Shown here: piece by piece, positions 1 through 64,000 of the stretch
Layout: every line of letters starts with the position of its first letter
Numbering within the stretch: position 1 is the first letter of the stretch
Source: Maribacter flavus
GTDB lineage: Bacteria > Bacteroidota > Bacteroidia > Flavobacteriales > Flavobacteriaceae
Direction: 5' to 3'
Length of the DNA: 64,000 nt
Assembly: GCF_008386635.1 (NCBI RefSeq)
Contig: NZ_VUOE01000001.1
Coordinates: 2,223,857-2,287,856, forward strand
Notes under the pieces: model-generated
Told to the model about the DNA's origin: nothing
Seen by the model: the letters and a program-made list of their open reading frames with translations, nothing else
Database searches by the model: none
Program-made: the position numbers and the translations under genes

Positions 1-686
1 ATGGTATCACTGAGCAACACACCTGCGACACTTTCTTCCAAATTAAGGTTTCTGACGAAGCGATTTAACTCATCCATGGCAGTATTTGCATTTTCACTTG
101 TTTGCTTAAAGTTTTGTAATGTTTGCTCCAAGTGGTCAGCCAAAATAGTATCATTGAGTAATCTTCCTAACGTACCTTGACCTTCGGTAAGTGCCTTTGA
201 GACTTTCAAAAGATCGATAGTCAACAATGCGGCATTATCATTTGTTATATTCAAGGTGCTCATCATATCTTGTGTGCCAACTTTGCTTCTAGACTGTAGC
301 TCATCTCCCGGAACAATTAGTTCACTGGGCCCTTCGCCAGGTGTTATATTGATGAGCATACTGCCAACTAAACCATTTGAGCCTATACTTGCAAGTGCAT
401 TTTTTTTAATATGCTTTCGCATGTCATCCTCAATTCTCATAAGTACTCGTATAGTGGTATCGTTTATTATTTCAATACCATTTACAGTACCAACATTTAT
501 TCCTGAAAAACGAACATTATTGCCATTTTGAAGACCAGTGGCATTTTTAAATATAGCACTTATCCCGAAGGTTTTCCCGAACATATTCTGTCTATTGCCA
601 ATTAGAAAAGCAGCAAAAAGCAGCAAGACTGTCCCTGTGACTACAAATACGCCTAATCTTAAATTTTCCAACTTAGTCTTTGTCAT
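1..686 (-). CDS. mlaD: MlaD-family (MCE) lipid-transport protein, partial
   Basis: Periplasmic substrate-binding subunit of an Mla-type ABC system that moves phospholipids between the membranes. Reading leftward from the ATG at 686, a short cytoplasmic segment (MTKTKLENLRLG) is followed by one membrane helix and then the MCE core, recognisable by the segments 'LQNGNNVRFSGINVG' and 'GLVGSMLINITPGEG'. The helical tail runs off the window, so the C-terminus is not visible. It lies 4 bp after the ATPase gene and is the third gene of the mlaE-mlaF-mlaD operon. Family assignment is firm; length cannot be judged. Confidence 0.88.
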   Translation of the reverse strand, partial: MTKTKLENLRLGVFVVTGTVLLLFAAFLIGNRQNMFGKTFGISAIFKNATGLQNGNNVRFSGINVGTVNGIEIINDTTIRVLMRIEDDMRKHIKKNALASIGSNGLVGSMLINITPGEGPSELIVPGDELQSRSKVGTQDMMSTLNITNDNAALLTIDLLKVSKALTEGQGTLGRLLNDTILADHLEQTLQNFKQTSENANTAMDELNRFVRNLNLEESVAGVLLSDT

Positions 687-690
687 ATTC

Positions 691-1476
691 CTATTTTTTA
701 AAAAACGCCTCAACTTTTGGATCGGATGACGATGATAATTCAGAAAAAGTACCGTCTGCGTAGTTTATACCGTCTACCAAAAGAATCATTCGCTCGGATA
801 TCACACGGGCACAGTCTACGTCGTGGGTAATTATTAAAGAAGAGGTATTATATTTTTTTTGGATACTGCGCATTAATTCAATGATTTCCTTTGCCGTAAT
901 AGGATCCAATCCACTAGTAGGTTCATCGTATAGAATAATTTTTGGTTTGAGAATAAGTGTACGCGCCAAGGCAACTCGTCTTTTCATTCCTCCAGAGAGC
1001 TCTGATGGCATTAAATCCATTGTATGGCCCAGACCTACATTTTCCAATGCCTCTATTACCAGAGGGGTAGTATCTTGGACAACACCCAGTTTCTCTTTGT
1101 GTCTACGCATTGGAAATTCTAGATTCTCTCGCACCGTCATGGAATCATATAAAGCACTACCTTGAAAAAGAAACCCTATATCTGAACGTAGTTCGTCCAA
1201 GTTTTGACGATCTAGGGCGCCTATCTCCCTACCCATAACCTCTATATATCCACTATCTGGTGTCATCAATCCAACAAGGCATTTAATCATTACAGACTTG
1301 CCCGAGCCCGATTTTCCCATGACTACTAAATTTTCACCTTTATATAGCACCATATTGAAACCATTTAATACTTGGTTACTTCCAAAGCTTTTTCGAAGAT
1401 CTTCGATACGGATGACCACCTTTCGTCCTTTATCATTTTTTGGTTCCATTAAGTTTTTTGAAGCTATTAAAGGCAT
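691..1476 (-). CDS. mlaF: Mla-type ABC transporter ATP-binding protein
   Basis: Cytoplasmic ATPase driving the lipid transporter. Walker A is GKSGSGKS (about residues 54-61), the Q-loop is FLFQGSALYDSM, the signature is LSGGMKRRVALAR, and Walker B is IILYDEPTSGLDP followed by the His-switch IITHD. The FLFQGSALYDSMTV segment is typical of Mla/Mkl ATPases. The permease gene lies 9 bp upstream and mlaD 4 bp downstream. A second Met at codon 10 (1449) is a possible alternative start. The usual family length is about 250-270 residues, and this one has 261. Confidence 0.92.
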   Translation of the reverse strand: MPLIASKNLMEPKNDKGRKVVIRIEDLRKSFGSNQVLNGFNMVLYKGENLVVMGKSGSGKSVMIKCLVGLMTPDSGYIEVMGREIGALDRQNLDELRSDIGFLFQGSALYDSMTVRENLEFPMRRHKEKLGVVQDTTPLVIEALENVGLGHTMDLMPSELSGGMKRRVALARTLILKPKIILYDEPTSGLDPITAKEIIELMRSIQKKYNTSSLIITHDVDCARVISERMILLVDGINYADGTFSELSSSSDPKVEAFFKK

Positions 1477-1485
1477 TTTTTTTAT

Positions 1486-2295
1486 TTAGAGTTCATAAAA
1501 AATATCTGAAACGAAAACTGCGATAAAATCCACAACAAACAATAAGAGGGATGCCGTTACTACGGCCGTGTTGGCCGCTACACCAACACCGGCCGTACCT
1601 TTTTTACAATAATATCCTTTATAGCAGCCTACTAAACCGATTACAAAACCGAAAAAAAAGGATTTTATCGTTGCTGGGACCAAATCACCAAAACTCAAGG
1701 CATCAAAAACTGTATTAAAATATAGTTGAAAAGATACTTGCCCCTTCAAATTCTCAACCAAGGCGGAACCATACAATGCGATCAAATCCCCAAAAATGAC
1801 CAGAAGCGGAATCATTAGCGTCGTAGCCAAAATTCGGGTCACGACCAAATATTTGAATGGATTGGTTCCAGATACCTCCATGGCATCAATTTGCTCCGTT
1901 ACCCGCATAGATCCCAATTCGGCCCCAATACCAGAAGCGATTCTGCCTGCACAGATCAAAGCCGTTATGACAGGGCCAATTTCCCTTACTATGGAAATAC
2001 CTACCATATTGGGCATCATTGATACGGCCCCGAATTGAATCATGGTAGGCCTTGATTGCAGTGTTAACACTAAACCAATAATGAAGTTGGTCATGACAAC
2101 CAGTACCAACGACCTATTTCCCATATGATAACATTGGCGTAAAAGTTCCTTGAATTCAAAAGGAAGTGTAAATGTCTCTTTGAAAAATCGACCTGCAAAA
2201 TAGGATAGTTCTCCTATTTGGATAAAGAATTTCTTTATCCTGCTGACCATTTTTGAAGTAATAAAGACCGGTTTCACAATGTAAGCCATTCTCAA
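1486..2295 (-). CDS. mlaE: MlaE-family ABC transporter permease
   Basis: Inner-membrane permease of the lipid ABC transporter, 269 residues, the usual size. The conserved MlaE block is visible (IVREIGPVITALICAGRIAS, then GAELGSMRVTEQIDAMEV), with membrane segments before and after it and a hydrophobic C-terminus. First gene of the operon. A second Met two codons in (2289) is equally possible as the start. A CRP/FNR-like palindrome lies 28 bp upstream, in the region shared with the divergent LOG gene. Confidence 0.92.
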   Translation of the reverse strand: MRMAYIVKPVFITSKMVSRIKKFFIQIGELSYFAGRFFKETFTLPFEFKELLRQCYHMGNRSLVLVVMTNFIIGLVLTLQSRPTMIQFGAVSMMPNMVGISIVREIGPVITALICAGRIASGIGAELGSMRVTEQIDAMEVSGTNPFKYLVVTRILATTLMIPLLVIFGDLIALYGSALVENLKGQVSFQLYFNTVFDALSFGDLVPATIKSFFFGFVIGLVGCYKGYYCKKGTAGVGVAANTAVVTASLLLFVVDFIAVFVSDIFYEL

Positions 2296-2322
2296 ATATA
2301 GATTGAAAAGGGTTTTTTTAAA

Positions 2323-2336
2323 ATGACCAATATCAT
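2323..2336. promoter_or_regulatory. CRP/FNR-like palindrome ATGAC-N4-ATCAT
   Basis: ATGACCAATATCAT sits between the divergent mlaE and LOG-family genes. The same ATGAC-N4-ATCAT layout recurs at 53732, 57503 (reverse) and 61734, and near-variants occur at 59406 and 61799. It resembles FNR-type boxes (TTGAT-N4-ATCAA). No regulator of that family is in the window, so assignment is inference. Confidence 0.4.
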
Positions 2337-2404
2337 GCTGGTAATGAGAATTGTCATCTTTTACTTTTTAGATCGGTGTTACTTTTATTGATCAAAGATT
2401 TATC

Positions 2405-3169
2405 ATGAAACAGGAGTCAAAAAATGATTCGAATTCTTATTATCTAAGTGAGGAGCGTACTTTTTTAGATGGTCCAAGGAGTAGATTCAAAGAATTATGG
2501 TTTACACTAAAGGTTCAATATCAATTCATTAGGGCCTTTCGTAAATTACACTTTATAGGACCTTGTGTAACAGTATTTGGATCGGCAAGATTTGAGGAGG
2601 ACAATATCTATTACAAACAAGCGGAGGAGGTTGGCAAGGCATTATCAGAAATGGGTTTTGCAGTTATGACAGGTGGCGGGCCGGGAATCATGGAGGCGGC
2701 TAACAAGGGTGCCTATCTCAATAATGGTTTTTCCATTGGTTGTAATATTATATTGCCATTTGAGCAGAAACCTAATCCTTATCTACATAAATGGATTAAT
2801 ATCCCTTATTTCTTCGTGCGTAAGTTTTTGTTATTGAAATATTCCTATGCATTTGTGGTCATGCCTGGGGGAATAGGCACTTTGGATGAACTCTTTGAGG
2901 CATTGACGCTGATTCAAACTAAAATGATACACCATTTCCCCGTTGTGATTTTTGGAAAGGAATATCATAAGGAACTCTATCACCATATTCAGGCCATGGC
3001 CAAAAATGAAAGTATTTCGCAGGAGGATATGAACCTATTGTTTCTTACTGATTCTGTGGAGGAAATGACACAACACCTTAATGAATATGCTGTTAAGAGA
3101 TTCGGACTTGTTAAAAAGCCCATGGAAACCAGGTGGTGGTTTGGGGAGACCAGATCTAAGAGAACATGA
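2405..3169 (+). CDS. LOG-family (TIGR00730) nucleotide 5'-monophosphate phosphoribohydrolase-like protein
   Basis: Rossmann-fold protein of 254 residues. It carries the family nucleotide-binding motif MTGGGPGIMEAANKGA and the catalytic/binding motif MPGGIGTLDELFEALTLIQT. Characterised members release the base from nucleoside 5'-monophosphates (cytokinin-activating LOG or PpnN-like activity); which nucleotide is used here cannot be told. It is divergent from mlaE. The first 60 residues precede the core and are charged. Cytosolic, with no signal peptide. Confidence 0.88.
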   Translation: MKQESKNDSNSYYLSEERTFLDGPRSRFKELWFTLKVQYQFIRAFRKLHFIGPCVTVFGSARFEEDNIYYKQAEEVGKALSEMGFAVMTGGGPGIMEAANKGAYLNNGFSIGCNIILPFEQKPNPYLHKWINIPYFFVRKFLLLKYSYAFVVMPGGIGTLDELFEALTLIQTKMIHHFPVVIFGKEYHKELYHHIQAMAKNESISQEDMNLLFLTDSVEEMTQHLNEYAVKRFGLVKKPMETRWWFGETRSKRT

Positions 3170-3261
3170 TTATGATCATTTTTATATGTAGTCACAGGAA
3201 CTACTTTTAACTATAAAAATATTTAAGGGAAAAGAGACAATTCTACTGAAAAACGACAGAT

Positions 3262-4197
3262 ATGGTTAAATTAGTTTACTTTGGTATATGGTCCCTACTA
3301 TTGATTTTGACGTCATGTAATGCAAAAAACTCTCATGCTTTAGAGGAAGGGCAGACTGAAAAGATTATTTCATATGCCGGTGGAGATGAAATCAAACTGC
3401 CAAAAATGGTGCCGATAAATAGAAATGTTACCATCGGGGAGTATTTTGATTATATTGATTCTTTGGTAATTCGTTACGATTCTTTATTATCTTATCAATT
3501 GTCAGAACATGTTATTGTAAGGAATAATCCATGGATAATTGACACTTTGGCTAATACGGATTATTACAGGATGATTTCCCGAGATTCCTTTGTATATGAC
3601 CAGCGACAATTGACCGTACTCCCAAAAGGAAGTCAACTTTTTATTCCAGATTCGATTAAAGCCAATCAAATACTAGGACAATTTGCAAAAACCGAAATCG
3701 ATGTGAATATTCCTGAATTCAAATTAAGAATATTTCAAGATTCTGTTTTGTTATATACATTTCCCGTTCGCGTAGGACAAAATAGGGAACGTTACTTGAA
3801 ATTTGGGGACCGTATTACTGATTTGCGCACCAAAACAGGAAGTGGGACCATAATTGATTATGTCAGGCACCCTGAATTCTACAATCCGGTAAATGGCAAA
3901 CAGTTTTATGTTACCAAACGTGATGATGGAAAAACGACTATCATGCCTCAAATCCCTTGGATCGAAACAGAAATAAACGGGATCAGAAATGGACAAATGA
4001 TACATCCAACCACCAATCCTGAAACTTTAGGAAAGGCCTATTCGAATGGATGTATTGGCACGAGGGAGGCAGATGCGTGGATAATCTATTATTACTCTCC
4101 CAATGGAACAAAGCTAAGGATTCGCTATGATTTAAAAACGTACGAAGAAGGTAGGGTAGTGGCCGTATTTAAGGATATTTATGATAAGAATAATTAA
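3262..4197 (+). CDS. L,D-transpeptidase (YkuD) lipoprotein
   Basis: Envelope enzyme expected to make or break L,D cross-links in peptidoglycan. The N-terminus is a lipoprotein signal with lipobox LTSC (lipidated Cys19). The YkuD domain occupies about residues 150-295; His248 and nucleophile Cys264 are in MIHPT and SNGCIGTREAD. In canonical members the Arg follows the Cys directly (SHGCIR), whereas here it is three residues on, a common Bacteroidota variant. It lies just outside the left edge of the proposed tRNA-Arg island. Confidence 0.85.
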   Translation: MVKLVYFGIWSLLLILTSCNAKNSHALEEGQTEKIISYAGGDEIKLPKMVPINRNVTIGEYFDYIDSLVIRYDSLLSYQLSEHVIVRNNPWIIDTLANTDYYRMISRDSFVYDQRQLTVLPKGSQLFIPDSIKANQILGQFAKTEIDVNIPEFKLRIFQDSVLLYTFPVRVGQNRERYLKFGDRITDLRTKTGSGTIIDYVRHPEFYNPVNGKQFYVTKRDDGKTTIMPQIPWIETEINGIRNGQMIHPTTNPETLGKAYSNGCIGTREADAWIIYYYSPNGTKLRIRYDLKTYEEGRVVAVFKDIYDKNN

Positions 4198-4279
4198 AAT
4201 CAAATTTGTATTTCTATTTGTTGTGGTTGATATAGGTATGTATAATCATACCGCACTCATAATAGAGAATTGTCCAAAT

Positions 4280-4314
4280 AAAAAAAACGCTCAAGCAGGC
4301 TAGGAGTTTTTTTT
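4280..4314. terminator. Bidirectional terminator-like hairpin
   Basis: An eight-A run and CTC face GAG and an eight-T run across a short loop, about 80 bp after the L,D-transpeptidase stop. The stem has a two-base bulge, so strength is uncertain. Confidence 0.4.
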
Positions 4315-4334
4315 CTCATTGAACTTCTCATTCT

Positions 4335-4376
4335 TGATCGCGGAAGGATTTGAACCTTTGATCGTATGTTTAGAAG
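4335..4376 (-). other. Decayed tRNA-Arg 3' half: putative left attachment site of the island
   Basis: Forty-two bases match the 3' part of the intact tRNA-Arg(TCT) at 16953-17026 at 33 positions, in the same orientation. They keep the acceptor 3' strand, the TTC-type T-loop with a partly compensated stem, and the TTCTAA anticodon-loop end. The 5' half of a tRNA is absent: the sequence to the right is AT-rich and does not fold as D-arm or acceptor. A tRNA 3' end at this place, 148 bp from a tyrosine recombinase start, is the usual signature of an integration site. The nine mismatches mean that it is either old or derived from a different tRNA-Arg. Confidence 0.6.
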
Positions 4377-4482
4377 AAGGTAGATTTATGGTTTTATGTG
4401 TATCTAAAAACATTTAAAAATAACTGATAATCAATGTTTTATAAAATATATGAATTCATATGAAACCATATAATACCCGATT

Positions 4483-4504
4483 TTGAGTGCAAATTGAGTG
4501 CAAA
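4483..4504 (+). repeat. Tandem 11-bp direct repeat TTGAGTGCAAA x2
   Basis: Two contiguous perfect copies of TTGAGTGCAAA lie immediately before the recombinase ATG (4524). The position between the putative attachment core and the integrase gene fits arm-type binding sites or an autoregulatory site; this is inference. The second copy includes a TTG in frame with the recombinase, which is not favoured as the start. Confidence 0.7.
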
Positions 4505-4523
4505 TTTTTCATGTCTTCAATTT

Positions 4524-5720
4524 ATGAAGACTAATAAAACCCTCTCAATTGATACTAGACGAAAAAGAAAGGATGGATTATTTCCAATTATTTTTAGACT
4601 GAGCCATTATCGAAAAACAATTACTATTTCTACAGGATTTGCCGTTCCCCCTGAATATTGGAATGAGAAAAAACGAGAGGAAAAAGGAACATATGAGGGA
4701 GTATCTTCTATTACTCGTTTGAACAATATGCAGACAAAAAAGAAAACCGAACTGAGGGACGGTATTAATCTATTAGAAGAAAACATTCAGTTGGAAGGTT
4801 TGGGAATTTCTGATTTGAAGCGCATACTTACCAAAACGACCAAGAAGATTTCCTTTTTTGAATATACACAAGAACTCATAGATGAAATAGAGGAAGCCCA
4901 AAAATTTGGAAATGCTAGGGCCTATAAAAGCGTATTGGGCGCTTTAAGAAATTTTCATAGAAAGAAAAGTTTGCGTTTTGAAGATGTAAATTATTCATTT
5001 CTCAAAAAATTTCAAATCGCCCTGCTTAAAAAGGAAAATAGCATCAATGGATTATCTATGTTCATGCGTACCATCAGGGCTATATATAACAAAGCCATTC
5101 GTCAGGAAATTGTATCGGCAGACAGTTATCCATTTAGGAAGTACAATATAAAAACCGAACCAACGGCAAAAAGAGCCATTAGCAAGGATAAAATCAAACG
5201 TATTCTTGATTTGGAGCTTAAGCCGGACACTCCATTAATTCACGCAAAAGCCTATTTTATATGTTCATACTTGATGAACGGCATTTCATTTATAGACATA
5301 GCATTTCTAAAAATGGAAAATGTTATTGACGCACGAATCCAATATAAAAGGCAAAAAACAGCCAAGCCTTATGTTGTTAAAATAACCAATCAACTTTCCT
5401 CTATTCTTGAATACTATCTTGAAGGAAAAAAGAAATCTGACTTCATTTTCCCAAAAATACGAATGGAGAGCCTACAGAATCAATATTATGACGTGCAATG
5501 GGAACGAAAACTGTACAATAAACGGTTGAAAGAAATTGCCGAGCTATGTGATATCGAAGAAAAACTAACAAGTTATGTTAGTCGACATTCTATGGCAACT
5601 AATCTTATTTTGAACGATGTGCCAATCAACGCGCTAAGTAAAATGCTTGGACATAGTAAATTACAGACCACGGAGATTTATATTAAGAATTTACCCGCCC
5701 ATATTATGGATATGTATTAG
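4524..5720 (+). CDS. Tyrosine recombinase/integrase (Bacteroidetes type)
   Basis: Site-specific recombinase of 398 residues from ATG 4524. An upstream in-frame TTG at 4494 falls inside a tandem repeat and is less likely. Order: N-terminal arm-binding domain (to about 85, with the typical ISTGFAVPPEYWNEKKRE stretch), SAM-like core-binding domain (about 105-210), catalytic domain. In the C-terminal part SRHSMAT supplies His and Arg, GHSKLQTTEIYIK the late His and the Tyr nucleophile. The first catalytic Arg, often in RGMSF-D in this family, appears as Asn in MNGISFIDIA, so activity is uncertain. It probably inserted the island that follows. Confidence 0.85.
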   Translation: MKTNKTLSIDTRRKRKDGLFPIIFRLSHYRKTITISTGFAVPPEYWNEKKREEKGTYEGVSSITRLNNMQTKKKTELRDGINLLEENIQLEGLGISDLKRILTKTTKKISFFEYTQELIDEIEEAQKFGNARAYKSVLGALRNFHRKKSLRFEDVNYSFLKKFQIALLKKENSINGLSMFMRTIRAIYNKAIRQEIVSADSYPFRKYNIKTEPTAKRAISKDKIKRILDLELKPDTPLIHAKAYFICSYLMNGISFIDIAFLKMENVIDARIQYKRQKTAKPYVVKITNQLSSILEYYLEGKKKSDFIFPKIRMESLQNQYYDVQWERKLYNKRLKEIAELCDIEEKLTSYVSRHSMATNLILNDVPINALSKMLGHSKLQTTEIYIKNLPAHIMDMY

Positions 5721-6190
5721 GAAAGACTTGAAATTAAGATATACTTCAGGTAGAATATTTTTTCCTTTTATAGGATGGCCAAATACTCATTAGAATTGTT
5801 TACATTCATTTTATTGACTCTTTTAGACGGTATGTCCAATTGTTGAATCCAATAGGTCATATTTAATTATTTATCTAAAAAGTTAAATAACAATCACATT
5901 TTCAATTAAAGACTTCTTTGAAAACCATAAGATTTATCTGATAGAATGTTCAAATAAAGACCGGAGGTCGAGATAGAAAAAAACAACCTTCAAAACTCTT
6001 TAACACATTAAAAGGTTACCTATTAGGCACATCAAAATATTTTCAATTCACAACATTTAACAAATTGTACATAAATGGATTATATAATTTTACCTACTTT
6101 TTTATTGGTAAGATATATTAGATAACCAAATTTCAATGGCATGTCCTTAAGTCCTTGTTGTTCACACAGATTTATTGAATTCGCATTAAC
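5721..6190. other. 470-bp gene-free spacer after the integrase
   Basis: AT-rich. No open frame of useful length, tRNA or repeat family was recognised on either strand. It should hold the promoter of the 6191 gene set, but no clear Bacteroidota TTG / TAnnTTTG pair at proper spacing was seen. Confidence 0.5.
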
Positions 6191-7093
6191 TTGATGAGAA
6201 TAAGATTATTGACTTTCGTAATGGCTCTTGGATGGAGTTGCAATGCTCTATCCCAACTTCCTATACAAACCTTGGAAAAGAGTATAAAACCACTTTATAA
6301 AATGGTGGATACATCATTGCAAAATAATCTAGAATATGAGCTTACCAAAAATAAGGATTGGGCACAACTCATCGATTCAAAAAAAATGGCGGTTGGTATC
6401 GTTGACCTAAGTAATCCTGAAGATATACGATTTGCCAGGGTCAATGGTACCCATATGATGTACGCGGCGAGCTTGCCAAAGATTGCCATATTATTGGCTT
6501 CAATGGACGCCATTGAAAAAGGGGAATTGAAGGAAACTATCGAAGTTAAAAAAGATATGCGCCTGATGATCAGTAAATCTGATAATGCGGCCTCTACCCG
6601 AATGATTGACCGTTTGGGTTATGACAAAATCGAAGAGGTTATGACGGATTCCAAATATGCCTTTTATGACGAGGAGACTGGAGGCGGTCTCTGGGTAGGA
6701 AAGCGTTATGGCGGCGGCGGTGATACGCATCGTGAACCGTTAAAGAACTTAAGCCACGCCGCGTCAGTATCACAAGTATGCCGGTTCTACTATCTTTTGG
6801 CCCACGGTAAATTAGTCAATGAAAGACGTTCAAAACAGATGCTCGACATTATGGAAAACCCTGAACTGCACCACAAGTTTGTCAATACATTAGATCAGAT
6901 TGCACCAAATGCCAGACTTTTCCGAAAGTCAGGTTCTTGGAAAACCTACCACTCCGATTCTATTTTGGTTTGGGGCAAGGACCCTGAAAGGCGTTATATA
7001 TTAGTTGCCTTGATTGACGACGCTAATGGGGAACAGATTATTCGAGACTTGGTCAAACCTGTGGAGAAAGTATTGAAAAAGCCCGTTCTTTGA
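6191..7093 (+). CDS. Class-A beta-lactamase-like periplasmic serine hydrolase (paralogue of 12360)
   Basis: Exported serine hydrolase, 300 residues, with a signal peptide (about 1-21, ending NALSQ). The penicilloyl-serine fold motifs are all present: SxxK as Ser94-Leu-Pro-Lys97, SDN at 130-132, KSG at 246-248. The omega-loop motif ExxLN that supplies Glu166 in true class A beta-lactamases is not visible; the stretch there is Gly-rich (GGLWVGKRYGGGG). It is therefore more likely a peptidoglycan- or peptide-directed hydrolase or DD-peptidase than a resistance enzyme. The transporter starts 30 bp downstream. The segment around SxxK (AVGIVDLSNP...) aligns with the serine hydrolase at 12360, so the two genes are paralogues. 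Substrate unknown. Confidence 0.8.
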   Translation: MMRIRLLTFVMALGWSCNALSQLPIQTLEKSIKPLYKMVDTSLQNNLEYELTKNKDWAQLIDSKKMAVGIVDLSNPEDIRFARVNGTHMMYAASLPKIAILLASMDAIEKGELKETIEVKKDMRLMISKSDNAASTRMIDRLGYDKIEEVMTDSKYAFYDEETGGGLWVGKRYGGGGDTHREPLKNLSHAASVSQVCRFYYLLAHGKLVNERRSKQMLDIMENPELHHKFVNTLDQIAPNARLFRKSGSWKTYHSDSILVWGKDPERRYILVALIDDANGEQIIRDLVKPVEKVLKKPVL

Positions 7094-7123
7094 TAAAGTC
7101 GAACAAGTAACCAACATTTACGA

Positions 7124-9922
7124 ATGGTCCAAAAATTTATTTCGGACTTCTTTGATATTCGCAGGGGGGAATTGCGGATTTCTATTTTTATGTTCTGCTA
7201 CATATTTATCGTTGTAGCGGTACTTTTAGTACTAAAACCAACGGTAAGTGCACTTTTCCTTTCAGAACTTGGTCCAGAGCAGCTCCCATTCGGTTATCTA
7301 TTGGTTGCCATAGGTGCCATTCTGAGTTCGTTTTGGTACTCGCAATTACTTTCAAAATTTAGACTAAAAACTATCATTCGATACACACTTGTTTTTTCAA
7401 GTTTGGTGTTGATTTCAGCAGGAATTTTTGTGTTTTTGGATATTTTAAAAGGATGGATGCTTTACATCGTCTATACCTGGGTAGCCATTTATGGAGTTTT
7501 GGCGGCCTCCCAATTTTGGGTATTGGCAAACTTGGTTTTCAATGTGAGGGACGCCAAAAGGTTGTTTGGATTTATCGGTTCTGGAGCCATCATGGGCGGC
7601 CTTTTTGGCGGTTACCTGACTTCGTTATTGGCCCCATGGTTTGGAAATGGTACCATGATGCTCCTAGCGGCCTTTTTACTACTTCTGTTGCTCCCACTAC
7701 TACAAAGAATCTGGAGCTTTCGCGTCACGAAATTAAATGAATTCAAAAAGAGCAAAACGTATCCGACAATCTCGGAAAAACCTTTTCAGCTGGTGAAAAA
7801 GGAACCACATTTAAGAAATCTTGCCATGCTTGTGGGTATAAGCGTTTTGGTCGCCAAACTAGTGGATTACTTGTTCAGCGATTATGCCGCCGATGCCATT
7901 TCCGACCCCGATGAACTGTCCTCTTTTTTTGGGTTTTGGTTCTCGACCTTTAATCTGGTCTCTTTAGCGTTACAGTTATTTCTAACACAGCGTATTGTTG
8001 GTGTTTGGGGAGTTGGTTTTTCCCTACTATTGTTACCATTGGGGATCTTGCTTGGCAGCATATTTTTCCTTTTTCTGCCAGAGCTTTCAGCGGTTGTTGT
8101 CATTAAGGCTATGGACGGTGCTCTAAAACAATCGATAAACAAAAGTGCTTTTGAATTGCTGGCATTACCACTACCCTTTGAAATAAAAAATAGGACCAAA
8201 TCATTCATTGATGTCGTCATCGATAGTTTGGCCACCGGTATTGCGGGAATTTTATTGGTGTTTTTGATAAAAGGTTTTGAGTGGCAAAGCTATCAGGTCA
8301 CTTGGTTGGTTATCGCATTGGTGTTACTATGGGCCTATTTCATCTTTAGAGTCCGCAAAACTTATTATGAAACCTTCAGGGCCAACTTGAGGGGACAAAC
8401 CAACGAAGAATTGGCAGCTCCTGTGGTCAAGCAGGTTTCCGTTTTGAAAGGTATGCGCAAGGTCTTTTCCGAAGGAAATGAAAATCAAATCCTTTTTATG
8501 CTGGATAAGCTGATGGAAATTAATGATAAACGTTTCGCCCCCGATGTTCGAAATCTCTTGGACCATCCTTCCAATAAGGTAAAGACATCGGCTATCAAAA
8601 ATCTTTATTATTTGGATAGTGTATCCATGCCGTGGAACATGAACGAATTACTTTCTATCGGTGATGAGGATTTGAACCTGGCGGCTATGGATTTTTTGCT
8701 GTTGCACTCAAGAAACGAACCTGAGGCCATATTTTCATACTATCTTGACCATAAGGATAAAAATATCGCTGGTGCAGCACTTTTTTCTTTGGCTAGGGAG
8801 TCTATAAACAACCAAAGGATGCGAAACCGATATCATTTGGAAAAGCGTATTCAAAAAGCTGTGGAAGAATCGGATAAAAATTTGTCTCCTTATTTAATAA
8901 AGACCATAGGTATAGCCGGGTTGACAAAATTCCACTCCCTACTCACCCAAATCTTGAATGGCCATAATGTGGATTTACAGATGGAAGCCATCGAAGCAAT
9001 GGGGTTAAGCATGGAATCATCTTTTGTTCCCCATTTAGTGGAATTGCTTCCAAAAAAAATCTATCGAGGACCAGTAATAGCTTCCCTAAGGAATTATGGA
9101 CTTGGAGTAATGCCAGTTTTGGTATGGATGGTAAAAGAACAAAAGGTAAGCTTGGAAGCGCGTAGGTTCATACCAAGGGTTATTGAAACGTTTGGCAACC
9201 AAGAATCCATACAGTATCTATTTCAATTGTTCAATGACGTAGATCTTAGCGTTCGATTGGAAAGTATCCGTTCACTAAGTAACCTGCGTTCATCGCATCC
9301 TGAAATAAAGTTCAACCGTTTTGAAGTGGCTTCCAAGATTTATGAAGAGTGTAAACTTTTTCACCAGACCCTCAACGCGATGCATACCCAAATTATAATC
9401 TCTTACCGAAATCGTAAAAGGCCCCGGCAAGAAGTTCAGCAAAAGGAACGGGATGCCAGAACTTCACTTTTAGAATTGTTGGAACGGCGTCTGGATGCTG
9501 GTTTGGAGCGTATTTTTAAGTTATTGGGGCTTAAATATGCCCAAGAGGATATCCTATTGGCCTTTGAAAGATTGACAAGTAATGAAGAAGAGCTTCGATC
9601 CACTGCCATTGATTTTTTGGACAATCTGTTGACCGGAAGCCTCAAACAGCAGCTTTTTCCAATCATTGAAGAAGTAATGAGGGATTTTTCTTCCGAAGAG
9701 TCTATTCAGCGCATCAAACCAAAAATCCCCTCTGAAAAGGAATGTTTTAAACTGCTTTTGAATATGCCCGATTTAAAGGTGAAGTTGGCAGTACTTTATC
9801 TTATTGGAAAACAAGGTGATAAAAAATATTTGCCTATTTTGGAGCCTTTGTCAAAACAAGACGATTTAAAAATCAGGACTTTTGCGTTGAATGCCATTTC
9901 AGAGATAAATGCAGAAAACTAA
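7124..9922 (+). CDS. NTT (Npt1/Npt2, ATP/ADP translocase-like) transporter fused to HEAT repeats
   Basis: 932 residues. The first ~430 form a polytopic membrane domain with family signatures: an early LKPTVSALFLSELGP helix end and QFWVLANLVFNVRDAKRLFG followed by a Gly-rich GSGAIMGGLFGG helix. Residues from about 440 to the end are soluble helical repeats of HEAT type (for example DVRNLLDHPSNKVKTSAIKN and the last PILEPLSKQDDLKIRTFALN). Characterised NTT proteins exchange ATP, ADP or other nucleotides across membranes; substrate and direction here are unknown. Its stop overlaps the start of the PBP gene by 14 bp. Next to a secreted ATP-grasp enzyme, export of ATP to the periplasm is an attractive role, but inferred. 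Confidence 0.8.
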   Translation: MVQKFISDFFDIRRGELRISIFMFCYIFIVVAVLLVLKPTVSALFLSELGPEQLPFGYLLVAIGAILSSFWYSQLLSKFRLKTIIRYTLVFSSLVLISAGIFVFLDILKGWMLYIVYTWVAIYGVLAASQFWVLANLVFNVRDAKRLFGFIGSGAIMGGLFGGYLTSLLAPWFGNGTMMLLAAFLLLLLLPLLQRIWSFRVTKLNEFKKSKTYPTISEKPFQLVKKEPHLRNLAMLVGISVLVAKLVDYLFSDYAADAISDPDELSSFFGFWFSTFNLVSLALQLFLTQRIVGVWGVGFSLLLLPLGILLGSIFFLFLPELSAVVVIKAMDGALKQSINKSAFELLALPLPFEIKNRTKSFIDVVIDSLATGIAGILLVFLIKGFEWQSYQVTWLVIALVLLWAYFIFRVRKTYYETFRANLRGQTNEELAAPVVKQVSVLKGMRKVFSEGNENQILFMLDKLMEINDKRFAPDVRNLLDHPSNKVKTSAIKNLYYLDSVSMPWNMNELLSIGDEDLNLAAMDFLLLHSRNEPEAIFSYYLDHKDKNIAGAALFSLARESINNQRMRNRYHLEKRIQKAVEESDKNLSPYLIKTIGIAGLTKFHSLLTQILNGHNVDLQMEAIEAMGLSMESSFVPHLVELLPKKIYRGPVIASLRNYGLGVMPVLVWMVKEQKVSLEARRFIPRVIETFGNQESIQYLFQLFNDVDLSVRLESIRSLSNLRSSHPEIKFNRFEVASKIYEECKLFHQTLNAMHTQIIISYRNRKRPRQEVQQKERDARTSLLELLERRLDAGLERIFKLLGLKYAQEDILLAFERLTSNEEELRSTAIDFLDNLLTGSLKQQLFPIIEEVMRDFSSEESIQRIKPKIPSEKECFKLLLNMPDLKVKLAVLYLIGKQGDKKYLPILEPLSKQDDLKIRTFALNAISEINAEN

Positions 9923-12338
9923 TCTTTTGCAGCGAATGAAGGAACGGGTGGAACATATCATCCACAGATTAATGATTCAGGTCATAATTTTGTTGCGAAA
10001 ATCCAAAAAATTAATTTTAAGTTCCCTAGGATTTATTATAAAGCACCCCATCAAATTTACCCTATACCTTTTTATATCTTGCCTTGGCGCTGTATTGTCA
10101 TTTTTTCTGTTAACCTATTTTGGCGCATTTGGCCATATCCCTACAAAACAAGAACTGAAAGCACTTCAGAATCCAGTAACTTCTACTATTTATGGTAAAG
10201 ACGAACAGCCGATAGGTGTATTTTTTTTTCAAAATAGGTCGAATATTGAGCAAGTCGAGCTAACAAATGAAATCATCAATGCCTTAGTAGCAACTGAGGA
10301 CGTCCGTTTTTTCTCCCATGGCGGCATCGATTATAGAAGCTACGCCCGGGTTCTGATCAAGTCGGTTTTGCTAGGTCAAGATGCAGGGGGCGGCAGTACC
10401 ATAACCCAACAGATTGCGAAGAATTTGTTCGGACGTAAAAAACAAAGGTTTTTGACCACTCCGATCAATAAGATGAGAGAGATCATAATTGCAAAACGAC
10501 TGGAGTCTATTTATACCAAGGATGAATTGGTATTGCTTTATTTCAACACGGTTTCTTTTGGTGAGAATCTATATGGCCTGGAAAAGGCGGCGCATCGGTT
10601 TTTCAATAAATCTACAACAGATCTTGATCTTTCGGAGAGTGCCACTTTGGTAGGTCTTTTAAAGGCACCAACGTTCTACAACCCAAGGAATCATCCCGAG
10701 AGAGCCGAAAAAAGAAGAAATATCGTTCTTGAGCAAATGATTAAATATGGTTATATCGACGATAGTTTAGCCAATTTGGCCAAAAAACCCCTAGCACTTA
10801 ATTATCAGCCGCCTGTAAAACAATCCTCTTTTGCATCGTACTATAAAGAATTTATACGCCGAGAATTTAATAAATGGGCACTTGAAAATCCAAAAAGTAA
10901 CGGTGGACAGTACGATGTAGAGTTGGATGGTCTAAAAATATATACCACGCTCAATCCCAATATACAGAGATACCTTGAAAATGCCATGACCCGACAAATG
11001 AAACGGTTGCAGGCCGATATGGATAGGGCTTGGACCAGTGCCACAGTTGAAGGGGGTAAAGAGGGTTTGGTAAAACGACTATTGGCCGACCATCCGCAGG
11101 TAAAAAAATTAAGGCAGCAGGGGAAGACCGAGGCTGAGTTGGATGAATTTGTAAATTCAATTCAAAATCGAAAGTACTGGGAGCTTGGCTTGGGATGGGT
11201 CGACGTGGACCAATCTTTAAAAGATTCCATAATCAAGACGGTGACCAGATTGCATACGGGTATTTTGGCCTTGAACAGCGGGAGCGGCGAGATTATGGGC
11301 TATCTCGGGGGTATTGATTACGGCTTTTCGCAAAAAGACCATATTCAAGAACCGAAACAAGTGGGGTCGGTTTTTAAGCCCATTACTTATCTCGCTGCCC
11401 TGAACTCCCACGAAAATGCCTGTACGTTCTACGACAACATTTTAAGAAAATACTCCAAGTTTGAAGATTGGACACCAAGGAACGCAGACCACAGGTATGG
11501 GGGTAGTTATAGCATGCATGGCGCATTGGCAAATTCAATCAATACCGTTTCGGTCGAACTTCAGTTGAAAACGGGTAACCAAAATGTCATTGCGCTGGCC
11601 AAAAAAATGGGAATCGATACTGAAATACCAGATGTACCATCTATTGTTTTGGGTACGGCCGAAATTTCACTTTTTGAAATGGTTAAAGCCTATGCCTCCA
11701 TATCAAATGGGGGGCGTTCGGTTACGCCCTATATCATTGAACGAATAGAACAGGAAGATGGTACGGTCCTTTTTACCGCAGATAAAAAAAATATAGGGAA
11801 TCGGGTTTCCGCAACGGAAAATGTAAAAACGCTACAAAAAATGATGCTCGAGGTTACCCAAGAGGGCACGGGGAAAGGTTTTCAGGCATACGGGGTACCC
11901 TTTAACATAATCGGGAAAACAGGAACCACCCAGAACAACTCCGATGGTTGGTTCATTGGATGCTCACCGGAACTTGTAATCGGTTCTTGGGTGGGTACCT
12001 TGGACAAAAGGGTACAAATGGGCTATGGTTCCGGAGCAAGAACGGCCATGCCCATGGTCGCTTCCGTGTTTAGGAGTCTTAGTAGTTGGAAAAGACCCAT
12101 GCTAACGAACTTTGAGTTTGATCAGGAACATTTTGGTTGCCCCTCGTACTCTGAGTTGGATGCAGCTTCTGCCATGGCACATTATTCTACGGATTCTGTT
12201 TATTTAAAAGAACTTTTTATAAAAGATTCGATTATTCAAGATTCAATCAATCGGAAGGTTTTCTTCGACAGTATACGTGGTCCGATAATTCAGCCGGACA
12301 GTCTAAAGCTGGAAACAATTGGCTCGGAACAGTTATAA
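9909..12338 (+). CDS. Class A penicillin-binding protein (PBP1a type): GT51 transglycosylase plus transpeptidase
   Basis: Bifunctional peptidoglycan synthase, 809 residues. Membrane anchor at about 48-75. GT51 domain about 85-270, with catalytic Glu130 in ATEDVRFFSHGG and the GGSTITQQIAKNLF motif. Transpeptidase motifs: nucleophile Ser487 in GSVFK, SIN at 543-545, KTG at 670-672. All catalytic residues are present. It starts 14 bp inside the transporter gene, so translation is probably coupled, and lies 22 bp from the end of the convergent serine hydrolase. Its co-location with two serine hydrolases and a secreted dikinase suggests a specialised wall-remodelling role in addition to, or instead of, housekeeping synthesis. 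Confidence 0.93.
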   Translation: MQKTNLLQRMKERVEHIIHRLMIQVIILLRKSKKLILSSLGFIIKHPIKFTLYLFISCLGAVLSFFLLTYFGAFGHIPTKQELKALQNPVTSTIYGKDEQPIGVFFFQNRSNIEQVELTNEIINALVATEDVRFFSHGGIDYRSYARVLIKSVLLGQDAGGGSTITQQIAKNLFGRKKQRFLTTPINKMREIIIAKRLESIYTKDELVLLYFNTVSFGENLYGLEKAAHRFFNKSTTDLDLSESATLVGLLKAPTFYNPRNHPERAEKRRNIVLEQMIKYGYIDDSLANLAKKPLALNYQPPVKQSSFASYYKEFIRREFNKWALENPKSNGGQYDVELDGLKIYTTLNPNIQRYLENAMTRQMKRLQADMDRAWTSATVEGGKEGLVKRLLADHPQVKKLRQQGKTEAELDEFVNSIQNRKYWELGLGWVDVDQSLKDSIIKTVTRLHTGILALNSGSGEIMGYLGGIDYGFSQKDHIQEPKQVGSVFKPITYLAALNSHENACTFYDNILRKYSKFEDWTPRNADHRYGGSYSMHGALANSINTVSVELQLKTGNQNVIALAKKMGIDTEIPDVPSIVLGTAEISLFEMVKAYASISNGGRSVTPYIIERIEQEDGTVLFTADKKNIGNRVSATENVKTLQKMMLEVTQEGTGKGFQAYGVPFNIIGKTGTTQNNSDGWFIGCSPELVIGSWVGTLDKRVQMGYGSGARTAMPMVASVFRSLSSWKRPMLTNFEFDQEHFGCPSYSELDAASAMAHYSTDSVYLKELFIKDSIIQDSINRKVFFDSIRGPIIQPDSLKLETIGSEQL

Positions 12339-12359
12339 ATGTACCAATAGCTGAACGAA

Positions 12360-13619
12360 CTACCCTTTACGTATCGCCCTATCTATTAAATTGGCCAAAT
12401 ACATATGATCTGAAGCCGAATTCTTCCTTAGCACATTGCTCATCAAGGCGACTATATATTTACAATTATCGGGATGTTCGACGATGATTATCGAGTTCAT
12501 GTAATTCATTACATTGCCCATGTATTTACCACATTCCTCTCCTTTGCTTCGATCGCATTTGTACAGGCTGCCCGACTTAAAATATACCGCAGCTTCTTTT
12601 AAAGACGGTGATTGTGCATATCGAATACGCCTATCGGTCATATACATCAACCGCTTCATTTCAAGACTTGATGCCTCATCAATCACTTTGCCCTGTTCCA
12701 ACTGGACCAAAAATTTCATCAATCCTAATGGGGTGCCAATACTGCCCCCTTTGTCACCAACATAAGTATTGGCCCCTCCGGTAAAAAAACTGCCCAGACG
12801 CCATTCTTCATGGGTGATACCCAATTGCCGTAAAGGAAGGTTGACAATATCATTTGCCATATCGGTCAATAGCTTTTTTGGGGTTTCCTTAAAATAGGCA
12901 TCAGCCTCCTCCTTGGTCAATTCCGGATATTTTTCGCAAAAGACAGACATCAACAAGGCCTCACGCCAAACGATACTTGCCGCACCATTATTACTGACCG
13001 AAAGCATGTGATCCGCCCATTCAAAAAGCGAAAAGACATCACTGGCGATGACCTGCCTTTTAATTAAGGTATTTTTCTCAATATTGAATATAGGTACGGT
13101 GTGTTCGTCGGTAAGGCCCCAAACCCCTGCCTTTACAGATTTATTTTTTAGGAGCTCAATTCGCTGCTCAAAGGAGTCAGGGTATATCTTGGACAATTGA
13201 TGGAAAAGGGCATTCAAAACTGCCAACTTACCAACACTTCCCGGTTGGTAGCCCAAGGTTTCATTTCGCTGTGCGTAACGTGTACTGTCAGGGTTCGAAA
13301 TATCAAGCACTGCAATGGAATAGCTTCTGTCAAGTCCGCGAAACATTCCACCTATTTCCCTTTGGAGTCCATGATCGACATGAAAAAATGTTTCCAGGCT
13401 ATCATCTTTTCTTGAGGCCAGGTTCAACGAAATAGCTTCCCAGGATTTTAAAGCTCCCAACGGGAGGGCTGTCGCATCTTTTAGTTCACCACTTTGAATG
13501 AGTTCCAACCGTTTTAACCGTTTTATGCCGGTTCGTTCGTAGCCGTCAATAGGATAGGGCGTTATAGCAAAGGCCATCACTAGAAAACTAATCGATATTA
13601 AAACAAGTATTTTTTTCAT
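12360..13619 (-). CDS. Class-A beta-lactamase-like periplasmic serine hydrolase (paralogue of 6191)
   Basis: Exported 419-residue serine hydrolase with an N-terminal signal (about 1-18). Active-site motifs: Ser128-Val-Gly-Lys131, SNN at 209-211, KSG at 348-350. No omega-loop ExxLN is visible. It is longer than its paralogue through an N-terminal ~80-residue extension and insertions around 225-270 and 330-345, plus a Cys-containing loop after KSG. The shared block LDISNPDSTRYAQRN / VDLSNPEDIRFARVN marks the relationship to 6191. Its ATG overlaps the stop of the dikinase gene (ATGA), so the two are translationally coupled. Substrate unknown. Confidence 0.78.
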   Translation of the reverse strand: MKKILVLISISFLVMAFAITPYPIDGYERTGIKRLKRLELIQSGELKDATALPLGALKSWEAISLNLASRKDDSLETFFHVDHGLQREIGGMFRGLDRSYSIAVLDISNPDSTRYAQRNETLGYQPGSVGKLAVLNALFHQLSKIYPDSFEQRIELLKNKSVKAGVWGLTDEHTVPIFNIEKNTLIKRQVIASDVFSLFEWADHMLSVSNNGAASIVWREALLMSVFCEKYPELTKEEADAYFKETPKKLLTDMANDIVNLPLRQLGITHEEWRLGSFFTGGANTYVGDKGGSIGTPLGLMKFLVQLEQGKVIDEASSLEMKRLMYMTDRRIRYAQSPSLKEAAVYFKSGSLYKCDRSKGEECGKYMGNVMNYMNSIIIVEHPDNCKYIVALMSNVLRKNSASDHMYLANLIDRAIRKG

Positions 13620-16528
13620 GGCCGGGGATTTTTTGTAACAGGTATCATTTTGTTCAAGTCCACTTTTGGGGTAATCGATTCCAAGTAATCCGAGCTCAGG
13701 GCCTTTTTATTTTCTACAAAGGGACGAATTTGAAACAACCACAATTTATCATCCTTAAAACCAAGTTCTACATCATATGCCCCCAGATAATCGGATTTGG
13801 TTTCCTTTGGAATGCGTTCTTGAATTGTTTTGGCCATGCTACGAATATCTTTGAGATTTTTGGAGTTGAGCACGGGCGTTTCAAAAGTGGTACTTTTTTT
13901 TAGCGTTCCCCCAGTTTTGGGCAAGCTGTTGTAATCCGGTTCTCGGGCAGGAGCCAGCAACATATTTTGACCGTTTTCCTTCAAAAGGTATTGTTCGGCA
14001 GCCTGCCCATCCACCGCACCACCTGCGCCACGGCTAAAGGCAATGGTCAAATCATTTTCGTTGCCCGAAACGATTCCCTTGGTAATCAAAACTCCAGAAT
14101 AATCTACATCGACACTGGGAATCACCAAAATGGAAGGGAAGACATTTTCTGGGTTCAACAAATACTTTTGTCTCCATTTGAAGCTGCGCTCTGTATACGG
14201 GGAAGCCCAGACGGCACGAACGCCATCCAAAATCTTTTCCTCCTCGACCACGTTGAAAAGGGTAAGGTTGAGTCCTGCCCCGGTAAAATCCTTTAAATCT
14301 TCCATATTCGTATCGCTCCGTAGAAAAACCGGAACCTCACCTATATCTGAACCAAGAACATTTTTAAATCCCAACTTCAAGGCTTCTACAAATTTTGTTT
14401 TAAGAGGCATTGTCTTGATTGATTCGCGAAGTATTTCCAACTGGCGTAATTGGTAGTTTTCCACCTCTTTTTCTCCCATGGAGTTTGAACGCATTCGGTC
14501 CGCCTCAATGAACACATTATTCAGAAAAGTCCAGTAACTCACGGTTTGCCCAGACATAGTCTGATCCATATGTTCCCTAAAAATCCCGAAGGGAATGACC
14601 AACCCTTCGACCACATAATCTGGAAACATTTTTTTCAACTGTCCCAAATTTGCTGCCTTAGGGCCGCATAGTTTCCCTGAGTCATCGGCATTTACGCTTC
14701 GCATATCCAAAACTCCCTTTTCATCCAAACGAATTTGACCTACGGGCACTTCGATCCGTTCATCCTTTCGCTCTTTTTTCGTAAAGAGGTTTATTTCAAT
14801 TTCGCTCATTTGCGCTTCGGGTTTTAATATCACATTTCCTTTGTTAGAAACTGCGAAGAACACCCGTTGCCCGTCATACTTTTTCAGTTGTTGTAGGTTT
14901 TCATCGGATAGGGCCGCATTCGGAATTGCCAAATTGCGGGCAAGCAACTGAACGTGCGAGACCATATTTCCTTCCGCGACCGTTGCAATTCCCGCAACTG
15001 GCTTCAAGTCGGAAGGGGGGCTTTGAAACACATAGATTTTATCCGAAGATACTTCGATATCTTCTGAACTGCCTCCGATTACGACCAATTCTCCAAAAGC
15101 ATAGCCAGGATTTAATCCCCGAACGGTACTTTGGTTGGAAACGTCCATAACCTGATTGGTCAATGAGGATTCCGAAGCAATAAAACTACCAAGCTCACCC
15201 ACGGCATTACCCAAGTGTAAAGCTACGGAACCCCTGATTTTATCATCGATAAAACCGGACGCCATGGGCTCAAATCCTACGTAGGTTTCGACAACATCAT
15301 CATAATTGGCCTTTACCATGCTGGCACTCCACTCCACCCCACTTCGCGCTTGTTGCAGGGTTTCGGTCAATTCGGCCAATGAAAGGGATTCCGATTCGTA
15401 GTTTGAAAGATAGCCCTGCAGCTGATTCCATTCCCATATCTCCAAAAATCCCGCACCAGCGGAAGCCATACCTAAGTGACATATTTTTTCCAAGAGGGAT
15501 TGTAAGCTATCGGTTTCCCAATTCAATGCATTTTTAAAGACCAAACCTTCCAGTTTTAGTGAAACATCCAAAAGTTCCAAGCGAACTTGTGAATCTGTCT
15601 CCAATAAAATTCCCTCTCTAAGTTTTAACAATAAATCGGATGCCTCACGAATCAATTCGGTCGGATTATTGACTAGATTACCATTGTTCGCGAATTGGTT
15701 GAGGAAAGTTTCCAGTTCTGAATTCTGAAGGTTACCAATTTTTTTGGTAAGAGAGCCCAAATCAATAGGCCTGTGAAACTCACGCATGGTAGAAAGCAAT
15801 TCCCTAAATTGAGCGTTCAAGGTACCTGTCAATTTATCTTGATGTTTAATTATGAACCGCTCCACTTTTTGAATATCGGAAGGTTCAGGGCGTCCATGAA
15901 TTTTGATGCGAAGTTCCATAAAGGGGACATATTCATCTGACAACACCTTTGATTCACTTCGCATTTTTTGAGCGATATTACTATCGCCATTGTGAGGCAC
16001 ATCCTTTAATGATTGTCGAATCAAAAAGAATTTTTTCTCTAGACTTTCATCATCTTTTAATAAATCTTTATAGAAATCAATTCCCCAAGTCTCTTCGTCT
16101 TCTGATTGAACGGCACCCCTGTAATACTGTCCTTTTTGCAGAATCCAGCCATCATCGACACCTTTAAGGTATTGCTCCAACTGATATTGTTTTAATCGGG
16201 CATGGTCATTTTCAGCATCCCAAAAATCCTTTGGGTCTGTGTAGGCAAGAATTTGACCTAAATAAATATGGTTTGACTTGCCCAACTCCACAACATCATC
16301 ACGATATCTGGCATGTTGCCAGCCTGGGCCTATTTCATCAGGGCAGGGATCCTTCGGCTGGCGAATGCTCCCATCGGTACAGAACCAACGGATATCTTTA
16401 TAGGGACCACGAATGTCTTGCTTTAGTTTTGAAATTAGCTCTGAAATTCCCTTATTGTCCTTTATTTGAGCTAGGATAGAACTTTGCCAAAAAAAGCACG
16501 TTAAAAAAAATAAAACATATTTTTTCAA
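13616..16528 (-). CDS. Secreted dikinase-like enzyme (phosphohistidine domain then PPDK-type ATP-grasp)
   Basis: 970 residues starting with a clear signal peptide (MKKYVLFFLT... ending SSILAQ, cleavage about 21). Residues 22-470 are a mostly helical region I do not recognise. About 470-575 is the PEP-utiliser swivelling domain, catalytic His525 in NMVSHVQLLARN. About 618-955 is the PPDK/PEP-synthase ATP-grasp domain: GPKAANLGQL, IPFGIF, FLRSDTNMEDL (735-745), VWASPYTERSFKWRQ, and the closing LWLFQIRPF. PEP synthase and rifampicin phosphotransferase place ATP-grasp first; phosphohistidine-then-ATP-grasp is the order of alpha-glucan water dikinases. The predicted reaction is ATP-dependent phosphorylation through phospho-His of an unknown, probably extracytoplasmic glycan-like acceptor. 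It forms a coupled pair with the serine hydrolase 12360. Confidence 0.72.
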   Translation of the reverse strand: MKKYVLFFLTCFFWQSSILAQIKDNKGISELISKLKQDIRGPYKDIRWFCTDGSIRQPKDPCPDEIGPGWQHARYRDDVVELGKSNHIYLGQILAYTDPKDFWDAENDHARLKQYQLEQYLKGVDDGWILQKGQYYRGAVQSEDEETWGIDFYKDLLKDDESLEKKFFLIRQSLKDVPHNGDSNIAQKMRSESKVLSDEYVPFMELRIKIHGRPEPSDIQKVERFIIKHQDKLTGTLNAQFRELLSTMREFHRPIDLGSLTKKIGNLQNSELETFLNQFANNGNLVNNPTELIREASDLLLKLREGILLETDSQVRLELLDVSLKLEGLVFKNALNWETDSLQSLLEKICHLGMASAGAGFLEIWEWNQLQGYLSNYESESLSLAELTETLQQARSGVEWSASMVKANYDDVVETYVGFEPMASGFIDDKIRGSVALHLGNAVGELGSFIASESSLTNQVMDVSNQSTVRGLNPGYAFGELVVIGGSSEDIEVSSDKIYVFQSPPSDLKPVAGIATVAEGNMVSHVQLLARNLAIPNAALSDENLQQLKKYDGQRVFFAVSNKGNVILKPEAQMSEIEINLFTKKERKDERIEVPVGQIRLDEKGVLDMRSVNADDSGKLCGPKAANLGQLKKMFPDYVVEGLVIPFGIFREHMDQTMSGQTVSYWTFLNNVFIEADRMRSNSMGEKEVENYQLRQLEILRESIKTMPLKTKFVEALKLGFKNVLGSDIGEVPVFLRSDTNMEDLKDFTGAGLNLTLFNVVEEEKILDGVRAVWASPYTERSFKWRQKYLLNPENVFPSILVIPSVDVDYSGVLITKGIVSGNENDLTIAFSRGAGGAVDGQAAEQYLLKENGQNMLLAPAREPDYNSLPKTGGTLKKSTTFETPVLNSKNLKDIRSMAKTIQERIPKETKSDYLGAYDVELGFKDDKLWLFQIRPFVENKKALSSDYLESITPKVDLNKMIPVTKNPRP

Positions 16529-16803
16529 GTCTCTACAATTTTTTTGGGTGCTTATAGGATAATACTCCCTAAAAGACGGACTTACCTTTATTACACCTTC
16601 CCCAATTTAATATAGCTCTAAATTCAACAATTTTTGGTTAAAAGTGTCCGTTTCGAGTAAGAATTCTTCTCGGGAACGGTCTTTGCATTTCTTTTGATGA
16701 ATATTTATGAAATCAAGTGTGACTAGCTATAATATCCTTACAAAAAAATAAAGGCAAGCTATGTTTTAGCTTACTTTGTTTACAACCTTGTTTAGATTTA
16801 CTC

Positions 16804-16820
16804 GTGATCGCGACACGATT
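16804..16820 (-). repeat. Exact 17-bp copy of the tRNA-Arg 3' end
   Basis: gtgatcgcgacacgatt here is identical to 16952-16968, the terminal part of the intact tRNA-Arg, in the same orientation and 148 bp away. Only the acceptor 3' strand and half of the T-arm are present, so it is not a gene. It is probably a remnant of an earlier integration or excision at this tRNA. Confidence 0.75.
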
Positions 16821-16918
16821 GCATTCAAAGTTGCCAATACAAAACCTAGCAGCTACCGCTGCGGGCCCTTATTTTTGTCCGAACTGGCAACAAGGTTTGC
16901 ATTTCTCCTAAAAATAAA

Positions 16919-16942
16919 GAACCACGCCAATTGGCGTGGTTC
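16919..16942 (-). terminator. Rho-independent terminator of tRNA-Arg
   Basis: A perfect 24-bp palindrome with 12-bp arms, gaaccacgccaa / ttggcgtggttc. In the tRNA's direction it is followed by a T-rich run (tttatttttag). It starts 10 bp after the tRNA 3' end. Confidence 0.85.
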
Positions 16943-16952
16943 TCGAGTGTAG

Positions 16953-17026
16953 TGATCGCGACACGATTCGAACGTGTGACCGTCTGCTTAGAAGGCAGAT
17001 GCTCTATCCAGCTGAGCTACGCGACC
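16953..17026 (-). tRNA. tRNA-Arg (anticodon TCT)
   Basis: A 74-nt cloverleaf on the minus strand. The acceptor GGTCGCG pairs with CGCGATC (one G-T), the D-arm is GCTC/GAGC, the anticodon stem TCTGC/GCAGA encloses loop CTTCTAA, and the T-arm ACACG/CGTGT encloses TTCGAAT. The discriminator is A; CCA is not encoded. Its 3' end is the apparent target of the island to its left. Confidence 0.96.
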
Positions 17027-17139
17027 ATAGAACATTTAAAAGAATGGGTTTTTTAAATGTGGGTGCAAATTTAGTAAAAAATCCATACTGTTAAAACCAA
17101 AATCAATAAAAGATAATACGGTAATGGTGAAGGGTTGGG

Positions 17140-17592
17140 TCAAGTTTTTTTGTATCCGTCGTATTTATCAAAGTTATCGTATAACTGGTCCAGGACCTGA
17201 TAGAAGGTTTCAAAGGCTTCTTCTGAAATATGAATGGTACTGACCCGCCTTAAATCCTGAATTAAGGGAAGTACTTTTTTCATGAGCTTTTGGCCCTCTT
17301 CTGTCATCACCAATTTGTAGCGCTTTTGATCGTCCCTAAATCGGGATTTTTTCAACAAACCCTTTTTGCAAAGTCCGCTGATGACGCGGGAGGTCGTCGC
17401 CCTATTTCTAAAATTGGATTTGGCAATGTCTGCCTGGGAAGCATCGGTACCTTCTAAATGCACCCGTTGGAGAATGACCCACTGTTCAATGGTTAGGTCA
17501 ATATCATTATCATCGAACACTTGTAAAAAAGTACTTTGCACCTTTTTAAGGGTACGGTCAATGTATACGCCAAATCCTTCGGTACGGTCCAT
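17140..17592 (-). CDS. MarR-family transcriptional regulator
   Basis: A 150-residue winged-helix regulator from the ATG at 17592. Longer in-frame versions would run through the divergent promoter and operator and give an unlikely hydrophobic N-terminus. MarR features: the helix pair EQWVILQRVHLEGTDASQADIA, the recognition segment RNRATTSRVISGLCKKGLLKKS and the wing RDDQKRYKLVMTEEGQKLM. It is divergent from the homogentisate pathway operon, with a 6-bp inverted repeat between them, so it is probably the local repressor responding to a pathway intermediate, as HmgR-type regulators do; this is inference. Confidence 0.88.
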   Translation of the reverse strand: MDRTEGFGVYIDRTLKKVQSTFLQVFDDNDIDLTIEQWVILQRVHLEGTDASQADIAKSNFRNRATTSRVISGLCKKGLLKKSRFRDDQKRYKLVMTEEGQKLMKKVLPLIQDLRRVSTIHISEEAFETFYQVLDQLYDNFDKYDGYKKT

Positions 17593-17636
17593 ATTTCGCC
17601 TTTCGTCGAACAAAAATACATAGAAAATCGTTAAAA

Positions 17637-17654
17637 TTGTTGTTAATGCAACAA
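17637..17654. promoter_or_regulatory. MarR-type operator palindrome
   Basis: TTGTTGTTAATGCAACAA: perfect 6-bp arms TTGTTG/CAACAA around six bases, midway between the divergent marR and aminotransferase starts. TTG...CAA palindromes are typical MarR sites. Confidence 0.55.
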
Positions 17655-17706
17655 AATGGATTTTTTTTTGTAGATTTAGACCGGATTGATGAACCAAGTA
17701 AACATC

Positions 17707-18813
17707 ATGTCGATACAATTCAAAACATTTATTTTAGAAGACAGCACCTATAAAGGTGGCAGCAAGAAAATTGTAATGCCCCAAGGTATTGAAGTCCATA
17801 AATTGTCCTCCAACGAAAATCCACTGGGGTATTCGCCAAAGGTGAGACAAGCCCTCATGGCTTCGCTTGATGATTTGAGCCAATATCCGGACAATACGGA
17901 TATTCGTTTGCGCCAGGCCTTGGTAAAGGATTTTGACCAAGCACTTTCTGAAGATCATTTTATAACGACGAACAGCGGTTCGGAAATTATCGACCTAATT
18001 TCAAAGGCCTTTCTTGGGGAAGGGGATACCGTCATTGTGAGTCAGCCGTGCTTTCTACCCTATACTGCGTTTACAAGGTGGATGGGAGCAACGGCAATCA
18101 ATGTACCTATGACCACGAATTTTGAATATGATTTTGAGGGTATTTTGAAGGCTATTTCCGATAGTACCAAATTGGTCTTTTTGGCTTCGCCCAACAATCC
18201 CTCAGGAACCTATATTCCAAAAGACGTTTTAGAGGATTTTATGAACAAAGTTCCGGAACATGTAATCGTGGTTCTGGATGAGGTGTATCGGCATTTTGCC
18301 GATGCCCCGGATTATGTGACAGGGCTTCCCTTTGTAAAACAGAACAAAAATATCATCGCGATCAACAGTTTTTCCAAGACCTACGGGTTGGCCGGACTTC
18401 GTATAGGGTATTGCTATGCACCGTTACACATCAGCAGTTACATCCGAAAAATATGTAAACCTTTTTTATTGTCCACCTTGGCCTTGGAAGGGGCTATAGC
18501 CGCATTAGAAGATGGGGAATTCGTACAAGAGACCGTGGATTTGGTTCGAAAGGAACGAGCTTTTGTGTTGCATGGATTGAAGGAATTACATATTAAATAT
18601 TGGCCCACCCAGGGAAACTTTGTCATGATCCAGCCGCCAATATCGGACACCGAGTTGGTAAAACAGATGGAACAAAAAGGAATTATGGTACGGCCTGTGG
18701 GTAATTTTGGTGCCCCTGGTAAAGTCCGTATCTCATTCGGTACCCGGGCGGCAAATAACGCTATGTTGGATGCCTTGGAAGCGGTCATCAAACAAAAAGA
18801 AGTAACAACGTAA
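17707..18813 (+). CDS. Class I/II PLP aminotransferase (HisC-like; probable aromatic amino acid transaminase)
   Basis: About 369 residues from ATG 17707; an ATG at 17689 in the same frame is an alternative. PLP-fold landmarks: SSNENPLGYSP, the substrate/PLP loop TTNSGSEIIDL, ASPNNPSGTY, LDEVYRHF, and the Schiff-base Lys in NSFSKTYGLAGLRIGY. The overall pattern is that of histidinol-phosphate aminotransferase relatives, but its place as first gene before HPPD suggests that it converts tyrosine to 4-hydroxyphenylpyruvate. It could instead be a true hisC paralogue; no other his genes are nearby. Confidence 0.85.
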   Translation: MSIQFKTFILEDSTYKGGSKKIVMPQGIEVHKLSSNENPLGYSPKVRQALMASLDDLSQYPDNTDIRLRQALVKDFDQALSEDHFITTNSGSEIIDLISKAFLGEGDTVIVSQPCFLPYTAFTRWMGATAINVPMTTNFEYDFEGILKAISDSTKLVFLASPNNPSGTYIPKDVLEDFMNKVPEHVIVVLDEVYRHFADAPDYVTGLPFVKQNKNIIAINSFSKTYGLAGLRIGYCYAPLHISSYIRKICKPFLLSTLALEGAIAALEDGEFVQETVDLVRKERAFVLHGLKELHIKYWPTQGNFVMIQPPISDTELVKQMEQKGIMVRPVGNFGAPGKVRISFGTRAANNAMLDALEAVIKQKEVTT

Positions 18814-18859
18814 AAAATTTAGCAACTATGTTGCATTAATAACAATAAAATAGAAACAT

Positions 18860-19990
18860 ATGTCAACAACCATAGCAGCAGAGAAGAAGCAGGATAAAGC
18901 AACTGATTTTATGCCCATTAATGGCACGGATTATTTGGAACTCTATGTGAGCAACTCCAAACAAGCGGCCCATTTTTATAAAACCGCCTTCGGGTTCGAA
19001 TCCTTGGCCTACAAAGGCTTGGAGACCGGGAGTAGGGAGTTTGAGTCCTATGTCGTCCAACAGGACAAAATTCGGTTGGTATTAACATCCCCTTTAAAAA
19101 GTGGTACGGAAGTAGGTAAGCATATCGATAAACACGGCGATGGCGTTAAGGTAACTGCCCTTTGGGTAGATGATGCTACGTATGCTTATGAAGAGGCTGT
19201 GAAACGGGGCGCCAAAAGCTTTATGAAACCCCAAGTGGAGGAAGATGATCACGGAAAAGTGGTGCGTTCCGGAATTCACACCTACGGAGAGGTAGTCCAT
19301 ATCTTTGTGGAACGAAAGGATTATAACGGGGTCTTTTTGCCCGGATATCGGAAATGGGAATCAGACTATAAGCCAGAGTCCGCCGGACTCAAATTTGTGG
19401 ACCACATGGTAGGAAATGTGGAAGAGGGAAAAATGAACTATTGGGTGAAGTTCTACGAGGATGTCATGGGCTTCAAACAGATTCTTTCCTTTGATGATAA
19501 GGATATTTCTACAGAATACACGGCCCTCATGAGCAAGGTGATGAGTAACGGTAACGGGCGTATCAAATTCCCTATTAACGAACCGGCTCCCGGAAAGAAA
19601 AAATCCCAAGTGGACGAATATCTCGAATTTTACGAAGGCGAAGGGGTACAGCATATAGCTGTAGCTACGGACGATATCGTGAAAACGGTATCCGACCTTA
19701 AAAGCAGGGGGGTGGAATTTTTGACCGTTCCCACCACCTATTATGATGTGCTAACCGAAAGGGTGGGTAAAATAGACGAGGATATAGATTCCCTGCGAAA
19801 ACTGGGAATTTTGGTGGATCGTGACGATGAAGGTTATTTGTTACAGATTTTCACCAAAACGGTACAGGCAAGGCCCACCATGTTCTTTGAAATCATTCAA
19901 AGAAAAGGAGCTACTTCCTTTGGAAAAGGAAACTTTAAGGCATTGTTCGAGGCCATTGAGCGGGAGCAAGAGTTGAGGGGTACTTTGTAA
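18860..19990 (+). CDS. hppD: 4-hydroxyphenylpyruvate dioxygenase
   Basis: Non-haem Fe(II) dioxygenase turning 4-hydroxyphenylpyruvate into homogentisate (tyrosine catabolism, cytosol). 376 residues, two vicinal-oxygen-chelate modules. Iron ligands visible: His182 (FVDHMVGNV), His265 (GVQHIAVATDD), Glu344 (MFFEIIQRKG). The C-terminal segment GKGNFKALFEAIEREQ is the conserved HPPD tail. It follows the aminotransferase by 46 bp in the same operon. Confidence 0.96.
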   Translation: MSTTIAAEKKQDKATDFMPINGTDYLELYVSNSKQAAHFYKTAFGFESLAYKGLETGSREFESYVVQQDKIRLVLTSPLKSGTEVGKHIDKHGDGVKVTALWVDDATYAYEEAVKRGAKSFMKPQVEEDDHGKVVRSGIHTYGEVVHIFVERKDYNGVFLPGYRKWESDYKPESAGLKFVDHMVGNVEEGKMNYWVKFYEDVMGFKQILSFDDKDISTEYTALMSKVMSNGNGRIKFPINEPAPGKKKSQVDEYLEFYEGEGVQHIAVATDDIVKTVSDLKSRGVEFLTVPTTYYDVLTERVGKIDEDIDSLRKLGILVDRDDEGYLLQIFTKTVQARPTMFFEIIQRKGATSFGKGNFKALFEAIEREQELRGTL

Positions 19991-20349
19991 AACCAATGCT
20001 CGGGATAAAAGTATTGTGGTTGTAAGTGTGAAGGTCATAGTATAAAATTGTTCATTTTCTTTGCTTGTCCAAAGAAAACGAACCAAAACAAACGACACTT
20101 TTGAGTGGGATTTTTGACTTTAAGCAAGTCAAAAACCGCTCGCCAAACCCCGCGCCATGCCAATGCCTGGCTGAATTTCGGGGCTTTGGCATCGCTTATC
20201 CGGCGCAAAAGCCATACCGACTTCGTCGGCACAACATTCAGTACAAAGTGAATCGTGGTAAAGTCCTGATTTACGGCTTTTGCCGCTTTTATGCCACATG
20301 TACTAAAATGACTAACTTTAAAAGTAAGGAACAATTAAAATAAAATTCG
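19991..20349. other. Intergenic gap within the homogentisate operon, filled by a repeat-like element
   Basis: The 359-bp gap between HPPD and HmgA is unusual in an otherwise tightly packed operon. Overlapping frames of about 92 and 99 residues exist on both strands but encode low-complexity, unrecognisable peptides and look like chance frames of a repeat (see 20040-20330). Confidence 0.6.
20040..20330. repeat. Probable dispersed intergenic repeat element
   Basis: The stretch is GC-richer than flanking spacers. It contains a perfect 10-bp hairpin (TTTTTGACTT/AAGTCAAAAA, 20111-20135) and a GGCTTTTGG-type inverted segment. From memory, blocks beginning like 'ctttgcttgtccaaagaaaa' recur between genes in many Flavobacteriia genomes; no second copy is in this window, so it cannot be confirmed here. 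Confidence 0.5.
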
Positions 20350-21510
20350 ATGCCCATATATCATAAACAAGGAAACATACCCCCAAAACGGCACACGCAG
20401 TTCCGTAGGCCGGATGGGGAACTGTATTCGGAGCAATTGTTCGGCACCATAGGTTTTGATGGCATGTCCTCGCTGCTCTATCACCACAATAGGCCCACTA
20501 TGGTCAAGGAAATTGTAAAGAGCACGGATATGTCCCCAAAAATCGCCCTGGAAAAACACATTCGTTCGCTAAAATTGGTGAGTTTTAATGTGGAACCCAA
20601 GGACGACTTTCTGGAGGCACGGGAACCCCTATTGATCAATAATGATGTGCATATAGGCGTAGCGGCGCCACGGAAATCCGTCACGGATTATTTCTATAAA
20701 AATGCCGATGCGGATGAAATGCTCTTCATCCACAAGGGTACGGGTACGTTGCGAACTATTTTTGGTAATATTCCCTTTGAATATGGCGATTATCTGATTA
20801 TTCCTAGAGGGGTGATCTATCAAATCGATTTTAATTCTGTGGACAACCGGATTTTTTACGCGGAGTCCTTCACGCCCATTTACACCCCGAAAAGGTATAG
20901 AAATTGGTTCGGGCAGTTGTTGGAACATTCCCCGTACTGTGAGCGGGACTATAAACTCCCCCAAGATTTGGAAACCTTCACGGATCTGGATGACCATCTC
21001 ATGAAGGTCAAAAAACAGGGAACGCTGCATGAAATGATATACAAAGGGCATCCTTTTGATGTCGTGGGTTGGGACGGTTACAATTATCCCTACGGATTTT
21101 CAATCCATAATTTTGAACCGATTACCGGGAGGATACACCAACCGCCACCGGTACATCAGACCTTTGAGACATCGGCGTTTGTAATTTGTTCCTTTGTGCC
21201 CAGACTGTACGATTATCATCCAAAATCCATTCCGGCTCCCTACAACCATTCCAACATAGATTCCGATGAGGTACTGTACTATGTGGACGGTGATTTTATG
21301 AGCCGTAACGGAGTGGCCCCGGGCAATATTTCCTTACATCCTGCCGGTATCCCCCACGGTCCACATCCGGGTGCCGTGGAGCGAAGTATCGGCCAGAAAG
21401 GCTCCGAAGAATTGGCAGTTATGATAGATACCTTTAAACCCTTGATGGTTACGGAAAACGCCCTAAAATTGGATGATGGGGACTACTATCGTTCTTGGTT
21501 GAATTCGTAA
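20350..21510 (+). CDS. hmgA: Homogentisate 1,2-dioxygenase
   Basis: Ring-cleaving cupin dioxygenase giving maleylacetoacetate. 386 residues, the shorter bacterial form. Likely iron ligands: His300 (PAPYNH), Glu307 (SDEVLYY) and His336 (HPAGIPHGPHPG), in the expected spacing. The N-terminal jelly roll carries FIHKGTGTLRTIFG and YLIIPRGVIY. It lies 13 bp before the fumarylacetoacetase gene. Confidence 0.94.
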   Translation: MPIYHKQGNIPPKRHTQFRRPDGELYSEQLFGTIGFDGMSSLLYHHNRPTMVKEIVKSTDMSPKIALEKHIRSLKLVSFNVEPKDDFLEAREPLLINNDVHIGVAAPRKSVTDYFYKNADADEMLFIHKGTGTLRTIFGNIPFEYGDYLIIPRGVIYQIDFNSVDNRIFYAESFTPIYTPKRYRNWFGQLLEHSPYCERDYKLPQDLETFTDLDDHLMKVKKQGTLHEMIYKGHPFDVVGWDGYNYPYGFSIHNFEPITGRIHQPPPVHQTFETSAFVICSFVPRLYDYHPKSIPAPYNHSNIDSDEVLYYVDGDFMSRNGVAPGNISLHPAGIPHGPHPGAVERSIGQKGSEELAVMIDTFKPLMVTENALKLDDGDYYRSWLNS

Positions 21511-21523
21511 AAACCCAATTCTG

Positions 21524-22762
21524 ATGAAGCCTTTGACCACTTGGGTACACGTACCACAAAATTCGGATTTCACTATTTATAATTTGCCTTTTGGGATATT
21601 TTCTGCCGATGGAAAAGGCCCTAGGGCCGGTATGGCCATAGGCGAACAGATCGTGGACCTTTCTGTTTTGGCCAAGGCCGATGTATTGGCGGTGGAAGCA
21701 CGCTATTTTTTGCAATCCAGTCTGAACGATTTTATCGCCCTCGGTAAACCGATTACCAATAAGGTTCGGTTAGAGGTACAACGGTTGCTGATGGAGGAGG
21801 CTTCACCCCTTAAACATATACCCGATGCCTTCGTACCCCAAGAAAAGGCTACCATGCATCTTCCCGTCCAAATTGGGGATTATACGGATTTTTACAGCAG
21901 TTTGGAGCATGCCACCAATGTGGGCAAAATGTTCCGGGACCCTGAAAACGCGCTGCTGCCCAATTGGAAGCACCTTCCCGTGGGCTATCATGGCAGGGCA
22001 TCGTCCATAGTGGTAAGTGGTACCAACATACACCGACCCAAAGGGCAAATATTGCCAAAAGGAGCGGAAGCACCCGTTTTTAAACCTTCCGGTCGGTTGG
22101 ATTTTGAACTGGAGATGGCGTTTATTGTTGGGAAGGAAACCGAATTGGGGGAATCCATTCCTGTGGATAAGGCATCGAACTATATCTTTGGCATGGTGTT
22201 GTTCAACGATTGGTCCGCCCGCGATATCCAGAAATGGGAATATGTTCCCTTAGGACCTTTTTTGGGCAAAAGTTTTGCTTCGTCCATTTCCCCGTGGATC
22301 GTGACCTTAGAGGCCTTGGAACCCTTTAAGGTATCGGGACCCGAACAAGACCCGGAAGTGCTTCCCTATTTAAAAATCGAGGGTGCCCATAATTATGATA
22401 TCGATTTGGAAGTGACCCTCACCCCTGAACATTCGGAAACCCAAACCATCTGCCGTTCCAATTTCAAATATATGTATTGGAACATGGCCCAACAGTTGGC
22501 GCACCACACCGTAAACGGATGTAATGTGAAAGTAGGCGATATGATGGCCTCCGGTACCATTTCCGGGAAGGACGAAACGGCCTACGGCTCGCTTTTGGAG
22601 CTTTCTTGGGGCGGTAAAAAAACAATTCCGCTTACAAACGGACAAACCCGAACATTTATAGAAGATAATGACACCATAACCATGAAGGGGATTGCGGAAA
22701 GGGATTTTATAAAGGTAGGTTTCGGTGAAGTTTCGGGAAAAATTCTTCCCGCTAAAAAATAA
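21524..22762 (+). CDS. fahA: Fumarylacetoacetase
   Basis: Last step of the pathway, hydrolysing fumarylacetoacetate to fumarate and acetoacetate. 412 residues, the normal size. N-terminal SH3-like domain, then the catalytic FAH domain with DFYSSLEHATNVG, YHGRASSIVVSG, LDFELEMAFIVG and NDWSARDIQKWEYVPLGPF, including the metal-binding acidic residues. The next gene begins 3 bp after its stop. No maleylacetoacetate isomerase is seen in the operon. Confidence 0.95.
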   Translation: MKPLTTWVHVPQNSDFTIYNLPFGIFSADGKGPRAGMAIGEQIVDLSVLAKADVLAVEARYFLQSSLNDFIALGKPITNKVRLEVQRLLMEEASPLKHIPDAFVPQEKATMHLPVQIGDYTDFYSSLEHATNVGKMFRDPENALLPNWKHLPVGYHGRASSIVVSGTNIHRPKGQILPKGAEAPVFKPSGRLDFELEMAFIVGKETELGESIPVDKASNYIFGMVLFNDWSARDIQKWEYVPLGPFLGKSFASSISPWIVTLEALEPFKVSGPEQDPEVLPYLKIEGAHNYDIDLEVTLTPEHSETQTICRSNFKYMYWNMAQQLAHHTVNGCNVKVGDMMASGTISGKDETAYGSLLELSWGGKKTIPLTNGQTRTFIEDNDTITMKGIAERDFIKVGFGEVSGKILPAKK

Positions 22763-22765
22763 TAT

Positions 22766-23644
22766 ATGATAAAGACCATAGATCCAAAAAAGGTTTCCCA
22801 ACAGGAACTACATGCCTATCTTTTATCGGCCGTAGCGCCACGTCCCATTTGTTTTGCCAGTACGGTGGATAAAGATGGCAATGTCAATTTAAGCCCCTAT
22901 AGTTATTTCAATATTTTCAGTATCAATCCGCCCATCATGATTTTTTCACCCAATCGAAGCGGACGTGACGGATCCATGAAGCATTCCCATCAGAATGTAC
23001 TGGAAGTGCCGGAGGTGGTGATCAATATTGTCAACTACCCCATGGTGGAGCAAATGTCCTTGGCCAGTACTTCGTACGACAAGGGCGTCAATGAATTTGT
23101 GAAGGCGGGATTTACGGAGGTCCCCAGCGAAAAGGTGAAACCGCCCAGGGTAGGGGAGGCGCCGGTGGCCATTGAATGTTCGGTCACGGAAGTCATTGAA
23201 CTGGCCGATACCCCGGGAGCCGGAAACCTGATTTTGGCAAAAGTGGAATTGGTGCATATCAACGAGGCCTATCTGGACAAGGACGCACAATTGGATACCC
23301 AAAAATTGGATCTTGTGGGCCGCATGGGCGGTAATTGGTATACACGTTCCAGTGGGACATCGCTTTTTGAGATTCCAAAACCTATAAGAAACCAAGGAAT
23401 CGGCGTGGATCAACTACCCGAAAAAGTACGGAACAGTACCGTTTTAACGGGAAATAATTTAGGCCGATTGGGGAACCTGGAGGCCCTTCCCACACAGGAA
23501 TCCATCGATAGGATTGCGGCTTTACCCAAAATCAAGGAACTGTTGGAAAGCTCCATGGATACCGTAAAAATCCATAAGTTGGCCCAGCAATGGCTGAACG
23601 AGAATCGGACAGAGGAGGCCCTGGCGCTTTTGTGTATTCAGTAG
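22766..23644 (+). CDS. Flavin reductase family protein (FMN-binding split barrel)
   Basis: 292 residues. The flavin-reductase-like split barrel occupies about 1-205 (VAPRPICFAST, NLSPYSYFNIFS, PPIMIFSPN), followed by a ~90-residue C-terminal extension. Family members bind FMN and use NAD(P)H to supply reduced flavin or act as flavoredoxins. Four bases separate it from fahA, so it is co-transcribed with the homogentisate genes, but its role in tyrosine catabolism is not established. Confidence 0.85.
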   Translation: MIKTIDPKKVSQQELHAYLLSAVAPRPICFASTVDKDGNVNLSPYSYFNIFSINPPIMIFSPNRSGRDGSMKHSHQNVLEVPEVVINIVNYPMVEQMSLASTSYDKGVNEFVKAGFTEVPSEKVKPPRVGEAPVAIECSVTEVIELADTPGAGNLILAKVELVHINEAYLDKDAQLDTQKLDLVGRMGGNWYTRSSGTSLFEIPKPIRNQGIGVDQLPEKVRNSTVLTGNNLGRLGNLEALPTQESIDRIAALPKIKELLESSMDTVKIHKLAQQWLNENRTEEALALLCIQ

Positions 23645-23858
23645 GGATATAGTTCAAAATCCGTAGGTAGCGGGATAATCCATTGATATAAAAGATTGTA
23701 TGGTATTCCTTTAAGGGCTTACATAATCAACGTTTTGTCAAGTAGGGTGATTCATAATGAATAAAAAACAAACTTTCAAAGCAGTCAAACAAAAGTCCTT
23801 TTGAGGAAGCTCGATGATGGAGGAGTGTTAATTTTATCAATAACCAAAAGTATACGTT

Positions 23859-25382
23859 ATGCCAATCATTGGAAGTGTTATTAAAGGTATTATAGATGTT
23901 ACCGGTACAATTTCTGGAGAATCCGATCCTGTTGCGGAACAAAAGGAAGTTCTTAAATCCCTATTGGAGTCTGCAACCGAAACGCAATTTGGAACCGCCT
24001 ATAAATTTCCTGAAATCCTTTCCTCCGAGGACATTCAGCGCACTTTTGCGGAAACCGTTCCCTATTTTGACTACAATTCCATTAGTGCCAATTGGTGGGA
24101 AAAGATCCATAAAGGCGCGGAAAACGTCACTTGGCCCGGCAATCCGGATTACTTCGCACTAAGCTCCGGAACCACGGGAAAGACCAGTAAGCGGATTCCC
24201 GTAACGGAAGAAATGATCAAAGCAATTCGTTGGGCCGGTATCAAGCAGGTATTGGCCCTGAGTAATTTTGATTTTCCATCTGATTTTTTTGAAAAGGGTA
24301 TTTTGATGCTGGGTAGCTCTACAGACCTTATTGAACAAAAGGACCATTTGGAAGGTGAAATAAGTGGCATAAGTGCCAGTAATATCCCTTCATGGTTCCG
24401 GGGCTATTACAAACCTGGTGAGGAAATCGCCAAGATAGACGATTGGGACGAACGCGTGGAAAAAATAGTAGCCGAGGCTCCCAATTGGGATATTGGAGGA
24501 CTTAGCGGTATCCCTTCCTGGATAGAGTTGATGTTGAAAGAGGTCATAAAGGCCCATAATCTCAAAAACATCCATGAGATTTGGCCCAATCTGGAGGTCT
24601 ACACTTCCGGGGGTGTCGCTTTTGGTCCTTATGAGAAGAGTTTCAATGCCTTAATGGGTCGCCCAATAACGGTTATTGATACGTATTTAGCGTCTGAAGG
24701 GTTTATCGCTTTCCAGGCGAGACCGGAAACGGATGCCATGAAGTTGGTGACGGACAACGGTATCTATTTCGAGTTTGTTCCCTTTGACCCAGATTTGATA
24801 CAAGAAGATGGGTCACTAAGCCAAGAAGCGAAATCGGTGACGCTTGCTGAGGTGGAAAAAGGTCAAAATTATGTGTTGATCATTAGTACCGTTAGCGGTG
24901 CTTGGCGTTATCTTATTGGGGATACTATAGAATTTACCGATGTGGAACGGGCCGAAATCAAGATTACGGGCCGGACCAAGTTTTTTCTAAATACCGTTGG
25001 TTCCCAACTATCGGTTAATAAATTGGACGATGCCCTGCAGGAACTGGAGGATGCATTTGATGTGGAGGTACCGGAATATACGCTTTGTGCAAAAAAGTAC
25101 GACGACGGATTTTATCATACGTGGTATTTGGGAACCGATGCCCAACTGGACCTTAAGAAAGCGGCAGCTACCCTGGACGAGTCCTTAAAAAATGCGAACA
25201 AGAACTATAAGGTGGCACGCTCAAAGGCCTTGCAAGGGGTCAAGGTATTTGTCGTGAAACCCGATGTTTTTTACGAATGGAACGACCGGAACAAGAAAAA
25301 GGGCGGACAGGTTAAAATGGAGCGTGTCATGGACGAGGACAAATTCCAAGAATGGGAGGACTTTGTCCAAAAAGAACTATAG
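23859..25382 (+). CDS. GH3-like acyl-adenylating ligase (auxin-responsive GH3 family protein)
   Basis: 507 residues, a member of the GH3 branch of ANL adenylate-forming enzymes. Visible: the phosphate-binding loop YFALSSGTTGKTSKR (about 100), a Tyr/Ser-rich adenine pocket (VYTSGGVAFGPY), and GDTIEFTDVERAEIKITGRTKFF, with the hinge Asp/Arg region before the C-terminal domain. Plant relatives join amino acids to acyl acids; bacterial substrates are unknown. It stands alone after a 214-bp gap in which I see no other feature. Confidence 0.85.
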   Translation: MPIIGSVIKGIIDVTGTISGESDPVAEQKEVLKSLLESATETQFGTAYKFPEILSSEDIQRTFAETVPYFDYNSISANWWEKIHKGAENVTWPGNPDYFALSSGTTGKTSKRIPVTEEMIKAIRWAGIKQVLALSNFDFPSDFFEKGILMLGSSTDLIEQKDHLEGEISGISASNIPSWFRGYYKPGEEIAKIDDWDERVEKIVAEAPNWDIGGLSGIPSWIELMLKEVIKAHNLKNIHEIWPNLEVYTSGGVAFGPYEKSFNALMGRPITVIDTYLASEGFIAFQARPETDAMKLVTDNGIYFEFVPFDPDLIQEDGSLSQEAKSVTLAEVEKGQNYVLIISTVSGAWRYLIGDTIEFTDVERAEIKITGRTKFFLNTVGSQLSVNKLDDALQELEDAFDVEVPEYTLCAKKYDDGFYHTWYLGTDAQLDLKKAAATLDESLKNANKNYKVARSKALQGVKVFVVKPDVFYEWNDRNKKKGGQVKMERVMDEDKFQEWEDFVQKEL

Positions 25383-25390
25383 TTTTCGAT

Positions 25391-25990
25391 TTAATCAACA
25401 ACGGCATCCCGCTCCTCAACCAATAGCATTATTTCTTCCGGACTTAAGTACAGGCGTTTGATCCTATTAACATACCTTTCAGTGAGTCCGGCCTTTTTCA
25501 GAATAAACTCCTTGGTCGCCAATATATAATCCTCCATACCATGGATTACGGCAAAGGAATCCGCCCTACGCTCCGCCTTCCGAATGTATCTTTTGGATGA
25601 TAGGTATCTGATACCAAAACCAATGAGATTGAGTCCACTGCGATTTCTAAAATCCATGATGTGGCCCAATTCATGGCCCAGCCAACCGATCATAATTTTA
25701 GAGGGAATGTCCTTGGTGAGATAGACACTATCGGCAATTTTGATTTTCTTACTGATTAATATTTTATACTTCCGGTTCTTTTTTCTACTAAAAACACTCC
25801 AAAATGCGGGTTGGGCCTGCATGGTCGATTTTTCAATGTGTTTCTTGAACTTGAACTCGATGGGCGTATTCGCCAGTTCCGGATAGTGTGACAAGGCTAT
25901 CAGGGCTTCCTCTTTAATTTCCTCGGGTATGATATGTGGCTGGGTGGCTTGCATAAATAGGATCGGTACTAGTGCGGCTATAAAGTTCAA
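25391..25990 (-). CDS. Secreted zinc metallopeptidase-like protein (HELGH)
   Basis: Contains WLGHELGHIMDF, the HExxH zinc motif, followed by a downstream acidic region AERRADSFAVIHG that could give the third ligand (AERxAD, as in M48-like enzymes). The start is uncertain: a TTG at 25990, 10 bp after the cls stop, would give a hydrophobic export signal (NFIAALVPILFMQATQ), while the first ATG is at 25954. Longer versions would run into cls. It follows cardiolipin synthase on the same strand and is probably co-transcribed. Substrate unknown. Confidence 0.65.
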   Translation of the reverse strand: MNFIAALVPILFMQATQPHIIPEEIKEEALIALSHYPELANTPIEFKFKKHIEKSTMQAQPAFWSVFSRKKNRKYKILISKKIKIADSVYLTKDIPSKIMIGWLGHELGHIMDFRNRSGLNLIGFGIRYLSSKRYIRKAERRADSFAVIHGMEDYILATKEFILKKAGLTERYVNRIKRLYLSPEEIMLLVEERDAVVD

Positions 25991-26000
25991 AATTTCGGTA

Positions 26001-27425
26001 TTAAAGTAATGGGCTAAAGAATTTAGCGAGACCCTCCATAAACTTGATGAAAATGGAACGCTTTTTAAAGGAAACCAATTCCAATTGGATGTCCTTTTTG
26101 CAATGGCCAAAGAATATTTCCTCGATTTTTTTGGCTATATCCTTATCATAAATTAGGACATTGGTTTCAAAGTTATGCTCAAAACTTCGGTAATCAAAAT
26201 TTCCCGATCCCACCGATGCGATTTCGCCATCAATGATAATAACCTTGCTATGGGAGAAATCAGGCCTCAGATAAATGTTCGCCCCAACATTAAGCAGTGC
26301 CTCGAAACCGGAGAACATACTGTACTTCGCCAACAACGAATCAGAAACCTTGGGGGTCAGGAGGTTTACTTCCACACCACTGAGCGAGGCTATTTGTAGG
26401 GCCTCCAAAACGGGCATCCCAGGAATGAAATAGGGGTTGGCTATGCATATGCTTTTTTTCGCGCTATTGATCATTGCCAGATATTGCTGCATGATAGCGG
26501 GATATTTGGAATCCGGACCACTGGATACCACTTGGGCGATACTTTCCCCTTTACCGTCAAATTTTGGAAAGTATTTGTCCTGTAACAAAAGGTCCTCATC
26601 ACTGGCAAAGTGATAATCTTTGATGAAAACCCGTTGCAGGCTATTCACTACGGGTCCCTGTAATTTAAGATGTAGGTCCTGCCACACCCCCAGTTCCGAT
26701 ATGGATTTGATGTATTTGTCCGATACGTTAAAGCCACCTGTAAAACCTACCTTTCCATCAATGACTACTATTTTTCTATGGTTACGATAGTTTAAGGTAA
26801 ACAGCAGATTGCCAAATCTTATGGGCATAGAAGAGAAAACCTTGACCCCTATATCCTTAAATCGCTTAACGACCTTCCCGCGTATGGAATGGCTTCCCAA
26901 AGCATCGTAAAGTATGCGAATTTCCACCCCTTCGGTTATTTTTTTGGAAAATAGTTCATAAAACCTATCCAAAAGGTCTCCTTTTTCCAAAATATAGTAT
27001 TGGATATGTATAAACTTTTCCGCTTTTTCTATAGCATCAAAAATGGCCCCAAATGCCGATTCCCCATCATTCAGGAGTTCTATAGTGTTGTTTTCATATG
27101 GGGCAAAATAACTGTTCTTTCTTATTAAGGAGGCAATCTTATCATGTTTGTAATTCGAAAAATCATGAACACTCTGTTCCCCGCCTTTAAGCTCCTTATA
27201 TGTTTCCGAATACAGCTTGCGCTTTTCAGTCTGCTTAAGCTTGAACAGTTTAAATTTCCTGCGGTTTATACCAAAAAGGTAGTATAAAATGGGGCCTAAA
27301 AAGGGGAGTATGATGACGGCAAGGGACCAACTGATCATCTTCGTGGAACGCTGACCATAGAATATAATGTTGACAATACTCCAAATGGTTACGGTAAAGT
27401 AGCCTATCCAAAGAAAGGTGTTCAT
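26001..27425 (-). CDS. cls: Cardiolipin synthase
   Basis: Membrane enzyme condensing two phosphatidylglycerols. 474 residues: two N-terminal membrane helices (about 3-50, the second ending FGINRRKFK), then two phospholipase-D domains each with an HKD motif: NHRKIVVIDGKVGFTGGFN (about 220) and HSKVIIIDGEIASVGSGNFD (about 395). Bacillus/ClsA-type layout. A second copy lies at 51607-53013 in the same window. Confidence 0.94.
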   Translation of the reverse strand: MNTFLWIGYFTVTIWSIVNIIFYGQRSTKMISWSLAVIILPFLGPILYYLFGINRRKFKLFKLKQTEKRKLYSETYKELKGGEQSVHDFSNYKHDKIASLIRKNSYFAPYENNTIELLNDGESAFGAIFDAIEKAEKFIHIQYYILEKGDLLDRFYELFSKKITEGVEIRILYDALGSHSIRGKVVKRFKDIGVKVFSSMPIRFGNLLFTLNYRNHRKIVVIDGKVGFTGGFNVSDKYIKSISELGVWQDLHLKLQGPVVNSLQRVFIKDYHFASDEDLLLQDKYFPKFDGKGESIAQVVSSGPDSKYPAIMQQYLAMINSAKKSICIANPYFIPGMPVLEALQIASLSGVEVNLLTPKVSDSLLAKYSMFSGFEALLNVGANIYLRPDFSHSKVIIIDGEIASVGSGNFDYRSFEHNFETNVLIYDKDIAKKIEEIFFGHCKKDIQLELVSFKKRSIFIKFMEGLAKFFSPLL

Positions 27426-27561
27426 TTTGTATCTTTAAAGGAATCAACAATATAATGTATTTTTTAAGTGTTTTTTGGCCCTGATAGCATAACCGACACT
27501 TTTTATTTGAAATGGGTCAAGCAAGGGCGGGATAGGATATTAAATTTAAAAATTAAAGAAA

Positions 27562-27966
27562 ATGGGCACCATCGCAATGGATAAAAGACAAATTACTTTA
27601 TACTATAGTTCTGAAAATACTATTGGTAAACAAATACACGCCTATGTTCAGTCTTCGAAAAAAAAGAATCTAGCCGTAGATATTTCAAAAACGGAGGTCA
27701 CAGGCACCCAATGGGTAGAATTGGCCGATGGTCTGAACAAGGATATCAAGGATTTGATCGCTATGGACCATCCGGATTTTTTAAATGTCTATGGGGAACA
27801 GGGACAGGACCTGGACGAAAACGATTGTATAAAAATCCTTCAAAAGGAACCACATCTTCTTAAGCACCCCATAGCGGTAAACGGGGAAAAGTACATAGTA
27901 TTGGATAATGCGGCGAGTTTTAAAAAATTCATTGCTCCGGATAGTGCCGGATTAAAGGAATCCTGA
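27562..27966 (+). CDS. ArsC/Spx-like thioredoxin-fold protein without catalytic cysteine
   Basis: 134 residues fitting the arsenate-reductase/Spx fold: N-terminal strand ITLYYSSENTIGKQIHAY, a central helical insertion, and the C-terminal LLKHPIAVNGEKYIVLDNAA block that matches the ArsC family 'RPI...' strand. The Cys normally in the first loop (CxxC or Cx5R) is replaced by SSENTIG, and the only Cys is near 95 (NDCIKIL). Arsenate reduction is therefore unlikely; a regulatory or binding role is possible. Met6 could also be the start. Confidence 0.6.
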   Translation: MGTIAMDKRQITLYYSSENTIGKQIHAYVQSSKKKNLAVDISKTEVTGTQWVELADGLNKDIKDLIAMDHPDFLNVYGEQGQDLDENDCIKILQKEPHLLKHPIAVNGEKYIVLDNAASFKKFIAPDSAGLKES

Positions 27967-28027
27967 TTATTTTAATTTATTAGGGTGAACGGTTACTCCT
28001 TCGCCTAAATCTTCAACCCAGTAGTGA

Positions 28028-29587
28028 ATGAACTTTAAAAAAATCAGTATTTGGCTATTGGGGTTTTTAATACTTTCGATCGGACTCTATTTTTTCGCTG
28101 AATGGCAAATGAAGAAGGCGATTGCAGAATTCTTGGAACGGAAAGTGCCTTCCCATGTCCAATATTCCTATGATCAATTGGATATAAGCCTCATAAAGGG
28201 AAATCTGGATTTTGAAAATCCGGTCGTGAACAATTTGGGTAGGCAAACCTCCTCTTGTGAGATTTCAGCGAATATGGAAAAAATAGCCATCAAGGGGTTC
28301 AGTTATTGGCGCTTGTTCCTTAAGGGTGAGATCCATGCGACCGAAATCCTTTTGTCCAAACCCAACCTTACATTTAAGACCTGCCCTGCAGATACTACGA
28401 CCGCGTCCAAAGGGAATACGCCCATTCATTTATTAAAGCCGATATCCGTAAACACTATCACTTTGAAGGATGGCCATATGGAAATTTGGGATTCCAACGG
28501 GGAAAAGCAATTGTTGAACGTGGGCACCCTGGATTTTGTAATAAAGGAAGTCGCTACGGATACAGAAAAAATCAAGGACTATATCCCTATGGAGTTTGGG
28601 GAATACCAATTTTCATTCAATCAGATAAGTGGACCTTCCGGGGAATATGAGGAATTTGAGGTGGGGTCTTATCAAATGGATAACGAGTCTATAGAAATTA
28701 TGGAGCTTGAATTCAAAACGAAATATACACGCAGGGAACTCAGCGAAAAGATCAGTTACGAAAGGGACCATGTTTCATTAAAGGTTCCCGAAATAAGAAT
28801 AGAAAAACACGACCTAACCGTCATTGATGAAGTACTGGAATTGCAAATGGATACCGTGGTGGCTTATGAGCCCTTTCTTAATGTTTATAGGGACAAAAGT
28901 CTTATGGAAAACCCAAAAATAAGGCCATTATATTCCCAACTTATCCGGCAGTTGCCCATAAAACTTCAAATAAAGGGTATTGAACTGGCCAACGGGTTTC
29001 TCAGCTATGAAGAAGATGCCCCAAACAATGTACGACCGGGTGTCCTTACATTTGAAAACCTTGGGGCGCATATTAGTAATTTTTCAAATACGGAAAATGA
29101 AGGGGAAACCGTGGATATTAGAATCAACGCCAACTTTATGGGAAATGGGGAACTGGACCTCGACTGGAAATTTGATGTCTTTGACCCTAAGGAGACTTTC
29201 ATCATTTCTGGCGGATTGAGCAATATGGAAACTTCCACTTTAAACGATTTTTTGGTGCCAAATGCCAGATTACGGGCCCAGGGAACCATAGATCAGATGT
29301 TTTTTACCTTAAGTGGCGGGGATTTTATGGCACAGGGCGATATCAAAATGAACTACGAGGATTTTAAACTGGAACTTTTGAACAAAGAGAGAAGCCACGT
29401 AAAAAAGATTATGTCATTTATAGGTAATCTGTTTATCAATGACGGTTCCAAGGTTGATGACGATGGTTATCGACATGGAACAATGGAAGTGGAAAGAAAT
29501 CGGAACAAGTCTTTTTTCAACTATCTATGGGTCGGTTTGGAAGACGGATTAATTGATGTGGTTACCGGAAGTGGGAAAAGGAAGTGA
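28028..29587 (+). CDS. AsmA/DUF748-like periplasmic membrane protein
   Basis: 519 residues. One N-terminal membrane helix (about 6-24), then a large, beta-rich extracytoplasmic region with repeating LxFENPVV..., LTFKTC, GHMEIWDSNGE and GELDLDWKFDVFDPK strands, as in AsmA/TamB-related bridge proteins that carry lipids between membranes. Assignment rests on general pattern only. It ends at a shared convergent terminator. Confidence 0.6.
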   Translation: MNFKKISIWLLGFLILSIGLYFFAEWQMKKAIAEFLERKVPSHVQYSYDQLDISLIKGNLDFENPVVNNLGRQTSSCEISANMEKIAIKGFSYWRLFLKGEIHATEILLSKPNLTFKTCPADTTTASKGNTPIHLLKPISVNTITLKDGHMEIWDSNGEKQLLNVGTLDFVIKEVATDTEKIKDYIPMEFGEYQFSFNQISGPSGEYEEFEVGSYQMDNESIEIMELEFKTKYTRRELSEKISYERDHVSLKVPEIRIEKHDLTVIDEVLELQMDTVVAYEPFLNVYRDKSLMENPKIRPLYSQLIRQLPIKLQIKGIELANGFLSYEEDAPNNVRPGVLTFENLGAHISNFSNTENEGETVDIRINANFMGNGELDLDWKFDVFDPKETFIISGGLSNMETSTLNDFLVPNARLRAQGTIDQMFFTLSGGDFMAQGDIKMNYEDFKLELLNKERSHVKKIMSFIGNLFINDGSKVDDDGYRHGTMEVERNRNKSFFNYLWVGLEDGLIDVVTGSGKRK

Positions 29588-29596
29588 AAGGGCATA

Positions 29597-29622
29597 AAAA
29601 AAGAGGGCATGGCCCTCTTTTA
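29597..29622. terminator. Convergent hairpin terminator
   Basis: AAGAGGGC / GCCCTCTT stem with a three-base loop flanked by A-run and T-run, between the AsmA-like gene and the small lipoprotein that faces it. It can serve both strands. Confidence 0.85.
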
Positions 29623-29638
29623 AGTTTGTGAATTTATT

Positions 29639-29821
29639 TTAATGGTCATCGGCCACATCTTCTACGGCATCTTCCACTTCTTCGACTCCGTCTTCAATAT
29701 CTTCGCCTAATTCCTCTACGCCATCTTCAATTTTCTCACCAGCCGATTTTTCTTCTCGACAACTTAATGCAATTCCAACCGTCATTAGACAGAACAGGAA
29801 CATTAATAATGACTTTCTCAT
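29639..29821 (-). CDS. Small acidic lipoprotein-like protein
   Basis: 60 residues. Signal with lipobox-like IALSC (Cys21), then a highly acidic tail of Glu/Asp-Asp-Gly-Val-Glu-Glu repeats (about 33-60) likely to form an amphipathic helix. It is adjacent to a DUF1328 gene and other stress genes. No function is recognised. Confidence 0.7.
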   Translation of the reverse strand: MRKSLLMFLFCLMTVGIALSCREEKSAGEKIEDGVEELGEDIEDGVEEVEDAVEDVADDH

Positions 29822-29870
29822 CGTTTTTAATTTTGGGTTATTAATCTGTTAAAGGTTGTTTTTAGGTAAT

Positions 29871-30032
29871 TTAAACCACTTTTTTTCCTCTAATAAGTGA
29901 AATAAGAAAAAGTACTATGAAAATAAAGAAAAGTACTTTCGCTATACCCGCGGCTCCTGCCGCAATACCGCCAAATCCTAAAATTCCTGCTATGATGGCT
30001 AGTACTATAAATATAATTGTCCATTTTAACAT
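29871..30032 (-). CDS. DUF1328 (YtjA) small membrane protein
   Basis: 53 residues ([20 protein letters not shown]... ending [12 protein letters not shown]). Two hydrophobic helices separated by the Gly/Ala-rich [12 protein letters not shown], the family hallmark. The family is stress-associated and of unknown function. It is 49 bp upstream of the small acidic lipoprotein and probably co-transcribed with it. Confidence 0.85.
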
Positions 30033-30283
30033 AATATGTGTATTTATTGGTTAATGTACTAAAAGGTCACTCCCTTTTTCCATACCCAAAGATGATACTA
30101 ATTGTCTGATAGTCTTTGTTGTATAAACGTTATCCTTGACTCATTCAAATAATAGTTTATTTTGGTGTTTTGAGAGATTTATTTTGGAGCTGGTCACCCT
30201 TTAACCTTGTTCATTACAGTTGAATTGATAAGCGAATCATGATTAAAATTTGTTTTATCTTGTACGCATATCACATAATACTA

Positions 30284-31327
30284 ATGGCCGAAAAAAAAGA
30301 ACTTAAGGAACTTAGCCTAGTAGACGTTGTCAAGGATATTGCAGGTCGTTTAAAAGTTGATTACGAAACCGAAAACAATGAGATTTGTATTGATATCCCA
30401 AAGGAATCCGGTACAGGTACCATCATGGCCATGTCATTTTCCCATGGGGTGGCATTGATGGATTTAGATGTGCGATTAAAGGAGGAGGTTCGTTTTGAGC
30501 TCAACCCATCTTTGGTGCAACCATTGGAAATTATCTATAACAAAGAGTCCAGTTTTGTCCATAGGTTTAACGGCAAGGAAGATGCCCATGAGATACGGCA
30601 TTTGGAGAGCGCAATGATATCTAGCAATGGAAAACATAGTAATATGGTAATTCTACCGGCGGTAGAACCTATTTGTTTTTTTAACATTGAAATCAACCGT
30701 AAAAGGTTCGAGGAAAAAATAGGGGATTTTCTGCCGGATATGGATTCTGACCTTGAAGCCCTTTTTAGGGATGTGAACGGGGTCAACCTTTTTTTTTATA
30801 AGGCCAATTATAGTTTGGACATCGCCAAGTGCATTGAGGAAATAAAGCAGTGCGAATTATCCGGTTTTCCTAGGAGTGTTTTTATCGAAGGGAAGTGTTA
30901 TGAAATTGTGGCCCATCACTTAAGACAGTATGTGGATGATTCTTCAGATCCAGATAATAGAAAAATACTAAGACAGGCTACCGTTAAAAAGTTGGAAGAG
31001 GCCGCGGAAATCATTTCCAGTGAATTAGATCAGGTAGACAATATCATCGCGCTGGCCAAAAGAGTCGGCCTTAACCAAAATACCTTACAGAACGGTTTTC
31101 AACATCTTTACGGAATGTCAGTAAACAATTACATCAGAAACGAGCGTATGGAAATGGCGAAGGGATTGATGGAAAGGACCGATCTCAACATAACTGAGAT
31201 TACCTATAAAATTGGCATCAACTCAAGAAGTTATTTTTCAAAGCTATTTAAGGAGCGCTATGCCATGACACCCACCCAGTATCTAAAAATATTAAAGCCT
31301 CAAAAAGAGCGTTCGAAAACCACTTAA
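30284..31327 (+). CDS. PchR-like AraC-family transcriptional regulator (paralogue 1)
   Basis: 347 residues from ATG 30284; the 15 codons before it overlap a plausible promoter (TTG near 30220-30227 and AAAATTTG at 30245). An N-terminal ligand-type domain is followed by a C-terminal double HTH (from about 245), with QNTLQNGFQHLYGMSVNNYI and TEITYKIGINSRSYFSKLF. It shares its layout with regulators at 31490, 33431 and 40206: an early GxGxI...G..L.D.D.. block and the same HTH. The N-terminal KGxCxH motif of its relatives is replaced here by EIIYNKESSFVHRF. Confidence 0.85.
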   Translation: MAEKKELKELSLVDVVKDIAGRLKVDYETENNEICIDIPKESGTGTIMAMSFSHGVALMDLDVRLKEEVRFELNPSLVQPLEIIYNKESSFVHRFNGKEDAHEIRHLESAMISSNGKHSNMVILPAVEPICFFNIEINRKRFEEKIGDFLPDMDSDLEALFRDVNGVNLFFYKANYSLDIAKCIEEIKQCELSGFPRSVFIEGKCYEIVAHHLRQYVDDSSDPDNRKILRQATVKKLEEAAEIISSELDQVDNIIALAKRVGLNQNTLQNGFQHLYGMSVNNYIRNERMEMAKGLMERTDLNITEITYKIGINSRSYFSKLFKERYAMTPTQYLKILKPQKERSKTT

Positions 31328-31489
31328 TCTATTGAGTCACAGTTGAGCAAATAGTGACTCCATTTGTTTTTTTAACAAAATTTTTACCCCCAAAGCATCG
31401 CAATTGTGTTAATCAACGTTTCATAATTGTTAACCGAAACTATAAAATTCCAATTTCTTTGCATTAGTTGTTTTTAAGTTTAAATAGCT

Positions 31490-32518
31490 ATGAAAGAGAT
31501 TCTTATAAATAGTGTGAGGGATGAAGATATGCTTCTTGGCTTCAAAGAGAACCTTAAAGGGTCTTTGCAAGAACAATGGGGAGAACGTGTAGTTACCTTT
31601 GATAATGAGCTAGGAAAGGGTATTATTAGGAGTATGGAGTTTGATTGGGGCGTATCATTGTTTGATTTGGACCTTACTTTTTTTGATGACATTAAGCTTA
31701 CCGTAAAATCAAAGGGAGTTTCACCCTTGGAGTTCATTTTTATTTCAAAAGGTGGACTTACATATAAGGAGGGCCATTTGGGCGAAAAATTGGAGTTGGA
31801 ACAATTCCAAAACATCATTATTTCACCGGAACGATTTCAGGAAAAAAACTTCATTTTTCCATCTAATAAAGAACTAAAGGTGAATATGATTAGAATCTTC
31901 AAGAAGGAATATTTGAAAAAAAAGAATAATAATGTCAGTCACTTAAATGAACTGTTATTGTCCGTATTCAAAGATGAAAAAAACATTATTCCTTATTCCC
32001 ATGGAGGTAGTTATAGCCTAAAAATAGCCAATGAGGTAAAGCAGTTGGACAATGTTCATGAGAGCGGCATAATGCGGACCTTGTCCATTGAAGGGAGGAT
32101 TTACCTAATTCTTTCATTACAACTATTGGAACATCACAATTTTGAAACCAAGGAATGTGCAATGGAATCACTGTCCAAGGAGGACATCAAAAAAATAAAC
32201 ACGCTTTCAGAGTATATTATAGATAATATATCGGGAACCATTTCTATCGAGGTACTTTCAAGAAAATCTGGATTGACTCCCAAAAAATTACAATTGGGCT
32301 TCAAGTTACTCTATTCCAAAACCGTAAACGAGTATATTAGGCAACTAAAATTGGAAGTCTCCAAAGATTATTTAAAGAATAGTGATCTTACGGTTTCTGA
32401 AATCGTTTACTTGGTAGGTATCAAAAGCAGAAGCTATTTTTCCAAAATTTTTCAAGAATCCTATGGAATCCTACCAACGGATTATCGGAAATACCTAAAA
32501 ACGGGAAAGATTGATTAA
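31490..32518 (+). CDS. PchR-like AraC-family transcriptional regulator (paralogue 2)
   Basis: 342 residues. The N-terminal sensing domain contains GKGIIRSMEFDWGVSLFDLD; C-terminal HTH1 is SIEVLSRKSGLTPKKLQLGF and HTH2 VSEIVYLVGIKSRSYFSKIF. It is 162 bp downstream of paralogue 1 on the same strand, with its own spacer. The convergent SRAP-like gene ends one base after its stop, so the two 3' ends abut. Confidence 0.87.
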   Translation: MKEILINSVRDEDMLLGFKENLKGSLQEQWGERVVTFDNELGKGIIRSMEFDWGVSLFDLDLTFFDDIKLTVKSKGVSPLEFIFISKGGLTYKEGHLGEKLELEQFQNIIISPERFQEKNFIFPSNKELKVNMIRIFKKEYLKKKNNNVSHLNELLLSVFKDEKNIIPYSHGGSYSLKIANEVKQLDNVHESGIMRTLSIEGRIYLILSLQLLEHHNFETKECAMESLSKEDIKKINTLSEYIIDNISGTISIEVLSRKSGLTPKKLQLGFKLLYSKTVNEYIRQLKLEVSKDYLKNSDLTVSEIVYLVGIKSRSYFSKIFQESYGILPTDYRKYLKTGKID

Positions 32519-32519
32519 T

Positions 32520-33203
32520 TCAATACCCTAAGAAAATAGAAGGGTTGTACTCCAAATTATCATAGTTATAATATGTTTCTGATATGGATATGGCGTTATA
32601 GTCTTGCTGTATTGGCTTTTTTAATAATTGCCGAGTTCTCATAGGAGTTGTTTTTACATCAAGCCATTCGTCCTTTTCATCCATTGAAATGCTAATGGGC
32701 ATGCTATCCACACCGTTCTGTATTTTTTTCATAAAGTCGTTGGATTTTCCAACCAAAAGCGCGCAGGTAATAAACCCATCTTCCAACACAGTGTAGATAC
32801 CTGCGAGAAAAAAGGGATCGCCATTCTTGAGCCCTACCTTAAAATGATAGGCTGTGCCATTTTCAATGAACGTTGTAAAAAATCCTGTAATAGGTATCAA
32901 ACACCTTCTAGCCTCCAATGCATCTGAATACCATAATCCAGAATCCATGGAAGTTTCATGAAAATTTAAGGTGTTGAAATTATTCTGAAATATACTCCAG
33001 TCTGCTGTGTGGCTTTCAGGTAAAAGTCCCCAGATGGCCAATGAAAGTTCACTTTTTTCTTCCATGGTAATGATTGGAATGGAAACCTCTTTTAATCCAT
33101 GTATGATACCTTGTTGTTTGTAAAGGTTTGGATATTTAAAAGAGGCCTTAGTCATTCTTTCCAATGTCTCCCGCTCCGCTGTATTCGATAGTTTAAAATA
33201 CAT
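32520..33203 (-). CDS. SRAP (YedK/HMCES)-like protein lacking catalytic residues
   Basis: 227 residues from the ATG at 33203, chosen because GAGGAGG precedes it by three bases, an unusually strong site for this phylum. Fold landmarks of SOS-response-associated peptidases are kept: LSLAIWGLLPES (usually ...WGLiP.W), ARRCLIPITGFF (usually RCLIPadGFYEW), CALLV (usually ilT..A) and SMPISIS (usually RMPviL). The catalytic Cys2 is Tyr, the Asn-Ala-Arg-Glu-Thr loop is NFHET, the GFYEW Glu is lost (GFFTTF), and the His before RMP is absent. It cannot form the usual thiazolidine link to abasic DNA; a DNA-binding or structural role is possible. Confidence 0.72.
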   Translation of the reverse strand: MYFKLSNTAERETLERMTKASFKYPNLYKQQGIIHGLKEVSIPIITMEEKSELSLAIWGLLPESHTADWSIFQNNFNTLNFHETSMDSGLWYSDALEARRCLIPITGFFTTFIENGTAYHFKVGLKNGDPFFLAGIYTVLEDGFITCALLVGKSNDFMKKIQNGVDSMPISISMDEKDEWLDVKTTPMRTRQLLKKPIQQDYNAISISETYYNYDNLEYNPSIFLGY

Positions 33204-33430
33204 ATGCCTCCTCAATTTTACAGATGCAAGTAAGCTATTTTTTAATCTTGGTTTTGATTGAATCACCAAAAAAGCTAACCCATTAAAAGTAAGGAGCTTA
33301 TTTGGATGAAAAAGGCGGTGTTTTACTGTATTTCGTTAAAGATTTATGGTATTTCGGCAATGGTCCAAATAAATTAGGTTTAATTTTAAAATAGGGTAAA
33401 ATCCTACACAATCTTAAAAATAGTACCAAT

Positions 33431-34468
33431 ATGAAAACACGCAGAAGAAATGCTTTGCACGAGCTAAACCTCTTGAATGAGAGGTTTAAAGGTGAAGTTA
33501 CAAATGACAAGGGAGTTCCAGTGTTGGTTGTAGATTCATCCATTGGCTCAGGACAAATTAATATAGTAAATCTGGATAATGGCCTTATGGCCATGGAATT
33601 CGACCTATCCTTAAATAAGGATTTTGAACTCCCGATGGATAAACCGGACAACGATACCGTATTTATGTTTTACTGTCTTAAAGGCAATTGCTTTCACAAA
33701 TTCAGTGGTCATGAAATCGTGACCAAATTGGAGGAGTTACAGACCGGGGTGGTTTTCGATGATAATGAACACAACACAAAATTAATCTTTAAAAGGGACG
33801 AGCATGTAATATTCAATTGTCTAAGGGTCGACATGAAAGAATACCAAAAAGGCGCAGAAGAAGCGGAACTTGATACCGTGGTTTCCCTACTGAACTCCTA
33901 TGATAAGGAAATTATGGGTCGGCTACACGTAGGCAAGTTCAATTTGGAAATTGGCGAGCTTATTAAGCAATTGGAGGATGCAAAATATGCGGATTCCATC
34001 TCTTCACTTACTTATTTTAACGGCGTGTGTCACATGATTATGGCCAAGCAGATAGAGCAGTTTGAAGAAGACCTTGAAAAAGGCTTAAAGCCGGCTACCA
34101 CACTTTTGAAGAAGGAGTTGCAGATGATCAGCGAGCTTACGGATTACATCAACAATTATCCCGAAGCCGAACACAGTATCAACAGTATTTCGGAAAAATC
34201 CGGACTTTCCCCTTCCAAATTGCAGTTAGGCTTCAAGTTCATGCACGATGCCACCTTGGGGGAGTATATCCGGCTGGTTAGGCTTGACAAAGCGGAGGAA
34301 TTGATTCGGACAACCGACCTGAACATTTCGCAGGTAGTCTATTCTATAGGGTTTACAAGTAGAAGTTATTTCTGTAAAATCTTCAAGAAAAGATATAATT
34401 GTAGTCCCAAGAGCTATAAAAAAAGAGCGAACAAAACCGCATTGGAAAAAGAAAAGAAGGCTGCTTAG
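33431..34468 (+). CDS. PchR-like AraC-family transcriptional regulator (paralogue 3)
   Basis: 345 residues. Sensing domain with GSGQINIVNLDNGLMAMEFD and CLKGNCFHKFSG; HTH1 INSISEKSGLSPSKLQLGF, HTH2 ISQVVYSIGFTSRSYFCKIF. The Lys-rich tail ends right before a strong terminator. Same architecture as the regulators at 30284, 31490 and 40206. Confidence 0.88.
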   Translation: MKTRRRNALHELNLLNERFKGEVTNDKGVPVLVVDSSIGSGQINIVNLDNGLMAMEFDLSLNKDFELPMDKPDNDTVFMFYCLKGNCFHKFSGHEIVTKLEELQTGVVFDDNEHNTKLIFKRDEHVIFNCLRVDMKEYQKGAEEAELDTVVSLLNSYDKEIMGRLHVGKFNLEIGELIKQLEDAKYADSISSLTYFNGVCHMIMAKQIEQFEEDLEKGLKPATTLLKKELQMISELTDYINNYPEAEHSINSISEKSGLSPSKLQLGFKFMHDATLGEYIRLVRLDKAEELIRTTDLNISQVVYSIGFTSRSYFCKIFKKRYNCSPKSYKKRANKTALEKEKKAA

Positions 34469-34481
34469 CCTTCTTTTTTTT
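34455..34481 (+). terminator. Rho-independent terminator
   Basis: AGAAGGCT / AGCCTTCT stem, 4-base loop, then a run of Ts. It overlaps the last codons of AraC paralogue 3. Confidence 0.88.
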
Positions 34482-34503
34482 CAAAGCAAATCCTTAAGAT
34501 TAT

Positions 34504-34953
34504 CTATGCCAGGTCTTCCAAGGTTTTTATATTGGATAGACCATTTTCTATGGCCATTTTTTGGCTTCGTAGTACGGTGGATGTACTGCTAGGCAATGAG
34601 GTTTCCTTTAATACGTCTTCGTATTCCTCAAGGGCTGCCTTTTCTCCCCTAATAGCTTCCTCCAACATGGATTCCGCATCATCTGAAGTGAACATAGCTT
34701 TTATATCCATCCATGCCCTATGTGCCTTGCCTGTCAAACTATCGCCCTTCTCGACTTTTTGGCCAAAGCTAGCGATTTCGTCCTTTAGGGCATGTCCAAA
34801 ATCATAGCGTTGCTTTGCCTTGTTCTTAAAGTAGTTCTTTAGGGCAACGTTGTCCGTATTGTCTGCAGCTTTTTTAAAGCCTTTTTCGGCATCATAGGTC
34901 TTTTCCAAGATGTCGTTCAATTTATCTCCAACTTTTTCGGTATACGTACTCAT
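34504..34953 (-). CDS. PA2169/DUF2383 four-helix-bundle stress protein
   Basis: 149 residues, all helical: VGDKLNDILEKTYDAEKGFKK, YFKNKAKQRYDFGHALKDEI, DDAESMLEEAIRGEKAALEEYED and SQKMAIENGLSNIKTL. The EEAIRGEKAALEEYE motif is typical of this ferritin-like family, linked to envelope or desiccation stress but without a known biochemical role. Single gene facing AraC paralogue 3. Confidence 0.85.
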   Translation of the reverse strand: MSTYTEKVGDKLNDILEKTYDAEKGFKKAADNTDNVALKNYFKNKAKQRYDFGHALKDEIASFGQKVEKGDSLTGKAHRAWMDIKAMFTSDDAESMLEEAIRGEKAALEEYEDVLKETSLPSSTSTVLRSQKMAIENGLSNIKTLEDLA

Positions 34954-35107
34954 TTCATTTTTTGTTTAAGTGATAGGCCTTTTTGCTGGGATGTAGGCCA
35001 TTTAACACCCTTTTTTGCCACAGCCAAAGAATTTTTCTATCCTCAATCTTGGCTTTTGAGCTTATTTAATTTTATAAGCATGCCCCTTAAGTCTAACTAG
35101 CTCTAAC

Positions 35108-35377
35108 CTATTTCGAATAATAAAACTTGTTTCTAAGTCGAAAGGACTCCAATCGTTTTCTTTTTTCTCTCTTTACTTCTGGATTGGTCTCTGTGGAAAT
35201 GTCATTAATAAGGCTATCCACATTCATGTTGATAAAAGATTCGTTGTTACCCGTTTTTTGAAGATTTAATTCTGATTTGTTGGGTTGATCAATAAAGCTT
35301 TCCTTAACATAAATAATAAGAAATCCAACTGCCGTTAGGATGGATATTGCACCAATAATTTCTACAATTGCTGTCAT
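35108..35377 (-). CDS. Small single-pass membrane protein
   Basis: 89 residues from ATG 35377; a longer version from 35449 would add an unlikely hydrophilic leader. An N-terminal membrane helix (TAIVEIIGAISILTAVGFLI) is followed by a charged cytoplasmic tail ending RLESFRLRNKFYYSK. No family is recognised. Confidence 0.55.
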   Translation of the reverse strand: MTAIVEIIGAISILTAVGFLIIYVKESFIDQPNKSELNLQKTGNNESFINMNVDSLINDISTETNPEVKREKRKRLESFRLRNKFYYSK

Positions 35378-35661
35378 CTTTATATTTTTTGTAAATATAA
35401 ATGGTATCCCATGGGCCTTTTGGCTGAATAAATTTGAGTTTTGGCTCAAATCGATGCGGCTAATTTAACTAGCGAATGGGCTAAAAAAGGGCGCGCTAAA
35501 AATGGGCTTACATCTTAAAAATTCAGAATTTCATACCCATAGTTAATATTCCAAATTGGTTAGAATTTGTGGGTTTTCTAAAACCTTCTTCCCATTGCCT
35601 TGTTCTCCAAAAAAATAAGAGGCAATGGGAAGCACAAGTTCAAAAGCCTATATACTAAATT

Positions 35662-35874
35662 ATGATTAAAAAAGGAGCTGAAGTACAATGGAAATGGGGC
35701 AATGGCTTTGCCAAAGGCACGGTCAAGGAGACCTTTGACTATGAGGTCACCAAGAAAATAAAAGGAACTAAGGTGACGAGGAAAGGAAAACAGGGCAACA
35801 AAGCCCTGTACATTCAACAAGAGGATGGTGACCATGTTCTCAAAAGCGAAAGTGAGGTAGAACACCACCTGTAA
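35662..35874 (+). CDS. DUF2945 (hypervirulence-associated TUDOR-like) protein
   Basis: 70 residues: KKGAEVQWKWGNGFAKGTVKE at the start is the small beta-barrel signature of this family, then a basic middle (TKVTRKGKQGNKA) and a closing VLKSESEVEHH strand. Function unknown; often found with stress genes. It is convergent with the MscS gene. Confidence 0.85.
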   Translation: MIKKGAEVQWKWGNGFAKGTVKETFDYEVTKKIKGTKVTRKGKQGNKALYIQQEDGDHVLKSESEVEHHL

Positions 35875-35889
35875 GATCAACTTTTAAAC

Positions 35890-36780
35890 TCATACCTCTG
35901 AATCATTCTCCGAAACGATTTTTAATTTTTGTGGAAAGTCCAATGTCCTGATAGGAAATGGTATATTGACTCCGTTTTCATCAAAGGCTTTTTTGACCGC
36001 GATCATGGCAGTGGTCTTGGCTTTCGCCACCTCTAGTGCGGAGGTTGATTTTATCCAAAAACGCGTTTCAAAATTAATGGAACTGTCCCCAAATTCCTCG
36101 TATAGAAATATGATATCGTCCTTGTTCTCTATGGAATCGAATTTTTCCAAAATGGTTTTCTTAACCAAATCCCGAACAAAGGTCAGATCTGATTCATAGC
36201 CCACACCACACTCCAAAATTACCCTGGACTGTGCCGTGGTAGAATAGTTTTTTATTGGGTTCTCCACTACTAGTTTGTTTGGGAGAAAAACCAGGTTGTT
36301 GTCCGGTTGCCTCAAGGTTACCGATCGTAGGTCCAAATCAATCACCTCCCCCTCAAAGCCATTGCTTTCTATCCAGTCCCCAAATTTTATATGTTTGATA
36401 TAGGATAAAACAATTCCGGAATAAGTGTTGGCCAAAGCTCCCTGAAGCGCCAGGCCTACCGCAAGCCCTACCACGCCCGCACCGGCCAGAACGGTATTTA
36501 GGGCCTTACTCAAATTAAGGATACCCAATACCAAGAATAGGCCTAGGAGAACAATGGTAATTGATGCTATTTTTGATAATAGACTCCGCATGGATGCCTG
36601 CAATTTTGTTTTTTCCAACAGTCTGGAGACCCCTTTACTGATGTATCTGGATATTATTACCGTAATTATAAAAACCACAATGGCAATCATGATATTGGGT
36701 AAATTGAGTATCAAGGCATCGAACCAACTGGCCAGTTTTTCCAACATTTTCGTCCACGCTTCAGAAAATTTTTCTTTCAT
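35890..36780 (-). CDS. MscS-type mechanosensitive ion channel
   Basis: 296 residues. Three membrane helices (about 20-42, 68-90 and the pore helix 94-122, GAGVVGLAVGLALQGALANT), then the beta domain FGDWIESNGFEGEVIDLDLR and NKLVVENPIKNYS and a C-terminal alpha/beta vestibule. It protects against osmotic down-shock. Ten bases separate it from the topoisomerase gene upstream. Confidence 0.93.
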   Translation of the reverse strand: MKEKFSEAWTKMLEKLASWFDALILNLPNIMIAIVVFIITVIISRYISKGVSRLLEKTKLQASMRSLLSKIASITIVLLGLFLVLGILNLSKALNTVLAGAGVVGLAVGLALQGALANTYSGIVLSYIKHIKFGDWIESNGFEGEVIDLDLRSVTLRQPDNNLVFLPNKLVVENPIKNYSTTAQSRVILECGVGYESDLTFVRDLVKKTILEKFDSIENKDDIIFLYEEFGDSSINFETRFWIKSTSALEVAKAKTTAMIAVKKAFDENGVNIPFPIRTLDFPQKLKIVSENDSEV

Positions 36781-36790
36781 ATTCAGTGTT

Positions 36791-37879
36791 TTAAAGATTG
36801 TTTAAGGGTTTGTACTCTTGTATAAGTTTTAAGATTTGCTTTTCGGTATTAGTTAGATCCGTAGCAATGTTTTGGCTTTTGGATTCTTTGATTTTAAGAT
36901 TGAGGCAACCTTGCTCATATTTCTTGACCACTAGAGGATGTACATAATATTTTCGGCAAACGTTCCTAGTATTACCCAGCTCCTTGGCTGCCTGGTCAAA
37001 GGCGGTCAAGATGTTCCTTTTGATTTCCTTGGAGTTTGTAGTTTTTGGCAAGTCTATCAATGTCTCATAGAAAATTACGGTTCCGGCCCATGTCCTAAAA
37101 TCCTTTGCTGTAAAAAGATGGCCGCTTATCTCATGAATATAGTCGTTCACCATACCACTGTCAACACTGGTTTTGGTACCATCCTTCTCAAAAAATTGAA
37201 ACAATTCCCAGCCAGGTATTTCCTCGCACTTGCTTACCAGTTTCTGCAGTCTCTTGTTGTTAAGGGTTATTTTATGTTTTTTTCCCTTTTTGCCTGTGAA
37301 TTCGAACCGAAGTTTTTCCTTATAGAATTTTATGTGTTTTCTTCTAAGTGTGGATAGTCCGTAGGTTTTGTTTCTCTTGGCATACTGCTCGCTCCCAATC
37401 CTAATATGGGTTTCTTCCATGAGTTTTAAAATCAATGCCATAACCTTGTTTTTTGGCCATCCATTTAATGAAAGATCTTTCTCCATTCGTTCCCTAATTT
37501 TAGGTAGTGTCTCGCCAAAATGCCGCATTTTGTAAAATTTGGTTCTGTTTCTAACCTTCACCCAGGTAGGATGGTATTTATATTGCAACCTGCTTTTAAG
37601 ATCGTAACCTATTGCCTGTAAATGAGCATTGGAAATAGATGAGATTTTTACATCCTCCCACGCTGGAGGTATTACCAATGCTGAGATTCTTTTCAGCTCT
37701 GATTTTTTCTTTAGGGGTTTTTTATGAAGTAAATAGGAGAACTTTTTCCCTTTTTTGACTCTTAAGATAGACAGGTTTTTCCTCGATACATATGTTAGGT
37801 CCAAATGAGATGCGGCCTCACTTGGCCGATTCATTAGCCTATCGATGAAATCAATATCATAGGTTGGGTTTGTTGCCAT
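36791..37879 (-). CDS. DNA topoisomerase IB (poxvirus/bacterial type)
   Basis: 362 residues from ATG 37879 (MATNPTYDIDF); a further upstream Met adds 32 unconserved residues. N-terminal cap with VSRKNLSILRVKKGKKFSY and ALVIPPAWEDVKI, then catalytic domain with RRKHIKFYKEKLRFEFTGKK, the Arg-containing FTAKDFRTWAGTV, and the Tyr nucleophile in NVCRKYYVHP. It relaxes supercoils through a 3'-phosphotyrosine link. Bacterial copies are often horizontally spread; here it is followed at 10 bp by mscS. Confidence 0.92.
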   Translation of the reverse strand: MATNPTYDIDFIDRLMNRPSEAASHLDLTYVSRKNLSILRVKKGKKFSYLLHKKPLKKKSELKRISALVIPPAWEDVKISSISNAHLQAIGYDLKSRLQYKYHPTWVKVRNRTKFYKMRHFGETLPKIRERMEKDLSLNGWPKNKVMALILKLMEETHIRIGSEQYAKRNKTYGLSTLRRKHIKFYKEKLRFEFTGKKGKKHKITLNNKRLQKLVSKCEEIPGWELFQFFEKDGTKTSVDSGMVNDYIHEISGHLFTAKDFRTWAGTVIFYETLIDLPKTTNSKEIKRNILTAFDQAAKELGNTRNVCRKYYVHPLVVKKYEQGCLNLKIKESKSQNIATDLTNTEKQILKLIQEYKPLNNL

Positions 37880-37979
37880 GTAATGTTTTTTAAGACCTAG
37901 TGGTGAGAGCGTAAAAAAAAAAATGACCCAAGTATGTTTTACCATACGAGAATCATTTTTCAACCAATCAACCAAAATT

Positions 37980-38561
37980 CTACTTCTCGTAAATAACTTT
38001 GCTGTCCTTCATTTCTTTTTCAATTTCAGACATGTTGTTGACATATTCGTATTTGCTGTTGAACATGTTCTCCGGTCTTTGACCGACGATGTAATATTTT
38101 ACATCCAGTTCTGGGGCCTTCAACACTACCTGGTCGGAAACGCGCATTGTTTTATCCGCTATGGATGTATCCGTACTTGTCAGTTCTGAAACAACAAAAA
38201 GCTTGTTTCCAGAGGCATAAATTTTTCGTATATCTAAGTTGTGTTCGGTATCAGTTACTTCCGCCTCTACCATAATAGTTCTTTCGGAAACTTGAGTACT
38301 GTCACCTTCGGGCATATCAAAATCTATAAAAGGCACCTCTACTTCCTCTTCTTCCATCACGACTACCACTTTGGGCACATTGACCGTTCTGGTAGTAGTA
38401 CCTACATCAATATCGGCCCAATTAACTTCATACTCCGGTAATTCGCCGGCGTCGGCCATTACATCTACGTCCACTTCTGGCATTTCACCTTTTTCTTCCT
38501 TTTTTATATTGCAACTCATAATAAGAGCTCCCACTCCAAAAATCAATATCAACTTTTTCAT
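37980..38561 (-). CDS. Lipoprotein of unknown function
   Basis: 193 residues. Signal MKKLILIFGVGALIMSC with lipidated Cys17, then a very acidic stretch (to about 105) including VVVVMEEEEVEVPFIDFD, and a C-terminal beta-rich part ending in LDVKYYIVGQRPENMF. No family is recognised. It lies about 100 bp upstream of the topoisomerase start, same strand. Confidence 0.65.
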   Translation of the reverse strand: MKKLILIFGVGALIMSCNIKKEEKGEMPEVDVDVMADAGELPEYEVNWADIDVGTTTRTVNVPKVVVVMEEEEVEVPFIDFDMPEGDSTQVSERTIMVEAEVTDTEHNLDIRKIYASGNKLFVVSELTSTDTSIADKTMRVSDQVVLKAPELDVKYYIVGQRPENMFNSKYEYVNNMSEIEKEMKDSKVIYEK

Positions 38562-38816
38562 TTCTCTAAATTATTTTGTTCTACTTCTATTCATAACAAA
38601 AGTAAGGGGGCATTGCCGTTTTCCTTTGCTGTATCCCTAGGATTCTTGCCGTGAATACATAGGGTTTTGGACGGAATACCACGATTGCTGTACGTAGCAA
38701 AAATTTTGTTTTTTGAGTCACTAAACCCCCAAAGAAAGGGTTATTTTGTACCATTCAGGATATAACAAAAAGAAACCCAAAGCTGCCTTTTGGTAGCCAA
38801 ATCCCATCAAAAATAT

Positions 38817-39422
38817 ATGAAAGCGACCCCTACATTAATTTGTATACCCGATATCAGCGGTTTTACGGAATTTATGAGCGGAACCGATTTTGACCTAAGT
38901 TCAAAAGTAATTCCCACGCTTTTGAACAAAATAATATACTCCAATAAAATTGGCTTAAAAGTTTCGGAAATCGAAGGCGATGCCGTCCTGTTCTTTAAAA
39001 CCGGAAAATTACCACCCGTACGAAAACTGATAGAGCAGTGCGAACATTTTTATATCGAGTTTTATGATCAGTTGCAAAAGCTAAGGGACCAATACAAAGA
39101 TGAGAAGGACGCCCCCAGGATTCCAGAGGTTTTGGGCCTAAAGATTATCCTTCATTATGGAAAGGAAGTAGCCTCCACCAAGGTTGGCAATCGAATAAAA
39201 TTGTTTGGCGAGGACTTGATTGTTGCCCATAGGCTCTTGAAGAATAAAATTAGGATGGACGAATATATTTTGATAAGCGAGGGCCTTTCTAACTATTACA
39301 AAGATCATGACCTTGACAAGGAATTTGAATGGGGAACATTAAAGCAAAATTTTACAGAGTACGATCATGTAGGGAAAATCAATTACCACTATATTAATTT
39401 AAAGCCCTTGGTAAAACAATAG
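38817..39422 (+). CDS. DUF2652 protein with class III nucleotide-cyclase-like fold
   Basis: 201 residues from ATG 38817. The pattern follows a cyclase homology domain: CIPDISGFTEFM carries the first metal Asp, VSEIEGDAVLFF the second, and LFGEDLIVAHRLLKNKI corresponds to the segment holding the transition-state Arg; the usual Asn there appears as Ile. The region for the substrate base is not recognisable. Activity is therefore uncertain; it might bind nucleotides without cyclising them. The dps gene is 128 bp downstream. Confidence 0.75.
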   Translation: MKATPTLICIPDISGFTEFMSGTDFDLSSKVIPTLLNKIIYSNKIGLKVSEIEGDAVLFFKTGKLPPVRKLIEQCEHFYIEFYDQLQKLRDQYKDEKDAPRIPEVLGLKIILHYGKEVASTKVGNRIKLFGEDLIVAHRLLKNKIRMDEYILISEGLSNYYKDHDLDKEFEWGTLKQNFTEYDHVGKINYHYINLKPLVKQ

Positions 39423-39550
39423 TGTCCGAATTGTTAAATGATTGTCAAAATTTGAATTGCGTCAAGCGTCGATGTTATTGAGGTAAGGAAAACTATAACG
39501 CTTTATTATATTGTAATTAACGTTAAACTAATAATCAAAAAAAAGGAAAC

Positions 39551-40033
39551 ATGAGCTATTTGGCAATAGATACAAAAGAGGTAAAACCTGTTGTGGAAGA
39601 GTTGAACGTACTCTTGGCGGATTACAATATTTACTATCAAAACTTAAGAGGCTTTCATTGGAACGTTCTTGGAAAAAATTTCTTCGACCTTCACGAGAAA
39701 TTTGAGGAGCTTTACACGGATGCGAGAATAAAAATTGATGAAATTGCTGAACGAATTCTAACCCTAAGGCACCATCCGGAAAGTCGGTTTACGGAATATT
39801 TTAAATTGTCAAAAGTAAAGGAAACTTCTTCCTTGATAAGCGACCAAAAAATGGTGGAGCACATTTTGACCAATCACGAATCTATACTGAAACAGATGAA
39901 CAAGGTGATTAAAAAAGCTGATGAAGCAGGAGATGAAGGAACTATTGATATGATGGGAGGCTATATTGCCAGTTTGGAAAAGGTTAGTTGGATGTTGGAT
40001 GCATGGACAAAGGATACAAGAGACCAATTGTAA
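39551..40033 (+). CDS. dps: Dps-family DNA-binding ferritin-like protein
   Basis: 160 residues. The ferroxidase residues lie in the canonical YYQNLRGFHWNVLGKNFFDLH and FEELYTDARIKIDEIAERI segments (His, Asp, Glu). It sequesters iron with peroxide and shields DNA in stress. Followed by a strong terminator, so it is monocistronic. Confidence 0.95.
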   Translation: MSYLAIDTKEVKPVVEELNVLLADYNIYYQNLRGFHWNVLGKNFFDLHEKFEELYTDARIKIDEIAERILTLRHHPESRFTEYFKLSKVKETSSLISDQKMVEHILTNHESILKQMNKVIKKADEAGDEGTIDMMGGYIASLEKVSWMLDAWTKDTRDQL

Positions 40034-40053
40034 ATAGTAGTTTGTTAATTCTT

Positions 40054-40080
40054 AAAGCTCCTTTTTAGGGGCTTTTTTTT
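40054..40080 (+). terminator. Rho-independent terminator of dps
   Basis: AAAGCTCC / GGGGCTTT stem (one G-T pair) and an eight-T tail. Confidence 0.85.
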
Positions 40081-40205
40081 GTTAAAGAGTCTTTATCTGA
40101 TCAAAAGGTTTTAACTTTCCGCAACTGGAATTCCTGTGGCTTAATGAATACTAGTGCTTTACTACATTTCAGGAAATCCTTACTATATTGATGTACACTC
40201 ATTAG

Positions 40206-41258
40206 TTGCGTATGATAACAATCAAAACCACGGGCAATTCCACTCGCGAGAATGTTCGTCAAATTCAGGAACAAATTGGAGGTGTGATTTCCGAGCGATG
40301 GGGCGAGTTTACACTATTGATAAATAACGAAAATGCTACTGGTAATATTCGCTTTATATCGTTTGAATGGGGAGTTACTATGTTGGAGTACAATATTACT
40401 TTTCATGAAGATGTGATTTTTGAAAGTAATTATGCCGATTTTAGCCCTATTCGATTCTATTATTGTTTGAAAGGTCAATGTGGCCACCGGTTTGGCAACC
40501 AATTGGAAAGCGAGTTAAGACAGCTGGAACAGTTTCAATCTGTAATCATAGCGAATATGGACAATACGACAAGCTTGGGATATTTTGAAAAGGGGGTGGA
40601 ACTGTCCATGAATGTGATTTTAATAACCCGAAGAAAATTTCTTAAAAAACGATTGAACGGGGTACAGGAACTAAATAAACGACTGTACGATGTATTCATG
40701 GACACGGACCATGAAAGGAAGTTCGCCTTTTTTGGGTCTTACAATTTAAAACTGGCAAATAAGATTTCTGCATTAAGAAAGGTCCGAAGCAAAAACGGAA
40801 TGATAAGGATTATGCAAATTGAAGGATTGGTGTATGAGATTCTGGCTATGCATATAGCGCAACATGAAAAGGAAAGCAAAAATTCCCTTCCTTCAACCTC
40901 GTTGTTACGAAGAGAATTAAAAATAATAAGGGATTTAGCCAATTCGATAGCCAAGAACGTTTCCAAGGACTATACCTTGGAACAACTTGCAAGGGAAAGT
41001 GGTTTGTCCCAGGCCAAATTACAGGAAGGTTTTAAATTATTGTATGCTCGTACTGTGACCGAATATATTCGGCATGTGCGTTTGGAAGCTGCCAGGGATT
41101 TCCTCAGAAATTCAGATATGAACATCTCCCAAGTAGTCTATTCCATTGGTTTTAGCAGCCGTAGCTATTTTTCCAAGATTTTCAAGAACAAATATGACAT
41201 TAGTCCCAGTGAGTTTCAGGCCCATGTTAAGCAGGCCTTATCCTTGGAGACAATTTAA
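40206..41258 (+). CDS. PchR-like AraC-family transcriptional regulator (paralogue 4)
   Basis: 350 residues (a second Met at codon 3 is possible). Sensing domain NATGNIRFISFEWGVTMLEY and CLKGQCGHRFGN; HTH1 LEQLARESGLSQAKLQEGF, HTH2 ISQVVYSIGFSSRSYFSKIF. It belongs with the three regulators at 30-34 kb and is placed directly before a three-gene small-membrane-protein operon on the other strand, 9 bp apart. Confidence 0.87.
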   Translation: MRMITIKTTGNSTRENVRQIQEQIGGVISERWGEFTLLINNENATGNIRFISFEWGVTMLEYNITFHEDVIFESNYADFSPIRFYYCLKGQCGHRFGNQLESELRQLEQFQSVIIANMDNTTSLGYFEKGVELSMNVILITRRKFLKKRLNGVQELNKRLYDVFMDTDHERKFAFFGSYNLKLANKISALRKVRSKNGMIRIMQIEGLVYEILAMHIAQHEKESKNSLPSTSLLRRELKIIRDLANSIAKNVSKDYTLEQLARESGLSQAKLQEGFKLLYARTVTEYIRHVRLEAARDFLRNSDMNISQVVYSIGFSSRSYFSKIFKNKYDISPSEFQAHVKQALSLETI

Positions 41259-41267
41259 GGCCTATAA

Positions 41268-41462
41268 TTATTTTAGGATTTTCTTGACCAGATAGAGAAC
41301 ACCATATTTTTTGACCAGGGAAATAGCAGTAGACAACCAATTGTAAGGACTTAAATCTTCCTTGACTTCCTGCTTAAGCCCCTTAAGCTCCTCCATTGCA
41401 ATTTGTCTTTCAAGATTCAGTCGCTGCAAATCAAATTCTATTTCGTCAAAATTGTTGTACAT
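41268..41462 (-). CDS. Small protein (possibly DUF6327)
   Basis: 64 residues: MYNNFDEIEFDLQRLNLERQ..., a coiled-coil-like charged helix followed by a hydrophobic C-terminal helix (STAISLVKKYGVLYLVKKIL). It resembles small DUF6327-type proteins seen after YtxH and holin-X genes in Flavobacteria; assignment from pattern only. Last gene of the operon. Confidence 0.55.
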   Translation of the reverse strand: MYNNFDEIEFDLQRLNLERQIAMEELKGLKQEVKEDLSPYNWLSTAISLVKKYGVLYLVKKILK

Positions 41463-41476
41463 ATATGGTCGTCTAA

Positions 41477-41824
41477 TTAACTAAAGAATTTTTTGGAAAG
41501 TTTTTTAACAATGGCATTGTCTATTTTTCTTCTCAGTTTATATAGAATGGCTACAATGAGAAAGATTATGCCCGCTACGAGCAAACAGGAATAGGTCATA
41601 CTTCCCAAAACCTCGCCTAAATAAAGCATACCGCTTACGGTTAGGAACAGTATCCCTAAAAAGGCCAAACTACCTAGAATGGCCATTTTACAGAACATTC
41701 CGGTAGTTGTTGCCAATTGATGAAAGACTTTGAGTTTATAGTACTCCTGAGTCTTTTTGTAATACTGTTCACTTAGGTCAACAGCCTTGTTTGAAGTGTT
41801 GTTAAGCGATTCAAAAACTCCCAT
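41477..41824 (-). CDS. Holin-X-like (DUF1469 type) small membrane protein
   Basis: 115 residues. N-terminal amphipathic helix (KAVDLSEQYYKKTQEYYKLK), two membrane helices (about 42-64 and 71-92), basic C-terminus. The 'phage holin family' label is a family name, and there is no phage context here. It starts directly after the YtxH stop. Confidence 0.7.
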   Translation of the reverse strand: MGVFESLNNTSNKAVDLSEQYYKKTQEYYKLKVFHQLATTTGMFCKMAILGSLAFLGILFLTVSGMLYLGEVLGSMTYSCLLVAGIIFLIVAILYKLRRKIDNAIVKKLSKKFFS

Positions 41825-42160
41825 CTATGAGCTTTTTTGTAATTTTTTGTTTTTGGCTTTTAACTCGGCCAACTTCGCTTCCAAAGTGGTGATAATATCT
41901 TCGGTCTTGTAACTAACATCAGATACTAGCGACTCTACCCTATGATCTAAGGATTGTTTTTCAGAAGCAATGCTGTTGGCTACCCTATCCTTAAGATTGA
42001 TAGCATTTTCCGTTAAATGGTCCTTGGTTTCATTTGCCTTGTCTGCAATTCGTTTCCTTGTTATTTCTCCCTTTTCCGGTGCGTATAGAATTCCCAATGC
42101 TGCGCCAATGGCAGAACCGGCAATAATCGCTAACAGCGTGTTTCCAGTGTTATTACTCAT
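41825..42160 (-). CDS. YtxH-domain general stress protein
   Basis: 111 residues: hydrophobic N-terminus with Gly-zipper (LLAIIAGSAIGAALGILYAPEKG), the YtxH signature ending LYAPEKGEITR, then a long charged helix. First gene of a three-gene stress operon with the holin-X-like and DUF6327-like genes. Confidence 0.85.
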   Translation of the reverse strand: MSNNTGNTLLAIIAGSAIGAALGILYAPEKGEITRKRIADKANETKDHLTENAINLKDRVANSIASEKQSLDHRVESLVSDVSYKTEDIITTLEAKLAELKAKNKKLQKSS

Positions 42161-42183
42161 AATGATTGATTTTAAAATTCAAT

Positions 42184-42200
42184 GTGATGTCGTTCATCAC
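42184..42200. promoter_or_regulatory. Operator-like palindrome upstream of ytxH
   Basis: GTGATGTCGTTCATCAC: perfect 6-bp arms around five bases, 24 bp before the YtxH start. Possible regulator site; the binding protein is unknown. Confidence 0.4.
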
Positions 42201-42365
42201 TTTCTACACAAATTTCTGAATTATATGGAATGTAGCTTTGCTCTAACCATTTAAATATTAACGGCAATGATGAATGCGTAAAAGGGTCAACAATTTGGGG
42301 AAAAGGACCAAGGGCGTCTCTTCGATGCATTTATCTTTGATGTTTACTTATCAACACCATATACT

Positions 42366-43727
42366 ATGTCAGCCATTTGGTCCAAAAATCCATATACCGG
42401 AGAAAAAATTCAGTCCTATGAAAAGGATACATCCCATTCCATTAAGCAAAAATTAGAGTTGGTCCAATCCGTACAAGAGGAATGGTCTAACAAAACTATT
42501 AAAGAACGTTGCGAGCTGTTGGAAAATGTCTCCGAGCTACTTTTGGAACGAAAGGAAGAATACGCCATGTTGATGACCTCTGAAATGGGCAAGCCTATTT
42601 CACAAAGTATTGCCGAAATAGAAAAGTGTGCTTGGGCCTGCGATTTTTATGCCTACAATGCCGAAGATCTTTTGGCCGATGAAATTATTGAGACCGATGC
42701 CGAGGAAAGTTTTATTAGTTATGACCCCTTGGGCTGTATTCTAGCCGTTATGCCCTGGAACTATCCATTTTGGCAGGTCATTCGTTTTGCCGCACCCACC
42801 TTGACAGCTGGTAATACAGGAATCCTTAAACATGCCCAAAACGTACCCGGATGTGCTAGGGCACTTGAAAATCTTTTTTTGGATGCGGGGTACCCAAAGG
42901 GTTGTTTTCAAAGTATCCTTGCCGGCCACGGGGAAATTGAGGAATTGATCGCACACGAAACCATTAAGGCCGTGACCCTAACGGGAAGTGAAAAAGCCGG
43001 TAGGGGAATCGCACAAAGTGCTGGCAAGAACCTGAAAAAAAACGTGCTGGAACTTGGAGGCAACAATGCGTGCATCGTTTTTGAGGATGCAGATTTAGAA
43101 AAGCACCTGGACACCATGGTAAAGGCAAGGATGCAAAATACGGGGCAAAGTTGTATCGCGGCCAAGCGCTTTATAGTATGTGATGAGCTATACGATGCTT
43201 TTGTCCAAAAATTTACGGAGGCTACCAAACAGCTCGTTTCCGGGGACCCGAAGGAAAAGGAAACGTATATAGGCGTATTGGCAAGGGAAGACTTGGCAAA
43301 AAGCTTAAAGGAACAAGTGGATAAATCAATTGAGAAAGGTGCACAGCTTATAATGGGAAACAAGATGGAAGGAGCCTATTTTCAACCAACTATACTTTCC
43401 GAGGTCGTTCCAGGAATGCCAGCTTTTGACAAGGAGACTTTTGGTCCGGTAGCGGCCATCATCAGGGCCAAGGATAGAGCAGATGCCATTGCCTTGGCAA
43501 ACAATTCCAAATTTGGATTGGGATCTATGTTGTTCACGGAGGACATTGAGGGCGCATTGGACTTGATTCCAAGAATATCGGATGGGGCCTTTTTTATCAA
43601 CGACATGGTAAAATCGGACCCAAGGTTGCCCTTTGGGGGCACCAAGGCATCGGGTTATGGTAGGGAGCTATCCCGCGAGGGCATTTTGGCTTTTGTGAAC
43701 AAGAAAACAGTTTACATTAAAAGCTAA
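42366..43727 (+). CDS. gabD: NAD(P)-dependent succinate-semialdehyde dehydrogenase
   Basis: 453-residue aldehyde dehydrogenase. Catalytic Glu in LELGGNNACIVFEDAD, catalytic Cys in NTGQSCIAAKRF, nucleotide loop LTGSEKAGRGIAQ, cofactor segment PWNYPFWQVIRFAAPTL. The NTGQSCIAAKRF form is typical of the Sad/GabD-like subgroup oxidising succinate semialdehyde. Isolated from other GABA genes. Confidence 0.87.
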   Translation: MSAIWSKNPYTGEKIQSYEKDTSHSIKQKLELVQSVQEEWSNKTIKERCELLENVSELLLERKEEYAMLMTSEMGKPISQSIAEIEKCAWACDFYAYNAEDLLADEIIETDAEESFISYDPLGCILAVMPWNYPFWQVIRFAAPTLTAGNTGILKHAQNVPGCARALENLFLDAGYPKGCFQSILAGHGEIEELIAHETIKAVTLTGSEKAGRGIAQSAGKNLKKNVLELGGNNACIVFEDADLEKHLDTMVKARMQNTGQSCIAAKRFIVCDELYDAFVQKFTEATKQLVSGDPKEKETYIGVLAREDLAKSLKEQVDKSIEKGAQLIMGNKMEGAYFQPTILSEVVPGMPAFDKETFGPVAAIIRAKDRADAIALANNSKFGLGSMLFTEDIEGALDLIPRISDGAFFINDMVKSDPRLPFGGTKASGYGRELSREGILAFVNKKTVYIKS

Positions 43728-43752
43728 ACATATGAAATTAACCATAATCAAT

Positions 43753-43768
43753 GTTGAGATACATCAAC
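43753..43768. promoter_or_regulatory. FNR-like palindrome
   Basis: GTTGAGATACATCAAC has perfect 5-bp arms and one mismatch to TTGAT-N4-ATCAA. It lies 55 bp before a small membrane-protein gene. Confidence 0.35.
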
Positions 43769-43823
43769 ATTTTTGATTGGCGAATTACATCTGACATATT
43801 ATTAACAATAAACATTTGAACCG

Positions 43824-43991
43824 ATGAAACAAGGAGAAGAAAAAACGGAATTCGTTAAGGAACCTGAAAAGGAAAAACAAGGATATATTTTTCAAAAGGA
43901 TAAAAAGACCAAGCTAGGTACTGCCATAGTCATTGGATTCTTGATTCTCATGATTTTGGGAGTGGTCCTTAGTGGAATAGCCTTTGAATAG
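43824..43991 (+). CDS. Small single-pass membrane protein
   Basis: 55 residues: charged N-terminus (MKQGEEKTEFVKEPEKEKQ), then one membrane helix (about 32-54, LGTAIVIGFLILMILGVVLS). An AAGGAG-like stretch lies inside the start region, and the gene is 33 bp upstream of the large phosphoesterase-barrel gene on the same strand, so the two may be co-transcribed. Unknown function. Confidence 0.6.
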   Translation: MKQGEEKTEFVKEPEKEKQGYIFQKDKKTKLGTAIVIGFLILMILGVVLSGIAFE

Positions 43992-44024
43992 TTAAGGCGA
44001 CCAATCGATAACAGAATAGCATTT

Positions 44025-47000
44025 ATGACAAAACCTCACAATCATAGGGAAAAACCCATTTATTTTTTTTACGCCGTCTGGGGCGTAGTAACCTTATTGT
44101 TAAATTCCTGTGCTACCTACAAAGAGCATAGGGTAATACCTTTGGTCAAATCAGACCCTACAGAGGAGCCCAGTTATACCTTTTTTCTAGCTGGAGGATA
44201 TGGCAATACCTCAATCATATCCAACAACAAATTGTTGGAACGATTTCGGTCAGAAATAAATAAAAGCGGGGAAAACAGCACCGTTATTTTTACGGGTGAC
44301 AATGTTTCTACGGAACTGGATTCCTGGGCCAAGGATAGCACTTTGATAACGGAACAGATGGCTTTGGTAAAAGATTTTGAAGGAAAGACCATATTTCTTC
44401 CCGGCAACAATGAATGGAAGAGCTACGAACTTGACAAAATGGAACGGGTAGAGGATTACCTTAAGGAAATAGATAAAGAGGGAATTGACGTATTTCCAGA
44501 AAATGGTTGTCCCATTGAGTATAAAGTCATAAATGACGATTTGGATTTGATTTTGTTGGATTCCAAGTGGTTCATTGCCAATTGGTCCAGATTGGTGGAT
44601 ATCAACAAAAAGTGCCCTAATATCGTTACTCGTAGAAGGTTCATGGAAGAACTGGAAGGCTATATCAATGACGGTCAGGGAAAGAACATCGTAATAGCTA
44701 TGCACCATCCAGTAATGAGCAACGGGACCTATGCGGGGACGGAATCCTTCAAATCCCATAGTACTCCGTTGCCTGTATTGGGAACGTTACGCAATACGGT
44801 GATGGATCTTGGGGCATTTGATCCAGATCACCTGAACTCTAGGCGATACAATTACCTAAGGATTGCAGTAAGTGCCCTGGCCCAGGCAAATGATAGGATA
44901 ACCGTGATTTCCGGTCACGAGGAAAACCTTCAATTATTGCTCGGAGGTGGTATACGTCAGATTATTAGCGGTTCCTTGGGTTCAAAAAGTCCCACTAAAA
45001 TCGATAAAAACCATATCACAGCTATTGGTGGCGCCATGAAATATCAAGGAGAATATGCGTACGGGGATAGGGGGTTTGCCCGATTGGATTATTACAAGGA
45101 TGGAAGTTCAAAAGTGACCTTTATTTCGGAAGCCGATTTGGAGAAAGAAAAAACTTTTGATGTATTAAAGCCTAAAGAGGAGAGAAAAAATTTTGATAGG
45201 TTCGATGAAAGTATAGGAAAAACATATACCACGCCAATACTTGATAACCCAGAGGATTATGAAAAAAAAGGGTTTTATAAATGGTTATGGGGAGAACGTT
45301 ACCGTTCCTATTTTGGAAAACCAGTGGAAGCGCCAGTGGTGAAATTGGATACCCTTTATGGTGGACTTCATGTGGTAAAGGAGGGGGGAGGGCACCAATC
45401 GTTTTCCTTACGTTTGGCAGACGATGAAGGTAAGCAATATGCCATGCGTTCCTTGAGAAAAAGCGCTCTCAAGTTTCTAAAGTTCATGTTGCCCGGTATT
45501 TCCTATAATTCTGATGACTACAGGGATACTTGGACAGAGGAAGTCATATCGGATTTTTTCACCACGGCCCATCCCTTTATGCAATTGGTCGTGAATCCTC
45601 TGGCGGAATCCGTCGATATCAACCATTCGGACACCCATTTGTTTTATGTGCCCAAACAGCCCCAACTGGAACAGTACAACGAAAATTTTGGTGACGAACT
45701 CTATTTCATACAAAGGCGTCCATCGGATGAACAATTAAATTATAAGGGATACAGGAGAACGATTGACAAAGTTTCGGGCGAGGTGAAGGATTTTGAGAGC
45801 ACTACCGATATGCTTGAAAGAATAAAGCGGGATGAATCCTACGCAATAGACCAGAAGAATTTTATCCGTGCACGAATTTTTGATATGTTGATAGGGGATT
45901 GGGACAGGCATCAAGATCAATGGCGATGGGTAGAATACGAAACCCCAGATGGCGAACGTGAGTTTATGCCCGTACCTAGGGATCGGGATAATGTATTTCC
46001 CAGGTTCGATGGTTTTGCCGTAAAGTTTGTAAAACTCTTTGTTCCAACCACCAAAAGATGGCAGACGTTCGACGGCGAGATAGAGAACCCCAAATGGCAG
46101 AATATGGGTGGTAATAAGTTGGATAGGGCATTGTTGAACAAATATGGGGTGGATGCCTGGGTGGACGAGGCGACGTACATTAAAGAAAACATGACGTCCC
46201 AGGTAATTGACGAGGCTTTTATGAGACTGCCGGTGGAAGTTAGGGACGAAACTTCAGAATTTATTAAAAAAAGCTTACAAGAACGTCTGGAGACCTTACC
46301 GGAAAAAACGCGGGAATATGCGGAATACTTGAATACGGTGGTGACGGTAACAGGAACGGAAAAGGACGACCTGTTCGAAGTGGAAAAACTACCAAACGGT
46401 GGGTTGTCCGTCACCCTAAAAAGGTTGTTGACAGATGAGAAGAACGAAATATTCTTTCAACGTACTTTCAAAGAGGAGGAGACTAAGGAGGTTTGGCTTT
46501 ATGGACTGGGTGACGATGATATTTTTAGGGTTTGGGGGGATGCAGACCCAAAAATCAAAATAAAGATTATAGGTGGCTATGGGGAGGACGTATATGCCAT
46601 AAAAAACAAGAAACGGATAAAGATCTTTGATTGGGAACATGAAAAAATCGTATTTGAAGAGGAAGAACCCAAAACCCAACTGAGCGATATTTATACGACC
46701 AATAATTACCATTGGCGATACTTTAAACCCAATACGAACGTCATTGTACCCAATACGGGTTTCAGAACAGATGACGGGGTGTTTCTTGGAGCATCCAATA
46801 CTTATACCGTTAACGGATTAAATGGCAACGATTTCAAGCAAAAACATACGTTAAGTGCCAAATACTATTTTAATTTCCAAGCAACGGAGCTAAAATATTC
46901 CGGAGCAATTGGTAATATATTTCCCAAATGGAATTTTATCATGGACGGATTTTATACCAGTGATAGATACGCCAGGAATTTTTTTGGTATAGGCAATGAT

Positions 47001-47759
47001 ACTTTTAACAATGAGGATAACTTGGGAAGGGATTATTACAGGGCACGATTAAAGCAATTGAACTTGGCTGCCGGAATATCCTATTACACCTTAAAAATAA
47101 GGGGGCTTTTTGAGTCTTATAAGGTCAATGAAAATGATCAAAGATTTTTTAACCGCAGCAATTTGACCCCGGAATTGTTCCAAAATCAGAATTATGGGGG
47201 AGCCGAGCTATCGGGTTATTATGACAACGAGGATGCGGATGATTTCCCTTCAAAATCTATTTATATAGGTCTAAGATTGGGATACAAAGCCAATCTTAAC
47301 CTTCAGGAAAATAACTTTGCCTACGGGTCGCTTAAACTTGGTTTTAACCATAAAATAATTTCATCCGGGGGCTTGGTTCTAGGTAGTACCGCGGAATATA
47401 GTACAGTGTCCAAATCCAATGATATATTCTTTTACCACATTCCTTCCATTGGGGGTAATAATGGGCTAAGGGGTTTTAGAGACGAACGCTTTACCGGAAG
47501 GTCTTCCTTTTATCACACTTCCGACCTTAAATGGAGCATCAAACGCTATGTTACAGCTGTTTCTCCCGTTACTATCGGTATGTATGCGGGCTTTGATTAT
47601 GGAAGGGTATGGAGTTCCAACGAAAGCTCAAACACATGGCATACTTCACAGGGAGGAGGCTTATGGATAAGCAGTCTAAAAGCATTGACTTTTAACATCG
47701 GTTATTTTAATTCCAAAGAGGCAAATATGGTCCAAGTTGGATTCATTGCCCCCTTTTAA
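44025..47759 (+). CDS. Lipoprotein fusion: metallophosphoesterase-like + kinase-like segment + outer-membrane beta-barrel
   Basis: 1244 residues. Lipoprotein signal with LLLNSC (Cys29). Residues ~51-365 have calcineurin-like phosphoesterase landmarks: GDN (91-93), GNNE (127-130), MHHPV (226-230), SGHEEN (296-301); the first metal motif is AGGYG rather than GDxG/H and the last GHxH is GHEE, so the site is partly degenerate. About 455-700 has an unusual segment resembling atypical (CotH/FAM20/HipA-like) kinases: KQYAMRSLRKSA, RIFDMLIGDWDRHQDQWRW (616-635) and VPRDRDN (650-656). About 900-1244 is a BamA/D15-like barrel ending in a terminal Phe. Surface or outer-membrane location is expected. Substrates unknown. 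Confidence 0.7.
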   Translation: MTKPHNHREKPIYFFYAVWGVVTLLLNSCATYKEHRVIPLVKSDPTEEPSYTFFLAGGYGNTSIISNNKLLERFRSEINKSGENSTVIFTGDNVSTELDSWAKDSTLITEQMALVKDFEGKTIFLPGNNEWKSYELDKMERVEDYLKEIDKEGIDVFPENGCPIEYKVINDDLDLILLDSKWFIANWSRLVDINKKCPNIVTRRRFMEELEGYINDGQGKNIVIAMHHPVMSNGTYAGTESFKSHSTPLPVLGTLRNTVMDLGAFDPDHLNSRRYNYLRIAVSALAQANDRITVISGHEENLQLLLGGGIRQIISGSLGSKSPTKIDKNHITAIGGAMKYQGEYAYGDRGFARLDYYKDGSSKVTFISEADLEKEKTFDVLKPKEERKNFDRFDESIGKTYTTPILDNPEDYEKKGFYKWLWGERYRSYFGKPVEAPVVKLDTLYGGLHVVKEGGGHQSFSLRLADDEGKQYAMRSLRKSALKFLKFMLPGISYNSDDYRDTWTEEVISDFFTTAHPFMQLVVNPLAESVDINHSDTHLFYVPKQPQLEQYNENFGDELYFIQRRPSDEQLNYKGYRRTIDKVSGEVKDFESTTDMLERIKRDESYAIDQKNFIRARIFDMLIGDWDRHQDQWRWVEYETPDGEREFMPVPRDRDNVFPRFDGFAVKFVKLFVPTTKRWQTFDGEIENPKWQNMGGNKLDRALLNKYGVDAWVDEATYIKENMTSQVIDEAFMRLPVEVRDETSEFIKKSLQERLETLPEKTREYAEYLNTVVTVTGTEKDDLFEVEKLPNGGLSVTLKRLLTDEKNEIFFQRTFKEEETKEVWLYGLGDDDIFRVWGDADPKIKIKIIGGYGEDVYAIKNKKRIKIFDWEHEKIVFEEEEPKTQLSDIYTTNNYHWRYFKPNTNVIVPNTGFRTDDGVFLGASNTYTVNGLNGNDFKQKHTLSAKYYFNFQATELKYSGAIGNIFPKWNFIMDGFYTSDRYARNFFGIGNDTFNNEDNLGRDYYRARLKQLNLAAGISYYTLKIRGLFESYKVNENDQRFFNRSNLTPELFQNQNYGGAELSGYYDNEDADDFPSKSIYIGLRLGYKANLNLQENNFAYGSLKLGFNHKIISSGGLVLGSTAEYSTVSKSNDIFFYHIPSIGGNNGLRGFRDERFTGRSSFYHTSDLKWSIKRYVTAVSPVTIGMYAGFDYGRVWSSNESSNTWHTSQGGGLWISSLKALTFNIGYFNSKEANMVQVGFIAPF

Positions 47760-47782
47760 AAAAATAGAAAAATTATATTCTC

Positions 47783-48997
47783 ATGGATACCATTGTATCG
47801 AAAGCTGAAAGCTTCGTGACCCAAAAATTGGGCAAGGAAATTGATACCACCTATCTATATCATAATTTACGACATACCGAAAGGGTCGTAAAAAGTGCCA
47901 AGGAACTTATTGAAGGCGAAAAGATTGGGGACAAGGATCGGGAAAAGCTGATGGTTGCCGTATGGTTCCACGATCTTGGATATTTGAAATCGCACGATAA
48001 CCACGAGGAACATAGCTGCCAGATGGCCCGTGAGTTTTTGGAGAAGCAGGATTGCCTGGAGGAATTCATTACGGATGTTTGTAGTTTGATATTGGCAACT
48101 AAAATGAACTACGAGCCCAAAAACCACCTGGAGCAAATCATGCGGGATGCGGATTCCTCCCACTTTGCAAAAAAAACCTTTGTGCAGACCTCGGAATTGC
48201 TGCGGGAGGAACTAAAACAATTGGAACTAAAGGATTACACGGTAGAGGATTGGCGTGAGGAAAACATTCATCTTTTAAGGGTGAAGCATCGATATTATAC
48301 GGACCATGCAAGGGAAAATTGGCAGAAAGGGAAGGATAAGAATATCAAGCGACTCGTTAAGGCCAAAAACAAGAGTAAAAAGCTGGTGAAAAAGGAAAGC
48401 CTAAAGGCCAAGTTCAAAGGACAGATTCCGGATCGGGGCGTGCAGACGCTTTATAGGGTTACACTAAGAAACCACATTAAACTTAGTGATATAGCGGATA
48501 CAAAGGCGAATATTTTACTTTCTGTAAACGCGATTATTATATCGCTTTCATTGGCAAATTTGGTTCCCAAATTGGATAGCCCTGCCAATGATTACCTAAT
48601 TTACCCCACCTTTATATTTATCTTGTTTAGTATAGCCTCAATGATCATGTCCATTTTGGCGACTAAACCAAATGTGACCAGTGGTGAATTTACGGATGAA
48701 GACGTAAGGAAAAAGCGAGTAAATCTTCTATTTTTTGGGAACTTTCATAAAATGAAATTGGAGAAGTATCAATGGGCCATTGGTGAGGTTATTAAAGATC
48801 AAGAGTATATTTATTCATCCTTGACCAAGGATTTATATTATTTGGGAATTGTTCTGGAAAGAAAGTATCGTCTATTAAGGTGGACCTATTTGGTCTTTAT
48901 GATTGGTATGATTTTATCTGTGATCGTTTTTGGTGTAGCACTAAAATTTTATGGTCCGGAGCAAGTTATCGAGTTGCCCGAAATACCAAGCGAATAA
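47783..48997 (+). CDS. HD phosphohydrolase fused to Pycsar-effector-like membrane domain (PycTM/DUF5706)
   Basis: 404 residues. HD domain about 1-200: His27/His31 in YLYHNLRHTERVV, His-Asp 63-64 in WFHDLGYL, Asp123 in MRDADSSHF. A basic linker (KAKNKSKKLVKKESLKAK) leads to the membrane module starting LRNHIKLSDIADTKANILL, the hallmark of Pycsar system effectors, with helices near 246-266, 277-300 and 366-389. Characterised PycTM effectors disrupt the membrane on sensing cyclic pyrimidine nucleotides; here the sensing cyclase is not adjacent. It starts 23 bp after the phosphoesterase-barrel gene. Confidence 0.85.
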   Translation: MDTIVSKAESFVTQKLGKEIDTTYLYHNLRHTERVVKSAKELIEGEKIGDKDREKLMVAVWFHDLGYLKSHDNHEEHSCQMAREFLEKQDCLEEFITDVCSLILATKMNYEPKNHLEQIMRDADSSHFAKKTFVQTSELLREELKQLELKDYTVEDWREENIHLLRVKHRYYTDHARENWQKGKDKNIKRLVKAKNKSKKLVKKESLKAKFKGQIPDRGVQTLYRVTLRNHIKLSDIADTKANILLSVNAIIISLSLANLVPKLDSPANDYLIYPTFIFILFSIASMIMSILATKPNVTSGEFTDEDVRKKRVNLLFFGNFHKMKLEKYQWAIGEVIKDQEYIYSSLTKDLYYLGIVLERKYRLLRWTYLVFMIGMILSVIVFGVALKFYGPEQVIELPEIPSE

Positions 48998-49128
48998 AAT
49001 TTGGCAATACTAAAATGCTACCAGTTCAACATCAAAAACTTTGAACATAAAGCAGAGTATTAAGTAGGGTTTAAAAAATTCAGCTTGAATATTATGTATC
49101 CAAAAATGGATATAAATTCCTAGGAGTT

Positions 49129-49272
49129 TTAGAAATTATTTTTGGCCAAAAGGATAACACAGAAAATTATACCAATTGTTGCAACCACTATGGAAAATTT
49201 AATGGTCAAAATCAAAGGTGAATTTGAGTTATCCTTTGATGGCAATTTATAATTGATTTTTTCCTTTTGCAT
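49129..49272 (-). CDS. Small single-pass membrane protein
   Basis: 47 residues (MQKEKINYKLPSKDN... ending VILLAKNNF), hydrophilic N-terminus and a C-terminal membrane helix (about 19-43). No family is recognised; supported only by the intact frame and the plausible topology. Confidence 0.4.
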   Translation of the reverse strand: MQKEKINYKLPSKDNSNSPLILTIKFSIVVATIGIIFCVILLAKNNF

Positions 49273-49477
49273 TTTGTACTTGATTATCAACAAATGTATT
49301 TCCAATTAGTTAAGAAAATTAACTCTTTTAAGAATTTTTTGGCTTTTATAGATATATAGAATTTCTTTTAATTGGTTGATAATAGTATGATTATGCATTA
49401 AGAAGTTCACATTTTTATCTTTTTGGGATAATATCAATTTCTCCTCGTTCTTAATTTTAACGGGAGATACATTTCCT

Positions 49478-49921
49478 ATGTTATCACTTATATATCGATC
49501 AGAAGCGGCGGAAGGATTGCCCAATGATGAAATTCACGATTTAATGCGGAATGCTAGTCGGTTTAATGCACAGAACGAGATTACAGGATGTCTGGTTTAT
49601 CACAGATGCCACTTTATTCATATGTTGGAAGGGGAGGAGAATATGGTTCGCAAATTATTTGGAAGGATAAGTAAGGATAAGAGACATAGTGAAATAATAT
49701 TATTGAATCTGGAGGAAAATAAATTTCGTTTGTTTTCACAATTTTCAACCATTTACAATAACTTCTGCGATGAGTCCGACCAAATTCTGCATAAGAAAAT
49801 GTTGTTCCATCAAGTTTTTCATGGATCGGAAATCTTTAAGTCACCTGGATCTTCCAAAATCACACTTTGGGTACACGTGAACAAACTTCTTAAAAAGAAA
49901 ACTAAGCTTTCGTTCGGGTGA
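49478..49921 (+). CDS. BLUF-domain protein with His replacing the usual key Gln
   Basis: 147 residues. BLUF pattern: LSLIYRSEA with the conserved Tyr6, SRFNAQNEITGCLVYH with the flavin-contacting Asn, HFIHMLEGE, and SKDKRHSEIILL. The functional Gln, normally in the F-Q-x-LEG motif, is His here, and the later Trp/Met region is FRLFSQF. Flavin binding is plausible but the standard photocycle needs that Gln, so blue-light sensing is doubtful. No output domain; stands alone. Confidence 0.8.
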   Translation: MLSLIYRSEAAEGLPNDEIHDLMRNASRFNAQNEITGCLVYHRCHFIHMLEGEENMVRKLFGRISKDKRHSEIILLNLEENKFRLFSQFSTIYNNFCDESDQILHKKMLFHQVFHGSEIFKSPGSSKITLWVHVNKLLKKKTKLSFG

Positions 49922-50094
49922 TATAAAAACACTAAATTTCAATCATCATCCAAAACCTATAATTGAAGATGGATCAATTAAAAAATGAAACATCCATAAA
50001 CGTTTTCGGACACACATGGCAATAATATATGGCTTTACATGCACGTGCTGAGCGCAGTCTAAGTATGACCGTTGAAAAACAATAAAATAAACAC

Positions 50095-50232
50095 ATGAAA
50101 AAACTTATACAGATTATCGGGGCGTGGTACGGCGCTAGAAAAATTGGGGGCGGTAAATGTGGTTGTATAGGAACCATCTTTGTATTCTTGATACTTTACT
50201 GGATTTTTGGCTATGTGCTCAACTATTTTTAA
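50095..50232 (+). CDS. Small Gly/Cys-containing membrane protein
   Basis: 45 residues: MKKLIQIIGAWYGARKIGGG, a CGC motif (22-24), then a hydrophobic helix (IGTIFVFLILYWIFGYVL). Followed 24 bp later by a strong terminator, which supports its being a transcribed gene. Function unknown. Confidence 0.6.
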   Translation: MKKLIQIIGAWYGARKIGGGKCGCIGTIFVFLILYWIFGYVLNYF

Positions 50233-50255
50233 TCGGAAAGCGAATATTAAGACGA

Positions 50256-50282
50256 AAAAAACCGGGACTTGTCCCGGTTTTT
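50256..50282. terminator. Convergent hairpin terminator
   Basis: AAAAACCGGGAC / GTCCCGGTTTTT, 12-bp arms with a 2-3 base loop, between the small membrane protein and the convergent SYLF gene. Confidence 0.9.
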
Positions 50283-50305
50283 AGCTTTATAAAGTTCTTG
50301 GACCC

Positions 50306-50836
50306 TTATTTTTCCATTTCGTCATATTCGAACTTCTGCCCTCCAATGGATAGGTCTGCCATCAAACCTTTCTTTGGTTTTGTAAATACGGCCACCCCAT
50401 CTTTATAATTGGCATTTGCTGCAATGCCCTTGTCGATTGCGATTGCCGTGGCATTTGCGGAGAGTTCATAATTGCCGTCCTTAAAATCGTTCAAGGCCTC
50501 TTCGGTCTCAAAAAAGATGACTTCTGTAAGTGCCTGTCCTCCGGCCTGTAGTCCAATGTCCACCTTTTTCAAACTGGCCATTCCTTGTACCATATCATTT
50601 TCGTAAAGTACGCCGTTACCGGATGCACCACCCACGATCAATCCTCCTTTTCCCACATTTGGGAAAATAACATATCCGGAAGAATTGTTGAAGAATCGGT
50701 CCATACCGTCCATTTTCTGAAGTTCCATTTTGGCCTCTTCCGCATCGGCCATTACTTGTTTGTCCTTATCGCTTTGCGCAAATATGTTAGTGGAAGCTAT
50801 CATCAATACAGTAGCGATTATTGTTTTAAATTTCAT
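50306..50836 (-). CDS. SYLF/Ysc84-type lipid-binding exported protein
   Basis: 176 residues with a signal peptide (about 1-20, ending NIFAQ). SYLF landmarks: GYVIFPNVGKGGLIVGGASGNG, VDIGLQAGGQALTEVIFF, NATAIAIDKG and the closing GLMADLSIGGQKFEY. The family binds phosphoinositide-like or other membrane lipids in eukaryotes; the bacterial role is unclear but envelope-associated. Confidence 0.9.
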   Translation of the reverse strand: MKFKTIIATVLMIASTNIFAQSDKDKQVMADAEEAKMELQKMDGMDRFFNNSSGYVIFPNVGKGGLIVGGASGNGVLYENDMVQGMASLKKVDIGLQAGGQALTEVIFFETEEALNDFKDGNYELSANATAIAIDKGIAANANYKDGVAVFTKPKKGLMADLSIGGQKFEYDEMEK

Positions 50837-51223
50837 ACTATTAAGTTTTTAGTTTAACATATTGTGGAATGGAGTCTCTTGATTGTATCTATCAAGGTTC
50901 ATTCCCGCATCAAAAATAAGAGCATTGAAAAGCTATCCCTGCCGTAATCAATTCTATTATTGATTCTATAGATAGATACTTGAAAAATAGGAAGTTATAT
51001 TGTTAAAGGATTGAAAAAATTAGAATTTCATTAAGGTTTTTGGCTGTTCTTAATTCCAACTGTTCCCATACAATAACAACGTATTAGATTTTAATATAGG
51101 ACAATCTGGGAAGCAAGGCTTCCTATTTTAGAAATGCATCAATAAACCCATCGAATACGTCATTTCAAACCACAATTCATGGGTATCTTGAGATAACAAG
51201 TCGAATTTTTAAAAATAGATATT
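50837..51223. other. 387-bp spacer between SYLF and CsbD genes
   Basis: AT-rich. It holds a 6-bp-stem hairpin GGAAGC/GCTTCC (51109-51123) and a CTTG-N6-CAAG palindrome near 51187-51200, just before the csbD start. No open frame worth reporting. Confidence 0.5.
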
Positions 51224-51409
51224 ATGAACAAGGAACAATTAGAAGGAAAGTGGAACCAGGTGAAAGGCGAGTTCAAACAAAAATACGGAAACTTAACCGA
51301 TGACGATACCACCTTCGACGAAGGTAAATTTGATGAAATGCTGGGAAGACTTCAGGAAAAAACAGGAAAAAGAAAAGAGGAAATTAAAAAGGAAATAGAA
51401 ACTTGGTAA
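51224..51409 (+). CDS. CsbD-family stress protein
   Basis: 61 residues: MNKEQLEGKWNQVKGEFKQKYGNLTDDD is the CsbD signature. Highly charged and helical, under general stress control in other bacteria. A terminator follows 20 bp later. Confidence 0.92.
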   Translation: MNKEQLEGKWNQVKGEFKQKYGNLTDDDTTFDEGKFDEMLGRLQEKTGKRKEEIKKEIETW

Positions 51410-51424
51410 AAAAAATTCTATGAT

Positions 51425-51460
51425 AAAAAAGCCCTTGAATTTAATTTCAAGGGTTTTTTT
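51425..51460 (+). terminator. Rho-independent terminator of csbD
   Basis: CCCTTGAA / TTCAAGGG stem with a 6-base loop, flanked by A-run and T-run. Confidence 0.9.
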
Positions 51461-51606
51461 GTGCCTAATTTTATTCGTTAGGCTAGACCTGAATCTTATT
51501 CACTCATTCAATTACTCAGAGCTCGCACACAAAATCATTGCTTTCGAAGCAATTTTGATTTATTTTAAGAAATTGAATCCAATGTATTATTAAAATTGGC
51601 CTTGCT

Positions 51607-53013
51607 ATGTGGACGACCATTATTCTGGGTATTTATATTTTGATCACGTTGTCCATTGTTGTTGCAATTCTGCTTTATGGGGCCAAACCTTCCAAAAGTC
51701 TGGCTTGGTTATTGGCCATTTTTGCGATTCCCGTTGGCGGAATCATCCTTTACCTTCTATTGGGCAGAAACCGAAGAAAGAACAAACTGATAGCCTTAAA
51801 AAGGAATCTGTTTGCCAAACTTCCTAGACCTGGAACGGACTTGGTGAACTCCTTTGAAGGAAAATACCGGAAATTGATGACCCTCTTCTACAACACCTCC
51901 CACTTTCCTCCGGTTGGGGGCAACGATCTACAGCTTTTAAAGGACGGTAAGACCACCTTTGATGCCATTTTTAATGCATTGGAGCAGGCACAGCGCGAAA
52001 TTCATATTCAGTATTACATTTATGAGGATGGAGAGTTGGCGGACAAATTATGGGTGCTTTTTAAAAATAAAATAGCTCTGGGCGTTAAGGTAAGAATGAT
52101 TTATGATGGTATTGGGAGTTTTTCCCTGAGCAAGTCCTATCTTAAAAAATTGCAGGATATTGGGGTGAAAGTATACCCCTTTTTGCCCTTTAAATTCGGA
52201 CGTTTTTTCTCCTCACTGAACTATCGAAACCATAGAAAAATAATCGTGGTGGATGGTCAAATCGCATTTACGGGTGGCATCAATATATCCGATAAATATC
52301 TAAAAGGAGACCCCGGCTTGGGCAAGTGGCACGATATGCACCTAAAAATAACCGGGCCTGCCGCCAACCACTTAAATCAGGTTTTTATGATGGATTGGTA
52401 CCTGGTCTCTCAAGAATTATTGGAACCCCTTGAAAACCTCGCGGGTATTTCCAAATCAAAAGCCGATACCATGGTGCAAATCGTTTCCGGGGGGCCGGAC
52501 GATGATTTTCCCGCTTTGGAGCAGACCTACTTTTCCATCATCAATGCCGCCAGAAAATATGTATACATCACAAATCCCTATATCATACCAAACCAGGCGC
52601 TAATAAAAGCCTTGCAGACCGCTGCATTGAGTGGGGTGGATGTACGTCTCTTGGTATCTGAAAATGCAGATAACCGCTTGGTCAGCTGGGCCGTACACTC
52701 CTATTTTGAGACCTTTTTAAAGTCGGGCGTAAAAATATACCTCTTTCCGGACGGATTCCTGCACAGCAAGATCATCGTTAGCGACGATGCCATTTCCTCG
52801 ATTGGCACGGCCAATTTGGACGATCGGAGTTTTGAGCAAAATTATGAGGTAAATGCCATTGTCTACGAAAAGGAGTTTGCAGAATTGCTAAAATCCGATT
52901 ATTTAAAAGATAGTGGATCAGGACACTTGTTGACGTATGATGAATATGTTGAACGCCCATGGATTAAAAAGCTAAAGGAAGGAGTCGGTAAAATATTCAG
53001 CCCCCTGTTTTGA
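51607..53013 (+). CDS. cls: Cardiolipin synthase (second copy)
   Basis: 468 residues with the same design as the copy at 26001: two N-terminal membrane helices, HKD motifs NHRKIIVVDGQIAFTGGIN and HSKIIVSDDAISSIGTANLD. In the second motif Asp-Asp replaces the usual Asp-Gly, but the catalytic His/Lys remain. Placement next to csbD suggests a stress-linked copy. Confidence 0.93.
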   Translation: MWTTIILGIYILITLSIVVAILLYGAKPSKSLAWLLAIFAIPVGGIILYLLLGRNRRKNKLIALKRNLFAKLPRPGTDLVNSFEGKYRKLMTLFYNTSHFPPVGGNDLQLLKDGKTTFDAIFNALEQAQREIHIQYYIYEDGELADKLWVLFKNKIALGVKVRMIYDGIGSFSLSKSYLKKLQDIGVKVYPFLPFKFGRFFSSLNYRNHRKIIVVDGQIAFTGGINISDKYLKGDPGLGKWHDMHLKITGPAANHLNQVFMMDWYLVSQELLEPLENLAGISKSKADTMVQIVSGGPDDDFPALEQTYFSIINAARKYVYITNPYIIPNQALIKALQTAALSGVDVRLLVSENADNRLVSWAVHSYFETFLKSGVKIYLFPDGFLHSKIIVSDDAISSIGTANLDDRSFEQNYEVNAIVYEKEFAELLKSDYLKDSGSGHLLTYDEYVERPWIKKLKEGVGKIFSPLF

Positions 53014-53040
53014 GTGTATGATGTAAACCGAAAAAGGCCC

Positions 53041-53676
53041 TTAGAAATCCTGAATAAAAAGTAAATCTTGCTTTTCCAATGCCGTAACGACTAAATTGAC
53101 ATAGTCTTTTATGGCTTTGTTCACATTACTGGGGTCCATGATCTCTATAATGCCCCGCCAAATCATGGCCCTTTCTTTTCCCTCGCAAATACAGTAAAGT
53201 GTGGTCTCCGCAAAATAGACTTTGAAGTTTTCATAATAGGCTTCGTCAAAATAAATGCCTTGGTGTTCCAAGTAGTCATCATTGAACCTTACTTGGCCAT
53301 CTTCCCATCGCGACATGGATTTCAAAAAGTTCTCCCTGTTTTCGGAGCCTGTAATTTTAGTAAACAGGATGGCATCAAAACCTTTGTCCAGTAGGCTTTG
53401 CTCCACCTTATCCAACTCTTCCTCGCTTTTTTTGGAATTTGTAAATGTGACATCAAAAACATCCAAGCTTTTCCAAGCTTCCACATCCCTTTTTTCGAAT
53501 TCTTTTTGGAGTTGTCCCTCAAAGGCGTTTTGTGCTTCTTTGTTTTGGGTCATTCCAACCAATAGGACCTTGTTCGCATTAAATAGTACGGTATCTGGAT
53601 CCTTCCAGTTTTCGATTAAACTGGTGGAAGAACATCCCATAAGAAGAACGGTGAAAAGGAAAAGTATTTTTTTCAT
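53041..53676 (-). CDS. Lipoprotein of unknown function
   Basis: 211 residues. Signal with lipobox LMGC (Cys15), then an alpha/beta region with KVLLVGMTQNKEAQNAFEGQ, FDAILFTKITG and a C-terminal helix. General resemblance to Bacteroidota lipoproteins with a nucleotide-free GTPase-like alpha/beta core, but no family is named with confidence. The CRP/FNR-like site at 53732 lies 56 bp upstream. Confidence 0.65.
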   Translation of the reverse strand: MKKILFLFTVLLMGCSSTSLIENWKDPDTVLFNANKVLLVGMTQNKEAQNAFEGQLQKEFEKRDVEAWKSLDVFDVTFTNSKKSEEELDKVEQSLLDKGFDAILFTKITGSENRENFLKSMSRWEDGQVRFNDDYLEHQGIYFDEAYYENFKVYFAETTLYCICEGKERAMIWRGIIEIMDPSNVNKAIKDYVNLVVTALEKQDLLFIQDF

Positions 53677-53731
53677 GACATGAACTCATTTTAGCATTGA
53701 TCAAATATATGCCTTCAACCTTGCATTAAAA

Positions 53732-53745
53732 ATGACAAAAATCAT
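53732..53745. promoter_or_regulatory. CRP/FNR-like palindrome ATGAC-N4-ATCAT
   Basis: ATGACAAAAATCAT upstream of the lipoprotein gene (minus). It is followed to the right by AATAGGCATTCA, close to the TAGGC-type context near the sites at 61734 and near 60774. Confidence 0.4.
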
Positions 53746-53773
53746 ACGACGGTATGAATAGGCATTCACCCTT

Positions 53774-55144
53774 TCAACACATAATTTCTGTGGTTTCGAA
53801 TTGCTTCGGGACATGGCAATTCCAGCCTTTTGTATCTTTAAGTTTTACTCGTAAGGCATCCAGGGCATTGGGCTCCCCATGGATAAGGAATACCTTTTCC
53901 GGAACGTTTTCAATGGTATCTGTCCAATGCAACAATTCGTTTTGGTCCGCATGGGCAGAAAGACTTTCCAGAAAGTGGATTTTTGCTTTTACTGGATAAT
54001 ATTTTCCAAATATTTTCAATTCATGTGCTCCATCCAAAAGTTGTCTTCCCCGGGTGCCTTCAGCTTGGAAACCTACCAACAGAATTTGGGTCGTTGTCCT
54101 ATCAAGCATTTGTTGCAAGTAGGTAAGGACCCGTCCACCGGTGACCATTCCACTGCCGGCAATGATAATTTTGGGCCTGGGGTCATCAATGGTTTTCCAA
54201 GTATCGGCATAGGAGGAAATAATATTAAAATGGTGCATCATGGCACGGTAATCGGCAATGGTTACATTATGCCAGGCAGGAAACCTTTCAAAAACGGAAA
54301 GTACATTGTTGCCCATAGGGCTATCCACAAAAATGGGAATATTGGGAATTTTGTTCTTCTTGAACAATACCCATAAGGTATACATAAGGGACTGTAAACG
54401 TTCCACGGCAAAGGAGGGAATAATAAGATTTCCCCTTTCTTGGATTGTTTGTTTTATCAAGGAACTTAAAATTGCTGTAATATCTTCTTCCGGGTGCAAT
54501 TTGTTGCCATAAGTGCTTTCCAGAAATAAGTAATCTGCCCATTTGGGCCGTTCTGGAGGGGATAAAAGAATATCTGCCGTTCTTCCAACGTCCCCAGAAA
54601 ACACAAATACTTTTTCCCAAATTTCCAGTTCAATATAGGTAGCACCGATAATATGGCCGTTGTATTGAAACCTGGCCCTTACATTTTGGGAAAGAGAAAT
54701 CCATTGCTCTTTTTTACAGGATTGAAAAAATGTGAAGGTTCTTTCCGCGTCTTTAACAGTATAAAAGGGTAGGGCCGGTGAATGCTTGCTGTAGCCCTCT
54801 TCGTTGGCTGACTGGGCCTGTTCTTCCTGGATTTTTCCACTATCCATCAAAATAATCTGTGTGATGTTCAAAGTGGGGGCGGTTCCAAGAATTTTACCCT
54901 TAAACCCTTCTTTGAGCAACCTTGGCAAGTATCCGGTATGGTCCAAATGCCCGTGGGTCAACAACACAAAATCTATTTTTGATGCGTCTATGGGCAAAGG
55001 TTTCCAATTGATTTCCCTGAGTTCCTTCAATCCTTGGAACATGCCGCAATCTATCATAACATTTACGTCTGGGGTTTCCAGATAAAATTTTGAACCTGTA
55101 ACGGTACCACTGGCTCCAAGAAAATGAATTTTGACTTTCTTCAT
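53774..55144 (-). CDS. Metallo-beta-lactamase/beta-CASP nuclease (CPSF/RNase J-like)
   Basis: 456 residues. MBL zinc motif THGHLDHTGYL, then the beta-CASP domain and the C-terminal RMMBL part with SLSAHADQNELLHW. Proteins of this class are 5'-exo/endoribonucleases; stand-alone bacterial members next to stress genes are usual, with undefined RNA targets. The upstream ATP-cone gene ends 3 bp before its start, so co-transcription is likely. Confidence 0.9.
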   Translation of the reverse strand: MKKVKIHFLGASGTVTGSKFYLETPDVNVMIDCGMFQGLKELREINWKPLPIDASKIDFVLLTHGHLDHTGYLPRLLKEGFKGKILGTAPTLNITQIILMDSGKIQEEQAQSANEEGYSKHSPALPFYTVKDAERTFTFFQSCKKEQWISLSQNVRARFQYNGHIIGATYIELEIWEKVFVFSGDVGRTADILLSPPERPKWADYLFLESTYGNKLHPEEDITAILSSLIKQTIQERGNLIIPSFAVERLQSLMYTLWVLFKKNKIPNIPIFVDSPMGNNVLSVFERFPAWHNVTIADYRAMMHHFNIISSYADTWKTIDDPRPKIIIAGSGMVTGGRVLTYLQQMLDRTTTQILLVGFQAEGTRGRQLLDGAHELKIFGKYYPVKAKIHFLESLSAHADQNELLHWTDTIENVPEKVFLIHGEPNALDALRVKLKDTKGWNCHVPKQFETTEIMC

Positions 55145-55147
55145 GGT

Positions 55148-55990
55148 TTATGGATTACAAAGCTGACCTATTTCATCCAATATTTTCGCTTTTCGTTTTG
55201 TGGAGATACCCAAATGATCAAGGAAGAATTTATCCTTTTTAAGTTGCCTGCAAAGTACTACATCCCTACTGAGCAGGAATTGTTTTTCTCGATTGCTTAA
55301 AAGCGTGGAAACTGTTATGGGATACAGTCCCAAGCGGTCAATGCGGTCCTTGAGACCTTCGTTTTTGGGATAGTCCCAGCTTAGAAGGTACAGGTTGGCA
55401 CATACACCATATTTAATGGCATCATGTGTAAAACGGGTATTGGTAACCACCCAACCCTTTTCCAGTGTATTCTTTTCTCTCTTTCCGTTTATCCAGTGCT
55501 CCTTGATATCATTGTACCTTGAATGTATGTAGAGGGGAATTTTTACATTGCAGTTGAGACCTTTATCACTGTGGAACTTACATTCAATAATGGTGGTACT
55601 TTCATTTTTTTCGGCCAGGACATCTATTTCATGGGTTACACAATGGCCTTCTAAAAACACGCCCACTTCAACCTGGTACCCCGAGTATTTTAAAATGGCG
55701 GCCATGAACCGTTCAAAAGGAAATCCCGTAGGTCCCAACTCATAGATCGCTTTTTTGAGTTTGTACTTGGAAGCAAAAATCGACTTGCTCTTTTTTAAAA
55801 GGGCATAAGCACGATTATAGATTTCATTGGTAGTGATTCCCGGATAAATTTCATCCCTTACCTTCATCACAATATCCTCCACCAATTCATGGCTCGCCCC
55901 ACTATGTTTAAGCGAACTTCTTAGTTTATCCATGGAGAATAGTACTTTTTCCCCGGAGGATTTTTGTACCTCAATGTTAGGCTCCTTCAT
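55148..55990 (-). CDS. ATP-cone plus PD-(D/E)XK (Mrr-like) nuclease-fold protein
   Basis: 280 residues. Residues ~5-90 match an ATP-cone (VQKSSGEKVLFSMDKLRSSL, GITTNEIYNRAYALL). About 100-210 has a restriction-endonuclease-like core, with the metal residues in HEIDVLAEKNESTTIIECKFH (Asp...Glu-x-Lys). The C-terminal ~70 residues resemble a small helix-hairpin region. DNA cleavage controlled by nucleotide binding is predicted. It overlaps the upstream mscS gene by 14 bp and lies 3 bp before the beta-CASP nuclease gene. Confidence 0.8.
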   Translation of the reverse strand: MKEPNIEVQKSSGEKVLFSMDKLRSSLKHSGASHELVEDIVMKVRDEIYPGITTNEIYNRAYALLKKSKSIFASKYKLKKAIYELGPTGFPFERFMAAILKYSGYQVEVGVFLEGHCVTHEIDVLAEKNESTTIIECKFHSDKGLNCNVKIPLYIHSRYNDIKEHWINGKREKNTLEKGWVVTNTRFTHDAIKYGVCANLYLLSWDYPKNEGLKDRIDRLGLYPITVSTLLSNREKQFLLSRDVVLCRQLKKDKFFLDHLGISTKRKAKILDEIGQLCNP

Positions 55991-56897
55991 ATCCTTTTTT
56001 TAGTTGAACTTCAACCTCGGGTATTTTTAGAAGCTGAAGGGTTGTGGAGGCTAAAGTTACTTCACCTTCTGTTTTCTTTAGCGCCTTTTCAATATTTGAA
56101 AACAATCTGTTTTTGGTATCCCTTCTTTGTTTGTAGTCCGTAATGTACCGTAAGTTCAAGGCTATCCAATTATCGGTAAGTTGAACGGCCAGGGTGGGTT
56201 TTATCGTTGCATTTTCAATATAATAACGTTCTACCATCTCTTGCCATTGTGCCATGGATTTTTCGGTATAGTCCGATAATATTTCATTTGCCTTTTCCAA
56301 TATAATGGATTGGGCAAGTTCCATATTGGAGCCGTAAGTAATAAGAACATTAAGCTCATCCCAGACAAAGGGAAAATCCATGGAATAATTCTTAATGGGG
56401 CCTTTAAAGACAAATGCATTGCTAATTTTTACTATTCTTCCGGAATAATTGTCGCTACTGACCCATTCTCCTATTTCCATGAGGGTTGTGTAGATACTGT
56501 CTATATCGATAACATCACCTTTGATATTATTAATTTCAATTCTATCACCCGGTTTATAGACACGCACAAAAAAAATATAAAATGAACCTGCCATGCTTAG
56601 AATAAGTTCCTGGAGGGTAAAGGTTATCCCAGCAGTAAATAAACCAATGACAAGGGTGTAGTCCTTAATGTCATCCACGGTGAATGCCATGAAGACTATA
56701 AGAAAAATCAGAAAGTAGCCAAGGATTTCTACACCTTTTTGAGCTTTGTATCTAATGGAGTTGTCTTCAATTCGCTTTTTAAGTGTTTTTCTTAGTAAAC
56801 CTATGATGAAGATAATGAGCAAGATCCACAATGCAAGTTTTATGAACTTTTGGACCATGGGATTCTCAAAAACCGTAAGAAAATGTTCCATTGGCAA
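55977..56897 (-). CDS. MscS-type small-conductance channel family protein
   Basis: 306 residues. Membrane segments at about 13-34, 50-70 and 76-112 (IGLFTAGITFTLQELILSMAGSFYIFFV), beta domain KPGDRIEINNIKGDVIDID, with the SNAFVFKGPIKNYS motif of MscS. The first helix is longer than in the copy at 35890. Its stop overlaps the ATP-cone gene by 14 bp, so the channel and nuclease genes are translationally coupled, an unusual pairing. Confidence 0.88.
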   Translation of the reverse strand: MPMEHFLTVFENPMVQKFIKLALWILLIIFIIGLLRKTLKKRIEDNSIRYKAQKGVEILGYFLIFLIVFMAFTVDDIKDYTLVIGLFTAGITFTLQELILSMAGSFYIFFVRVYKPGDRIEINNIKGDVIDIDSIYTTLMEIGEWVSSDNYSGRIVKISNAFVFKGPIKNYSMDFPFVWDELNVLITYGSNMELAQSIILEKANEILSDYTEKSMAQWQEMVERYYIENATIKPTLAVQLTDNWIALNLRYITDYKQRRDTKNRLFSNIEKALKKTEGEVTLASTTLQLLKIPEVEVQLKKGYEGA

Positions 56898-56902
56898 TCG
56901 GT

Positions 56903-57313
56903 TTATCTATTGTTGAAGAAGTCTCTAATGAGAGCCCTAGTTTGATTATCGGTCATACTATCCACTTTTTCTACGGCAACTATTTTTTTACCGATTGTTG
57001 GATAGTTTTCTTCCAGTTCCTTTTTTAGTTTCTCATTAATATCCGCAGGGCCAAAAAGTGCCAGTGCATCACAGTCGGCTACCGCATGGGCCACCTCCTT
57101 GAAATATGTTTTAAATTGCTGTTTTTCCTTTTCCAAATATTTTTTTTCATGTGTTATATCTTGCGTTCCGCCCCATTTGACCCTTGACCCAGAGGTGCTG
57201 GTTCTATTGAAAAATTCAACACCGGATTCTATTTTTTTCAAAGAGTCTCCGTTTTCATTCAAACGTACGATCAAAGCATATTTACTGTCCAACCAAATAC
57301 CTATATTTTTCAT
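56903..57313 (-). CDS. Unrecognised small protein with eRF1-like C-terminal pattern
   Basis: 136 residues from the ATG at 57313 (MKNIGIWLDSKYALIV). A longer reading from 57358 is rejected because the added 15 codons lie in a leader sequence shared with the gene at 59202, which is non-coding there. ALALFGPADINEKLKKELEE and the closing MTDNQTRALIRDFF recall the third domain of eRF1-like (baeRF) proteins that may bind ribosomes; this is weak. The mscS gene follows 5 bp after its stop. Confidence 0.6.
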   Translation of the reverse strand: MKNIGIWLDSKYALIVRLNENGDSLKKIESGVEFFNRTSTSGSRVKWGGTQDITHEKKYLEKEKQQFKTYFKEVAHAVADCDALALFGPADINEKLKKELEENYPTIGKKIVAVEKVDSMTDNQTRALIRDFFNNR

Positions 57314-57452
57314 CTGCTTGTTTTTATTGTTTGTCATAGGACAGATGCAATTATTCACATCATTTTATTTTGTTTACCTAGGTGTTCATGAATCTTTGAT
57401 TTCGCCAATAACTATCTCATTGGGTATTAAGACTTGTTATGGCTCATTTCAT
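57311..57452 (-). repeat. Duplicated 5' leader, copy 1
   Basis: The 142 bp beginning at the start codon of the gene at 57313 are about 80% identical by eye to 59200-59356, which begins at the start codon of the universal stress gene at 59202. Conserved blocks include ATTATTCACATCAT, GTTCATGAATC, GATTTCGCCA and GACTTGTTATGGCT. Confidence 0.8.
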
Positions 57453-57502
57453 CTCCATAATTTTAATTTCTTTTAAGTTAGGTTAAATAAGGTATTTAAA
57501 GT

Positions 57503-57516
57503 ATGATAATTGTCAT
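57503..57516. promoter_or_regulatory. CRP/FNR-like palindrome (reverse ATGAC-N4-ATCAT)
   Basis: ATGATAATTGTCAT lies at the junction between the stop of the USP at 57513 and the spacer upstream of the 57313 start. Confidence 0.35.
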
Positions 57517-58361
57517 TCCCTATGCGGTAGAATGAGAAAAGGTACTGTTGAATACATACTTAAATCCATAAGTACCGGTTTTTTAAGTAACCGCTCAATA
57601 AAACTCTTTTTGGTGTGTACCAAGGAGAAAAAATCTACCTCACTATTTTTTACATAACTGTCAATAACCTGTGCTTTATCCGTAAACTCAAAAATTGAGG
57701 TGAAACTAGGGTTCAAATCCTTAAAGGAAATTTGCAATAACTTTTTGTTGGATGCTTGCAGGGAAGACAGAAACTCTTCTTCTATAATGTGTACGATATG
57801 TAGTGATGCATCAAGGATTTTTAACAATTGCAAAAGAGGTTTTATGGTTTTTAGATTGCAGCCCTTTTTCAAGTCTGTAATGAAGGCTATTTTTTTTGGT
57901 AGTTTGAACTCTACTTGCTTGGGAACGGCCATGAGAGGGCATTTTGTCAAATTCCTGATGGTTTGTACCGTATTACTCCCCATAAAAATTTCCTTGGACC
58001 CGGTAGTTCCCTTGTTGCCCATGAACACTAAATCAACATTAAAAATTCCTATGGTTTCATGAATGGCCTCGTTTAGAAACCCTTGCTTGGATAGCGTTTT
58101 AAATTCATGCAAAACATTCTTATCATCCAAGTGGATTTTATGGAACGTCTTTTTTAAATTCTCCATGGACTCGTTTTCCAATAGGCTGATTTTTTTATCA
58201 GTAAGATGATGAGACTTTGGTAGAATGCCCGTCGGTTTTTTGAAAACATGTAGTATATAAAAAATACAAGACTGGTTTGCCAACAGCTTGGTAGCGTAGA
58301 AAAGTGCATTATAGGCCTCATCTGAAAAATCAGTGGGCACAAGTATTTTAAGGGTCTTCAT
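57513..58361 (-). CDS. Universal stress protein, two USP domains
   Basis: 282 residues. The first domain carries the ATP-binding pattern DLVFMGNKGTTGSKEIFMGSNT (GxxG-x9-GS). The second domain (from about 150) has lost it. ATP-binding stress protein of unknown client. The stop of the next USP (58366) lies 4 bp upstream of its start, so they form one operon. One of four related proteins at 57.5-61.7 kb. Confidence 0.93.
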   Translation of the reverse strand: MKTLKILVPTDFSDEAYNALFYATKLLANQSCIFYILHVFKKPTGILPKSHHLTDKKISLLENESMENLKKTFHKIHLDDKNVLHEFKTLSKQGFLNEAIHETIGIFNVDLVFMGNKGTTGSKEIFMGSNTVQTIRNLTKCPLMAVPKQVEFKLPKKIAFITDLKKGCNLKTIKPLLQLLKILDASLHIVHIIEEEFLSSLQASNKKLLQISFKDLNPSFTSIFEFTDKAQVIDSYVKNSEVDFFSLVHTKKSFIERLLKKPVLMDLSMYSTVPFLILPHRE

Positions 58362-58365
58362 AAGG

Positions 58366-59202
58366 TCAAAGTTGTGGAATGACCATAAACGGAACCTTTA
58401 CATGAAAGCCTATTTTTTTGATAGTGGGTTCAATAAAAAGTCGTTCCAAGAACGTATGTTTGTTTTGTATCATGACCAACATATCAACCGCTGTATGTTC
58501 CTGAAATTTGTTGATAGCGGTTATGATCTCATCATTTTCCACTTCATGAAATACACCGTTTTTACCTAATATTCCCTTTAGGGTATTCTGATTTTCGTTC
58601 TGATCGGAATCCAGTTCCAATTGGGTAAAAACATGCATAACATGAATTTTGGCATCCTGTTTATTCGCAATTCGCAAAAGGGAGGAAATCTTCTTTTCCG
58701 AATAGGAAACCTCATAATCCGTAGGAAATAGAATTGATTTTGGTGGTTTAAAATTATATTCTTTGGGAATTGCCAAGACTGGACATTTACTTTTCCTAAT
58801 GGTATGTACCGTATTGGTCCCAAACAATATTTCCTCGGCACCTGTGGCACCCTTCGTACCCATAACGACCAAGTCAATTTTCTCTGCATCCGTCATGCGG
58901 CTTACTTCCTCGGTGAGCATGTTAAACGCGGAGTGCGTAATGAAGGAGTGCAGTGGATTTTTGAACTCTGTTTCCAGCTTTTCCTTTAACTCTTTGAGGT
59001 TATTCTTGGACTCCTCGCGTATCATATCCCCAAGACCAATTTGTCCCGGGCTTCCCAAGATGTACTCCGTATGGTATACCGGGGGCATATAGGTGTTCAA
59101 GAGATAAAAGGTACAGGGTGTGTCTTTAAATAGCGACACTCCATACGAAATCGCCTTATATGAATTATCCGAAAAATCTGTGGGTAAAAGAATACGTGTC
59201 AT
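58366..59202 (-). CDS. Universal stress protein, two USP domains
   Basis: 278 residues. The ATP-binding motif VVMGTKGATGAEEILFGTNT is intact in domain 1 and absent from domain 2. Its 5' leader is the second copy of the duplicated element (59200-59356). Four bases separate it from the USP gene at 58361. Confidence 0.93.
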   Translation of the reverse strand: MTRILLPTDFSDNSYKAISYGVSLFKDTPCTFYLLNTYMPPVYHTEYILGSPGQIGLGDMIREESKNNLKELKEKLETEFKNPLHSFITHSAFNMLTEEVSRMTDAEKIDLVVMGTKGATGAEEILFGTNTVHTIRKSKCPVLAIPKEYNFKPPKSILFPTDYEVSYSEKKISSLLRIANKQDAKIHVMHVFTQLELDSDQNENQNTLKGILGKNGVFHEVENDEIITAINKFQEHTAVDMLVMIQNKHTFLERLFIEPTIKKIGFHVKVPFMVIPQL

Positions 59203-59356
59203 CTGTTTATTTTTATTGTTTTACATGGGTCAGATGTAATTATTCACATCATCTCATTTTGTTTGCCATAGGCCGTTCATGAATCTTCGATTTCGCCATC
59301 CCGACTAGCTATCGGGACATCTTGGGGGTATCAAGACTTGTTATGGCTGATTTCAT
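59200..59356 (-). repeat. Duplicated 5' leader, copy 2
   Basis: Homologous to 57311-57452 but longer by a palindrome insert (59299-59317). It begins exactly at the USP start codon, which indicates a shared untranslated leader or promoter rather than coding duplication. Confidence 0.8.
59299..59317. repeat. TCCCGA...TCGGGA palindrome
   Basis: TCCCGA / TCGGGA arms around CTAGCTA, present only in leader copy 2. Very similar palindromes recur in Bacteroidota genomes as far as I recall; no second copy was found in this window. Confidence 0.5.
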
Positions 59357-59405
59357 AGCCTTTGATTTTATGTATTTAAGGTACACAAACATTTGCCCAA
59401 AATCC

Positions 59406-59419
59406 ATGATAAATATCAA
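59406..59419. promoter_or_regulatory. FNR-like palindrome ATGAT-N4-ATCAA
   Basis: ATGATAAATATCAA is one base from the FNR consensus TTGAT-N4-ATCAA. It lies between the divergent USP and thioredoxin genes. Confidence 0.4.
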
Positions 59420-59557
59420 TTCTTCATTCTTTTGAATTTAGTAACTTGGGTGTTAAAACACTTAAAATTGAAGCATCCTTTAACTAAATTTTTTAATGCG
59501 GATTTAGTATTACCATGAATGTTAAAGGTGTCTTTTCAAAACAAAAACTAGTAACAA

Positions 59558-59857
59558 ATGAAGAGCTCGTTTAAGAATATAGTAGATTCTGAAATTCCCG
59601 TGCTCGTAGATTTTTATGCTGATTGGTGCGGGCCCTGCAAAATGTTGGCTCCCATTCTTAAGCAAGTGAAGGATGCGATGGGGGACCGTCTGAAAATCGT
59701 AAAGATAGATGTGGACAAAAACCAAAAATTGGCCACAAAGTACAATGTTAGGGGCGTGCCCACCATGATGCTCTTCAAAAACGGCAAGCAGGTATGGCGG
59801 CAATCCGGGGTACTTCAAAAGAACGATATCCTTGAAGTAATCAGGGAATTTTCTTAG
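59558..59857 (+). CDS. trxA: Thioredoxin
   Basis: 99-residue single-domain thioredoxin with DFYADWCGPCKMLAPIL (active-site CGPC) and the cis-Pro region VRGVPTMMLFKNG. Cytosolic, no signal peptide. It stands among four universal stress genes, facing them, consistent with redox-stress expression. Confidence 0.94.
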   Translation: MKSSFKNIVDSEIPVLVDFYADWCGPCKMLAPILKQVKDAMGDRLKIVKIDVDKNQKLATKYNVRGVPTMMLFKNGKQVWRQSGVLQKNDILEVIREFS

Positions 59858-59881
59858 GAATCGCTCCCGCTTGCTAAAAGC

Positions 59882-60727
59882 CTATTTTTCCGGGAGGATT
59901 AGCAAAGGGATTTCTGAGTGGAATGCCAATTTCTTCACTACCGGTTCACCAATGACTTTTTCCCAAAAGGTATGATGGTGTCTTGTAATACCTAATATAT
60001 CTGAAGTCTTGTTGTTGGTATACTGTCCTATAGTGTATGCCGTACTGGATTTGAAAGGAAGATCAACAAATGTAAAGTTTAAACCGGAAAGCCGTTCCTC
60101 CAATATATTTTTGTTGGTTTGTTGTGTTTCGTTCAGGGCGAACTCTTCCGTTACATGTATTATTTCAATGTTCGCATTCCAAATGTTTACAAGTTCCAAC
60201 AGACTGTCCAGTTCAAATTTGTCGTATCCCTTCATATAATCCGTAGAGTATAAGACAGTTTTCAACTTTTGAAAATTGAAGGAATCCGGTACGGCCAAGA
60301 TGGAAATATTTGGTAATTTATCGATTACTTTTACCGTATTACTACCTAAGAACACCTGTTTGGCTCCTGTAGCTCCCTGGGTACCCATGATAATAAGATC
60401 CGCATCTTTTTCCTTTGCTATTTTTTGCATAGCTTCTTCAAGCGTGCTTCCCAAGGAAATCGTCTCAAAACTATGTTGTAGGTTGTGATGGTTTTTGTCT
60501 AGATAGGTTTGTATTTCTGCCAATTCCTTTTCTGAGTGCTGTGAAAGGGAATCGTAAATCACGTCCAATCTTTTATGACTTTCAGTGCCCAAAGGTTTTA
60601 GAACACCTGGTTCATAGGCGTTCACGATGTAAAAATGGCATTTGACATCGGAATAGATCTTTAGGGCCGTAAAGATGGCGTTCCAGGCATTTTCAGAAAA
60701 ATCTGTAGGTAGAATTATTTTTTTCAT
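59882..60727 (-). CDS. Universal stress protein, two USP domains
   Basis: 281 residues. ATP-binding motif DLIIMGTQGATGAKQVFLGSNT is in domain 1; domain 2 lacks it. Upstream at about 60774 is TATAGGCATTCA, a context shared with the stress promoters near 53757 and 61757. Confidence 0.93.
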   Translation of the reverse strand: MKKIILPTDFSENAWNAIFTALKIYSDVKCHFYIVNAYEPGVLKPLGTESHKRLDVIYDSLSQHSEKELAEIQTYLDKNHHNLQHSFETISLGSTLEEAMQKIAKEKDADLIIMGTQGATGAKQVFLGSNTVKVIDKLPNISILAVPDSFNFQKLKTVLYSTDYMKGYDKFELDSLLELVNIWNANIEIIHVTEEFALNETQQTNKNILEERLSGLNFTFVDLPFKSSTAYTIGQYTNNKTSDILGITRHHHTFWEKVIGEPVVKKLAFHSEIPLLILPEK

Positions 60728-60837
60728 ATGTTTAAATTTAGGTCAATAGCTTAATTCTTAAACATTTACTTTTGTATAGGCATTCAACTTTTTATAACAA
60801 ATCCCTTAATGAGGGTTTCATGGCTAAAATATTATAA

Positions 60838-61683
60838 TTAACGAGGTAAGTTCTGCAATACCAAAAACGGAATTACCGGGTTTAGGGCAATTTGGTCAAC
60901 GGTGGAGCGGTAGAGCATATCCTCCAAAAAGGAATGTCTGGAATTTACCATGACCAGCATATCCATTTTGTGTTCATGGGCGTAGTCCATTATGGCGATT
61001 CCCCTGTTCTTCACTTCCATTCTAATAAAGCTTAGTTTGGCCTTGGGCAGTGATCCCTTGAGGAACAACTGATTGTCCGTTTGCCTATGGCTCAAATCCT
61101 CAAAATCCGAAATGTAGAGCGAATGGACTTCGGACTTAAATCGGCCGGCCAAAGTATCCAATAGTTTTAGTTCCCTTCGTTTGTAGGGAACCATATAATC
61201 TGATGGGAACAATATTTTTTTGGGCTGTGAAAATGTATAATCACTGGGAATGGCCAAAACCGGGCACTTTACATATTTAAAGACCTGAACGGTATGGCTT
61301 CCAAAAGTGATGTTCTTGTCAGCTGTTTGCCCTTTGGTTCCCATTAATACCAAGTCAATGTTCTTTAGGTTGACAAAGTCGTTAACACCGTCTACGAGAG
61401 ATTCGAATACGGAAATAGACTCAAAACGATGCCTTGGATTATGTTTTTCCTTTATAATCTTTGAAATTATTTCCCCAAGCTTTTTTTCCGAAGCTTCATG
61501 GAACTTTTTCTTTTTCTTCTTAAAATCAATGCCCTCTGAATTGTGGCTCATTGCGTAGAACTCATCGGCATACGCATGCATCAAATAAAAATTGGTGCGG
61601 TCGCATTTGAATAGGTCTAATGCAAAAGTGATGGCATTCTCGGCACTATCAGAAAAATCGGTCGGGATAAGAATGTTTTTCAT
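60838..61683 (-). CDS. Universal stress protein, two USP domains
   Basis: 281 residues. The motif VLMGTKGQTADKNITFGSHT keeps GxxG-x9-GS with His replacing Asn. Domain 2 again lacks the ATP motif. The CRP/FNR-like site at 61734 is 51 bp upstream of its start. Confidence 0.92.
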   Translation of the reverse strand: MKNILIPTDFSDSAENAITFALDLFKCDRTNFYLMHAYADEFYAMSHNSEGIDFKKKKKKFHEASEKKLGEIISKIIKEKHNPRHRFESISVFESLVDGVNDFVNLKNIDLVLMGTKGQTADKNITFGSHTVQVFKYVKCPVLAIPSDYTFSQPKKILFPSDYMVPYKRRELKLLDTLAGRFKSEVHSLYISDFEDLSHRQTDNQLFLKGSLPKAKLSFIRMEVKNRGIAIMDYAHEHKMDMLVMVNSRHSFLEDMLYRSTVDQIALNPVIPFLVLQNLPR

Positions 61684-61733
61684 TGCTCTTGATTTAACAC
61701 CTTTAAAATTAATGGTTTCCCATTTTTAAAAGT

Positions 61734-61747
61734 ATGACATTTATCAT
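61734..61747. promoter_or_regulatory. CRP/FNR-like palindrome ATGAC-N4-ATCAT
   Basis: ATGACATTTATCAT lies in the divergent region between a USP gene and a sigma-factor gene, with a second site at 61799. Confidence 0.45.
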
Positions 61748-61798
61748 GCGATATACATAGGCACCTTCACAAGACACGCTTTAAGTATTTGATTTCTA

Positions 61799-61812
61799 AT
61801 GATATAAATCAT
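61799..61812. promoter_or_regulatory. CRP/FNR-like palindrome ATGAT-N4-ATCAT
   Basis: ATGATATAAATCAT has perfect 5-bp arms, 51 bp before the sigma-factor start. It is the second such site in this spacer. Confidence 0.45.
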
Positions 61813-61862
61813 ATTTTTTGTTTTCATATCAACGTATATTCAATGAATAAAACAGTTAAGTC

Positions 61863-62639
61863 ATGAATAGAACAAAAGAAAACAAAGCAAATATGGGTAC
61901 CGTACTTTGGGTGGTTCAGGAGACCTATAAAAATCTGGTTGAATTTAAAAACCAAGAAAACCGGGAGGCTTTCAATAAGGAATTATTGCGTTTGATGCCA
62001 CAGGTTAAAAATTATGTTGCTATAAGGTTGAAGAACGCAATACGTGCCGGTAAATTAAATAAGGGAATGTTCGATCCCAATGACTTTACGGACCAATTGT
62101 TTATTGAAGTTTATGACAATTGGGAACTTGTGAAAAATGAATATGGCCTTCGCCCTTTTCTTTTTAAAAAAGTAGATGACCTGTTGGATGATCGTTTGAC
62201 CGAAGAGGAATTTGATCACATATTTTTTGAAAACATCGACACCTATTCCAAAAAGGAGTGGGATGCCATGGAGGAAGATTTTAGTACGGATGGTGATGGT
62301 GATTTGGTTCTATTGGAAGAGTTGGACGATAGTTCCTTGGACAGGACCAACTATTCATTGGACCATGTCTTTATAACCGAAGAGGAAAAGGGCCTAGCGC
62401 AAAAACTGGATGAAAGTTTGGACAAAGAGCGGGTTGAAAGGCATATGGATATGGTATTGGGTAAAATGTCCTTGCCCATGAGGTGCGTATTTGAATTATA
62501 CACAGATCAAGGTTTCACACCAGATGAAATTGCAGATATGAGGAATACCACCTTGGAGGAAACAGAAAACCTTTTGTCCAGCGCCAGAGGATTATTGAAA
62601 AAAAGTTTCGTTAAGCGTTTTTTAATCGATAGCAACTAA
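61863..62639 (+). CDS. Sigma-70-family-like RNA polymerase sigma factor
   Basis: 258 residues. A region-2-like part is at about 45-95 (LMPQVKNYVAIRLKNAI, FDPNDFTDQLFIEVYDNW) and a region-4-like helix-turn-helix at about 195-250 (MSLPMRCVFELYTDQGFTPDEIADMRNTTLEETENL). The two are separated by an acidic ~100-residue linker (EEDFSTDGDGDLVLLEELDD), longer than in ordinary ECF factors. Preceded by two CRP/FNR-like palindromes. No anti-sigma gene is adjacent. Confidence 0.78.
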   Translation: MNRTKENKANMGTVLWVVQETYKNLVEFKNQENREAFNKELLRLMPQVKNYVAIRLKNAIRAGKLNKGMFDPNDFTDQLFIEVYDNWELVKNEYGLRPFLFKKVDDLLDDRLTEEEFDHIFFENIDTYSKKEWDAMEEDFSTDGDGDLVLLEELDDSSLDRTNYSLDHVFITEEEKGLAQKLDESLDKERVERHMDMVLGKMSLPMRCVFELYTDQGFTPDEIADMRNTTLEETENLLSSARGLLKKSFVKRFLIDSN

Positions 62640-62651
62640 GCAATACAAGAT

Positions 62652-63365
62652 TTAGGCGACGCTAACCCCAAAAAAATGTCCTACCAATGCGGTCAATCCC
62701 ATGGCTATGGTACCCCAAAAGGTTACCCTGGCAACCGCTTTTAGGATGCTTGAACCACCTGCTTTTGCCGCCATGGCCCCCAAAAGCACCAGGAAAAAAA
62801 TAGCAAATCCATACAGGTAATACTCCATGTTTTCCAAGGGTAGAAAAAGCGTAACTAAAAATGGAAGTATCCCACCTATGGTGAATGCGGCGCCTGATGC
62901 CATGGCTGCCTGTAAAGGATTGGCTGCGCTAATGTCGTTGATTCCCAATTCGTCACGTATATGGGCTCCCAAGGCATCATGTGCCGTGAGTTCCTTGGCT
63001 ACCGTTAGGGCAGTTTCTTTCTTTAAACCCCTTTCCTCATAGATTTGTGCCAAGCGCTTTAGTTCCAAATTAGGCATTTCCTCTAATTCCTCTTTTTCTC
63101 TTTTTATATCCGCTTTTTCCACATCGGTTTGTGAACTTACGGAGACGTATTCGCCGGCTGCCATTGATAAAGCCCCGGCAACTAGGCCCGCCAATGTTGC
63201 CAAAACCACTGGTTCCCTTATTTCACTGGCCGCAGCTACGCCAATAGCAATACTGGCTGTAGAAAGAATGCCGTCATTGGCTCCCAAAACTGCCGCTCGT
63301 AACCAATTGCTACGGTGTATATAGTGGTTGTCCAAGTAATTATCTAATTCGTTAGGTTCGGACAT
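62652..63365 (-). CDS. VIT1/CCC1-family transporter (Fe/Mn)
   Basis: 237 residues. Family hallmarks: LRAAVLGANDGILSTASIAIGVA at the first helix, GALSMAAGEYVSVSSQTDVEKAD, then the hydrophilic loop rich in Glu (about 85-140) and three C-terminal helices. It moves Fe2+ or Mn2+ out of the cytosol in characterised relatives; the ion here is unknown. Together with dps it suggests metal-stress handling in this region. Confidence 0.9.
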   Translation of the reverse strand: MSEPNELDNYLDNHYIHRSNWLRAAVLGANDGILSTASIAIGVAAASEIREPVVLATLAGLVAGALSMAAGEYVSVSSQTDVEKADIKREKEELEEMPNLELKRLAQIYEERGLKKETALTVAKELTAHDALGAHIRDELGINDISAANPLQAAMASGAAFTIGGILPFLVTLFLPLENMEYYLYGFAIFFLVLLGAMAAKAGGSSILKAVARVTFWGTIAMGLTALVGHFFGVSVA

Positions 63366-64000
63366 GGTTATTTTATTTAAATTGAAGGTTTTGGTCGTTA
63401 CTTAATTCCTATCAATTAAAAGTATAAAATTTATTGTAGTGGCCCGATTGCTTCCGGTCAATTAACTCTTTCGAGAGACATTCATAGATTTTATCATACC
63501 CTTCCCTTTCTGCCAAATTTTGTGGGCTTTATCCTTTTTTCATTTTTGTCAGGTAGGACGCACCATATTTCAATAATAGACTCACAATCTGCATTCTATT
63601 GATATATGCAGCTAGTGCCAATGGAGATAAAGCATATTTGGAATATTTGTTTGCCAAATTTTCCGTCAAGCGCCCAAGATAGCTCTTAAATTATGAGTTT
63701 TGGTCTGTAATAATCGTCTCATGAAAGGAAAATTTTTTTAATTCGATCGCTTTTTGAAATACCTCCTGTGGCCCGCTGTAGGCTATCATCAAAAATACTT
63801 AACTATAATTTTCATCCTCTAAATCGAGTACTTTCGGATTTTTGGAAATCAGTTCAATTACTTCTTTGACAGATTTTGATTTTTAAAATCAGCTTAGGGC
63901 TAAATGCAATTTTCTTAATGAGAATAAGCTATAATTGATTGAAATGTAATCTTTTATATAAAATTATGGATTCTAATCTCAATCCCTAAAGAATTGTTAA
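63366..64000. other. 635-bp right-edge spacer with a decayed gene
   Basis: No intact gene. The centre holds an ankyrin-repeat pseudogene (63529-63879); 63366-63528 and 63880-64000 are AT-rich without recognisable features. Confidence 0.6.
63529..63879 (-). pseudogene. Ankyrin-repeat protein fragment with two in-frame stops
   Basis: One minus-strand frame runs without shifts for about 115 codons. Its end contains an ankyrin repeat: SPLALAAYINRMQIVSLLLKYGAS. It is interrupted by TAA codons at 63799-63801 and 63691-63693, ends at TAA 63529-63531, and has a TAA just upstream. It is therefore a dead remnant. Confidence 0.7.

Follow-up and report, generated by a model that had tools for sequence, protein, structure and literature searches.

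A four-gene set present or absent as a whole in marine bacteria suggests that some bacteria export ATP for envelope chemistry

The window, a stretch of 64,000 nucleotides from Maribacter flavus, holds five intact open reading frames of interest here (Table 1), which encode an NTT-HEAT transporter, a class A PBP, an exported dikinase (DIK) and two exported serine hydrolases (SH1 and SH2). A preliminary description of the locus had placed them in two convergent sets, which is how they lie, although the gap between the 3' ends is 21 bases (12339-12359) rather than the 22 bp it had given. The overlaps it had claimed, 14 bp between the transporter and PBP genes and the 4 bp ATGA shared by the DIK and SH2 genes, agree with the coordinates. 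SH1 has alternative starts, a TTG at 6191 and an ATG at 6194.

Table 1. Genes and domains of the locus, numbered from the first base of the window.
Feature	Position	Strand	Remarks
SH1, exported class-A-beta-lactamase-like serine hydrolase	6191-7093	+	PF13354; core gene
NTT-HEAT transporter	7124-9922	+	PF03219 domain, HEAT repeats after; core gene
NTT/TLC membrane domain of transporter, residues 1-412	7124-8359	+	
HEAT-repeat domain of transporter, approx. residues 430-932	8411-9919	+	
Class A PBP, transglycosylase and transpeptidase	9909-12338	+	PF00912 and PF00905; accessory, not conserved in cluster
SH2, exported serine hydrolase, divergent	12360-13619	-	PF13354; core gene
DIK, exported dikinase	13616-16528	-	PF01326 (PPDK_N); core gene
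DIK N-terminal domain, residues 22-466	15131-16465	-	No recognised fold
DIK phosphohistidine (swivel) domain, approx. residues 470-580	14789-15121	-	His525
DIK ATP-grasp domain, residues 602-942	13703-14725	-	

Four of the five genes travel together. In a sample of 120 genomes of the window's family, covering 119 genera, the identical 22 genomes carry full-length DIK, NTT-HEAT, SH1 and SH2, and in the other 98 none of the four is full length. The genes are clustered in 21 of the 22 carriers, in one of them by inference across a contig end. Whether the transporter, the exported dikinase and the two hydrolases are linked in other genomes was the check that the preliminary description had proposed; in the family sample they are linked and co-occur perfectly. 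Since the four-gene set is conserved, chance is ruled out for this observation. A single-protein query for related loci gave 4 loci. In the phylum sample, two of 13 DIK genomes, G299 and G315, are without an NTT-HEAT of the DIK-linked clade, and none lies within 10 kb in Neolewinella antarctica; the best two or three candidates were scored per genome there, so that second copies may have escaped notice (also in G487). Such co-occurrence could come from a linked cassette that is inherited together while its genes work separately: adjacent genes are expected to be gained and lost jointly, and the identities of DIK and NTT vary in step (Mantel r 0.62 over 23 loci). We give this little credence, as DIK and NTT are both retained in G108 and G295 despite lying far apart, and several families of the phylum keep the genes side by side.

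The PBP, by comparison, had been counted as a part of the system, and we reject it as a core component: besides the window, the cluster includes a copy in one of 39 fetched loci (L080, Maribacter arenosus). It is an accessory in the window's lineage, so that the link to peptidoglycan drawn through it is lost, and the hydrolases by themselves are no proof of one. Ten flanking genes were scanned for domains that might give a clue to the substrate and gave TerC twice, a propeller protein, a weak Ppx/GppA match, BrkB, an oxidoreductase, a sulfatase-modifying-factor-like protein, a glyoxalase, a sorting-tail protein and one gene without a domain match. TerC is the only recurrent neighbour (4 of 39 loci), and no common substrate gene emerged from these ten genes or the 39 loci. 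An anti-phage system was also considered and rejected, the sole PADLOC match in the five proteins being HEAT at 15.1 bits.

DIK consists of a signal peptide, an N-terminal domain, a swivelling phosphohistidine domain and a C-terminal ATP-grasp domain. The signal peptide noticed earlier recurs across homologues as an N-terminal hydropathy peak: by this simple measure the first 60 residues reach a median of 2.83 over 38 DIK proteins, whereas a control stretch taken from these proteins gives 0.73. In one of the 38, whose start is probably miscalled, the peak is low. The PPDK-type ATP-grasp domain is likewise real, matching PPDK_N, and the enzyme appears catalytically intact, since the ATP-grasp catalytic residues and the swivel histidine, whose roles we take to be those they have in PPDK, are complete and identical in 38/38 sequences. 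Dikinase chemistry of the PPDK/PEP-synthase type is thus predicted. C50 and C62 of the N-terminal domain are equally invariant (38/38), and this domain gave no informative structural match. PEP synthase and PPDK have a C-terminal PEP-binding barrel, whereas the DIK reading frame stops after the ATP-grasp domain, PPDK_N is the one domain above cut-off, and the rest of the protein matches neither the barrel nor the rifampin enzyme. In plant alpha-glucan water dikinase and phosphoglucan water dikinase, an acceptor-side region is followed by a phosphohistidine domain and a C-terminal ATP-grasp domain, and DIK shares this order. Unlike these enzymes, DIK is exported, no starch-binding module (CBM) was matched in the domain scan, and the Pfam model GWD1_pHisD scores 13.1 bits against a cut-off of 27, so that we do not class it as a glucan water dikinase. 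A wall glycan as its acceptor is a guess.

Serine acyl-enzymes of the PBP/beta-lactamase fold carry SxxK, SxN and KSG/KTG motifs. SH1 has S94xxK97, S130xN132 and K246-S-G, each in at least 95% of 34 sequences, and SH2 has S128xxK131, S209xN211 and K348-S-G, each in at least 95% of 37, and we accordingly predict that both are enzymes of this kind. Pfam places the two in the beta-lactamase family and, by fold, the ATP-grasp domain of DIK matches rifampin phosphotransferase best, from which one could picture a drug inactivation set made up of a rifampin-phosphotransferase-like DIK and two beta-lactamases. This we regard as highly improbable. The whole-protein cut-offs are missed by far, with 51.9 against 999 bits for DIK (NCBIfam RIF_Ptrans_rph) and 14.4 against 200 bits for SH1 (NCBIfam class A beta-lactamase equivalog, a model that SH2 does not match); the ATP-grasp domain is C-terminal in DIK but N-terminal in rifampin phosphotransferase, as in PEP synthase; and the genes are spread over many genera in divergent form (DIK 50-68% identical to the window copy in set A1), unlike a recent cassette.

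The transporter belongs to the NTT/TLC family (PF03219 TLC, 39.5 bits, cut-off 21), matches 9j3j chain E at 2.7e-8 and has about 12 transmembrane segments, with a HEAT part that simple hydropathy predicts to be cytosolic. Its NTT domain followed by HEAT repeats makes it a fusion like those of Major et al. 2017 (PMC5381601), who found NTTs in free-living bacteria including Bacteroidetes (43 NTT sequences in their Table 1) and NTT-HEAT proteins also in Chlamydiae, cyanobacteria and oomycetes; in the passages of that paper considered here, a cyclic-nucleotide-binding protein is the sole genomic partner named for NTT-HEAT, whose function the authors call unknown. Four charged residues mark ATP/ADP exchangers, K155, E245, E385 and K527 in AtNTT1 numbering (PMC4256464, PMC3306366), and K527 mutants of AtNTT1 are described as having lost ATP binding wholly or nearly so (PMC3306366). 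The window protein has A121 at E245, D248 at E385 (conservative) and T371 at K527; G57 probably stands at K155, as judged from spacing only. The charged residues are thus mostly replaced, unlike in ATP/ADP-exchanging NTTs, a class to which we do not assign it. A sister clade of NTT-HEATs has S, D and Q at the three alignable positions (10/10), so that both clades retain one of the three. Each of the 22 carrier genomes of the family showed a single NTT, the NTT-HEAT, and therefore no better ATP carrier stands in. As a control for canonical NTTs, PF03219 was sought in the phylum; of 118 Bacteroidota, 5 have it, and it is absent from all 14 control genomes.

We propose that SH1, NTT-HEAT, SH2 and DIK form one envelope phosphorylation system, a reading that in our judgement stands an even chance of being right. 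The gene set, its linkage, the export signals and the catalytic residues can be read from the sequences; ATP as the cargo, the direction of transport, the acceptor and the role of the hydrolases are what we infer. The NTT-HEAT in the inner membrane would swap a nucleotide from the cytosol, most likely ATP, for spent AMP/ADP and phosphate, with the HEAT domain serving for docking or control on the cytosolic side. Periplasmic DIK would bind ATP in its C-terminal ATP-grasp domain, transfer the beta-phosphate to the swivelling domain at His525 and pass it on to an acceptor that the N-terminal domain holds. SH1 and SH2 may act on the envelope material that DIK phosphorylates, either before or after that step, through acyl-enzyme chemistry that hydrolyses or transfers an acyl or peptidyl group. 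No described system with this gene set was found in the literature searched, and our best reading of the set is a system that phosphorylates envelope material and has a nucleotide supply of its own. Characterised NTTs are nucleotide importers in parasites and plastids (PMC5381601), and DIK might thus spend environmental ATP in the periplasm while the NTT imports the leftover AMP/ADP; this seems improbable, because a dikinase that spends ATP on an acceptor is an odd tool for scavenging, and the nucleotidase-type partners to be expected are absent from the core set.

The sister NTT-HEAT clade bears on the cargo. A kinase-motif lipoprotein accompanies it in 10/10 genomes; 11 of 12 copies with the motifs are clustered with an NTT, as against none of the four motif-less relatives inspected. 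The inspected NTT loci were hand-picked; the kinase search of 395 genomes was not, and gave a weak kinase-like match outside the inspected set (G311:C1:3150227). The lipoprotein resembles HipA-like kinases (PF20613) in its lysine and DRxxxN motifs and the D of DFG, with an HHalign probability of 80%, and differs in its lipoprotein signal, its greater length and its Pfam score, which for HipA_2 is 14.3 bits against 27 in one member, seven other copies scanned giving no match. We therefore do not assign it to that family; a search of the PDB with its profile gave 0 matches, and its putative kinase activity rests on the motifs and a profile match below the Pfam cut-off. The nucleotide supply proposed for DIK gains indirect support from this link between another NTT-HEAT clade and an unrelated exported protein with kinase motifs.

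The same genomes also feed a somewhat unlikely alternative, in which the four genes form one system but the NTT-HEAT carries a product, a precursor or some other phosphorylated compound, and DIK draws on ATP already outside the cell, from lysis or neighbours. The counterparts of E245 and K527 are missing in both clades, some NTTs carry NAD or other cargo (PMC5381601), G299 lacks an NTT-HEAT of the DIK-linked clade yet has DIK, SH1 and SH2, and sister genomes often have a separate HEAT-less NTT with ATP-type residues. In five kinase clusters, such HEAT-less NTTs keep all three charged residues and may therefore be the ATP carrier there (L169 and L179 are among the loci with HEAT-less NTTs); in sister genomes the NTT-HEAT could then have another task. 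As HEAT-less ATP-type NTTs are common there and the sister NTT-HEATs lack the same residues, our confidence in the proposed system, and in the general ATP supply discussed below, is slightly lowered. Against a different cargo stand the ties of two unrelated exported ATP-using enzymes to two NTT-HEAT clades, the four motif-less relatives without an adjoining NTT, and five kinase clusters (L165, the first copy in L166, L174, L175 and L180) in which an NTT-HEAT is the only NTT.

Periplasmic chemistry is not known to draw on ATP, the working rule being that no ATP-dependent enzyme acts outside the inner membrane. We speculate, tentatively and with a little less trust than in the four-gene system, that Bacteroidota have a general periplasmic ATP supply, in which NTT-type carriers bring cytosolic ATP out to exported phosphotransferases of at least two unrelated kinds: the one in the DIK/SH1/SH2 system, and a HipA-like lipoprotein kinase that has an Omp85-like partner. 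If true, this would overturn the rule, give a first functional lead for the widespread, uncharacterised NTT-HEAT family and point to phosphorylated envelope components so far not sought. It would also be a bacterial counterpart of the ATP supply to the endoplasmic reticulum, where SLC35B1/AXER brings cytosolic ATP to a compartment unable to make its own (PMC6113206, PMC12267056); that carrier is eukaryotic and of an unrelated protein family. Direct tests are feasible in culturable marine Flavobacteria.

Other NTT neighbourhoods fall outside the kinase pattern. A third NTT cluster (L183, L184 and L188) has no kinase within it, which counts against the proposed system, as do the DIK genomes that lack an NTT-HEAT of the DIK-linked clade. 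The NTTs of L176, L177 and L181 have no adjoining kinase (one lies elsewhere in genomes G402, G444 and G503), and L170, L171 and L182 likewise depart from the pattern. More distant relatives of 762-1100 aa adjoin varied genes, among them epimerase-like, X25-domain and ankyrin proteins (L188), an HD domain (L187), TIR/DUF4062 (L189) and STAND/WD40 proteins (L190).

The transporter and dikinase genes are linked well beyond the window. Its family was sampled with 120 genomes from 119 genera, the window's own counted, and the same set was searched with each protein, full-length calls being those above 1000 bits for the exported dikinase (DIK) and above 600 bits for NTT-HEAT, the PF03219 transporter with HEAT repeats. 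DIK, NTT-HEAT and the PF13354 serine hydrolases SH1 and SH2 are each full length in 22/120, the identical 22 genomes (21/119 with the window's genome left out), and the remaining 98 have none of the four at full length; 13 further genomes give partial ATP-grasp matches to DIK (20-63 bits) and 3 further match NTT (18-75 bits). DIK and NTT are 1.3-8.3 kb apart in 20 of the 21 family genomes having both on one contig, with convergent SH1-NTT and SH2-DIK pairs in those 20. The NTT of G108 lies 2 Mb away from DIK, SH2 and SH1, which are still together. For G116 linkage is inferred, since the SH2 end stands at the start of the contig with the NTT. The conserved linkage that the preliminary description had named as its check thus holds.

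Among 395 genomes of the phylum, 13 carry DIK and 11 the DIK-linked clade of NTT-HEAT (>700 bits, one split over two contigs), all 11 with DIK; Fisher values on the co-occurrence ignore shared ancestry. The NTT lies inside the DIK cluster in 10/13 (orientation reversed in G183). It is about 147 kb from DIK in G295, G315 has only a sister-clade NTT-HEAT on another contig than DIK, and the only NTT of G299 is HEAT-less (94 bits). SH2 adjoins DIK in 12/13 and SH1 is within the cluster in 11/13; G295 lacks both at DIK, the G181 cluster stops at a contig edge, and in Neolewinella antarctica (L083) SH2 alone of the set was found within 10 kb of DIK. The penicillin-binding protein (PBP), proposed earlier as a component, drops out, as it is in the cluster only in the window and in Maribacter arenosus (L080), 1/39 loci. 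A TerC-family membrane protein is in or beside the cluster at 4/39 loci; TerC proteins are known to supply exported enzymes with manganese, a role that would fit a dikinase of this kind.

Coordinates of the features discussed (window positions unless a locus or contig is named)
Feature	Position	Strand
Tyrosine recombinase, phage-integrase type	4494-5720	
SH1	6191-7093	+
NTT-HEAT	7124-9922	+
PBP	9909-12338	+
SH2	12360-13619	-
DIK	13616-16528	-
Repeat of tRNA-Arg(tct) 3' end	16804-16821	
tRNA-Arg(tct)	16952-17026	
Tyrosine breakdown region	17686-21510	
PEP-synthase-like frame	G000:C1:2219918-2220469	
TerC	L063:8929-9867	
TerC	L068:9264-10250	
TerC	L071:8899-9840	
TerC	L144:5697-6659	

Sequence and domain checks find the five genes of the window, and their overlaps (14 bp; ATGA), as first described; the two sets do converge, with 21 rather than 22 bases between their 3' ends. 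DIK, whose closest named relatives are Flagellimonas/Muricauda and Maribacter proteins, which points to a Flavobacteriaceae host, runs from a signal peptide through a domain of ~445 residues and a swivelling phosphohistidine domain to a C-terminal ATP-grasp domain. The N-termini of SH1 and SH2 are likewise signal-type, and catalytic residues are intact and export signals present in all three. The transporter has ~12 membrane segments by simple hydropathy; its positive loops predict that both ends and the HEAT repeats are cytosolic.

Whether ATP passes is less simple. Four charged residues of the ATP/ADP exchanger AtNTT1 are described in PMC4256464, PMC3306366 and likewise PMC10654386; the window NTT has A121 at E245, D248 at E385 and T371 at K527, and G57 at K155, a position placed by spacing and less sure. 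These residues speak against plain ATP/ADP exchange. All 22 family genomes with the set show one NTT only.

The sister clade of NTT-HEAT (10/395 genomes, 446-526 bits, split in G503), of which only G315 also has DIK, is accompanied by two further proteins, one Omp85-like and the other 544-656 residues long. The latter has a lipobox-like GC in 10/12 copies. Eleven copies have K167, D295, D297, R298, N302 and D319 in common, in the layout IK ... NDxDRRxxN ... D(F/M)G (DMS in one copy); over the lysine-to-DRxxxN stretch the profile of these copies matches HipA_2 kinases at 80% (pairwise E 1.4e-5), against 0.7% for a control DIK profile. Its 12 strong copies among the 395 genomes are in 11 of them, all 10 sister-clade genomes and G487, whose NTT is of the DIK-linked type. 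Eleven of the 12 share a cluster with an NTT, which spans two overlapping frames in L166. Five weaker relatives were also detected. In the 4 that were inspected, the lysine, the catalytic-loop motif and the G of DFG are gone and no NTT is adjacent, although NTTs occur at other places in the genomes of two of them (G315, G503): 11/12 motif-bearing versus 0/4 motif-less, p 0.003 in a test that ignores shared ancestry. The four (L212, L213, L214, L215) look exported, are possibly pseudokinases to judge by these losses, and in three cases adjoin an Omp85-like gene.

The sister cluster (L165, L166, L168, L169, L174, L175, L178, L179, L180) comprises NTT-HEAT and/or a HEAT-less NTT, the Omp85-like protein and the HipA-like lipoprotein; L165, L166 and L174 additionally hold a calcineurin-like phosphoesterase lipoprotein. 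NTT presence tracks exported ATP-using enzymes of two unrelated folds, and it is chiefly on this ground that ATP or a close nucleotide is retained as the putative cargo. At E245, E385 and K527, sister NTT-HEATs have S, D and Q (10/10) and whole HEAT-less NTTs of these genomes D, D and K (7/7; five in kinase clusters, L167, L168, L169, L178 and L179, and two outside, L176 and L181); three scanned match PF03219 (E 2.7e-20 to 1.4e-24). For some of the sister genomes, the better candidate ATP carrier is therefore the HEAT-less NTT, and ATP is a tentative cargo for NTT-HEAT; NTT-HEAT is the sole NTT seen in five kinase clusters.

For the DIK cluster we propose that NTT-HEAT would pass ATP outward in exchange for AMP/ADP and Pi, that DIK would phosphorylate an envelope molecule held by its N-domain, and that SH1 and SH2 would process the same material via acyl-enzyme chemistry; a wall glycan as substrate is a guess. 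Among the literature matches listed, none bore on bacterial dikinases that are exported or on a supply of ATP to the bacterial periplasm, and the nearest working parallel is SLC35B1/AXER of the endoplasmic reticulum. PMC5381601 describes NTT-HEAT proteins as a monophyletic, widespread, uncharacterised group, and PMC6995639 also uses the term. Every single protein is in, or borders on, a known superfamily.

Other neighbourhoods were seen. L189 and L190 hold NTT-HEAT relatives of ~1050 residues, adjoined by a TIR/DUF4062 and a STAND-NTPase/WD40 protein, respectively; a third conserved NTT cluster (L183, L184, L188) lacks a kinase and instead has GlcNAc-2-epimerase-like, X25-domain and ankyrin/glyoxalase proteins (Pfam: L188). 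In the window, the recombinase is directly upstream of SH1 and the tRNA-Arg(tct) 3' end is duplicated (17/18 bases) 130 bp downstream of its gene, which together looks like an old integration site. The tyrosine breakdown region is ordinary (aminotransferase, 4-hydroxyphenylpyruvate-dioxygenase-like and homogentisate-dioxygenase-like genes). An ordinary-length relative, the 802-residue PEP-synthase-like frame, lies ~4 kb before the window and ~17 kb from DIK, probably by coincidence.
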